Part shown: positions 1 through 37,740 of the stretch, piece after piece
How positions within the stretch are numbered: the first letter of the stretch is position 1
Layout of the letters: each line of letters begins with the position of its first letter
Virus record (IMG/VR): IMGVR_UViG_3300032311_000362
Coordinates: 1-37,740 of that record
Source of the DNA: a virus
Strand: one strand, 5' to 3'
DNA: 37,740 nt
Position numbers and translations under genes: made by a program
The notes under the pieces: model-generated
Seen by the model: only the letters and a program-made list of their open reading frames with translations
What the model was told of the DNA's origin: nothing
The model's database searches: none

Positions 1-201
1 GCAACACTTCTTTTAACATTGATTCCAACTCAAGATGCAGATGATCTAGATGGAGAGTTTACTGTTTCTTTATCAGCAGCACAAACTGCAACACTACGGA
101 CAAATGATATTTTTGATATTGAGGTTTCGTTACCAGCAGATTCAATAGTTTGGACGGTAGCTCAAGGCAAACTTATTGTCCTTGAAGATGTGACAGCATA
201 A
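1..201 (+). CDS. Partial small phage protein, 5' end outside window
   Basis: The reading frame is open from base 1 and ends with TAA at 199-201, so only the last 66 residues are present and the true start lies upstream. The visible part alternates short polar and hydrophobic stretches and ends in IVLEDVTA, as in small all-beta virion proteins. I do not recognise the family. The stop overlaps the next start codon (TAATG), so the two genes are translationally coupled. From its place directly before fibre genes it is probably a small tail or fibre-associated protein, but this is inference from context only. Confidence 0.6.
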   Translation, partial: ATLLLTLIPTQDADDLDGEFTVSLSAAQTATLRTNDIFDIEVSLPADSIVWTVAQGKLIVLEDVTA

Positions 202-425
202 TGGCCTCTATTAAGATATACGACAAAAGGCCAGTATTTACAAAAAGAATTGAAGAAGATTTTTCAATTAAAACATCTATAAGCGCACCAGCAAAAAATG
301 TTGTAATTAACTCTGTACTACCCTTTAGAATTAGATTAACAGCAATACGTATTGAGGCTGGTGGTGCAACTAATATTCCACCCATACCGTTGCAAATTAT
401 TGGTTACAGCAACTATATACTTTAA
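201..425 (+). CDS. Small hypothetical phage protein (74 aa)
   Basis: The ATG at 201 shares its first base with the upstream stop codon, which is the reason for choosing this start. The product has 74 residues and is mixed polar and hydrophobic, with no Cys, no signal peptide and no membrane segment. Its sequence pattern (MASIKIYDKRP at the start, RIRLTAIRIEAGG near the middle) fits a compact beta domain. No family is recognised. It is coupled to the partial gene before it and followed by a promoter, so it closes that transcription unit. A minor virion component is the likeliest role, at low certainty. Confidence 0.6.
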   Translation: MASIKIYDKRPVFTKRIEEDFSIKTSISAPAKNVVINSVLPFRIRLTAIRIEAGGATNIPPIPLQIIGYSNYIL

Positions 426-433
426 TATAAATG

Positions 434-442
434 TGATATAAT
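434..442 (+). promoter_or_regulatory. Extended -10 promoter before the gene at 449
   Basis: TGA-TATAAT is a perfect extended -10. No recognisable -35 is found at the expected distance (414-419 reads TATATA). A start of transcription about seven bases after the hexamer falls on the ATG at 449, so the mRNA would be leaderless. Confidence 0.65.
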
Positions 443-448
443 GGGCAT

Positions 449-895
449 ATGTCAAAACTACCATTAGCCACAGTCAAGACCACATTCCAGACAGGTGATC
501 GTCCAACACAGACGGATTACGAAAATCTAATTGATTCAACTGCTGCACAGGCAACGGATCTTGGAACAACTGGAAATAATGAAAATACAATTAGCGATAT
601 TCAGAATGCAACTGTATTTGATAACTTTGATGCGACAACATGGCGCATGGTAAAGTACTTAATTTCAATTAAGAAGACATCAGCAGGGGACAATAAGTTC
701 TATGCTACTGAAATGACAATTCTTGTTGACGGTACAAATGTAAATGTCAGCGAGTACGGAACAATAGACACCGATGGGAATATTGGCACCATTAGCGTCT
801 CTAGGGCTGGAAATACAGTTAATCTAACTGTGACTCCAGTAGGGGGAATTACGCCTATAACCCTGCGATTTGCTCGCATGGGATTAAAAGCATAA
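449..895 (+). CDS. Small fibre-type structural protein (148 aa)
   Basis: The 148-residue product begins MSKLPLATVKTTFQTGDRPT. Residues about 66-148 form a beta-rich domain with the motif EYGTI-x-T-x-G-xxx-TIS followed by V-x-L-x-VT. The same pattern occurs at the C-terminus of the large fibre encoded at 914-3124, so the two proteins share a terminal domain. The N-terminal part resembles a phage collar or fibre linker (TQTDYENLIDSTAAQA). There is no Shine-Dalgarno sequence, and the ATG lies seven bases after a promoter -10, so translation is probably leaderless. The likely role is tail fibre or fibre accessory; the exact function is unknown. Confidence 0.7.
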   Translation: MSKLPLATVKTTFQTGDRPTQTDYENLIDSTAAQATDLGTTGNNENTISDIQNATVFDNFDATTWRMVKYLISIKKTSAGDNKFYATEMTILVDGTNVNVSEYGTIDTDGNIGTISVSRAGNTVNLTVTPVGGITPITLRFARMGLKA

Positions 896-913
896 CCAAC
901 AAGGAGATAAAAA

Positions 914-3124
914 ATGGCAACAGTAACAAAAGATTTTAAAATTAAGTATGGTCTTGTTGTTGAAGGCACCACAGCAACAGTAAACAACTTTAGCATACTT
1001 ACAAGGAGCACAGCAGACCAAGAATATATCGTTGGTCTTATTGGTGGAACTGCAACATCAGCAAATACAATAAACACTGTTGTAAAGCGTGATGGTTCAG
1101 GAAACTTCGCTGCTGGAACAATTACAGCTGCCTTAACAGGTAACGTAACTGGTAATTTAACTGGTAATGCAAGCACAGCAACAACACTTGCTACAGCAAG
1201 AACTATCGCTGGTCAATCATTTGACGGTAGTGCTAATATTAGCATTGCCCCAACAAACTTAACAGGAGTAACTGCTACAGCAGCAGAAATTAACATTCTT
1301 GCTGGAACAGCAGTAAGCGCCACGGAACTTAACTATGTTGATGGTGTAACTTCAGCAATCCAAACTCAATTAAATGCTAAAGCTGCTGGATCAGATCTTA
1401 CAACTCACACAGGAGCAACAGAAGCACACGGTGCAACTGGTGCGGTAGTTGGAACAACAAACACACAGACACTTACAAACAAGACACTAACATTACCAAA
1501 GATTAATGAAGATGTTGCAGTTACATCAACTGCTACAGAGCTTAATATTCTTGATGGTGCAACACTTTCAACTACAGAGCTTAACTATGTAGACGGAGTA
1601 ACATCTGCAATTCAAACACAGATTGATACTAAGGCTCCTACTGCATCACCAACCTTCACAGGTACAGTTTCTGGTATTACAAAGTCAATGGTTGGACTTG
1701 GAAACGTAGACAACACCGCAGATGCTAACAAGCCAGTTTCAAGCGCTGTACAAACAGCACTTGATGCAAAGGCTCCTCTTGCATCACCAGCCCTAACAGG
1801 TACACCTACTGCTCCTACAGCAACTGCAGGAACAAATACAACTCAGGTTGCTACAACAGCATTCGTAGGACAAGCAGTAGCAGACCTTGTAGGAACAGCA
1901 GCAGAAGCATTAAATACACTTGGAGAATTGTCAGATGCACTTGCAGATGATCCAAACTTTGCTACAACTATTGCTACATCAATAGGAACAAAGGCTCCAA
2001 TTAATTCGCCAACATTTACAGGTACAGTAACACTACCTTCAGGAACCGTTACTTCTGGAATGATTCTTGATGGAACAATTGCAACAGCAGACATTGCTGA
2101 TTCAGCAATTACATCAGCCAAGATTGCTAATGGAACAATTGTAGATGCAGATATTAACGCATCAGCAGCGATTGCTCAGTCTAAGGTTGCAGATCTTACA
2201 ACAGATCTTGGCCTTAAGGCTCCACTTGCTTCTCCAGCACTTACTGGAACACCAACTGCACCAACTGCAGCAGCAAACACTAACACAACTCAGGTTGCAA
2301 CTACAGCGTTTGCTAAGGCAGAAGCTGATGCAGCAGAAGCTGCAGCAATTGCATACGCAGATGCACTTACAACAGCAGATGTAGCAGAAAATACAAATCT
2401 GTATTACACCGCTGCCCGTGCAAAATCAGAAGCAGCAACTCTTCTTGCAAATGCCACTAAGACAAACATTACAATTACCAAGGATGGATCAGATAATCTA
2501 ACAATTACCGCAGAAAACGGTGTTGCTGATTCTAATACTGACCAACTTACAGAAGGTACAACAAACCTTTATCACACATCTGCTCGTGCTAAGACAGCAG
2601 CAGCAGAACTTTTGACTGGTGCAACACTTTCAAACATCACAATTACAGGAAATGGTTCAGGACTTACTATTACCGCAGAAGACGGTATTGCTGGTAAGAC
2701 AACTACTGACCTTGCAGAAGGTACAAACCTTTACTTCACAGATGCTCGTGCTCGTACTGCGGTAGATGGAACAGCTCGTTCATTTACAACAGTTGAGATT
2801 AACTCACTTGCTAAGCAGGTTGCAGCAACACTTGTTGTACCAACAGCAAGTGCTTCAAACGTAGCATATGCTTTTCCTAAAGCAACTTATCGCTCAGCAG
2901 AGTTCTTGGTAAAAACTGCTTACGGAACACACACAGAAATATCAAAGGTTCTTTTGACACTTGATACTTCAGACAACATTGCAATTACTGAATACGGCAC
3001 AATTGGAACAAATGGTGCAACAATGACTATCTCAGCGGGTATATCAGGAGCAAACGTACAACTATTAGTAACAACTGCTAACAACTCTTCAACAGTTTCT
3101 GTTGTAGGAACACTGCTAGCTTAA
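914..3124 (+). CDS. Tail fibre protein with collar-type repeats (736 aa)
   Basis: This is a virion fibre, recognised by its repeats. It starts with a short anchor (MATVTKDFKIKYGLVV) that is shared with the protein encoded at 3146. Next come NVTGNLTGNA-like stretches, two copies of TELNYVDGVTSAIQTQ, a TLTNKTLTLP motif, one copy of the VGLGNVDNT repeat found four times in the gene at 3648, and PLASPALTGTPTAPT units with NTTQVATTAF. Residues about 655-736 form a beta domain also found in the gene at 449. Low sequence complexity and Ala/Thr richness fit a trimeric fibre shaft. The ATG is preceded by AAGGAGAT at good spacing. Receptor binding by the terminal domain is inferred. Confidence 0.85.
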   Translation: MATVTKDFKIKYGLVVEGTTATVNNFSILTRSTADQEYIVGLIGGTATSANTINTVVKRDGSGNFAAGTITAALTGNVTGNLTGNASTATTLATARTIAGQSFDGSANISIAPTNLTGVTATAAEINILAGTAVSATELNYVDGVTSAIQTQLNAKAAGSDLTTHTGATEAHGATGAVVGTTNTQTLTNKTLTLPKINEDVAVTSTATELNILDGATLSTTELNYVDGVTSAIQTQIDTKAPTASPTFTGTVSGITKSMVGLGNVDNTADANKPVSSAVQTALDAKAPLASPALTGTPTAPTATAGTNTTQVATTAFVGQAVADLVGTAAEALNTLGELSDALADDPNFATTIATSIGTKAPINSPTFTGTVTLPSGTVTSGMILDGTIATADIADSAITSAKIANGTIVDADINASAAIAQSKVADLTTDLGLKAPLASPALTGTPTAPTAAANTNTTQVATTAFAKAEADAAEAAAIAYADALTTADVAENTNLYYTAARAKSEAATLLANATKTNITITKDGSDNLTITAENGVADSNTDQLTEGTTNLYHTSARAKTAAAELLTGATLSNITITGNGSGLTITAEDGIAGKTTTDLAEGTNLYFTDARARTAVDGTARSFTTVEINSLAKQVAATLVVPTASASNVAYAFPKATYRSAEFLVKTAYGTHTEISKVLLTLDTSDNIAITEYGTIGTNGATMTISAGISGANVQLLVTTANNSSTVSVVGTLLA
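1691..1771 (+). repeat. 81-bp fibre repeat, copy in the 914 gene
   Basis: This 27-codon unit encodes VGLGNVDNTADANKPVSSAV plus QTALDAK. It is the divergent relative of the four copies at 4056, 4932, 5298 and 5436 in the next large fibre gene. Confidence 0.75.
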
Positions 3125-3145
3125 TCTAATTAAAGGAGACATCAA

Positions 3146-3604
3146 GTGGCAACGGTTAATAAAGACTTTAAAGTAAAGAATGGCTTAGCCGTTGTCCTTG
3201 GTGGATCTTTTGGTGGTACAGTAACAGTAGCAACACCAACAGAGTCTTCACACGCAGCAACAAAAGCTTATGTTGATGCAGCATCTGGTTCAGGTGCTAT
3301 TCCAGTTGGAAGCACATTTCCAACAAGTCCTATAGAAGGACAACTCTTCATTGATTCTGTAACAAAGAGAATACATATGTATCTTAATGCAACTTGGATT
3401 GCAGTTGCAACCCTAGAAGATGCAGAATCTTTACAAGACCACATACATGATACTGCAATTGATGGTACTGGCTTAATTGTTAGTACCTTTGTTGCTGGAG
3501 GATCTTATGATGAGCCAGGAGTACTTGTAAGCGCAGGAAGTTATAGCGACACCACATGGGAAAACACATGGGATGGCGGCACATCAATAGATAATTTCAA
3601 CTAA
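3146..3604 (+). CDS. Short fibre-type protein with shared N-terminal anchor (152 aa)
   Basis: The start is GTG at 3146, preceded by AAAGGAGA at good spacing. The first residues, MATVNKDFKVKNGLAVV, match the start of the 914 fibre. This is followed by FGGTVTVATPT and HAATKAYVD, a motif common in phage fibre and collar proteins. The middle, FPTSPIEGQLFIDSVTKRI, resembles surface patches of fibre-tip domains. The C-terminus is rich in Trp, Asp and Gly (DTTWENTWDGG). The length and shared anchor suggest a minor fibre or a fibre cap that docks to the same site as the large fibre. It could also be a remnant of a longer paralogue, although its end looks natural and not broken. Confidence 0.75.
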   Translation: MATVNKDFKVKNGLAVVLGGSFGGTVTVATPTESSHAATKAYVDAASGSGAIPVGSTFPTSPIEGQLFIDSVTKRIHMYLNATWIAVATLEDAESLQDHIHDTAIDGTGLIVSTFVAGGSYDEPGVLVSAGSYSDTTWENTWDGGTSIDNFN

Positions 3605-3609
3605 TTATC

Positions 3610-3618
3610 TGATATAAT
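3610..3618 (+). promoter_or_regulatory. Extended -10 promoter before the Mtd-like fibre gene
   Basis: TGA-TATAAT occupies 3610-3618 with no clear -35 (3590-3595 reads GATAAT). The expected transcript starts near 3625 and would carry a short leader with an AAGGAGAT ribosome site before the ATG at 3648. Confidence 0.6.
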
Positions 3619-3647
3619 ACTATTACATCACCAAAGGAGATCAGTAA

Positions 3648-6092
3648 ATGGCAACAAGAATGCAACAGCGTAGAGGTACTGCAGCACAGTGGATCTCTAC
3701 AAACTCAGGTAACGGTCCAGTACTAAACCCTGGCGAAATTGGCTGGGAATCAGATACTAACAAGTTTAAGATTGGTGATGGAGTAAATCACTGGATTAAC
3801 CTTCCTTACTTCGTTGATCTTAATACAACAATTGCTGGCGCTCCAGGACTTCTTAACTCTCTTGATGAACTTGCAGCTGCGATTGGTGATGATCCAGCCT
3901 TCTTTACAACAGTTGCCACAAATTTAACTAACCATCAAAATGATACAACAGCTATTCACGGTATCGCAGATACAAGCCTATTGGTTACAACAACTGGCAC
4001 ACAAACCCTAACTAATAAGACCATTACTACTCCAGCAGGACTAGTAAAGGGAGATGTTGGTCTTGGCAATGTTGATAATACAACAGACGCTAATAAGCCT
4101 GTTTCAACTGCTACTCAAACAGCTCTTGACCTTAAACTTGCTTCAGCAACAGCTGCAACAACTTACGCACCACTTGCTTCACCTACATTTACTGGTACAG
4201 TAGTACTTCCAGCTGTTAGCGCAACTGGGCACATTATTCCTTCTGTAGATAATACATACGACCTAGGTTCTCCTACAAGAATGTTTAAGGATATCTATGT
4301 TGGTCCAGGATCTCTATATGTTAATGGACAAAAAGTTCTTCAAACTGTCTCAGGTGACGTTATTATTACTGCCGATGCTAATGAAAACTTAGCATTAAGA
4401 ACAAGCGGAAGTGGTAATCTTGAACTAGATCCAACAGGAACTGGTGTTGTAAGCATAAAAGGTCCACTTTCTATGGAAGCAGGCTCTAATATATCAAGTG
4501 CTGATGGTAATGCAGTTACATTTGGCGGTGCAATCAATACTGACACAATTAGCAGCAAAACAGCAAATACAGATTTATCTATAACTGCAAACGGTACAGG
4601 AAAAGTTTATCTTAATGATAATGCAGAAGTAAGTGGAAACCTTGTTGTTGGTGGAAATCTAACAATCAGTGGAACAAGTACAACTGTTAACACCGAAACA
4701 ATTTCTTTAGCCGATAATATTATTGACCTAAACAGCAACTTTACTACTGGTACTCCAACAGAAAATGCTGGACTAAGAATTATGCGTGGAGACTCAAACT
4801 CAGTTCAAGTTCGCTGGAATGAGTCTACTGATAAGTGGGAGTTTACAACTGATGGAACAAACTACTCTGTAATTGCAGGTCTTGATTCTCCTACCTTTAC
4901 AGGAACTGTTTCAGGTGTAACAAAGTCTCACGTAGGTCTTGGCAACGTAGATAATACTTCAGATGCTAACAAGCCAGTTTCTACAGCAACTCAAACTGCT
5001 CTTGATCTTAAGGCTTCAACTTCTGATTTATCAACTCACGCTTCAGATACCACAAGTATCCACGGTATTGCAGATACAAACGAATTAGCAACAAAAGAAT
5101 ATGTAACAACTGCAATTGGTAACTCAGAATCAGGATACTCAGCACTAGGTGGTGTTGGAATTAACTGGAATGGAACATCTGAGCAGTTTGATATTGATAC
5201 AGCAACCACAGCAGACCTTACAACAGCACAGACATTAACAAATAAGACACTTACATCTCCAGTAATCAACACTCCTACTGGAATTACAAAGTCTGATGTA
5301 GGTCTTGCAAATGTTGACAACACAACAGATGCAAATAAGCCAGTATCAACCGCTACTCAAACAGCGCTTAATCTTAAGGCTCCACTAGCCTCTCCTACCT
5401 TTACAGGTACTGTTTCTGGTGTTACAGCAACACACGTTGGTCTTGGAAATGTTGATAATACATCAGACGCTAACAAGCCAGTTTCAACTGCTACTCAAAC
5501 GGCACTAGATCTCAAGGCTCCACTGGCAAGCCCAACATTTACGGGAACAGTAAATGCAGCAGCACTTACTCTTTCTGGAGATTTAACTGTAAACGGAACA
5601 ACTACAACAATTAATTCAACCACTCTTTCAGTAGATGATAAGAATGTTGTTCTTGGAGATGTAGCAACTCCTTCTGATGCAACTGCTGACGGTGGCGGTA
5701 TCACACTTAAGGGTGCAACAGATAAGACATTTAACTGGGTTGACGCTACAGATGCTTGGACTTCATCAGAACATATTAACCTTGCTTCAGGTAAGACATT
5801 AAAGTATAATGGAACTGACCTAGTTGCTGCACAGTCTGGCAACTCAGGCAAGTACCTTACAACAGATGGAACTTCAACTTCTTGGGGTACTGTATCAGGG
5901 TACTCAGCACCAACACTTGGATCAACTTCAGTTGCTTCAGGTGCAACAGTAACAACAATTGCTGGACTAACTTTAACAGCACCAACACTTACTGGAACAG
6001 TAACTGCATCAGGAGATATTAATCTATCTGCTGCAAATGGTCCAGGAAGTTTGATTGACGAATTGGCACTCATTATGATGGGCGCTTTGTAA
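3648..6092 (+). CDS. Long tail fibre with Mtd-like N-terminal domain (814 aa)
   Basis: The first 55 residues (RMQQRRGTAAQW, then NPGEIGWESDTNKFKIGDG and a W-x-x-LPYF ending) match the N-terminal domain seen in major tropism determinant proteins and many phage fibres. The body contains four near-identical 27-residue VGLGNVDNT repeats, TLTNKTIT-type motifs, and PLASPTFTGTV linkers. Two segments (about 220-420 and 640-750) have the pattern DLGSPTRMFKDIYVG and TTTVNTETISLADN, as in beta-prism or triple-helix shafts. The C-terminus, DELALIMMGAL, is short. The protein is a probable receptor-binding fibre. The start is supported by AAGGAGAT upstream. No C-type lectin fold or variable region was seen despite the Mtd-like N-terminus. 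Confidence 0.85.
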   Translation: MATRMQQRRGTAAQWISTNSGNGPVLNPGEIGWESDTNKFKIGDGVNHWINLPYFVDLNTTIAGAPGLLNSLDELAAAIGDDPAFFTTVATNLTNHQNDTTAIHGIADTSLLVTTTGTQTLTNKTITTPAGLVKGDVGLGNVDNTTDANKPVSTATQTALDLKLASATAATTYAPLASPTFTGTVVLPAVSATGHIIPSVDNTYDLGSPTRMFKDIYVGPGSLYVNGQKVLQTVSGDVIITADANENLALRTSGSGNLELDPTGTGVVSIKGPLSMEAGSNISSADGNAVTFGGAINTDTISSKTANTDLSITANGTGKVYLNDNAEVSGNLVVGGNLTISGTSTTVNTETISLADNIIDLNSNFTTGTPTENAGLRIMRGDSNSVQVRWNESTDKWEFTTDGTNYSVIAGLDSPTFTGTVSGVTKSHVGLGNVDNTSDANKPVSTATQTALDLKASTSDLSTHASDTTSIHGIADTNELATKEYVTTAIGNSESGYSALGGVGINWNGTSEQFDIDTATTADLTTAQTLTNKTLTSPVINTPTGITKSDVGLANVDNTTDANKPVSTATQTALNLKAPLASPTFTGTVSGVTATHVGLGNVDNTSDANKPVSTATQTALDLKAPLASPTFTGTVNAAALTLSGDLTVNGTTTTINSTTLSVDDKNVVLGDVATPSDATADGGGITLKGATDKTFNWVDATDAWTSSEHINLASGKTLKYNGTDLVAAQSGNSGKYLTTDGTSTSWGTVSGYSAPTLGSTSVASGATVTTIAGLTLTAPTLTGTVTASGDINLSAANGPGSLIDELALIMMGAL
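4056..4136 (+). repeat. 81-bp fibre repeat, copy 1
   Basis: Unit encoding VGLGNVDNTTDANKPVSTAT then QTALDLK, in frame in the 3648 fibre gene. Confidence 0.85.
4932..5012 (+). repeat. 81-bp fibre repeat, copy 2
   Basis: Same 27-codon unit as at 4056, with mostly silent base changes and a T-to-S change in DNTSDAN. Confidence 0.85.
5298..5378 (+). repeat. 81-bp fibre repeat, copy 3
   Basis: Same unit, reading VGLANVDNTTDANKP and ending QTALNLK. It is the most divergent of the four copies in this gene. Confidence 0.85.
5436..5516 (+). repeat. 81-bp fibre repeat, copy 4
   Basis: Same unit, encoding the same peptide as copy 2. It lies only 57 bases after copy 3 and is joined to it by a PLASPTFTGTV linker. 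Confidence 0.85.
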
Positions 6093-6120
6093 AACTAACA
6101 TACCTAGGAGGTAGGAACTA

Positions 6121-6426
6121 ATGGCTACAACAACTAAGGCACTCTTTCGTGGAGCAGCTACAACAAATACAGCAACAGTTCTGTATACAACACCAGCATC
6201 AACAACAACGGTATTGACAAATATTATTGTCACAAATACCGCTGCAACAGCTGGAACATTTACACTAGCAATTGCTGGAACTGCCGTTGCAACAACGGTA
6301 GCAGTAGCAGCTAACAGCATTACAAGCATTGATCTAAAGCAAGTTCTTAATGCAACTAACACTATTACTGGTGGAGCATCTGCTACAACAGTTAACTTTC
6401 ACCTTAGCGGCATTGAACTTTCATAA
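6121..6426 (+). CDS. Small beta-rich virion-associated protein (101 aa)
   Basis: The product is 101 residues, very rich in Thr and Ala, with alternating hydrophobic and polar residues throughout (TVLTNIIVTNTAATAGTFTL), as in a compact beta-sandwich. There are no Cys and no long hydrophobic helix. The ATG follows AGGAGGTAGG with good spacing, one of the stronger ribosome sites in the window. It sits between two large fibre genes, so a fibre cap, decoration or chaperone role is plausible. I do not recognise a characterised family, and the function is inferred only from position and composition. Confidence 0.65.
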   Translation: MATTTKALFRGAATTNTATVLYTTPASTTTVLTNIIVTNTAATAGTFTLAIAGTAVATTVAVAANSITSIDLKQVLNATNTITGGASATTVNFHLSGIELS

Positions 6427-6476
6427 TTAAAAAATCTTTATTGTTTAATTAATAGAACTAATAAAAGGAGAAGTAA

Positions 6477-8780
6477 ATGGCTATTCAACAGATACCTGTA
6501 GCAAGTTTAAGCTCAGGTACATCAAGCTTAAATAATTTTACAATTATGACTGAAGCAAATGGTCATTCAAGAATTGATCTTACACAAGTTTTTCCAGCAG
6601 GCACCTATGTTATTGCATCTAAATTACTTGATACATCTTACGACATTTATTTAATTGCTGAAGATGGAACAAATGCTGGATATTTAGCAGCAAGCTCTTA
6701 TATTCAGATGACAATTACAGCATCCAAAGCATTTAATAAAGTCGTTCTATATGGTGCTACAAACAATGACGTTTTAACATTTGAGTACAGACCAGTATTT
6801 AGTGCAACTGGCGCATCAACTTCTGAATTTGCAGGTGCCGCAGCAAGAGCAACTTCTATTAATTCTTCAGATCTTCCAAACCAAAATAATACAACCACAA
6901 TAACTGGACAAAACTTTGCAACTGATGTTGAGGTTACTTTTACTGGAACTGACTCTGTTGCAAGATCTGCTAAATCTATTTCTCGTACAAATTCAACAAC
7001 TCTAGTTGTAACCCGCCCAGACGATATGCCAACAACATACTCTCCTTATACTATTACTGTATCAAATCCTGGAATCACCGCTCCAACTTCTTCAAATTCA
7101 CACAAACTTACAAATTCTATTACTGCAGGTAATGCTCCAATTTGGGTAACTTCTGCAACTCTTACTGCATACAAGAAAGACCAGGCTTATTCACAGATTA
7201 TTCAGGCAACAGATTCAGATGGCGGATCATCTGTAATTTATTCTATTGTTTCTGGAACACTTCCTACAGGTGTATCATTTAATACATCTACTGCAACATT
7301 TAGTGGAACTCCAACAACAAATACTGCAAGCCCATATTCATATACAATTCGTGCAACTGATGCAGGTGGCAACTTTGTAGATAGAGCTTTTACAGTTCAA
7401 CAACTAGTTCCAGACGCTCCAACTGCACCAGCAGGAACAGATATTGGAACAAGTCGGGCATATAACAACGGTGCAGTGTCTGTAGCATTTACACCAGCAG
7501 CTACTGGTCCAGCTGCAACATCATATACAGCAACTGCATATTTGGCTGGCGTAGCAACTGCATTTACAACAACAGGGGCATCAAGCCCACTAACAGTTCC
7601 TGGCCTAGCATCAAATACAGCATACACATTTGTAATTACTGCTTCAAATGCATCTGGAACTGGTTTAGCTTCAACAGCAAGTTCATCAGTTACAGCAACA
7701 ACAGTTCCACAAGCACCAACAGTTGGAACTATGAGTATTACTGGAACTACTGCTTCTGTTCCTGTAACAGCCAACGCTACTGGCGGTAAATCAATAACTA
7801 GCTATACAGTATTAGCAAATACTGGTGGATTTACTGCATCAAGTGCATCATCTCCACTATCTGTTGCAAGTCTAGGCTTTGGTAATACTTATACTTTTAC
7901 AGCTACAGCAACTAATGCAAATGGAGTGTCAGATGCATCTTCTGCTTCAAATGGAGTTGCACTAACATTCCCAGCATCAGATTCAGATAATTTTAATAGA
8001 ACTACAAGTTTATTGCTTGGAAATACTAGCGGTTCTGGACAAGCTTGGACCACTCGGCGTGGTACTTGGTATGCAAATGGATCACAGGCACAAAGTGATG
8101 ATGCAACTTCAACAGTTGCAATGGCAAGCATAGGTACTACTTCTTCAAATGTAACTGTTTCTGCAGATGTAACTGCTGGAACAGGTATTGCCTGGTATGT
8201 TTCTAGTGCAAGTTCATGGTGGGGAGCTGTTCCATATTATGTATCATCAACAGCAACAGTATGTGGAGCTTCAAGTGCAACAGGATCATCCAATCCACCA
8301 TCAGCATCTTGTTGTGGATCAGTAACAGCAAGATGTAGATATAGATGGGTTTCTCCATTAGGATGTGGAACTGCCTATGATTGGGAGTCAGGTTATTGCT
8401 CAGGATATTCTCCAGGGTATGATTGGCTTTCTTCTTGGTGTGGAGCAACTGGATTTAATCAAATGATTCAATATTATGATTGCCCCACAAATGGAAGCCA
8501 AACAACCTATGGTACTTATATTAGAGCATATAACAACGCAGGAGTTTCTAGCGATAGCCTAGTAACATCAAATACAAGCTCTTTCAATAATATAAACTCA
8601 ATGAAAGGTGTTTCTGCAGGTGGTTCTGTGGTTGTTTCAGCATACTCTGGAAGTGGGCTCAGTTCTCAATTAGGATCAAGCTTTACATATAATGGATCAC
8701 CAGTAGCAGGTTTTGGTATAATGAAAGGTAGCGGAGGAAGTCAGCAAGGATCAGTTGTAGATAACTTCTCTGTCGGATAA
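6477..8780 (+). CDS. Multidomain tail adhesin: IPT-like, Ig, FN3 and lectin-like domains (767 aa)
   Basis: The domains are, in order: an N-terminal beta domain (1-115); an IPT/TIG-like domain (about 125-210, TTTITGQNFATDVEVTFTG); a putative-Ig domain of the He_PIG type (about 218-310, IVSGTLPTGVSFNTSTATFS); two fibronectin type III-like domains (about 312-410 and 411-500); and a concanavalin/laminin-G-like domain (about 500-767) that opens DNFNRTTSLLLGN and closes VVDNFSVG. That last domain is interrupted at 596-669 by a segment holding all eight cysteines of the protein, rich in Trp and Tyr. Such domains bind surface sugars or proteins, so this is a probable receptor-binding tail protein. 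The start has AAAAGGAGAA upstream. Confidence 0.8.
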   Translation: MAIQQIPVASLSSGTSSLNNFTIMTEANGHSRIDLTQVFPAGTYVIASKLLDTSYDIYLIAEDGTNAGYLAASSYIQMTITASKAFNKVVLYGATNNDVLTFEYRPVFSATGASTSEFAGAAARATSINSSDLPNQNNTTTITGQNFATDVEVTFTGTDSVARSAKSISRTNSTTLVVTRPDDMPTTYSPYTITVSNPGITAPTSSNSHKLTNSITAGNAPIWVTSATLTAYKKDQAYSQIIQATDSDGGSSVIYSIVSGTLPTGVSFNTSTATFSGTPTTNTASPYSYTIRATDAGGNFVDRAFTVQQLVPDAPTAPAGTDIGTSRAYNNGAVSVAFTPAATGPAATSYTATAYLAGVATAFTTTGASSPLTVPGLASNTAYTFVITASNASGTGLASTASSSVTATTVPQAPTVGTMSITGTTASVPVTANATGGKSITSYTVLANTGGFTASSASSPLSVASLGFGNTYTFTATATNANGVSDASSASNGVALTFPASDSDNFNRTTSLLLGNTSGSGQAWTTRRGTWYANGSQAQSDDATSTVAMASIGTTSSNVTVSADVTAGTGIAWYVSSASSWWGAVPYYVSSTATVCGASSATGSSNPPSASCCGSVTARCRYRWVSPLGCGTAYDWESGYCSGYSPGYDWLSSWCGATGFNQMIQYYDCPTNGSQTTYGTYIRAYNNAGVSSDSLVTSNTSSFNNINSMKGVSAGGSVVVSAYSGSGLSSQLGSSFTYNGSPVAGFGIMKGSGGSQQGSVVDNFSVG

Positions 8781-8793
8781 AAAGGGGTAAAAA

Positions 8794-9036
8794 ATGGAAA
8801 ATGAACAAAAACCAGCTAGACCATGGGATCTATGGAACAAAGAAATTGGAAGAGTTCAGACAGAGGTGGCAGATCAAAGAATGTCAATTTGTAATGACTG
8901 CACTAAGTTTATCAAGCTTTCTGGACAATGTAAAGAATGTGGGTGTATAATGAAGATGAAGACAAAGTTACCCAATGCTTCTTGTCCACTTGGCAAGTGG
9001 GGCATTGAAAAAATAGAGTATAGAATAGGAAAATAA
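8794..9036 (+). CDS. Small zinc-binding-type protein, DUF6171-like (80 aa)
   Basis: The product is 80 residues. Six cysteines, at residues 33, 36, 46, 49, 51 and 64, are arranged as C-x2-C, C-x2-C-x-C and a final C-P, which is a zinc-ribbon-like pattern. The stretch CNDCTKF...QCKECGC is typical of a small family (DUF6171-like) found in many phages and of unknown role. The N-terminus is RPWDLWNKE. An AAGGGGT ribosome site precedes the ATG. It is the first non-fibre gene after the adhesins and is followed closely by the gene at 9038. The family assignment is from memory of the motif and is uncertain; zinc binding is inferred. Confidence 0.7.
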   Translation: MENEQKPARPWDLWNKEIGRVQTEVADQRMSICNDCTKFIKLSGQCKECGCIMKMKTKLPNASCPLGKWGIEKIEYRIGK

Positions 9037-9037
9037 T

Positions 9038-9289
9038 ATGTCAGAAGATATACAGTTAAGTCAAGATGTTCCACCAATTACAATAGCATTTGTAATTGAT
9101 GATCACGTTGTAGATATGATAAAAACAGATGAAAGACTAGCGTCAATTTTTTTAAGTAATCCTAAAATAATTGATATAACAAATGATAGAAATTTTTCAG
9201 AGATTCAAGTTGGAACAGAGTACCATGATGAAACTGGATTTTATGTTGACGGAGAGCCAACAAACTATACAGAAACTCCAACTGAATAA
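9038..9289 (+). CDS. Small hypothetical phage protein (83 aa)
   Basis: The product is 83 residues and acidic, with the pattern FVIDDHVVDMIKTDERLASIFLSNPKI near the middle. The last third, GTEYHDETGFYVDGEP, looks like the end of a small beta domain. The ATG lies one base after the upstream stop, so translation is probably coupled. No family is recognised. Similar short acidic proteins with a VVD-x-x-x-TDERLA pattern occur in phages beside structural genes, but no role is established here. An AT-only 9-bp inverted repeat overlaps its stop codon. Confidence 0.6.
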   Translation: MSEDIQLSQDVPPITIAFVIDDHVVDMIKTDERLASIFLSNPKIIDITNDRNFSEIQVGTEYHDETGFYVDGEPTNYTETPTE

Positions 9290-9338
9290 TAAATAATTTA
9301 TTATTTATTTTAAAAATATAAATTATAAGGGTGGAAAT

Positions 9339-10019
9339 ATGAAAAAAACAATAAAATATTATTTTTCTAATAAATTATTAAATGATTCAATTGTTGCTGC
9401 AAAAACTTTAATACCAGAATGGTATAAAAATGTTAAGCCAGCAAATTTTAAAAAAGACAATAAGCATAAAAATGTAAAAAATTGTGTTCCATTTTTAGAT
9501 GCTCTTTCTATTGGATATATGATAACCTTACCAATAGATTTAAATGTTTTACCTACAGAAGACTACACTTCTGTTCTAATAGATTATGGTCTAAAAGACG
9601 AGGGATATTTTGATGTATATCATCGTGAAGAACATTCAATTCCATTTCCAGAAGATGTATATGAAATAGAGTTTATATGGAGGATTGCAAACTCTTTTAA
9701 GCTTCCAAAAGGTTATTCTGCACTACTTACTCATCCACTAAATAGAAATGATCTTCCATTTATATCCTTAAGTGGAGTTGTTGATTTAGACGAAGGTATG
9801 CCAAAAGGAAACTTTCCATTTTATATAAAAAAGGGGTTTGAGGGCAAAATTCCAATGGGAACACCAATCATTCAAGTAATACCTTTTAAAAGAGATTCTT
9901 GGAAATTAGAACAGGATGATTCTTTATCTGAACTAGACGCAAAGTATCACTTTCTTACAAATAGAGTAAATAATGGTTGGTATAAGAATAATATGTGGAC
10001 TAGAAAGTCATTTGAATAA
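9339..10019 (+). CDS. Conserved-type phage protein of unknown function (226 aa)
   Basis: The product is 226 residues and soluble, with no signal peptide or membrane helix. It begins MKKTIKYYFSNKLL, followed by IPEWYKNVKP, NVKNCVPFLDALSIGY, THPLNRNDLPFISLSGVVD, and GKIPMGTPIIQVIPFKRDSW near the end. I recall this set of motifs from unassigned phage proteins of similar length. The phrase IPMGTPIIQVIPF resembles beta strands in dCTP deaminase/dUTPase-type folds, but no catalytic motif of those enzymes is visible. It precedes a ribonucleotide reductase and ends at a strong terminator. The start follows AAGGGTGG at good spacing. The function is unknown. Confidence 0.7.
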   Translation: MKKTIKYYFSNKLLNDSIVAAKTLIPEWYKNVKPANFKKDNKHKNVKNCVPFLDALSIGYMITLPIDLNVLPTEDYTSVLIDYGLKDEGYFDVYHREEHSIPFPEDVYEIEFIWRIANSFKLPKGYSALLTHPLNRNDLPFISLSGVVDLDEGMPKGNFPFYIKKGFEGKIPMGTPIIQVIPFKRDSWKLEQDDSLSELDAKYHFLTNRVNNGWYKNNMWTRKSFE

Positions 10020-10045
10020 TTAGACAACTTCTTTAATCTAAAAGT

Positions 10046-10081
10046 GCTATACCTAATGTTAAGGTATAGCCTTTTTGTTTT
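10046..10081 (+). terminator. Strong Rho-independent terminator
   Basis: A perfect 9-bp stem, GCTATACCT (10046-10054) with AGGTATAGC (10062-10070), encloses a 7-base loop and is followed by CTTTTTGTTTT. It ends the fibre and small-gene unit before the reductase promoter. Confidence 0.9.
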
Positions 10082-10085
10082 ACGC

Positions 10086-10114
10086 TTGAAACCATTAAAT
10101 AATTGTGTTATACT
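10086..10114 (+). promoter_or_regulatory. Promoter for the ribonucleotide reductase gene
   Basis: TTGAAA (10086-10091), a 17-base spacer and TATACT (10109-10114) make a near-consensus sigma-70-type promoter, with a TGT extension directly before the -10. It is the only promoter in the window with a good -35. The transcript would start near 10121. Confidence 0.8.
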
Positions 10115-10121
10115 TAGGTAC

Positions 10122-10142
10122 TACTTCGCAAAATCAGAAGTA
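10122..10142 (+). promoter_or_regulatory. Hairpin at the 5' end of the reductase mRNA
   Basis: TACTTC (10122-10127) pairs with GAAGTA (10137-10142) around a 9-base loop, right where the transcript is expected to begin. It may protect the mRNA 5' end. It is far too small for a cobalamin riboswitch. Confidence 0.4.
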
Positions 10143-10174
10143 CTCATCTAATTTTACTTTGAAAGGTATATATA

Positions 10175-12208
10175 ATGTCAGAAAGCGTATTTTCGTTTCG
10201 TCTATCAGAAGAATTTGTAGCTAAGTATCAGTTTACTCCCGCACCGTTTGGATTTTCAGATGCAGGGTCTAACTCACTTGGAGAGATTACTTTTATCCGT
10301 ACATATTCTCGTGTTAAGGAAGACGGTACAAAAGAACGCTGGCATGAAGTATGTCGCCGTGTAATTGAGGGTATGTATTCAGTACAAAAGAATCATGCTA
10401 AAGATAACCGTCTACCATGGAATGACAACAAGGCACAGAAGTCTGCACAAGAAGCTTTCCAAAGAATGTTTGAATTAAAGTGGACACCTCCAGGTCGTGG
10501 TCTTTGGGCGTTTGGAACTCCTATGACTATGGAGAAGCGTAACTCTTCATCCCTTCAAAATTGTGCAATGGTGTCTACAAGAGACCTTGACCGTAACGAT
10601 CCTGGTGCATTATTTGCATGGGTAATGGATGCATTAATGCTGGGTATTGGAGTTGGATTTGATACCCTTGGACAAGACAAGAAGATGGCAATCTATGCAC
10701 CTACAGAGCCAGAAGCAACATATGAAATTCCTGATACACGTGAAGGTTGGGTTGAATCAGTTCGTATGTTGATTAACTCGTTCCTACGCCAGAATCAATC
10801 AATTCAGCTTTTCAACTATGACCTAATCCGTCCTCTAGGAGCCCCTATTAAGGGCTTTGGAGGCGTTGCTAGCGGTCCAGCACCACTTATTGATCTCCAT
10901 ACACGCATTCGCAATGTAATAGGCTCTAGAGCAGGAGAGTTCTTGGATAGCCGTGCTATTGTAGATATTGTTAACCTTATTGGTACCTGTGTGGTATCAG
11001 GTAATGTTCGTCGTTCTGCTACCCTTGCACTTGGCACAGCAGAAGACAATGGTTTTATTAATCTTAAGAATCCAGAAGTATTTCCAGAGCGTAACTCCTA
11101 TGATCCAGAAAAGCCAGGTTGGGCATGGATGTCAAACAACTCTATTTCAGCAACAGTTGGAACAAAGTATGAAGACTATGTAGATCTAATTGCTGATAAC
11201 GGAGAGCCAGGCTTTATTTGGCTTGATGTTGCAAGAGAATATGGTAGATTGAAAGATGCGCCAGACTATAAGGATTCCCGTATTATGGGATTCAATCCTT
11301 GTGCGGAGCAGCCATTAGAGTCATACGAACTTTGTACACTTGTAGAAGTGCACTTGAATCGTCATGAGTCTAAGGAGGACTTCCTCAAGACATTGAAGTT
11401 TGCGTATCTTTATGGAAAGACTGTTACTCTTATGCCAACACATTGGCCAGTAACAAACGGTATTATGCAAAGAAACCGTCGTATTGGAACATCTTTGACA
11501 GGTATTGCATCATTTGCAGACACATATGGTCTTCCAACAACCCGTGAATGGATGGACGAAGGCTATGAAAAGATTCGTCACTACGATCACAAGTACTCAG
11601 AGTGGCTATGTGTTCGTGAATCAGTTCGTGTAACAACAGTTAAGCCGTCAGGATCTGTATCACTTCTTTCTGGTGCAACTCCTGGAGTTCACTGGGGACC
11701 TGGTGGAGAATTCTACCTACGTGCAATTCGTTTTGGAAACACTGATCCAATGCTACATCTTTTCAAAGCTGCAGGGTATAAGATTGAAGCAGATCTAGTA
11801 TCAGCAAATACCTCAGTAGTATATTTCCCAGTTGCTTCAGGACACAAGCGTGCAGAGAAGCAAGTAAGCTTATTTGAGAAGATTGGTTTGGCAGCAACTG
11901 CTCAGAAGTACTGGTCAGATAATGGTGTTTCTGTAACACTATCATTTGATAAAGAGAATGAGAAGAAGTTTATTGCTCCAGCTTTAAATATGTACGAAGG
12001 CCAGCTAAAGGCTGTATCCTTCTTGCCAATGGGAGACAAGGTTTATCCACAGCAACCTTATAGTGAGATATCAAGAGAGCAATATAACTCATACGTAGGA
12101 ACAATCGGTAAGATTGATTGGTCTGCTATCTATGATGGTGTAGAAAATCTTGAGGCTGAAGGAGAGCAGTATTGCTCCACAGACGCATGTGAGATTAAAC
12201 TGTATTAA
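10175..12208 (+). CDS. nrdJ: Adenosylcobalamin-dependent ribonucleoside-triphosphate reductase (class II)
   Basis: The enzyme reduces ribonucleotides to deoxyribonucleotides using adenosylcobalamin to make the radical, and so feeds phage DNA synthesis in the cytoplasm. The 677-residue sequence matches the monomeric class II type (Lactobacillus leichmannii RTPR, 739 aa). Visible residues: redox pair C130 (in NCAMVSTRDL) and C387 (in YELCTLVE); the active-site motif N374-P-C376-A-E378, with C376 as thiyl radical site; SGNVRRSATLALG; VKPSGSVSLLSGATPGVHW; and the C-terminal shuttle pair C667/C672 (CSTDAC). All key residues are present, so it should be active. GAAAGG precedes the ATG. It has its own promoter and uses mostly CGT for Arg, unlike the genes just upstream. 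Confidence 0.95.
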   Translation: MSESVFSFRLSEEFVAKYQFTPAPFGFSDAGSNSLGEITFIRTYSRVKEDGTKERWHEVCRRVIEGMYSVQKNHAKDNRLPWNDNKAQKSAQEAFQRMFELKWTPPGRGLWAFGTPMTMEKRNSSSLQNCAMVSTRDLDRNDPGALFAWVMDALMLGIGVGFDTLGQDKKMAIYAPTEPEATYEIPDTREGWVESVRMLINSFLRQNQSIQLFNYDLIRPLGAPIKGFGGVASGPAPLIDLHTRIRNVIGSRAGEFLDSRAIVDIVNLIGTCVVSGNVRRSATLALGTAEDNGFINLKNPEVFPERNSYDPEKPGWAWMSNNSISATVGTKYEDYVDLIADNGEPGFIWLDVAREYGRLKDAPDYKDSRIMGFNPCAEQPLESYELCTLVEVHLNRHESKEDFLKTLKFAYLYGKTVTLMPTHWPVTNGIMQRNRRIGTSLTGIASFADTYGLPTTREWMDEGYEKIRHYDHKYSEWLCVRESVRVTTVKPSGSVSLLSGATPGVHWGPGGEFYLRAIRFGNTDPMLHLFKAAGYKIEADLVSANTSVVYFPVASGHKRAEKQVSLFEKIGLAATAQKYWSDNGVSVTLSFDKENEKKFIAPALNMYEGQLKAVSFLPMGDKVYPQQPYSEISREQYNSYVGTIGKIDWSAIYDGVENLEAEGEQYCSTDACEIKLY

Positions 12209-12239
12209 TGGTAACGCACTGTTCACTTTAACACTTTTA

Positions 12240-12248
12240 TGGTATACT
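12240..12248 (+). promoter_or_regulatory. Extended -10 promoter before the head module
   Basis: TGG-TATACT lies at 12240-12248. TTCACT at 12222-12227 could be a weak -35 but is spaced only 15 bases away. The predicted start near 12255 meets the ATG at 12256, giving a leaderless mRNA. Confidence 0.6.
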
Positions 12249-12255
12249 TGTGGTT

Positions 12256-12663
12256 ATGACTACAGCAAATAATCCATTAATTAATCAAAAGACTGGTCTG
12301 CCTATTGTAGGAAATGTCCGTAAAAAGGTCATTGAAAAGAACTATGACTGGGGGCTTTATGTATACAAGAAGTCAACTGGAAAGTGGTTCACTGACGGTA
12401 GCGGTAACGTTTTAAACATTGAGTCAATGCGTAACGACTTTACTAAAATTGCGGAACTTAAAAGTGCAGCAAAGCACTATGGTGATCCAGGTGATGGTGA
12501 AGCAGTATTCGTTCCTGGACTAACACGTATTTCTGATGAAGAGCATTCAGAGCAAGCTGATAGAATGTCTAGTGGTTTAATTCCTTCAATGAATGACCTT
12601 GGGGCATGGAAAGCAGCACAGGATACATTGAACGTTGCTGGAAGAGAGGCTTTTGATGAATGA
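12256..12663 (+). CDS. Small protein preceding the portal gene (135 aa)
   Basis: The product is 135 residues and soluble. The ATG at 12256 is preferred over a GTG two codons earlier because it coincides with the predicted transcript start and no ribosome site is present. The sequence contains KNYDWGLYVYKKSTGKWFTD, then DGEAVFVPGLTRIS and a C-terminal helix-rich part (SMNDLGAWKAAQDT). I do not recognise a family. It is not a recognisable small terminase, as no DNA-binding helix-turn-helix pattern is evident. Its last codons overlap the portal start, so it is coupled to portal translation and probably belongs to head assembly. Confidence 0.65.
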   Translation: MTTANNPLINQKTGLPIVGNVRKKVIEKNYDWGLYVYKKSTGKWFTDGSGNVLNIESMRNDFTKIAELKSAAKHYGDPGDGEAVFVPGLTRISDEEHSEQADRMSSGLIPSMNDLGAWKAAQDTLNVAGREAFDE

Positions 12664-14290
12664 AGATATTGATTACACATACATTTCTGCAAGTTTAAAT
12701 ACCCAGGATGAAAAGCCTAATGTTTTTAAAGAGCAAGACCCTTTTAATAAAACATGGGATTCACTAAAAGATTATTCTGGACTAGATCAAAACTTTCGTC
12801 GTAGAACAACAAGAAATATTGGTAAGGCAGACTATACATCTGGACAAATATCTAGTGTAGATGTAAATAGCCCAGCATACCTTGGCTCAGCTAACGCAAC
12901 TCCAACAGGTGTTGATGCTTCATCAAAACAGATCAATCCTGGAACGGTATACAGAAATGGTTACGGACTATTTGATGTAATCACACCTCCATACAACCTA
13001 TACGAACTTGCAAACTTCTATGACACTTCATTTGCTAACCATGCTGCTATTGATGCAAAGGTTGCAAACATTGTTGGACTTGGATATTCCTTTGAAGTAA
13101 CAGACCGCACAATGCTTTCATTTGAAGGTAAAGAACAAGGTGCTACAGATAAAGCACGTAAGCGTATTGAAAGAATGAAACTTGAAATGCGTGACTGGCT
13201 TGAAGGTCTAAACGACGATGATTCATTTACAAAGACAATGGAAAAGGTTTACACAGATATTGAATCTACTGGAAATGGATACATTGAAGTAGGTCGTACT
13301 GTAAATGGAGAGATTGGTTATATTGGACATATTCCTTCAGCTACCATTCGTATCCGCCGTTTGCTAGATGGCTACATGCAGATCATTGGACAAAAGGTTG
13401 TTTATTTCAGAAACTTTGGAGCAAAGAATACAAACCCAGTAACAGCAGATCCACGTCCAAATGAGATTATTCACATCAAGGAATACTCTCCATTAAATAC
13501 ATATTATGGACTTCCAGATATTGTTGCAGCACTTCCATCTTTAGTTGGAGATCAGCTTGCATCACAGTACAACATTGACTACTTTGAGAACAAGGCTGTT
13601 CCACGTTATGTCGTAACCTTAAAGGGAGCAAAGCTTTCTAACGAAGCAGAAGATAAGATGTTCCGCTTCTTGCAGACAGGCCTCAAAGCTCAGTCACACA
13701 GAACTCTTTACATCCCACTTCCTGGAGATACAGATCAAAACAAGGTTGAGTTTAAGATGGAACCAATTGAGAATGGCATTCAAGATGGTTCATTCAAGGA
13801 GTACCGCAAGCAAAATCGTGACGATATTCTTGTTGCTCATCAGGTCCCAATTTCTAAACTTGGCGGTACAGATTCAGCAGCAATTGCAGCCTCTATTGCA
13901 CAAGATCGTACATTCAAGGAACAAGTTTCACGTCCTGCACAGGGTCATCTAAATAAGGTTATTAGCAAAATCATCAAGGAAAAGACAGACATACTTGAGT
14001 TAAGATTTAATGAGCTTACACTCACAGATGAAATTACTCAGTCACAGATCCTTGAGCGTTATGTTAAGACTCAGGTAATGATGCCAAATGAGGCTCGTGA
14101 AGCAATTGGACTTCCTCAACATCCAGATGGAGATACTCCATTTATCATGTCTCCAAGACAAGCAACAGATGCTGCTGCAAATCTTGCAGGGAACAGACAA
14201 AGAGATTCAGAAAGAACCAATAGCCAATCTGATGGTACTGCAACTACAACAGGACGCAATCCACAGGGTGAAGGCAGAGCGTCTCAATAA
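12656..14290 (+). CDS. Portal protein
   Basis: The portal is the dodecameric ring at one capsid vertex through which DNA enters and leaves. The 544-residue protein has typical portal features: YELANFYDTSFANHAAIDAK near residue 120; a long helix-rich middle; PNEIIHIKEYSPLNTYYGLP followed by the clip and stem region; YNIDYFENKAVPRYVV; and VAHQVPISKLGG before the C-terminal helices. The C-terminal tail is low-complexity and polar. ATG at 12656 is chosen over a TTG at 12635 because AGAGAGG sits at good distance before it. The gene overlaps the previous stop by 8 bases and precedes the protease, the normal head-gene order. Confidence 0.9.
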   Translation: MNEDIDYTYISASLNTQDEKPNVFKEQDPFNKTWDSLKDYSGLDQNFRRRTTRNIGKADYTSGQISSVDVNSPAYLGSANATPTGVDASSKQINPGTVYRNGYGLFDVITPPYNLYELANFYDTSFANHAAIDAKVANIVGLGYSFEVTDRTMLSFEGKEQGATDKARKRIERMKLEMRDWLEGLNDDDSFTKTMEKVYTDIESTGNGYIEVGRTVNGEIGYIGHIPSATIRIRRLLDGYMQIIGQKVVYFRNFGAKNTNPVTADPRPNEIIHIKEYSPLNTYYGLPDIVAALPSLVGDQLASQYNIDYFENKAVPRYVVTLKGAKLSNEAEDKMFRFLQTGLKAQSHRTLYIPLPGDTDQNKVEFKMEPIENGIQDGSFKEYRKQNRDDILVAHQVPISKLGGTDSAAIAASIAQDRTFKEQVSRPAQGHLNKVISKIIKEKTDILELRFNELTLTDEITQSQILERYVKTQVMMPNEAREAIGLPQHPDGDTPFIMSPRQATDAAANLAGNRQRDSERTNSQSDGTATTTGRNPQGEGRASQ

Positions 14291-14312
14291 TTGAGAAAAG
14301 CATAAAAAGGTT

Positions 14313-14321
14313 TGGTATAAT
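14313..14321 (+). promoter_or_regulatory. Extended -10 promoter before the protease-scaffold gene
   Basis: TGG-TATAAT at 14313-14321; a TTGAGA at 14291 is 19 bases away. The ATG at 14331 begins ten bases after the hexamer, leaving a leader of only about three bases and no ribosome site. Confidence 0.6.
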
Positions 14322-14330
14322 AGAATCGTC

Positions 14331-15623
14331 ATGAATATAAATAAAGCACATTGGACAACTAATGGCGACAACGTTCGTCTATCTATGCCTCTCACAAAGG
14401 TTGATGAAGGACGTAGAATTGTCTCTGGTTTTGCATCTTTGGATAACCTAGATAAGCAAGACGACATTGTAACTACTGAAGCTTCTATGGATGCTTTTGC
14501 TAAGTTCCGTGGAAATATCAGAGAGATGCACCAGCCATCTGCAATTGGTAAGATGGTTTCATTTAAAGAAGAAAAGTATTTTGATCCAGAAACAAAGAAG
14601 TTCTATAAGGGCGTATTTGTTTCAGCTTACATTTCAAAGGGTGCACAAGATGCCTGGGAAAAGGTTCTAGACGGAACTTATACTGGTTTTTCTATTGGGG
14701 GACGAATGAATAAGTGGGACGATGGTTATGACGAAAAGGCAGATAAGCCAATTAGAATTATTAAAGAATATGATTTGATAGAGTTGAGTCTTGTTGATTC
14801 CCCTGCTAATCAGTTCGCAAATATTATGTCAGTTGAAAAAGTTGACGGTGTAGATACAATCACAGGATCATCAGCAAACACAATTGTTGAAAATGTATTC
14901 TGGGATTCAGAGTCTGGCATTGTTACTATTTCTGAGAACGAAACAGAAGTAAGCCCAGTATCTGGTGAAGAAATGAAAAACATTGGATTTGTTGAAAAGA
15001 ATGATTCAGAAAAAACCACAATGATAAAGTTCTTAGTTGATAGTGCAAAAGGCATTAGAACAATTAAGATAGCAAAGGAGGATAATCCTATGACAGAAAA
15101 TACAGAAGTAGTTGCAGAAGCAACTCCAGAAGTTAATGAAGTTGAGGTTGCTCCAGAGGCTCCAGCAGAGGCAGTTGCAAAGTCACTAGAAGTTACAGAA
15201 GAAGTTGTAGCAGAAAAGTCAGATGCAGTTGTTGAAGAGGGTAGTGCTCCTTCTATTGAAGAAGTAACAGAGAAAGCTGATGAAGCAATTATTGAGGTTG
15301 CGTCAGCAACAGCAGAAGTTGCCAAAGCAGTTTCTGAAATTCAGAACTCTGTAACTAATGCCTTGAGCGATCTTGCAGCAACAGTAAAGGCTATGCAAGC
15401 CAATGTTGATGCAATTACAAAGTCTCTTGAATCCGTAACAGAGGAAGTTAAGGAAGTTAAGGGAAGCTTTAATGAGTTTGGAAAGACCGTAGATGCCGTA
15501 GTTGCAGATACCGCTTTCCGCAAGTCTGGCGATCTCGGCGAGATTGTACAGGAATCACCTAGCGTGATTCAGAAATCCCTATGGGGCGGACGTTTCCTCA
15601 AAAATTCCGACCTATTTAACTAA
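14331..15623 (+). CDS. Prohead protease fused to scaffold domain
   Basis: Residues 1-175 are a phage head maturation protease of the HK97/XkdF type, which cleaves scaffold and capsid proteins inside the prohead. The motifs are VSGFASLDNLDKQDDIV, H67 (MHQPSAIGKMVSF), S121 (TGFSIGG) and D156 in IELSLVDSPANQ; H67 and S121 are the likely catalytic pair. Residues from about 250 to 400 are acidic, Ala/Glu/Val-rich and coiled-coil-like, as in scaffolds. A strong ribosome site before codon 254 suggests a separately made scaffold. The C-terminal 30 residues carry a WGGRFLKNSDLF motif that may bind capsid protein. The first start has no ribosome site and follows a promoter almost directly. Confidence 0.88.
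   Translation: MNINKAHWTTNGDNVRLSMPLTKVDEGRRIVSGFASLDNLDKQDDIVTTEASMDAFAKFRGNIREMHQPSAIGKMVSFKEEKYFDPETKKFYKGVFVSAYISKGAQDAWEKVLDGTYTGFSIGGRMNKWDDGYDEKADKPIRIIKEYDLIELSLVDSPANQFANIMSVEKVDGVDTITGSSANTIVENVFWDSESGIVTISENETEVSPVSGEEMKNIGFVEKNDSEKTTMIKFLVDSAKGIRTIKIAKEDNPMTENTEVVAEATPEVNEVEVAPEAPAEAVAKSLEVTEEVVAEKSDAVVEEGSAPSIEEVTEKADEAIIEVASATAEVAKAVSEIQNSVTNALSDLAATVKAMQANVDAITKSLESVTEEVKEVKGSFNEFGKTVDAVVADTAFRKSGDLGEIVQESPSVIQKSLWGGRFLKNSDLFN
15075..15623 (+). CDS. Probable internal in-frame scaffold protein
   Basis: Inside the protease gene, AAGGAGG (15075-15081) lies eight bases before an in-frame ATG at 15090, which is codon 254. Translation from there would give a 177-residue acidic, coiled-coil-rich protein equal to the scaffold portion alone, starting MTENTEVVAEATPEV. 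The arrangement matches the known nested protease/scaffold genes of lambda (C and Nu3). The range given includes the ribosome site. Expression of the short form is inferred; the site itself is read directly and is stronger than any signal at the gene's first start. Confidence 0.65.
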   Translation, partial: KEDNPMTENTEVVAEATPEVNEVEVAPEAPAEAVAKSLEVTEEVVAEKSDAVVEEGSAPSIEEVTEKADEAIIEVASATAEVAKAVSEIQNSVTNALSDLAATVKAMQANVDAITKSLESVTEEVKEVKGSFNEFGKTVDAVVADTAFRKSGDLGEIVQESPSVIQKSLWGGRFLKNSDLFN

Positions 15624-15649
15624 AACAAAATCACTAGGAGGTGAACAAT

Positions 15650-16777
15650 ATGTCAGAAACAACAAACACAGATCTTCAGAAGTCTTTTTCTCACCCAACT
15701 GGTGACGGCGTTGCCGTATCAGGTGGAATCGGAGGTGCAGTAGCACGAGGACCAGCTGGAAATCTTTCTCCAACAGATGTAATGGGTAACATTGCAACTG
15801 CAAACTTTGGAGATTTTTCTGGACCAAACGCAGTAAACCCATCTGGAACTCCAGGCGGTATTCTACTACCAGAGCAAGCTCGTCGCTTCATTGATTACGT
15901 ATGGGATGCAACTGTACTAGCTCAAGATGGCCGTAGAGTTACAATGCGTGCAAATACAATGGAACTTGAAAAGGTTAACGTTGGAGAGCGTGTCATCCGT
16001 GCAGCAGCACAGGCACAACCTACATTTTCAAATGCAGGTGCAACATTCTCTAAGGTTGAACTTACAACCAAGAAGATTCGTCTAGACTGGGAAGTTTCAA
16101 CAGAAGCACTTGAAGATAATATTGAAGGCGGAGCATTGGAAGATCATCTAGTTCGCTTGATGACAAATGCATTTGCTAACGACATTGAAGACCTAGCCAT
16201 TAACGGCGACGGTTCAACAGGCGATTTCCTTTCAATCATGCAAGGTTTCGTTTCAAAGGTTAAGGCATCTGGTTCAGGTGCAAACGAGTCAATCGTAACC
16301 GTAGCAAACAACGCATGGACAACAGAAGTAATGCAGAACATTATTCTTGCAATGCCACGTAAGTACCGTGCAATCAAGTCTAACCTAAAGTTCTACGCAG
16401 GTACAGATGCATTCCAAGGAATCGTCAAGAATAACGGTACACTTGCAGACGCAGTAGCAGAAGCATTTGCTAATCGTCCATCAGGTACACCAGCAAACCG
16501 TCAGGCATACCTTGATGGTGGAGCACAGACATTCGGCGGAGCACGTACAACACGTGTTCTCGGTGTTGATGTTCAGGAAGTTCCTTACTACCCTGCAGGT
16601 TATGTAGATCTTACATTCCCTTCAAACCGTGTATGGGGATTCCAGAGAGATATCACTGTAAACCGTACATACCAGCCAAAGAAAGATACAATTGAATACA
16701 CAGTATTCGTTCGTTTCGGTCTTCAATGGGAAGAGCTTGATGCAGTTGCTTACGCAGATGCAGCAGCAGAATCATAA
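15650..16777 (+). CDS. Major capsid protein, HK97-like
   Basis: The 375-residue protein would form the icosahedral shell. Its place directly after protease and scaffold, the strong ribosome site (AGGAGGTGA six bases before the ATG), the terminator after it and the CGT-rich codon use all fit the most abundant head protein. Sequence signs include GGILLPEQARRFIDYVWDAT at the start of the folded part, KKIRLDWEVSTEALEDNIEGG (E-loop/spine region), FANDIEDLAINGDG, and a C-terminal IEYTVFVRFGLQWEE. These match HK97-fold capsid proteins of actinophages. There is no N-terminal delta domain because the scaffold is separate. A GTG at 15641 was rejected, as it lies within the ribosome site. Confidence 0.9.
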   Translation: MSETTNTDLQKSFSHPTGDGVAVSGGIGGAVARGPAGNLSPTDVMGNIATANFGDFSGPNAVNPSGTPGGILLPEQARRFIDYVWDATVLAQDGRRVTMRANTMELEKVNVGERVIRAAAQAQPTFSNAGATFSKVELTTKKIRLDWEVSTEALEDNIEGGALEDHLVRLMTNAFANDIEDLAINGDGSTGDFLSIMQGFVSKVKASGSGANESIVTVANNAWTTEVMQNIILAMPRKYRAIKSNLKFYAGTDAFQGIVKNNGTLADAVAEAFANRPSGTPANRQAYLDGGAQTFGGARTTRVLGVDVQEVPYYPAGYVDLTFPSNRVWGFQRDITVNRTYQPKKDTIEYTVFVRFGLQWEELDAVAYADAAAES

Positions 16778-16794
16778 TATTTGATTCCTAGACG

Positions 16795-16826
16795 AGGAGG
16801 GTAGAGAAATCTGCCCTCCTTTGTCA
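16795..16826 (+). terminator. Hairpin terminator after the major capsid gene
   Basis: An 11-bp stem, AGGAGGGTAGA (16795-16805) with TCTGCCCTCCT (16810-16820) including one T-G pair, closes on a GAAA tetraloop and is followed by TTTGTC. The U-tract is short, so it may also act as an mRNA-stabilising hairpin. Confidence 0.75.
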
Positions 16827-16831
16827 TATTC

Positions 16832-16840
16832 TGATATAAT
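16832..16840 (+). promoter_or_regulatory. Extended -10 promoter for the neck gene operon
   Basis: TGA-TATAAT follows the capsid terminator directly and has no good -35. The transcript should start near 16847 and includes GGAGGT before the ATG at 16858. Confidence 0.65.
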
Positions 16841-16857
16841 AGCAGTGGAGGTCAATC

Positions 16858-17196
16858 ATGTCATTAGTAGAAGAATTAACAAAGAAAACTGTCTTTGAAT
16901 TAAGATCATACGCAAAAAAAAATAATATTGACCTATTTGGGGTAAGCAAAAAAAATGATATTTTAGAAGTAATATTTAGCTTTGTACCAAGAGAAGTAAG
17001 CAGCACAGTTATTCAACCAGAGGCAGCAAAAGAAAAGGTTGCAGTATATTCATTACGCAACCTTAGCTGGATTGGTGTTGGAACTTTGACTGAGGGGTAT
17101 AACATAGTTACTAAGGAGGATGCTGATAAATGGATAACAAACAAGTCTGTACGTACAGCTACTCCAGAAGAAGTGAAGAGAGCATACGGTAAATAA
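16858..17196 (+). CDS. Head-associated protein with Rho_N/SAP-like N-terminus (112 aa)
   Basis: The product has two parts. Residues 5-40 (KKTVFELRSYAKKNNIDLFG then VSKKNDILEVI) match the helix-extended-helix pattern of Rho N-terminal, SAP or LEM-like domains. Residues 60-112 (SLRNLSWIGVGTLTEGYNIV then A-D-KWITNKSVR and a final PEEVKRAYGK) resemble the C-terminal part of short actinophage head proteins found right after the capsid gene. A role as head fibre base, neck or DNA-contact protein is possible. GGAGGT precedes the ATG. It shares a TAATG overlap with the connector gene, so it is translated with the neck genes. The function is not established. Confidence 0.7.
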   Translation: MSLVEELTKKTVFELRSYAKKNNIDLFGVSKKNDILEVIFSFVPREVSSTVIQPEAAKEKVAVYSLRNLSWIGVGTLTEGYNIVTKEDADKWITNKSVRTATPEEVKRAYGK

Positions 17197-18104
17197 TGGA
17201 AATCTTAAGAATACCACCATACCCAATTGTAGCAACTTGGACTTTGCCAACAGCAAATTATAGCTACAAGGTTTCTGTTGAGGATCTTGTTGATCACTCT
17301 GTAGAAGAGAGTACGCTTGTTTCTAATGCACAAGGAGTGGTTACATATTCAATTCCACTAGCCAAACTTGAGTATGATAGAAAATTTTTTATTAAGTTTT
17401 ACGATACAGCAAGAGTACGTGTAATATATGAAGAAAATTTAGACATAATTAGACCATATGTAAACCCATCTACCCTTGGAACAACAGCATCAGAAATTGC
17501 AGAATACAAGATGCTTGAGCTTGTTTCAAGATCAATTATTGATTCTCAGGTAGTTGATGGTTTTTATAATGAAAAACATATTGTACAGGCCTCTGGACTA
17601 GGATCAGACTACTTGCCAATCTGGGAAAATTTAAATAAAGTCTTAAAGGTTTATGAAAACAATGAGCTTGTATATGATGTTGCTGATGCAACGGTGGGAG
17701 ATTATGATTATAAGGTTACCCTTGACAATTCAGCCATACAAAGAGTTGAGGTAGATAGATATAACCGTGCAGAAGCCAAGCCAATCACACTTCCAGTTTC
17801 TCCTGGAAACCTAGCTTTTTATGGGTATGCTGGAGTAGCATTTCCAAATGGATATGACTATACATTAGTGCTTGATATAGGATATAAGGCTGTGCCAGCA
17901 GACATTGAGTATGCAACCAAGCTATTAATTGATGATTTAAAGTGCGGAAAACTAGATTACTACAAGAGATATGTGACATCATACAACACTGATCAATTTA
18001 AGATTCAGTTTGATAAGATGATGTTTGACGGTACTGGTAATATGATTGTTGATAAAATCCTTGAAAAGTACAAGAAGAATATAACTAAAATAGGTTTAAT
18101 TTGA
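17196..18104 (+). CDS. Head-to-tail connector (adaptor) protein
   Basis: This is the first gene of the neck proper, and it would sit under the portal ring. The 302-residue protein has a beta-rich first third (MEILRIPPYPIVATWTLPTA), then an alpha-helical part, LGTTASEIAEYKMLELVSRS, typical of adaptor proteins. A late helix pair (PADIEYATKLLIDDLKCGKL) ends the fold. An N-terminal extra domain makes it longer than the roughly 100-150 residues of simple adaptors. Its start overlaps the previous stop and its own stop overlaps the next ATG. Position between capsid and stopper supports the call; sequence recognition alone is moderate. Confidence 0.75.
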   Translation: MEILRIPPYPIVATWTLPTANYSYKVSVEDLVDHSVEESTLVSNAQGVVTYSIPLAKLEYDRKFFIKFYDTARVRVIYEENLDIIRPYVNPSTLGTTASEIAEYKMLELVSRSIIDSQVVDGFYNEKHIVQASGLGSDYLPIWENLNKVLKVYENNELVYDVADATVGDYDYKVTLDNSAIQRVEVDRYNRAEAKPITLPVSPGNLAFYGYAGVAFPNGYDYTLVLDIGYKAVPADIEYATKLLIDDLKCGKLDYYKRYVTSYNTDQFKIQFDKMMFDGTGNMIVDKILEKYKKNITKIGLI

Positions 18105-18550
18105 TGCAATGCGAAACAACAGACTTTATCTACCCAATGCTTGCAGACATATACTATCCTGTCGTTGAACAGGGTGCATATGGCAATGTAAAAAAGCAAT
18201 GGATTCTTGATAGATCTGTAGCCTGTAACTTTGCCCCTTCAGGCAGTTCAGGTAAAGAAGAAGTAACTCCAAATGTTAATATAACAAAAGAAAATATTTT
18301 AGTTGGAAGAACAAAAACAGACCCTAGAGTAAGCTCAAATAATGCTAGAAACTCAGTAACTAATGTTTTGATAACAAACATAAGAACAGCAACAGAAGAG
18401 TCTGTCTATCTAGAAACCTCTGGGCAGAGAGATGGAAGATCAACAATTTATGAAATTGGAACTAACGAAGCAATAGTTGGACCTTTTGGTAATATTGAGT
18501 ATTACAGAATTGTCCTAAGACGCTCAGAGAACCAGGCAAGTGATCTATAA
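18104..18550 (+). CDS. Head-closure (stopper) protein
   Basis: The product is 148 residues from the ATG at 18104, which overlaps the connector stop (TGATG). A TTG one codon earlier is less likely. It begins MQCETTDFIYPMLADIYYPV and has a beta-barrel-like pattern with the phrase YGNVKKQWILDRSVACNF, and it ends EYYRIVLRRSENQ. Length, fold pattern and place match the stopper proteins that close the neck after DNA packaging. It is one link in a chain of coupled neck genes. Confidence rests mainly on gene order. Confidence 0.7.
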   Translation: MQCETTDFIYPMLADIYYPVVEQGAYGNVKKQWILDRSVACNFAPSGSSGKEEVTPNVNITKENILVGRTKTDPRVSSNNARNSVTNVLITNIRTATEESVYLETSGQRDGRSTIYEIGTNEAIVGPFGNIEYYRIVLRRSENQASDL

Positions 18551-19221
18551 TGAAAGTTATTATGAACGATGCCATGTTTAGAAAAGATATGAAAAATATC
18601 ATTAACTATTCAGTTGGATTTTTAGAAGGCGTTCAGACAGGAAAAGTTAAATTTTTAAACAATGTGGGAGCGCTAACCAAAGAACTTTTAGAAGACTATA
18701 TTGATTCAAATGCAAGGGTAAATCCAAAAGCACTACACCATATCTATGAATGGTATAAAGTGGGAAGTCCTGATGCAAGACTATATGATATAAACTACAC
18801 TATAAGCAACCTTGGCCTTTCGTTTGTGTCAACCGTGAAGCAATCAACATCAATTAAAGATGGCTCATCAGTACCCTTTTATAATAAGGCTAAAATAATG
18901 GAAGAAGGCACTCCAGTAACCATCAAACCAAAAAAGGCAGATGTATTGGTTTTTGAAGATGGCGGAGAAACAGTCTTTACTAAAGGCAAGGTTGTAATAC
19001 AATCACCTGGTGGTACAGCAACCACTGGATCTTTTGAAAGAGTAGTTAATACATTTTTTAATAAATATTTTACACAAGCTTTTTTATCATCAAGCGGTAT
19101 GCTTCAATACTTTAATAATCCAACGGTATACTCAAAAAATTTATCAGCAGGCAAAAAGATTGGTAAGTCAAAAGGCTTACAAGTAGGATACAGATGGATA
19201 GCGAATGCGGGGCTTAGATAA
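18550..19221 (+). CDS. HK97 gp10-like neck/tail-completion protein
   Basis: The 223-residue protein comes after the stopper and before the tail terminator, where phages usually place a gp10-type protein that helps join head and tail. It has an N-terminal helical part (FRKDMKNIINYSVGFLEGVQ), a segment with HHIYEWYKVGSPDARLYDI typical of this family, and a basic C-terminus with GRSKG-like residues (KKIGKSKGLQVGYRW). It overlaps both neighbours by one base (TAATG). The start at 18550 fits coupling and no better ATG is seen. Identity is moderately secure from the YEWYKVG motif and order. Confidence 0.75.
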   Translation: MKVIMNDAMFRKDMKNIINYSVGFLEGVQTGKVKFLNNVGALTKELLEDYIDSNARVNPKALHHIYEWYKVGSPDARLYDINYTISNLGLSFVSTVKQSTSIKDGSSVPFYNKAKIMEEGTPVTIKPKKADVLVFEDGGETVFTKGKVVIQSPGGTATTGSFERVVNTFFNKYFTQAFLSSSGMLQYFNNPTVYSKNLSAGKKIGKSKGLQVGYRWIANAGLR

Positions 19222-19826
19222 TGGCAAACGATAATCTACTAAATACACCAGTGCTCTGGATTAACAAATACCTAGAGTCACAAATAGCACTATTGACAAA
19301 TATTGAGGTTCCACTATTTCCTTCAACACCTTCTATTCTGGATGATCTAACAGGATCTTTTCCAGCAGGGGGAGCAATGGGCACATGGGACAGACTAATT
19401 AAGATGAACCGTAAAGGTTTCCCACACATCAAGTGTGAACAGCTACTATATTACTTTTACGCAACAGCAGAAAATAGCATAGAAAATATGGTAAAAATAC
19501 AAGAAGCAGTTTTAAGACTCATGGACAGATTTGACGAAAGCGCAGAAGAAATTAATAACTGGTGCTCTAATACACAGATAAATGTTGGAACAGCTGGAGT
19601 TCCTGAGTATGTTGACAACATCTTCTATTTCCATAATTTTAAGGTTTATCAGCTTGAAGAGACTAGAGATATTATAGACTTTGGCACAGCCCGTACCTAT
19701 GGTGGTAATAAGATTATTATTGATTTTGACTACCACCAAAAACCTGTTCTTGATGCCAATGGAAATGACTCTGTAATGAGGTCCAACTGGGCTTCAGAGT
19801 TTTTGGCCTCTAAGCGTCAGATTTAA
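19221..19826 (+). CDS. Tail terminator protein
   Basis: The 201-residue protein lies directly before the major tail protein, the usual place of the ring protein that ends tail-tube growth and binds the head. It begins MANDNLLNTPVLWINKYLES, with a central helix region (CEQLLYYFYATAENSIENMV) and a late beta part (VYQLEETRDIIDFGTARTYG then KIIIDFDYH). That helix-then-strand order fits tail terminators, though it is longer than the roughly 130 residues of lambda gpU. It overlaps the previous stop by one base. The next gene starts 86 bases later behind a new promoter, so this gene ends the neck operon. Confidence 0.75.
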   Translation: MANDNLLNTPVLWINKYLESQIALLTNIEVPLFPSTPSILDDLTGSFPAGGAMGTWDRLIKMNRKGFPHIKCEQLLYYFYATAENSIENMVKIQEAVLRLMDRFDESAEEINNWCSNTQINVGTAGVPEYVDNIFYFHNFKVYQLEETRDIIDFGTARTYGGNKIIIDFDYHQKPVLDANGNDSVMRSNWASEFLASKRQI

Positions 19827-19841
19827 TAGCCTTTAAAACAC

Positions 19842-19850
19842 TGTTATAAT
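19842..19850 (+). promoter_or_regulatory. Extended -10 promoter before the major tail gene
   Basis: TGT-TATAAT is at 19842-19850, without a clear -35 (TTTAAT at 19822). The transcript should start near 19857 and carry a leader of about 55 bases, the longest in the set, ending in AGAGGTGA before the ATG at 19913. Confidence 0.6.
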
Positions 19851-19912
19851 TGACTTGAGGAAACACAACGCCGTACAACTAAATAACTATTTTTACAGAA
19901 AGAGGTGAATAA

Positions 19913-20548
19913 ATGGCATATACACGTGGAACGTCTACCAACATTATCGTTGGAGCAGCAGCACTTTTCGTTGCAGACACAACCCTAACTCCAGGTACAC
20001 TGGAAACGCCAGTATCAAGCGCATCAATGAAGACTACATTGTCTAACGATGCATCTTATACAAACGTAGGATACACCATGAATGGTCTTGAATTGCAGTT
20101 CCAACCTGACTTCGGTGAAGTACAGGTTGACCAAGTTCTTGACGTTGCTAAGCTTTATAAGCAGGGTATGCAGGTTAACCTTGCAACAGCATTCGCAGAA
20201 GCAACACTAGAGAATCTTCTATTGGCTCTTGCATATGCAGACTCAAAGCTAACAGGAACAAAGAGCTCATCAGCAGGACGAGCACTTAACCTTTCAGCTG
20301 GAGACATTGGAGAATGTCCAGTAGAGCGTGGTCTCGTTGCAGTAGGTCCAGGCACAGGTGACTGTGAAGATTCTGCATACGTAGAACGAGTTTACTCAGC
20401 ATATCGTGCACTCTCAATTGAGAATGTAACAGTATCTGCAAAGCGTGACGAGGCTTCAATGTTTGAAGTTTCATTCCGTCTTCTTCCAGAAGACGTATCT
20501 GGTTCATATGGTAAGATCGTAGATCGTACTTGGACACCAGCTTCATAA
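19913..20548 (+). CDS. Major tail (tube) protein
   Basis: The 211-residue protein would assemble as stacked rings to form the flexible tail tube. It is placed between tail terminator and chaperones, uses CGN codons almost only for Arg like the capsid gene, has a good ribosome site (AGAGGTGA), and is followed by a terminator, all as expected for an abundant protein. It begins MAYTRGTSTNIIVGAAALFV; the middle (LELQFQPDFGEVQVDQVLDV) and end (SMFEVSFRLLPEDVSGSYG) have the alternating strands of tube proteins. There is no added Ig domain. The call is firm from position and moderate from sequence. Confidence 0.85.
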   Translation: MAYTRGTSTNIIVGAAALFVADTTLTPGTLETPVSSASMKTTLSNDASYTNVGYTMNGLELQFQPDFGEVQVDQVLDVAKLYKQGMQVNLATAFAEATLENLLLALAYADSKLTGTKSSSAGRALNLSAGDIGECPVERGLVAVGPGTGDCEDSAYVERVYSAYRALSIENVTVSAKRDEASMFEVSFRLLPEDVSGSYGKIVDRTWTPAS

Positions 20549-20571
20549 TAAAAACTTAATAATACGACTTG

Positions 20572-20607
20572 GCCCATCTCATAAAGAGGTGGGCTTTGTT
20601 GTTTTTG
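20572..20607 (+). terminator. Rho-independent terminator after the major tail gene
   Basis: A 9-bp stem, GCCCATCTC (20572-20580) with GAGGTGGGC (20586-20594) including one T-G pair, has a 5-base loop and is followed by TTTGTTGTTTTTG. Confidence 0.88.
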
Positions 20608-20616
20608 TGGTAAACT
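20608..20616 (+). promoter_or_regulatory. Possible extended -10 promoter for the first chaperone
   Basis: TGG-TAAACT is a weaker form of the phage's extended -10 and follows the tail terminator directly. The ATG at 20626 is ten bases after it, so the leader would be about three bases with no ribosome site. Confidence 0.45.
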
Positions 20617-20625
20617 TAATATACA

Positions 20626-21342
20626 ATGGCAACTAAAATATATAAAACAAAGCGCATCTATTTATTTGACGGTACAGAGATAGAGATAATGCCTCTTAAG
20701 ATAAAGTATCTAAGAGAGTTTATGGACGTTTTTGATACCATTAAAGATACAAAAAATGATGATGAGGCAATGATGGTTTTGCTAGAGTGCACAAGGGTAG
20801 CAATGAAGCAGTACTTTCCAGAGATATCAAAGAATATAGAAGACCTTGAGAATAATATAGATTTACCAACAGTGCATGAAATCTTAGACTTAGCAGGAAA
20901 CATTAAGATTGGTGAAGACTCAGAAGAAGATGTAAAGACACAAGCCCAAAAAGGCGACCCAGGTCCATCATGGGAAGACTTTGATTTAGCAAAGTTAGAG
21001 TCTGAAGTATTTTTGCTGGGTATATGGAAAGACTATAACGAGCTTGAAGAGTCATTATCCTTATCAGAAATAATGGCAATTATATCTAGCAAAAGAGATT
21101 TAGATTATCAAGAGAAGAAGTTCTTTGCAGCAATTCAAGGAGTTGACCTAGAAGATTCTGGTAATGAAGACCGTGGTCAAAAAGAATGGGAAAATCTTAA
21201 AGCAAGAGTATTTAGTGGCGGAGCAACCAGTGATAGTAATGATGTGTTGTCATTACAAGGACAAAATGCTAAGAAGGCAGGGTTTGGTATTGGAATGGGT
21301 CTTGATTATGAAGACACTAGAGACCCAAATCTTATGATATAA
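20626..21342 (+). CDS. Tail assembly chaperone, long form (G-T-like)
   Basis: Tail chaperones bind the tape measure and guide tube assembly. The 238-residue product has a G-like part (1-100: DGTEIEIMPLKIKYLREFM, LLECTRVAMKQY, NIDLPTVHEI) followed in the same frame by a T-like part (about 115-238: WEDFDLAKLESEVFLLGIW, KRDLDYQEKKFFAAIQGVDL, ARVFSGGATSD, GFGIGMGLDYED). In lambda-like phages the T part is reached only by a -1 frameshift; here it is continuous, with no slippery site needed. The next gene is a paralogue of the first half alone. There is no ribosome site; the ATG lies just after a possible promoter, suggesting leaderless translation. Confidence 0.85.
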   Translation: MATKIYKTKRIYLFDGTEIEIMPLKIKYLREFMDVFDTIKDTKNDDEAMMVLLECTRVAMKQYFPEISKNIEDLENNIDLPTVHEILDLAGNIKIGEDSEEDVKTQAQKGDPGPSWEDFDLAKLESEVFLLGIWKDYNELEESLSLSEIMAIISSKRDLDYQEKKFFAAIQGVDLEDSGNEDRGQKEWENLKARVFSGGATSDSNDVLSLQGQNAKKAGFGIGMGLDYEDTRDPNLMI

Positions 21343-21356
21343 AATAAGCGTTATTA

Positions 21357-21365
21357 TGCTATAAT
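21357..21365 (+). promoter_or_regulatory. Extended -10 promoter before the second chaperone
   Basis: TGC-TATAAT is at 21357-21365 with no -35. The transcript should begin near 21372 and includes GGGAGGG before the ATG at 21393. Confidence 0.6.
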
Positions 21366-21392
21366 TGATCTAAACCTATGGGAGGGATCAAC

Positions 21393-21719
21393 ATGGCAAC
21401 AACTGTGCACGAAGCGCATAAGATCAGTCTAATTGATGGTACAGAAATAACCTTAAGACCACTTAAGATTTCACTTTTACGAAAGTTTATGAAAAAGTTT
21501 GAGGGTATTGCAGCAGTAGTAGATGATAACGATAAGTCAATCAACCTACTAATGGAGTGTGTACTAATCGCAATGGAACAATATAAGCCAGAGCTAGCAG
21601 GAGACCTTGCTGCACTGGAAGAGATTATTGACTTACCTACCGTCTACGAGATTGTTGAAACAGCATCAGGCATCAAGCTATCTGACGCAGCAGCAATTTT
21701 CAGCGGTAACGAAGAATAA
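21393..21719 (+). CDS. Tail assembly chaperone, short form (G-like)
   Basis: The product is 108 residues and is clearly a paralogue of the first 100 residues of the preceding gene. Shared elements are DGTEI, PLKI, LR-x-FM, the LL-x-EC...AM-x-QY-x-PE block, and IDLPTV-x-EI. It lacks the T-like half, and no T-like continuation exists in another frame before the tape measure. ATG 21393 is chosen over ATG 21378 because GGGAGGG sits at proper distance before it and would otherwise be inside the coding region. It has its own promoter, so the amount of short form can be set apart from the long form. It lies directly before the tape measure gene, the usual place for chaperones. Confidence 0.85.
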   Translation: MATTVHEAHKISLIDGTEITLRPLKISLLRKFMKKFEGIAAVVDDNDKSINLLMECVLIAMEQYKPELAGDLAALEEIIDLPTVYEIVETASGIKLSDAAAIFSGNEE

Positions 21720-21746
21720 TCATAACTAAATAAAGAGGTATAGTGA

Positions 21747-24700
21747 ATGGCTGATGTCCAGTCCAATATTAAGGTAAGTATTGATACTACTGATGCACTA
21801 GCCAGTATCAAAAACTTACAGAGACAGATATCAGCTTTTCACACCTCAATGGCCAAGAGTGGTGCTGCAGCAAATGCAGTTACCGCTGGAATGCAACAGA
21901 ATTTACTTAATTCCATAAATGCTACGGGCAAGTTCTCTGCCCAGATGAAAACAATAAGAACAACCACTGAATCCTTTACTAATTCTTTAGAAAAGAATAA
22001 GTTCACACTTGGTGAATATTTTAGATACGCTGGTGGAGCATCCAAGACATTTGGTAAACTTTTTAAAACTGAGTTTGATACTATAAATAAGGTTGCAAGA
22101 GAAAATGTAAAAGACCTTCAGACACAATATATCAAGATGGGCCGTGATGCAAACGGTGCTATGAAGGCAATTGCTGTAAGACCTCTTTCTCTTGATATGA
22201 ACGATCTTGCAACAAAGACAATGATTGCCTCTGAAAGGCAAGCACTTCTTAATCAACTATTGAAACAAGGATCTACAAACCTTCTAAACTTTGGTAAAAA
22301 TACACAGTGGGCTGGTCGCCAGCTTATGGTTGGTTTTACAGTTCCATTAATGGCTGTAGGTTCTGCAGCTGCTAAAACATTTATGGATATGGAAACACAG
22401 GCTATTCGTTTTAGAAAAGTCTATGGAGATTTGTTTACACCAGCATCAGAAACTAAAGCAGCTTTAGATGGAATAACAGAACTTGGAAAGCAATTTACAA
22501 GATATGGTGTTGCAGTTTCTTCTACAGTTGGTCTCGCAGCCGAAGCCGCAGCAGCAGGCTTTAAAGGACTTGATCTTCAAAGACAAACAGCAGCAGCAAC
22601 TAAGCTTTCTATTTTAGGACAGGTTGAAAGCCAAAAAGCACTTGAAACTACTATTGCTTTGCAAAATGCTTTTGCAATGTCTTCTGAAGACTTAGCAACA
22701 AATATTGATTTTCTCAACGCAGTAGAAAACCAGACAGTATTATCACTTGATGATATGTCAACTGCAATTCCAAAAGCAGCACCAGTTATTCAACAGCTTG
22801 GTGGAGATGTTAAAGATTTAGCATTCTTTATGACTGCAATGAAAGAAGGTGGAATCAACGCATCAGAAGGTGCTAACGCACTTAAGTCTGGTCTTGCTTC
22901 TATGATTAATCCAACTGGAAAAGCATCAGCAATGCTTGAAGGTTTTGGAATTAATATAAAGAAAATTGTTGTAGACAATAAGGGCAACCTTAAGAAAACT
23001 GTTATTGATTTTGCAACAGCACTTAACCAGCTTGATCCACTAAATAGAGCACAAGCAATTGAACAGATGTTTGGAAAGTTCCAGTTTGCTCGTTTATCTA
23101 CATTATTTGCAAACGTAACAAAAGAAGGAACACAGGCATCACGTGTACTTGACTTAGCTGGATCATCAATACAAGACCTAGCAGCCCTATCTGAAAAAGA
23201 ATTAGGTATGACTTCAGAGTCTGCAATGAATAAATTTAAAGCATCTGTTGAAAATCTTAAGCTATCACTTGTGCCAGTTGGAGAGCAATTCTTAAAAGCT
23301 GTAACTCCAATTGCTGAATTTGTTACAAAGATTCTAGACAAGTTTAATAATCTTGGAGATGGAACTAAAAAGATCATTGTAACACTGACTGCAGTTATTG
23401 CAGGCCTTGGTCCAGTACTGCTTATGACATTTGGTTTGCTTGCTAATGGTGTTGCAAATATTATTAAGGGTTTTGTAGCAGTTAAATCTATATTTAATAA
23501 GACTGGGCAGTCCTCTGCAACACTTGGTACTGAAGTTAAATATATGACACTTGAACAAAGAAATGCAGCAGCAGTTGCAGCATCGCTTGATCAAGTTCAT
23601 AGAAATCTTGCACAAACTTTTACATCAGAGGCCTCTGCAGTTGATGCACTTACAAGAGCATATCAAAGATCAATAGCTGCACAATCAAACTTTATACCAA
23701 CAGGTGTTCCAATAGGTCGTGGACCAATAAAGAAGAGAGCAAAAGGAAAGCCTTCAGTTGTTGGCGGTACAGGAAACAAAGATACAGAACTTTCATTACT
23801 AACTCCTGGAGAAACAGTAATTCCAGCAGACATGTCAAAAAAGTATGGCTTCCTTATCAACGGAATGATTGCTGACAATATTCCTGGATACATTAAGGGC
23901 AAAAAGAGAAAAGGTATTTCAGAAAGAACAGCAGATGTTCCAGTATTTGGAGATCTGTCAATATTTATTCAAGATAGGGCTGAAAATCAATCACAAGGTG
24001 CATCAGCTCCAGGACTAGAACAAGTTCTTGCTCCACTAGTTGCAAGAGTTGGAGAAGCAAGAGGACTTGGTTTTAGCCAACAAACACAAGCACAATATTA
24101 TCCAGGAATTATTGAAGAATATAAACCAGTTGTACAAACATTTGTTGATAATCTAAAATCTGAAATGGACAGAACAGCAACTACAATTACTAGTGAGTCT
24201 GAAAGATTAGCAAGAGCTTGGCAAGTAGCAGGAAAATCTGTTGAAGCAGAATTACAAAAAATTCCAAATGAAGTAGAGCGTGGCACAGTAAGACAAGCGC
24301 TAGGAGTTGAAGCTGACTCATATGGTTCTGTTGCTGGCGATTTTAGATCAAAGCATGGCTGGGGTGGAAGAACTGCAAGACATGCATCAGGCAAAGGACC
24401 AGCTTCTTATGTAGATCCAAATTATAGAAAAGGTACATCTGCAGCATATGAGATGATGACTGGTAAAAAGGTTGATAGTAGCACACAAGACTATGGACAC
24501 GTATTTGATATTAGAACACGTAAAAAGCTTGGTCTTCCAACAACGATACCTCTTGAAGAATTAAGAACAGATCCTTCAACAAATCCATCTACTATTTCTA
24601 CAATAAACAATTCTATTCTTAGAGAAGAAGAAAAAGCTGCACGTAGTCGTACAGTTGGTCAAGCAGCAACAACTACAGAAGAGGCTGTTAAGGCAGTAAG

Positions 24701-27026
24701 AAAAACAGCTAAAACTGCATCACCATCAAAGCGTACTATTCCAGTTGGTGAAGACATTGCTCGTGGACTTTCTGAGGGAATGAAAAAAGAAACACCAAGA
24801 GTTGTATCAGAAGCAAATAAAATGACAGATGCTGCTGTCAAAGGAACTAGAACACGTAGATCAGCATCACGTCCACAAGGTGCACCATCTACACCTGTAG
24901 TTCCAGGTAAAAGAGTTCGGAGATCATCATCTCGTTCAGGAGGAACAGTAGGTCCAAATGGCCAGATACTTCCTGGTTTTATAAGTACTCCAGACAATGC
25001 AAATATGTTGCCAATAGTTTCTAAGCCAGGACCGCAATCAAGAGTTTCTCGTATGAGAGGTATGGCAACTAACGTTGGATCAAAGTTTGCTGGAAAAACT
25101 GCAGGACTAGGTATGGCAGGATCAGCAGCAATGATGGCTGGATCATTCCTACCTGGAAAAGCTGGACAACTAGCACAGCAAGCAATGCCAGTAGCATTTG
25201 GATTACAAGCATTGCAAATGGCACTTAAGCTTCCTATCCCTCACCTAAAGGCAGTTGCTCTAGGTGCTGCAGGAATCTATGGAATGTTTAAATTAATTAA
25301 TTCACTAAAGGAAAAAGAAAGACTTGCTATTGAAGGTCTTGGAGATGCAGCAACAGTATCTGAAAAGAAGTTAAAGACTCTTGGAGATTTCTTTGGCATA
25401 GTTCCTACAAAGATTGACTTCCTCTCAAGAAACGATGGAACATCTACTGGTGCAACTCCCCAGCAACAAGCACAAATTGATACTTTACAAAAAGATAAGA
25501 ATTTCCAAAAAGACTTTAAAAATGACATTACATCTTTAAAAAAGGGCACTGATGCACAAGCAAAACTGGTGTTTGATTCTATTGCTATTCAGTTGCGTGG
25601 CTCAGGATTTGCTAAAGAACAAATAGATCTTATAGTTAAAGCATTACAAGAAGAGTCTGGAAAGACTAAAATTAAGTTTGACTTTGCTAACATTGATCTT
25701 TCAACAGACAAAGGAATTTTAAACTTTGATAAAAACTTTGGCGCTGTTCTAAAAGAAATAGATAGTGGAATTACTCAGACATATACAAGAATGAAGTCTT
25801 TTGATCAAAAATCTGGAAAATGGCTTGGAGGTGTAGTAACCAATATATCTGAAGAAGCTAAAATTAACCTTAAGTTAGCTGGTGATGCAGCAACTGGATT
25901 TATAAATGGATTAAGAGCACAGCTAGAAAATGGTACTATATCTGCAGACCAGTTTACACAAGGTTTTGCAAGAATGCACTCAGCAATTGCTTCATTGCCA
26001 AAACCAGAAGCAACAATAATACTAGATGCAGTATTTGAATCACTTCCTAAAAAGCTAAGAGAGTCAGCATCAGGAATTACAGATGTTGCAAACAGAATGA
26101 TTATTTTAGAAGGAAAAGCACTTGGACTAACTAGTTCACTAGCAGGTGTTATTGCTGCAATGACATTACTAAACTCACCAACTGTTTTTGGTCCAGATAA
26201 TGCAATAGCAAGATATAATGCACAAGGTGTTATAGATAAATTTACTAATCAAATCACAGCAGCTAAAAAAGCTTTTGAGAAAATTGCAAAATCAGGAAAT
26301 CCAGTAACGAACCCTTATAAAGATCCAGATAATTCCTCTGGCGGTAAAGGATTAACAGATGAAGAAAAATACCTTAAGATATTAGAAAAACAAATTAATG
26401 CTTTAGAAGCAAAAAGAGATGCTCAGAAAAAAATTAATGACGAGATTCAAAGAGAAATAGATTTAGTAAACAAACTAGAGGACCTTTCTTCTCAAGCAGT
26501 TAATGCAAAAATCTCAGGCAACTATATACAGGCAGCAATGCTTGGGCAGCAGTCAATTCAAGCACAGGCAGAATTTGATAGACAAACATATTTAAATACA
26601 CAGCAAGAACCAATTGATCAACTTATGGCACGTAAGCAAGAGATTCAGGATGGTTCTAAGCTAACTAAAGCAGAAAGAGCTAAACTGCCTAAGAAGGCCA
26701 ATGGAGGCCTCATAAAGGGTCCTGGAACAGGACGCTCTGACTCAATTAAAGCAACTATGGGATATGCTGGTGGAGGATCAATCCGTGTTTCAAATGGAGA
26801 GTTTGTTGTAAAGGCTGCATCTGTTAGAGACTATGGTTTAAATGCAATGAATGCAGTTAATAATGGAACTGCAAGTATCAGCACAAACTCTGGCGGTACC
26901 GTGTATAATATAAATATGCCTATTACATCTAATTCATCAGATCCAAAGGTTGTAGGCGATTATGTTATTAGAAAACTTAAGGTTGAGATTGACAAAAATA
27001 ATAAGAGTAATAGGATTAATATATAA
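21747..27026 (+). CDS. Tape measure protein
   Basis: This is the longest gene in the window. The 1759-residue protein fixes tail length and leaves the tail at infection. Residues 1-180 are helical and coiled-coil-like; about 185-540 match the TP901-type tail tape measure core (GRQLMVGFTVPLMAVGSAAA, EAAAAGFKGLDLQRQT, MTAMKEGGINASEGANALKS). Hydrophobic segments lie at about 543-570 and 1121-1165. LLTPGETVIPADMSKKYG occurs near 681 and KGPGTGRSDSIKA near 1656, both common in tape measures. A region at 720-960 is unlike known tape measure parts, and 1031-1066 is rich in Arg and Ser. A coiled coil is at 1538-1583. It follows the chaperones, and its stop overlaps the next ATG. Confidence 0.92.
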   Translation: MADVQSNIKVSIDTTDALASIKNLQRQISAFHTSMAKSGAAANAVTAGMQQNLLNSINATGKFSAQMKTIRTTTESFTNSLEKNKFTLGEYFRYAGGASKTFGKLFKTEFDTINKVARENVKDLQTQYIKMGRDANGAMKAIAVRPLSLDMNDLATKTMIASERQALLNQLLKQGSTNLLNFGKNTQWAGRQLMVGFTVPLMAVGSAAAKTFMDMETQAIRFRKVYGDLFTPASETKAALDGITELGKQFTRYGVAVSSTVGLAAEAAAAGFKGLDLQRQTAAATKLSILGQVESQKALETTIALQNAFAMSSEDLATNIDFLNAVENQTVLSLDDMSTAIPKAAPVIQQLGGDVKDLAFFMTAMKEGGINASEGANALKSGLASMINPTGKASAMLEGFGINIKKIVVDNKGNLKKTVIDFATALNQLDPLNRAQAIEQMFGKFQFARLSTLFANVTKEGTQASRVLDLAGSSIQDLAALSEKELGMTSESAMNKFKASVENLKLSLVPVGEQFLKAVTPIAEFVTKILDKFNNLGDGTKKIIVTLTAVIAGLGPVLLMTFGLLANGVANIIKGFVAVKSIFNKTGQSSATLGTEVKYMTLEQRNAAAVAASLDQVHRNLAQTFTSEASAVDALTRAYQRSIAAQSNFIPTGVPIGRGPIKKRAKGKPSVVGGTGNKDTELSLLTPGETVIPADMSKKYGFLINGMIADNIPGYIKGKKRKGISERTADVPVFGDLSIFIQDRAENQSQGASAPGLEQVLAPLVARVGEARGLGFSQQTQAQYYPGIIEEYKPVVQTFVDNLKSEMDRTATTITSESERLARAWQVAGKSVEAELQKIPNEVERGTVRQALGVEADSYGSVAGDFRSKHGWGGRTARHASGKGPASYVDPNYRKGTSAAYEMMTGKKVDSSTQDYGHVFDIRTRKKLGLPTTIPLEELRTDPSTNPSTISTINNSILREEEKAARSRTVGQAATTTEEAVKAVRKTAKTASPSKRTIPVGEDIARGLSEGMKKETPRVVSEANKMTDAAVKGTRTRRSASRPQGAPSTPVVPGKRVRRSSSRSGGTVGPNGQILPGFISTPDNANMLPIVSKPGPQSRVSRMRGMATNVGSKFAGKTAGLGMAGSAAMMAGSFLPGKAGQLAQQAMPVAFGLQALQMALKLPIPHLKAVALGAAGIYGMFKLINSLKEKERLAIEGLGDAATVSEKKLKTLGDFFGIVPTKIDFLSRNDGTSTGATPQQQAQIDTLQKDKNFQKDFKNDITSLKKGTDAQAKLVFDSIAIQLRGSGFAKEQIDLIVKALQEESGKTKIKFDFANIDLSTDKGILNFDKNFGAVLKEIDSGITQTYTRMKSFDQKSGKWLGGVVTNISEEAKINLKLAGDAATGFINGLRAQLENGTISADQFTQGFARMHSAIASLPKPEATIILDAVFESLPKKLRESASGITDVANRMIILEGKALGLTSSLAGVIAAMTLLNSPTVFGPDNAIARYNAQGVIDKFTNQITAAKKAFEKIAKSGNPVTNPYKDPDNSSGGKGLTDEEKYLKILEKQINALEAKRDAQKKINDEIQREIDLVNKLEDLSSQAVNAKISGNYIQAAMLGQQSIQAQAEFDRQTYLNTQQEPIDQLMARKQEIQDGSKLTKAERAKLPKKANGGLIKGPGTGRSDSIKATMGYAGGGSIRVSNGEFVVKAASVRDYGLNAMNAVNNGTASISTNSGGTVYNINMPITSNSSDPKVVGDYVIRKLKVEIDKNNKSNRINI

Positions 27027-27505
27027 TGGCTTATTTGATTGAATCTGGAATCCAAGTATCTTTAACAGGTGCCAACGGTACATGGCAAAAACTAACAGAT
27101 CATAATAGATCTCCTATTAAGATTTCTACAGAAATAATTGAGTCACAGTCACGCATGGCTAACGGCAAGATGAGAAAGTATGTGGTTGCTCAAAAGAATA
27201 ATATATCTGTCTCATGGAACTATGTTCCATCAAAGCAGACTGAGTGTGTTGATGGTTTCTACAGCGCTGCATGGCTTGAATCATTCTATAAAAATAATTC
27301 AGGTTTGCCAATTTTTATAAAGGTTGTATCCTCAGAGCTTGATACAGACCCAGCTTTTGGATCACTTCCTGCTGGAACATTTGCTACAGCCCAGACTGGA
27401 TTTAAAACTTATAACGTATTCATGAATGATTTTTCTAAAACCATTATTAACAGAACACAGATTTCAGACTATGTTGATATGAATATTGAATTTACGGAGA
27501 TCTAA
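27026..27505 (+). CDS. Minor tail protein, distal-tail-like (159 aa)
   Basis: The 159-residue protein overlaps the tape measure stop by one base (TAATG). It begins MAYLIESGIQVSLTGANGTW and is beta-rich, with NNISVSWNYVPSKQTECVDG, a helical AAWLESFY segment, and a late FMNDFSKTIINRTQISDYVD. Its place after the tape measure and before the large hub-like gene fits a distal tail protein that caps the tube. It is shorter than typical Dit proteins, so it may correspond to the core domain alone. The call is from order and fold pattern, not from a firm motif. Confidence 0.7.
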   Translation: MAYLIESGIQVSLTGANGTWQKLTDHNRSPIKISTEIIESQSRMANGKMRKYVVAQKNNISVSWNYVPSKQTECVDGFYSAAWLESFYKNNSGLPIFIKVVSSELDTDPAFGSLPAGTFATAQTGFKTYNVFMNDFSKTIINRTQISDYVDMNIEFTEI

Positions 27506-30500
27506 TGTTAAGCGTAGGGGCGTTGACAGAAACTCAAAGTACTGATATATTCAAAAACTCAGACTCAATTAAATTAACACCAGTAGTTTCTGCTGAGTGG
27601 AACCATAACTTATTTAATCCTCCCTACATAACAACAGCAGGAACTGGAGCAAAAATCTCTGGAACATTAACTGCTGGAACAGTATCTGATGTAACAGTAG
27701 GAGCAAAAGAAAACTTTACAACAAAAAGCTTTGCAATGTCCAGCGGTACGGGATCAGTAGAGTACACAGTATCTGGACTATCTGGAGTAGCATATAAAGT
27801 AGTTACATATGTAAAGACAAACAGCCCAATGCCAGTTATGGTAAATGCCTACGGTAAGGGATCAATCTCACAGTTTGGTTCTGAGCAAGTAGAGGCAAGC
27901 TCTTTGGGATGGACTAAGGTAATTACATATGTGGGTGCCTCAAAAACCTCAGATACTTTCTCTTCATTTGTATACAAGATTGTTGCAAATAGATTTGCAG
28001 AAGAAACAGAAAATCCTGTAGTATCTTTTACTGTACCAGAAATATATGAGACAACATTTTTTGACTATAAGAATGGATCTCTATTTCCAACAGATAGTGC
28101 TTTTACATACTTTAGACCAGGGGAGTCATACATATCTTCTGGCGATAGCAAGTGTTCATTTGGATTAAGATACAGAAGAATTGCGTCTAAGGCTTTAAGC
28201 ACAGAAACAGCAACAACAATATCTGGAAAAGATTTCTTTGGAAACAAGTACATGCCCCTTACTCCAATTATTCAAAACCCTTCATTTTTTCTTTCATCAC
28301 CGCCTGTAGCTGTACTTAAGAATGCATTACCAACAGACATTAACCCATATAGATATTTTGTTTCTGATTCATCATCAAAAAGCATAACAGCAATATATGA
28401 AAAAAACATAGTAACAAATAAGATTGTTCTAAAGGTTAATACCTTGATGACTGTTCCAACTTTAAACATATATATCAATGGTTCTTTAATTACCGTTGAT
28501 GCGAGTACATCTATAACACCACTTGCAAATGCTGATGGATATATTAATGGACTAATAACTTTATATTGGACTGGTTCTGCTTGGTCTAAAACACCTTGGA
28601 CAACCATGCCACAGTTTGACTCTGTAGGTGCTTTAACACTTACAACAACAATAAATAAAATTAGAGTAACTCAAATATCAAGATCAATCAATACTGCTTT
28701 TTCATCATACTCAGGAGACTCAGTTACAAATGATTTAAACAGAATGCATGTTATAGAAATATCTCCAAGACTAGAGGTTGACCTGTCGGATTTTGTACAA
28801 GATATTACCGTAAATAAATCTTTAGATTCAAACAACACTGCATTGCCTATATCATCAATAAATGCTAACGATGCAAAAATAACTTTCTCAGGAATACCAA
28901 GCATAAAAAACGGAGCAATCGTCCCAATTTTTTCAAGTCAAAGTGATAACTCCTTAACGGTTCTATCTAATATGTTAAGAAAGAATGTCAAGTTCTATGT
29001 TAACTTTAACCTACGGGACCATGTAGTATCTGGAACTACCCCAACAGTAGAAACAAACAAATACATACCTGCTGGAGTCTTCTACTCAGATTCATGGGAA
29101 GAAAATGATATAAGAGAAGTCTCCGTACAATCTTATGATATATCTAGATATCTTCAGTCACGACCTGTACCAGACTATGTTGCTAACTTAAAAACGGTAT
29201 TTGAAGTTATAACAAACATTTTAGATCTAGCTGGATTTACAGACTATGACTATGATTCATTATATAAGATATGTAATAACAAGGCACAGCCTCTTGATAT
29301 ATCCTACTATTATTGTAATTCAAAAGACACTACGCTTGTTGATGCCCTAAACCAAATGTTTGTTGCTTATCAGATAGGTGCCTATATTGACGAGTATGGA
29401 GTAATGAAGTTCTTGGGTCTTTACGATATCCTAACTAATGCTTCAGCAGGACTTACTATATCAGAAGCACATATAGATCAAGGCGGACTATCCGTATCTA
29501 ATAGAGAAAAGCCAGGAAAAGTATCTTTAAGATATCAAACTCCAAAAGTCAAACAGTCTCCTGCACTACAGAATGTAAAAGACCTTGATATTAAAAACTC
29601 ACCTGCTTTTATTTATACTACATCTAATGATGTTGTCTGGCAGCAACAGACAGTTGATTCAGTTGGGTTTAATTACATAGATGAGGATATGACTGAAAAC
29701 TCTAACACTCTTAATATTAATAGCAACGACCTGCTTGACATATTTCATACATTTAATATGGATACAAATGGCTATGTTGCAGTAGAAAAAGAAATTATGT
29801 CGTTTGAGTATAAACAGTACACTATTTCAAATAAAAGCAAAACTAAATCTGTAACAGTGTCTATTAAAAATAATCTTGAGCTGTCATCACAAATTAATAA
29901 GTTTATTAAAGAACACACAATTGGCCTTCAGACAAGCGATGGAAGTTCTGGACAAAATTATGACTATGACATACTTGTAGAGCCAACAGGCAATATTACA
30001 AATGTTCAGCGTGGAATGTTTGGAACAGTTCCTTCAGCTCATACAAGAATAACATCCTTGGCAAGTAAGGGTTTGTTAGAAAAAAATATTAATAGTTCTT
30101 TTGTTTTTTCTTCTAGTACTGGAAATACATTAATTACCAATAATTCTGACAACACTGCAGTATTACCAAATGTTACAAAACTAGGTCTACGTGCTACAGG
30201 AACTAACAAAACAGCCGTGTGTCCATCTACTGAAACAACAAATTCTTATAAAACATACTCTGTAAAATTTGACATACCAGACCAATACGTTGCAGCAGCA
30301 GGACTTTATATCAACCATAGCAGTACTGGGTCACCCAAGCCATTATTCGTAGAATTAATTAAATATAGCAAATACAAGCCAGGAACTCAAATTTTCTTTG
30401 AACCACCAGTGTATAACTACATGATGGCAATCTATGATTCATCAGCGATGTATGCATATACAGATGTTACTGGCGAATGTAATAATATTCTAAAGATGCT

Positions 30501-31656
30501 TCCAAGAGTTCTACAACTTGACGAAAATGCAGCTGCAGGCGAGCCACAATACAACTATGTTACTGATGAAATGTTTAATTTAAGAGTTGTTTTAAATTCA
30601 ACAGATGGATCAGATGGAGAAAATGGAACGGCTCTCAATCTTAATACAGCACTATATGTTTATTTAAACAATACAGAAATTACAGGATGGCAAATTCCTG
30701 ATACAACTGCTAGCGTTGCAGACTGGAATGCTACTGAAATTAATACAACTACGGGAATTAGACAAAAGCCAACAGTACCAGATCTGTATACAGAGTCAAA
30801 AAGTTTTGGATTCTATTCTTCAGTTTCTCCAAAAGCACTTCCAGGAATAACTTACCCAACACCACTTAACTTTGTTTACTCTGTTGCAAACCTTAGAGAA
30901 ATTCATGCTACAGAAAAGCCACTGTTTGAAAGAAGCGCTGGATACTTCTATCAAGATAGAGAGTTCTTAAATGGTCTTGTTCAAAAACAACCATTATACT
31001 CAAACTCAAATACATACATGATGCAAACAACACCAGAGATCTCTGGTATTAATTATTACGATGTTCAGTATTCAACCCCAGCAGCAGTATCTGTTGACGT
31101 ATTTCCTATCCAGTATATGATGTCTTATTTTCCAGGGAATACAAAAGAGCAACAGCAATACAAACAAAAGAAATTAGTTACAGAAGACTCTTTATCTTAT
31201 TCAACACCTTTAAACACAGGCTTTAGAGCAAGAATGGCCATAGCCAATAGCTCACCTCACATGGTACTTTTGACAAAAGAATCTGACGAAGTTGTTAGAG
31301 TCACAATAAATTTAAACTTATGGACCCATGAGATTGTTGCCCCCTCAGATCCTGAAATATTAGAGGCAATCCTTGACCCATCAAACGTTAGTGAAGTAAT
31401 CCAGCTTGACTCACAGTGGATACAGTCAAAATCAGCTGCTACTAAAATGCTTAAAATAGTTGAAATGGGTATTGATGGTTTTTCTACAACCACAACACTC
31501 AATATTTTTGGTAACCCATTAATACAGGTTGGTGACTTTGTTACACTTTCTTACAATTTGAACGGTATCGTCAGCCAAAGAAATATAGTAACCTCAGTAT
31601 CACACAACTTTAATAGTGGCTTAAGTACAACCATAACACTTAAAAGGCTTAATTAA
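27505..31656 (+). CDS. Large minor tail protein, hub-like (1383 aa)
   Basis: The 1383-residue protein overlaps the previous stop (TAATG). Its C-terminus (FGNPLIQVGDFVTLSYNLNG, then VTSVSHNFNSGLSTTITLKR) matches the end of tail hub proteins of the gp44/Tal type, and the region at about 420-700 (YLQSRPVPDYVANLKTVFEV, then IGAYIDEYGVMKFLGLYDI) looks like the hub core. The N-terminal 200 residues form a carbohydrate-binding-like beta-sandwich (GSVEYTVSGLSGVAYKVVTY). A middle part, about 870-1250, resembles another lectin-like insert. It probably forms the tail tip that contacts the cell and lets the tape measure out. No peptidase or muramidase motif was seen. Confidence 0.78.
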   Translation: MLSVGALTETQSTDIFKNSDSIKLTPVVSAEWNHNLFNPPYITTAGTGAKISGTLTAGTVSDVTVGAKENFTTKSFAMSSGTGSVEYTVSGLSGVAYKVVTYVKTNSPMPVMVNAYGKGSISQFGSEQVEASSLGWTKVITYVGASKTSDTFSSFVYKIVANRFAEETENPVVSFTVPEIYETTFFDYKNGSLFPTDSAFTYFRPGESYISSGDSKCSFGLRYRRIASKALSTETATTISGKDFFGNKYMPLTPIIQNPSFFLSSPPVAVLKNALPTDINPYRYFVSDSSSKSITAIYEKNIVTNKIVLKVNTLMTVPTLNIYINGSLITVDASTSITPLANADGYINGLITLYWTGSAWSKTPWTTMPQFDSVGALTLTTTINKIRVTQISRSINTAFSSYSGDSVTNDLNRMHVIEISPRLEVDLSDFVQDITVNKSLDSNNTALPISSINANDAKITFSGIPSIKNGAIVPIFSSQSDNSLTVLSNMLRKNVKFYVNFNLRDHVVSGTTPTVETNKYIPAGVFYSDSWEENDIREVSVQSYDISRYLQSRPVPDYVANLKTVFEVITNILDLAGFTDYDYDSLYKICNNKAQPLDISYYYCNSKDTTLVDALNQMFVAYQIGAYIDEYGVMKFLGLYDILTNASAGLTISEAHIDQGGLSVSNREKPGKVSLRYQTPKVKQSPALQNVKDLDIKNSPAFIYTTSNDVVWQQQTVDSVGFNYIDEDMTENSNTLNINSNDLLDIFHTFNMDTNGYVAVEKEIMSFEYKQYTISNKSKTKSVTVSIKNNLELSSQINKFIKEHTIGLQTSDGSSGQNYDYDILVEPTGNITNVQRGMFGTVPSAHTRITSLASKGLLEKNINSSFVFSSSTGNTLITNNSDNTAVLPNVTKLGLRATGTNKTAVCPSTETTNSYKTYSVKFDIPDQYVAAAGLYINHSSTGSPKPLFVELIKYSKYKPGTQIFFEPPVYNYMMAIYDSSAMYAYTDVTGECNNILKMLPRVLQLDENAAAGEPQYNYVTDEMFNLRVVLNSTDGSDGENGTALNLNTALYVYLNNTEITGWQIPDTTASVADWNATEINTTTGIRQKPTVPDLYTESKSFGFYSSVSPKALPGITYPTPLNFVYSVANLREIHATEKPLFERSAGYFYQDREFLNGLVQKQPLYSNSNTYMMQTTPEISGINYYDVQYSTPAAVSVDVFPIQYMMSYFPGNTKEQQQYKQKKLVTEDSLSYSTPLNTGFRARMAIANSSPHMVLLTKESDEVVRVTINLNLWTHEIVAPSDPEILEAILDPSNVSEVIQLDSQWIQSKSAATKMLKIVEMGIDGFSTTTTLNIFGNPLIQVGDFVTLSYNLNGIVSQRNIVTSVSHNFNSGLSTTITLKRLN

Positions 31657-31672
31657 TTCCAGGCACACGCTA

Positions 31673-31681
31673 TGGTATAAT
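31673..31681 (+). promoter_or_regulatory. Extended -10 promoter before the last tail genes
   Basis: TGG-TATAAT is at 31673-31681 with a poor -35 (TTAATT). The transcript should start near 31688 and includes AGGAGA before the ATG at 31702. Confidence 0.6.
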
Positions 31682-31701
31682 TAATAGAATAGGAGATAAT
31701 C

Positions 31702-32232
31702 ATGCCGTATGTAAAAATATCAGACCCACAAGTAATTGACCTAGCCGCTTGGCACCAGGTCATCAATGTTGTTAATCAACATAGTGATAGCATTAGCTCA
31801 ATCACAAACAACCTAGGTGGTTCTGTGCCAGAGACACTTGATTTTAATGGTGAAAATAACTTTGTTAATCAGTTTGATCCTGGAGCCCAAAAGATTCTTT
31901 ATGGAAGAACAAAGCTTGATTCGGACGTAATGTCTTCAATATCTAATGATCAAATTTACTATGGTGATATTGATTTTGCAGTAAATGGAAACACAGCCTT
32001 TGCAGCTAGACCAATTGTTACAGCAACAATTCAGTTTGGTCATGCAAGTATTGCAGCACTTGATGATAGTCACTATGATTTTATATTTAATATATTTGCA
32101 GTTACTGCTACAAAATTTAGCTTTAGAGTTAATAGAGCTATCGCTGAACCAAATAATACAAATGCTGCAACAAGACCAAGTACAATCAACGCTTCATTTT
32201 ATCTTAATTGGTCAGCAACAGGTCCAAAATAA
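31702..32232 (+). CDS. Small tail protein (176 aa)
   Basis: The product is 176 residues. The first 45 are helical with heptad-like spacing (DLAAWHQVINVVNQHSDSIS), which could trimerise, and the rest is beta-rich (ARPIVTATIQFGHASIAALD, HYDFIFNIFAVTATKFSFRV). That build, short coiled coil then beta domain, fits a small trimeric tail fibre or tip protein. AGGAGA precedes the ATG at good spacing. It lies between the hub and the central fibre-like gene. No family is recognised. Confidence 0.7.
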   Translation: MPYVKISDPQVIDLAAWHQVINVVNQHSDSISSITNNLGGSVPETLDFNGENNFVNQFDPGAQKILYGRTKLDSDVMSSISNDQIYYGDIDFAVNGNTAFAARPIVTATIQFGHASIAALDDSHYDFIFNIFAVTATKFSFRVNRAIAEPNNTNAATRPSTINASFYLNWSATGPK

Positions 32233-32244
32233 TTTGGTGACAAA

Positions 32245-35200
32245 TTGACATCACAATATAGAAGCAACAAGTCTGTTGCAAAAAATCCAACTATATCTAT
32301 TGATGTTGACGACCCAAGAGTTTCTTGGGATAAGATAAAACAAACACTATCTCGCCAAGGATCAGAAATTGATATAATTGGCCTTGACGGAAAACCATTA
32401 ATTTCTGGCGGTGCAAATTTAACATCTGGCACATCTACATCAGATAATAATACTAAAAAACCTAAAAGCACTAAAGACCCTGATGTTCCAGGAAAGGGTG
32501 TACCACCACTAGCAGTAACTAATCTTGTTGGAGCATGGGGCCCAAACGGTGGTATAACATTAACATTTAATTTTGATACGGCAGATCTAGCAAATATATT
32601 TATAGATAGATTTTTAGTAAAAGTTTATGACTCTGAAACAGAAGATTGGACAGAGCTTAAAGCAGGATTTGGCTACCCTGGTTCAACATTTTTAAGCTCT
32701 GTGTCTGCTGCACAAACATTATTTTTATCAGCAAAAGATATAGATCAAAGCTTAGATATAAGCACAATTATATCAAACATAACTAAAGTTGCAGTTGCTA
32801 CTGCTGACATATTAAATGTTGGTAATTATGTAGAAGCAAACATGCCAGCTTTTGTTTCAGATTTGCCACAACCAGAATTTACACTATCTGCTGGAATTGA
32901 CTACTATCTAGTTACTCTTGATCCAACCAATATAGCTTTAGCAGTAACCAAAGGTTTTTATGGGGTAATTGTTGAAGAAAAAGTAACCACTGAAATGGTT
33001 AAAGCAAATGTTGGAGCTACAGGATGGGTTCAAGCAGCACCAATAAGTTCTGGAACAACGGTAGTAGTTTATACACCAGACGGATTACACCGCTGGGTCA
33101 GACTAAGATATGTTAAATCATATGGTGAACCATCTATATACTCAGATATAAAAGATATAACACCTCTTCCTTTTCAACCAACTAATACCAACCCACCAAC
33201 ACAGTTTACATCTGCAAGCATTGCTTGGTCAGGCAATGACATTAGTGTTTCTTTTGTCCAGCCAGCATCAAATGCTGGAACTACAGTTAAAGTAAAACTA
33301 GTACCATATATTAGTGGTGTAGAAAGCACATCTTTGTATGCACATTTTTATCATGTTATTGTTTCACCAGAAACATCATTTAAGATTAACTCGTTAGATC
33401 TTTATGGACAATTTGGAGTATACTATTCAAAATTTAAAGGGTATATAACATCTGTTTCAGCACAAGGAATTGAGAGTACAGGTACTGTAATTTCATCGGG
33501 ACCAATAGAAAGATCTAATCCATTAGCGAACATCTACCCAACACTTGGAACACCAAATATCAATACGCCATCTGGAATATTTAGAGTTACTCCATCTGCC
33601 AGTGGATATATAGTAGACTTTGATATACCAGCAGGAGCTACAAGGTTGGAGGTTTATGAAAAATCAACAGCATGGACTACAATACCAGTAAATGATGATA
33701 ATGTTGTATATTCTGGAACAAGTCCTGCAAGCATACCAACTGCAGACTATAATAAAAGATATGTCATCGTTCGCTATTATGATCAATATGATAACTATTC
33801 TTATTACAGCATGCAAAAGGCTGGACAAACATCTGGTGTAGAGGTTACACCAATTGATGTTGGGCTAGAGTCTTTAATTCAGTTTCCAATTAAAATATCT
33901 ACAAATGGCTCAATCTTTGCTGGTGCTGGAGATCATACCGTTAACCCTAAAGTATTTTTCAATACATCTGGACTATTTGCTTATGATGCAGGTGGAGTTG
34001 CTACAACACAGATTATAAACGATGCACTTGCAAATACACCAACCTTTATTACACAGAATGCAAGAATTGCAGAGTGGTCAATAGATAAGCAAACTGTGGG
34101 TTTATCATCAATAAATTACATTCAAAATAATCTTTATGCTGCAACTAAAACTAAAGAATATGCTGGAATATCATCTAATGGAACATATTCGTTTTGGGCT
34201 GGAGCAAATTCATCATTAAATACAGACGGTTTAGCAGAGTTTTCTGTAAAGCCAAATGGTGAGGTTGTAGCAAGTAAAATAACTATTAATGGAAATGGAA
34301 CTGGTTCAGATTTAATTCGTGCTGGTGGATCAAATTTTATAGTTACACAGGCAGGTGCAATTACAGCACGGTCTGCAGTAATAAAAGGAACCATTGAAGT
34401 TGATGGTCAATCATATTTTGATGCAAACGTAAATGTTAGAAATGGTTATTTAATTGCTGGTAGCGGTGGAGTAAACGTAGGACCAAATGTACAAATAGGT
34501 TCGTCTGGACTACAAGCACTTAATGCTTCTAATGCGGCAACTACAAAAATATATACATCGCCACTATCTGTATCTATAACAGACGCATTAACTGGAACTA
34601 CAGATACAGTATCTGGAATTACTCTTTGGAGCAAGAAAGCTTTATTTGGATCTACAGAGTCATCAGGTTTTGTAATAACTGATGGATCTATTAAAGCAAA
34701 CTATGTGACTATAGATTCAGCAGACCAGTCAATAATTTTAAGATCAAAAACATCAGCATCAACAAAGGGTATTGTTTTAAGAGCAACATCAGACACTGGT
34801 TATGCTATATCAGCAGGAAGTATTGCAACTCCATCTTCTGCTCCATTTTCTGTAACAACTCAAGGAGATCTAGTTGCTAACAGTGCCACAATTAAAGGAA
34901 CAGTAAACGCCACTGGTGGATTTTTTGGAACAGAAGGTGGCACAAGATGGACAATTAATTCAACAGGAATAACAGCATCTGGAGCAGCAAAAATAGATTT
35001 ATCATCAGGTGGTTTTATAACTGTAGGTGACTATCAAATTAAAAGCAGTTCAACAGATTTTACTGTGACACAAATAAGCAATGGTTTAAATTTAATGAAA
35101 ACAGAATCAGTATCAGGTGCAACAGAAGATCCACTTAGACTATTTCTTGGTGATACTACTAGACAGGTTGAGGTTGCAAAATCTGCACAGATTTCTGGCA

Positions 35201-35370
35201 ATGGAACAACATTGCAGTTTGGAGCAAGTACAACAGCAACAAATGCATATAGGTCTGGCGGTTTAAGAAACATGTACACTGTTTCACTTGGAAATGCATC
35301 ATCTGCAATATATCCAAGTGCAGTAAAAGGTGACATGCTTTTGATATATGATTCAACTGATGGGCTATAG
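32245..35370 (+). CDS. Central tail fibre-like protein with FN3-type domains (1041 aa)
   Basis: The 1041-residue protein begins at TTG 32245, the only in-frame start near a weak GGTGA site; no ATG is available close by. After a polar linker (residues 60-90, TSTSDNNTKKPKSTKDPD), residues 90-530 show several fibronectin type III-like beta-sandwiches (VTNLVGAWGPNGGITLTFNF, SASIAWSGNDISVSFVQPAS, GYIVDFDIPAGATRLEVYEK). Residues 550-1041 resemble a beta-helical or triple-strand fibre with repeated GSNFIVTQAGAITARSAVIKG-like units (here ending at about 19 residues each). Such a layout fits central tail fibres like lambda J C-terminal parts. It probably binds the cell surface. Confidence 0.8.
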   Translation: MTSQYRSNKSVAKNPTISIDVDDPRVSWDKIKQTLSRQGSEIDIIGLDGKPLISGGANLTSGTSTSDNNTKKPKSTKDPDVPGKGVPPLAVTNLVGAWGPNGGITLTFNFDTADLANIFIDRFLVKVYDSETEDWTELKAGFGYPGSTFLSSVSAAQTLFLSAKDIDQSLDISTIISNITKVAVATADILNVGNYVEANMPAFVSDLPQPEFTLSAGIDYYLVTLDPTNIALAVTKGFYGVIVEEKVTTEMVKANVGATGWVQAAPISSGTTVVVYTPDGLHRWVRLRYVKSYGEPSIYSDIKDITPLPFQPTNTNPPTQFTSASIAWSGNDISVSFVQPASNAGTTVKVKLVPYISGVESTSLYAHFYHVIVSPETSFKINSLDLYGQFGVYYSKFKGYITSVSAQGIESTGTVISSGPIERSNPLANIYPTLGTPNINTPSGIFRVTPSASGYIVDFDIPAGATRLEVYEKSTAWTTIPVNDDNVVYSGTSPASIPTADYNKRYVIVRYYDQYDNYSYYSMQKAGQTSGVEVTPIDVGLESLIQFPIKISTNGSIFAGAGDHTVNPKVFFNTSGLFAYDAGGVATTQIINDALANTPTFITQNARIAEWSIDKQTVGLSSINYIQNNLYAATKTKEYAGISSNGTYSFWAGANSSLNTDGLAEFSVKPNGEVVASKITINGNGTGSDLIRAGGSNFIVTQAGAITARSAVIKGTIEVDGQSYFDANVNVRNGYLIAGSGGVNVGPNVQIGSSGLQALNASNAATTKIYTSPLSVSITDALTGTTDTVSGITLWSKKALFGSTESSGFVITDGSIKANYVTIDSADQSIILRSKTSASTKGIVLRATSDTGYAISAGSIATPSSAPFSVTTQGDLVANSATIKGTVNATGGFFGTEGGTRWTINSTGITASGAAKIDLSSGGFITVGDYQIKSSSTDFTVTQISNGLNLMKTESVSGATEDPLRLFLGDTTRQVEVAKSAQISGNGTTLQFGASTTATNAYRSGGLRNMYTVSLGNASSAIYPSAVKGDMLLIYDSTDGL

Positions 35371-35372
35371 TT

Positions 35373-37740
35373 ATGCCTATTTATTTAAAAACTTCTGCTT
35401 CAACTAATTCTTGGAGAAAAGCAACAAGCCTATACTTAAAAACATCAGCAGCCACAAATTCATGGAGAAAGATAGTATCTGCATATATAAAGACAAACGA
35501 TGGCTGGAGATCTTTATTTTCTAGTCTTATTATTCCATCAATTCAAACTAGAGTAGAAGTCTCAACATCTGGCGGTATAAATGTTGGAAGTACCATAATG
35601 AATGATTCTAGCCCAATTACACTAACATCAACAAGATATCATTGGCTTAATGCAGATGGATTTACATATATTTGGCAAAAGTCAGCAAATAATGTAACTT
35701 GGACAAATATTGGGACTGAGCAGAGTACAACTAATCCAGCATCTAGTTCATCTTCATCTTCAATAACAAGAACTTTATCTGCATCAGACTTTACTTCTGG
35801 ATCAGATATGTACTTTAGATTTGTTTTTTATGCAACAAATTCTACATCTGGCACTAGCAATAGTTCAGAAAGCTTGCCAATATTAATATCTTACTATGGA
35901 ACACCTACACCAGCTCCAGGATCACCATCAATTACTGGTAGTACAGTTGTTGGAAATAATGCATCAGCAAATATTGGCACCTGGACAAATTCACCAACAT
36001 CTTATGACTATAGAGTTTATTATACAAGTGGATTAAGCTCATACCCTTTGACTTACGCGGGAGTTCAATCTGTTTCAAATAAGTTTTTATCTGGTTTTTC
36101 AGCAGCACTAGTAACTTCAGCATCTCACGGGTATAAGGTAAATGATACTGTCATAGTTTCTGGAATGGACTCTTTGTTTAATGGTTCGCATACAATAACT
36201 GCAAAAACAAACAATACCATATATATAACATTGCCAACACCAACAGGATGGTCTGCATCTACAGCATATTCAATAGGAGATCTAGTATCATATTTAGGTG
36301 ATGCTTATTATGCATCAATAGCAATGCCAGCACCTTCTTTATTTTCTATTGGAAATGCATATAGTGTTGGTAGCAATGCCTGGGATGGATTTACAAGATA
36401 TAGATGTATACAATCAATATCTGCAGTTTCTGCATGGTCATCATCTGGTAATTATGCAACTGGCTCTGTAATTCATTATAATGGAACAAGATGGCAAGCA
36501 CAACAAAACTCTGGTCCAGGATATCTTATACCAGGAACATCCACACCAGTTGGTCCACAAACACCATCAAGTGGAAATTATCTATATTGGTCAGAAATAA
36601 ATGTTGCCTTATCCAACACATCTTATTGGCAAAATGCATACCCATATAATTCTTCTTATTGGACACTACAGTCTTTTTCAAACACAGTAGCATCTGGAAC
36701 TACCACGGCACCAAATTACTATGAAGGCACTGTATCTTCCAGTACATCAATACCAATACCTATAACAACTTTTGCTTATAAAGAAAATATAGATTTAAGA
36801 GGAGCAACAACTAGCGGAACTGGTGCAGTACTTAACTTTGGAGTTAAAGCTTACAATCAAGCTACATTTTCACCTTCTGAGTATTTAGGAACGGCATTTA
36901 TATATGGAGTTCCAATTTTATCTATAGGATCAATAACTCCAGTATACACAACAGCATCAGTGCCTTTTACATCATCTTATGTTTCTTCATATTTATTAAA
37001 CCTTTATACTCAGCCATCAATAACTAATGTAGTTGGTGGAGCAAGCACAGTAACGTATTCTGCTGTAAACACATTTACATCTGGACAACAGGTAGTTATA
37101 TCTGGAATCAACCCCTCTCAATATAACGGTACTAGAACTATTCAGTCAGCAACTTCAACATCATTTACAGTCAGTGCTAATATAACTGGAGCATATGTTT
37201 CTGGCGGTACAGCAAAAGTTACAGTGTCTGGATACCCATTAACAGTTAGCTCAAATACTTCACCAAGATCAATAACTGGACTATCAGAAGGAACCACATA
37301 TTATTTAGAAATGACTCCAGCCAACAGCGGTACCACAGGCACAATGCAAACATCTTCATTTACAACATTAATACAGCCAACAATTAGCGGCATATCTGTT
37401 TCTAACACAACTCCGTTTCCAGGATCTGCAAGTAGTATATCCGTATCCAATACCCCACCCTCTAACACTGGCTCTGTATCATGGGCTAATGGATCAAATA
37501 CTTCAGCAGCAGTATTGTACTCTGTCACTGGTGCAGGATCTGGTGGATCTTTTGCAGACCCATCATCATTATTGACTAGTGGAACGTTTAATGTAGTTTC
37601 TACTGGAACAGCAAATGCAAGCATTAGAGCAATTAATACATCAAAAACAGTTCATGCTACATGGACACAAACAAATGCACAAAGCTATAGATTACTATAC
37701 ACAGTAAGTGGTGTACCAGGAACACAAGAAATTACTGGAA
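35373..37740 (+). CDS. Large carbohydrate-binding tail fibre, 3' end outside window
   Basis: The frame is open from ATG 35373 to the window edge, at least 789 codons, so the gene is 3'-truncated here. Residues 4-46 hold three units with a 17-residue period (YLKTSASTNSW, YLKTSAATNSW, YIKTNDGWRS), probably an anchor. Residues about 292-316 (STAYSIGDLVSYLGDAYYAS) and 355-380 (WSSSGNYATGSVIHYNGTRW) match the chitin-binding CBM5/12 pattern, with a partial unit between them (AYSVGSNAWDGFTRYRC). A beta module (GYKVNDTVIVSGM) near residue 245 recurs near residue 570 (TSGQQVVISGINPSQYNGT). The end looks FN3-like. It starts two bases after the previous stop, so translation is coupled. It is a probable receptor-binding fibre. 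Confidence 0.85.
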   Translation, partial: MPIYLKTSASTNSWRKATSLYLKTSAATNSWRKIVSAYIKTNDGWRSLFSSLIIPSIQTRVEVSTSGGINVGSTIMNDSSPITLTSTRYHWLNADGFTYIWQKSANNVTWTNIGTEQSTTNPASSSSSSSITRTLSASDFTSGSDMYFRFVFYATNSTSGTSNSSESLPILISYYGTPTPAPGSPSITGSTVVGNNASANIGTWTNSPTSYDYRVYYTSGLSSYPLTYAGVQSVSNKFLSGFSAALVTSASHGYKVNDTVIVSGMDSLFNGSHTITAKTNNTIYITLPTPTGWSASTAYSIGDLVSYLGDAYYASIAMPAPSLFSIGNAYSVGSNAWDGFTRYRCIQSISAVSAWSSSGNYATGSVIHYNGTRWQAQQNSGPGYLIPGTSTPVGPQTPSSGNYLYWSEINVALSNTSYWQNAYPYNSSYWTLQSFSNTVASGTTTAPNYYEGTVSSSTSIPIPITTFAYKENIDLRGATTSGTGAVLNFGVKAYNQATFSPSEYLGTAFIYGVPILSIGSITPVYTTASVPFTSSYVSSYLLNLYTQPSITNVVGGASTVTYSAVNTFTSGQQVVISGINPSQYNGTRTIQSATSTSFTVSANITGAYVSGGTAKVTVSGYPLTVSSNTSPRSITGLSEGTTYYLEMTPANSGTTGTMQTSSFTTLIQPTISGISVSNTTPFPGSASSISVSNTPPSNTGSVSWANGSNTSAAVLYSVTGAGSGGSFADPSSLLTSGTFNVVSTGTANASIRAINTSKTVHATWTQTNAQSYRLLYTVSGVPGTQEITG
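35382..35519 (+). repeat. Three tandem 51-bp units at the fibre N-terminus
   Basis: Codons 4-46 of the last fibre contain three in-frame units starting at Tyr 4, 21 and 38. The first two share 9-10 of 11 residues of YLKTSAxTNSW; the third is a shorter, diverged copy. Confidence 0.75.

Follow-up and report, generated by a model that had tools for sequence, protein, structure and literature searches.

A duplicated tail assembly chaperone gene as the probable replacement for the G/GT frameshift in a phage lineage

The analyzed stretch of DNA, hereafter the window, is the 37,740-base IMG/VR virus record IMGVR_UViG_3300032311_000362, in which two putative tail assembly chaperone genes lie in tandem on the + strand. 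The first, GT (20626..21342), starts with an ATG without a Shine-Dalgarno (SD) sequence and encodes a continuous fused protein of 238 aa with a G domain (approximately residues 1–96), a linker and a T domain (approximately residues 113–230). It matched phrog_10504 (residues 1–108, E = 4e-24) and phrog_10474 (residues 133–193, E = 3e-15) within a single open reading frame, so the original prediction had correctly described and placed a continuous G-T-like protein. The second gene, G2 (21393..21719, + strand), encodes a stand-alone G chaperone of 108 aa that matched phrog_10504 only and is orthologous to the G of the frameshift-type relatives described below. A program had called its start at the ATG at 21378, which we rejected in favor of the ATG at 21393 with the SD sequence GGGAGGG at 21380–21386. 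The G domain of GT (G1) and G2 were 44% identical over 100 aa (E = 5e-28), in line with the proposed paralogy of gene 2 to the N-terminus of gene 1, and a profile-profile comparison of the two families, named beforehand as a possible refutation, found them to be related (99.96%, E = 5e-39).

G2 is followed after 27 nt by the tape measure protein gene (21747..27026, + strand; phrog_10030, E = 3e-102), whose product is the predicted client of the GT and G2 chaperones. Upstream of GT lies a major tail protein candidate (19913..20548, + strand), the predicted partner of the T domain, which was assigned by its position and by matches to phrog_2175 (‘protein with Ig domain’, E = 4e-32) and phrog_885 (major tail protein, E = 3e-4), and the gene at the homologous position in three related loci (L003–L005) is annotated as a major tail protein. 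GT and G2 therefore show what is expected of tail chaperones, namely long and short forms that share an N-terminal domain and are encoded between the major tail and tape measure genes, and this position was backed by synteny with annotated Streptomyces phages, the hosts of the nearest annotated kin of the window phage being Streptomyces. Both proteins have homologues in these phages with a tail assembly chaperone annotation; across 127 Streptomyces phage records, the counterparts of G and T are two ORFs, in many cases annotated in this way. Searches of GT and G2 against Pfam and PDB sequences returned nothing useful and no match to a structurally proven chaperone. Homology and position thus point to G and T functions for the two genes.

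Relatives of GT, G2 and the T domain were collected from viral contigs, and their loci were classified by G and T profiles on stop-to-stop frames. Most of these loci were contig fragments baited with the GT, G2 and T proteins themselves, so that a relative whose T or G differs greatly would have escaped detection. A fused GT in a single frame with a separate G after it was found in 278 loci, 176 of them distinct (the window and 175 others), and a single G with T in another frame and without a second G was found in 42 loci (34 distinct). An intact mixed state, either a fused GT without G2 or a frameshift arrangement with a second G, did not occur among the classified loci. The exceptions with GT alone (L029, L200 and L214) or G alone (L134 and L150) were all located at contig ends, and the only fused locus that lacked an intact G2 without being cut by a contig end was L302. 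In this locus (L302:3414-3748), the reading frame of G2 changes at about residue 30, through either a sequencing error or a real break. The T domain stayed joined to the G domain in all of the fused loci. Searches of the whole records of ten frameshift-type phages, including three genomes of 133–134 kb annotated as complete, found one G in each. An assembly artefact as the source of the GT and G2 arrangement was ruled out by the 176 distinct loci. In a prophage and host search of genome contigs, we detected one distant frameshift-type locus with CCCAAAT (L326, from a metagenome bin).

Two kinds of insertion were also observed in the collected loci. A 626-nt insert between GT and G2 (L023:4715-5343, and also in L057 and L115) contained a reading frame that matched Pfam Endonuclease_7 (E = 1e-20 over the aligned part) and is probably a homing endonuclease. 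In two frameshift-type loci (L183 and L238), the G profile hit two separate stretches within one ORF, suggesting an insertion inside G.

The two groups also differed at the junction between the G and T domains. Among the 34 distinct frameshift-type loci, 33 had a clear G start and could be analyzed, and in all 33 T was in the −1 frame and an in-frame heptamer was present in the G/T overlap: GGGAAAC in 11, all newly collected environmental contigs, CCCAAAT in 8 and CCCGGAA in 14, the last being the Streptomyces phage type. The search of relatives suggested with the original prediction thus yielded loci that combine a single G with a −1 frame T and a slippery heptamer. In the 176 distinct fused loci T shared the frame of G1, contrary to what defines a programmed −1 frameshift, and neither GGGAAAC nor CCCAAAT occurred at the G/T junction; heptamers in the junction and linker of the fused lineages were of various kinds and did not exceed the number in codon shuffles (8 of 43 lineages versus 11.5 expected). 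In the window, gene 2 and the boundary between G and T were both free of in-frame XXXYYYZ heptamers. The claim that no slippery heptamer exists in the right frame held for these two places but not for the remainder of gene 1, where AAAAAAT occurs within the G domain (20751) and CCCAAAT towards the C-terminus (21324); both positions are unsuited to producing G and GT. A frameshift after gene 2, which would have told against the proposal, was rejected as well; both alternative frames (−1 and +1) soon run into stops, and neither a slippery site nor a frameshifted T homologue was found downstream.

We then compared the start signals of the two genes across the 43 lineages obtained by clustering at 85%. 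Promoters and SD sequences were called as consensus matches, and as a background, random positions gave a good extended −10 box within 75 nt in 3% of cases and one placed 5–12 nt upstream in 1%. An intrinsic terminator with a stem of 10 pairs and a T-rich tail (20571..20603, + strand; z = −5.7) separates the major tail gene from GT, and a terminator-like hairpin was found before GT in 40 of the 43 lineages (background 4%) and before G2 in none of the 43. The extended −10 box of GT, TGGTAAACT (20608..20616, + strand), lies 9 nt before the ATG, and its hexamer ended 5–9 nt upstream of the ATG in 38 of the 43 lineages. Because this box is so close to the start codon, the GT transcript is predicted to be leaderless; an SD sequence preceded GT in only 7% of the 43 lineages, and the start codon was ATG in 169 of 169 distinct loci. 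For G2, the extended −10 box TGCTATAAT (21357..21365, + strand) lies 27 nt before the ATG and is followed by the SD consensus match GGGAGGG (21380..21386, + strand), which gives a predicted leader of about 20 nt in the window. All of the 43 lineages had a perfect TGNTATAAT 23–42 nt from the G2 start and a strong SD sequence, and the mean anti-SD duplex energy was −10.6 kcal/mol for G2 versus −3.0 kcal/mol for GT. In these features, frameshift-type G resembled G2, with a leader, an SD sequence in 33 of 33 loci and the box 22–36 nt from the start in 32 of 33. Both the separate promoters and the different start types (leaderless for GT as predicted, SD-led for G2) of the original prediction were therefore conserved, as far as consensus matches can tell, throughout the 43 lineages.

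Several further features of these signals were noted. Where the gap between GT and G2 was 26–28 nt (L010, L013, L058 and others), the −10 box of G2 overlapped the stop codon of GT, with TAA lying within TATAAT, and several frameshift phages had the same TGNTATAAT at the stop of T, ahead of the tape measure gene. In the G2 leader, CCTA directly preceded GGAGG (21376–21386 in the window) in 24 of 43 lineages versus 1 of 16 for frameshift G; this conserved CCTA could pair with the SD sequence or act as a binding site. The G2 leader of the window folded with a z of −3.4. A perfect TGNTATAAT occurred nine times on the + strand of the window (434, 3610, 8714, 14313, 16832, 19842, 21357, 31673 and 32370) and once on the − strand, a total above that in every one of 100 shuffles (mean 3.15), and several of these sites sit just ahead of genes, which suggests many short transcription units.

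Expression levels were approached by the codon adaptation index (CAI), with the pooled major tail genes as reference. The CAI of G2 (0.603) was higher than that of GT (0.460) in 43 of 43 lineages (paired p = 2e-13, which overstates independence given that the lineages are related), and it fell to 0.434 for the G domain within GT. In frameshift phages, the G part likewise exceeded the T part (0.562 versus 0.437) in 10 of 10. The mean dS of G2 was 0.378, less than half of the 0.85–0.93 for GT. The codon bias indirectly suggests that G2 is much more expressed than GT, and together with the low dS it is as would be expected if G2 had become the abundant form and GT the scarce one.

In the trees of the 43 lineages, the G1 domains formed one clade (99/97), and G2 grouped with the freshwater frameshift-type G, where ‘freshwater’ is a reading of the collection of environmental contigs as a whole; this was the outcome of the G-domain phylogeny that had been proposed as a check. 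Without the long-branched L192, G2 was monophyletic (SH-aLRT 90) and adjacent to the freshwater frameshift-type G, and the topology test did not reject G2 monophyly. The fused T domains were not one clade in the T tree, yet a single clade was not rejected (p = 0.377); with this result and the G1 clade, which argues for one origin, we rejected independent origins of the fusion. Grouping G1 and G2 together against all frameshift G was not rejected, its likelihood being higher by 10.7, and several branchings for the order of the duplication and the freshwater frameshift split would be compatible with the trees. The subtree lengths were 16.1 for G1 and 7.2 for G2, so that G1 has changed about twice as much since the duplication, and dN/dS was low and similar for the G1 (0.106) and G2 (0.111) domains. 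We took the frameshift as the ancestral state because the Streptomyces outgroup and tailed phages generally have it. Since the G of frameshift phages branches with gene 2, gene 2 would be the old G, and GT would hold the faster-evolving copy. One duplication, with G2 as the old G and the GT gene as the changed copy, appears to be the simplest account.

In most long-tailed phages, a short and a long chaperone are made from one gene through ribosomal slippage, and few translational devices of tailed phages are as conserved as the G/GT frameshift. The lambda chaperones gpG and gpGT and their programmed −1 frameshift were reportedly described by Xu, Hendrix and Duda in 2004. Like lambda, the window encodes a short G and a long G-T between the major tail and tape measure genes, and an excess of G is expected; unlike lambda, it has no frameshift at the junction and carries two genes with separate start signals, the fused GT preceding the free G. 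The ratio of the two forms is essential in both lambda (PMC5009743) and TP901-1 (PMC4493119). Lambda requires gpG and gpGT at about 30:1, with G binding the tape measure protein and T the tail protein (PMC5009743), and TP901-1 with G and T forced into permanent fusion yields non-infectious particles (PMC4493119). A fused GT would therefore need a separate G, for which G2, present in every intact fused locus, is the only candidate.

We consider it very probable that GT and G2 are the long and short tail assembly chaperones and that the duplication replaced the frameshift, with separate expression setting the excess of G. The ancestor would have made both G and GT from one gene by −1 slippage. 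After duplication of the G gene, one copy would have been joined in frame to T to give the present GT, the other would have stayed free directly ahead of the tape measure gene as G2, and the slippery site would have been lost. The strict either/or pattern between phages with fused GT and G2 and their relatives with slippery sites bears out the proposal that duplicated genes replace the G/GT frameshift. The excess of G over GT would now come from separate expression through promoter, terminator and initiation: GT lies behind a terminator and would be read from a leaderless mRNA, and G2, with its perfect extended −10 box, leader and strong SD sequence, would also be carried on transcripts that start at the GT promoter. 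Transcription together with initiation probably determines the G:GT ratio. That a broadly distributed phage lineage replaced frameshifting by duplication once and thereby moved control of this ratio from elongation to initiation, with a leaderless GT against an SD-led G, is a more specific reading for which we see the chances as evenly balanced.

Somewhat short of even, in our estimate, is the probability that duplication replaced the frameshift but the ratio arises mainly from transcription, by a weaker GT promoter and read-through of GT into G2, rather than from leaderless versus SD-led initiation. The −10 box of GT (TARAAT or TAAACT) is indeed weaker than the perfect TATAAT of G2, and with a terminator before GT and none before G2, G2 would be transcribable from both promoters and GT from its own or by read-through only. 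Moreover, leaderless initiation in mycobacteria is about as strong as leadered initiation (PMC4633059), so the absence of an SD sequence alone need not lower GT. However, the missing SD sequence and the −10 box at 5–9 nt are equally conserved in GT, which suggests selection on the type of initiation as well. We regard it as very unlikely that gene 1 still yields both forms, by slippage to a premature stop as in dnaX or by cleavage, and that G2 is a specialised extra chaperone instead of a replacement of gpG. The in-frame A AAA AAT at 20751 would favor this, but slippage at that site, which is inside the G domain, would leave G incomplete, the junction has no conserved heptamer and heptamer counts no higher than chance, and G2, which accompanies every intact fused GT and is missing from all frameshift loci, is allied with frameshift G in branching, codon bias and start signals. 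Of about the same low probability is a divergence of GT and G2 into two client-specific chaperones, for example for the tape measure and for other tail proteins, with no required ratio, which the twofold faster evolution of the G1 domain would suit but which is opposed by the strict complementarity with the frameshift state, the persistent linkage of T to G and the low, similar dN/dS of both G domains.

Replacement of the frameshift by two genes, the reading that we favor, has a reported precedent. Vladimirov, Gautam and Davidson in 2022 reportedly described separate genes, 26 and 51, for the short and long chaperones of the T4 group. Both T4 and the window would thus use separate paralogous genes, but the T4 genes are on opposite strands and very diverged (gp26 and gp51 had a weak similarity of 20% over 161 aa, E = 2e-6), whereas the window copies are in tandem and 44% identical, the phages are not T4-like, and close relatives of the window phage still use the frameshift. 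No meaningful similarity was found between T4 gp26 or gp51 and the window chaperones, leaving common descent unsupported. A mechanism other than frameshifting for the tail chaperones of T4-like phages is reported in the title of that study (Vladimirov, Gautam, Davidson 2022, Virology 566:9-15). Among the Stanwilliamsviridae, the Streptomyces phages Coruscant, Evy and JimJam have an annotated chaperone pair with homologous G and T domains in the same gene order, but they differ from the window in having one G, T in the −1 frame, an in-frame CCCGGAA (CCCAAAT in relatives) and no second G genome-wide. Microbacterium cluster EA phages, in which G and T are two ORFs expressed separately with no evident frameshift, resemble the window in apparently expressing tail chaperones without frameshifting but differ in their separate G and T ORFs, a duplicated G not being reported there (PMC7302621). 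No published report of a fused GT with G2 in these phages was found in the openly accessible literature that was searched. In sum, the principle has been reported for T4-like phages, and the fused GT with G2 adds a new variant, independent of theirs, in a family that includes both states.

Annotation pipelines that expect a single joined frameshift gene will misread such genomes. The presence of both frameshift and two-gene members in one family suggests that selection acts on the ratio and not on slippage itself, and related phages with either solution form natural pairs in which control of the ratio could be tested. If a single duplication did shift control to initiation, the occurrence of both solutions among close relatives, with codon bias to match, would amount to a natural swap experiment.
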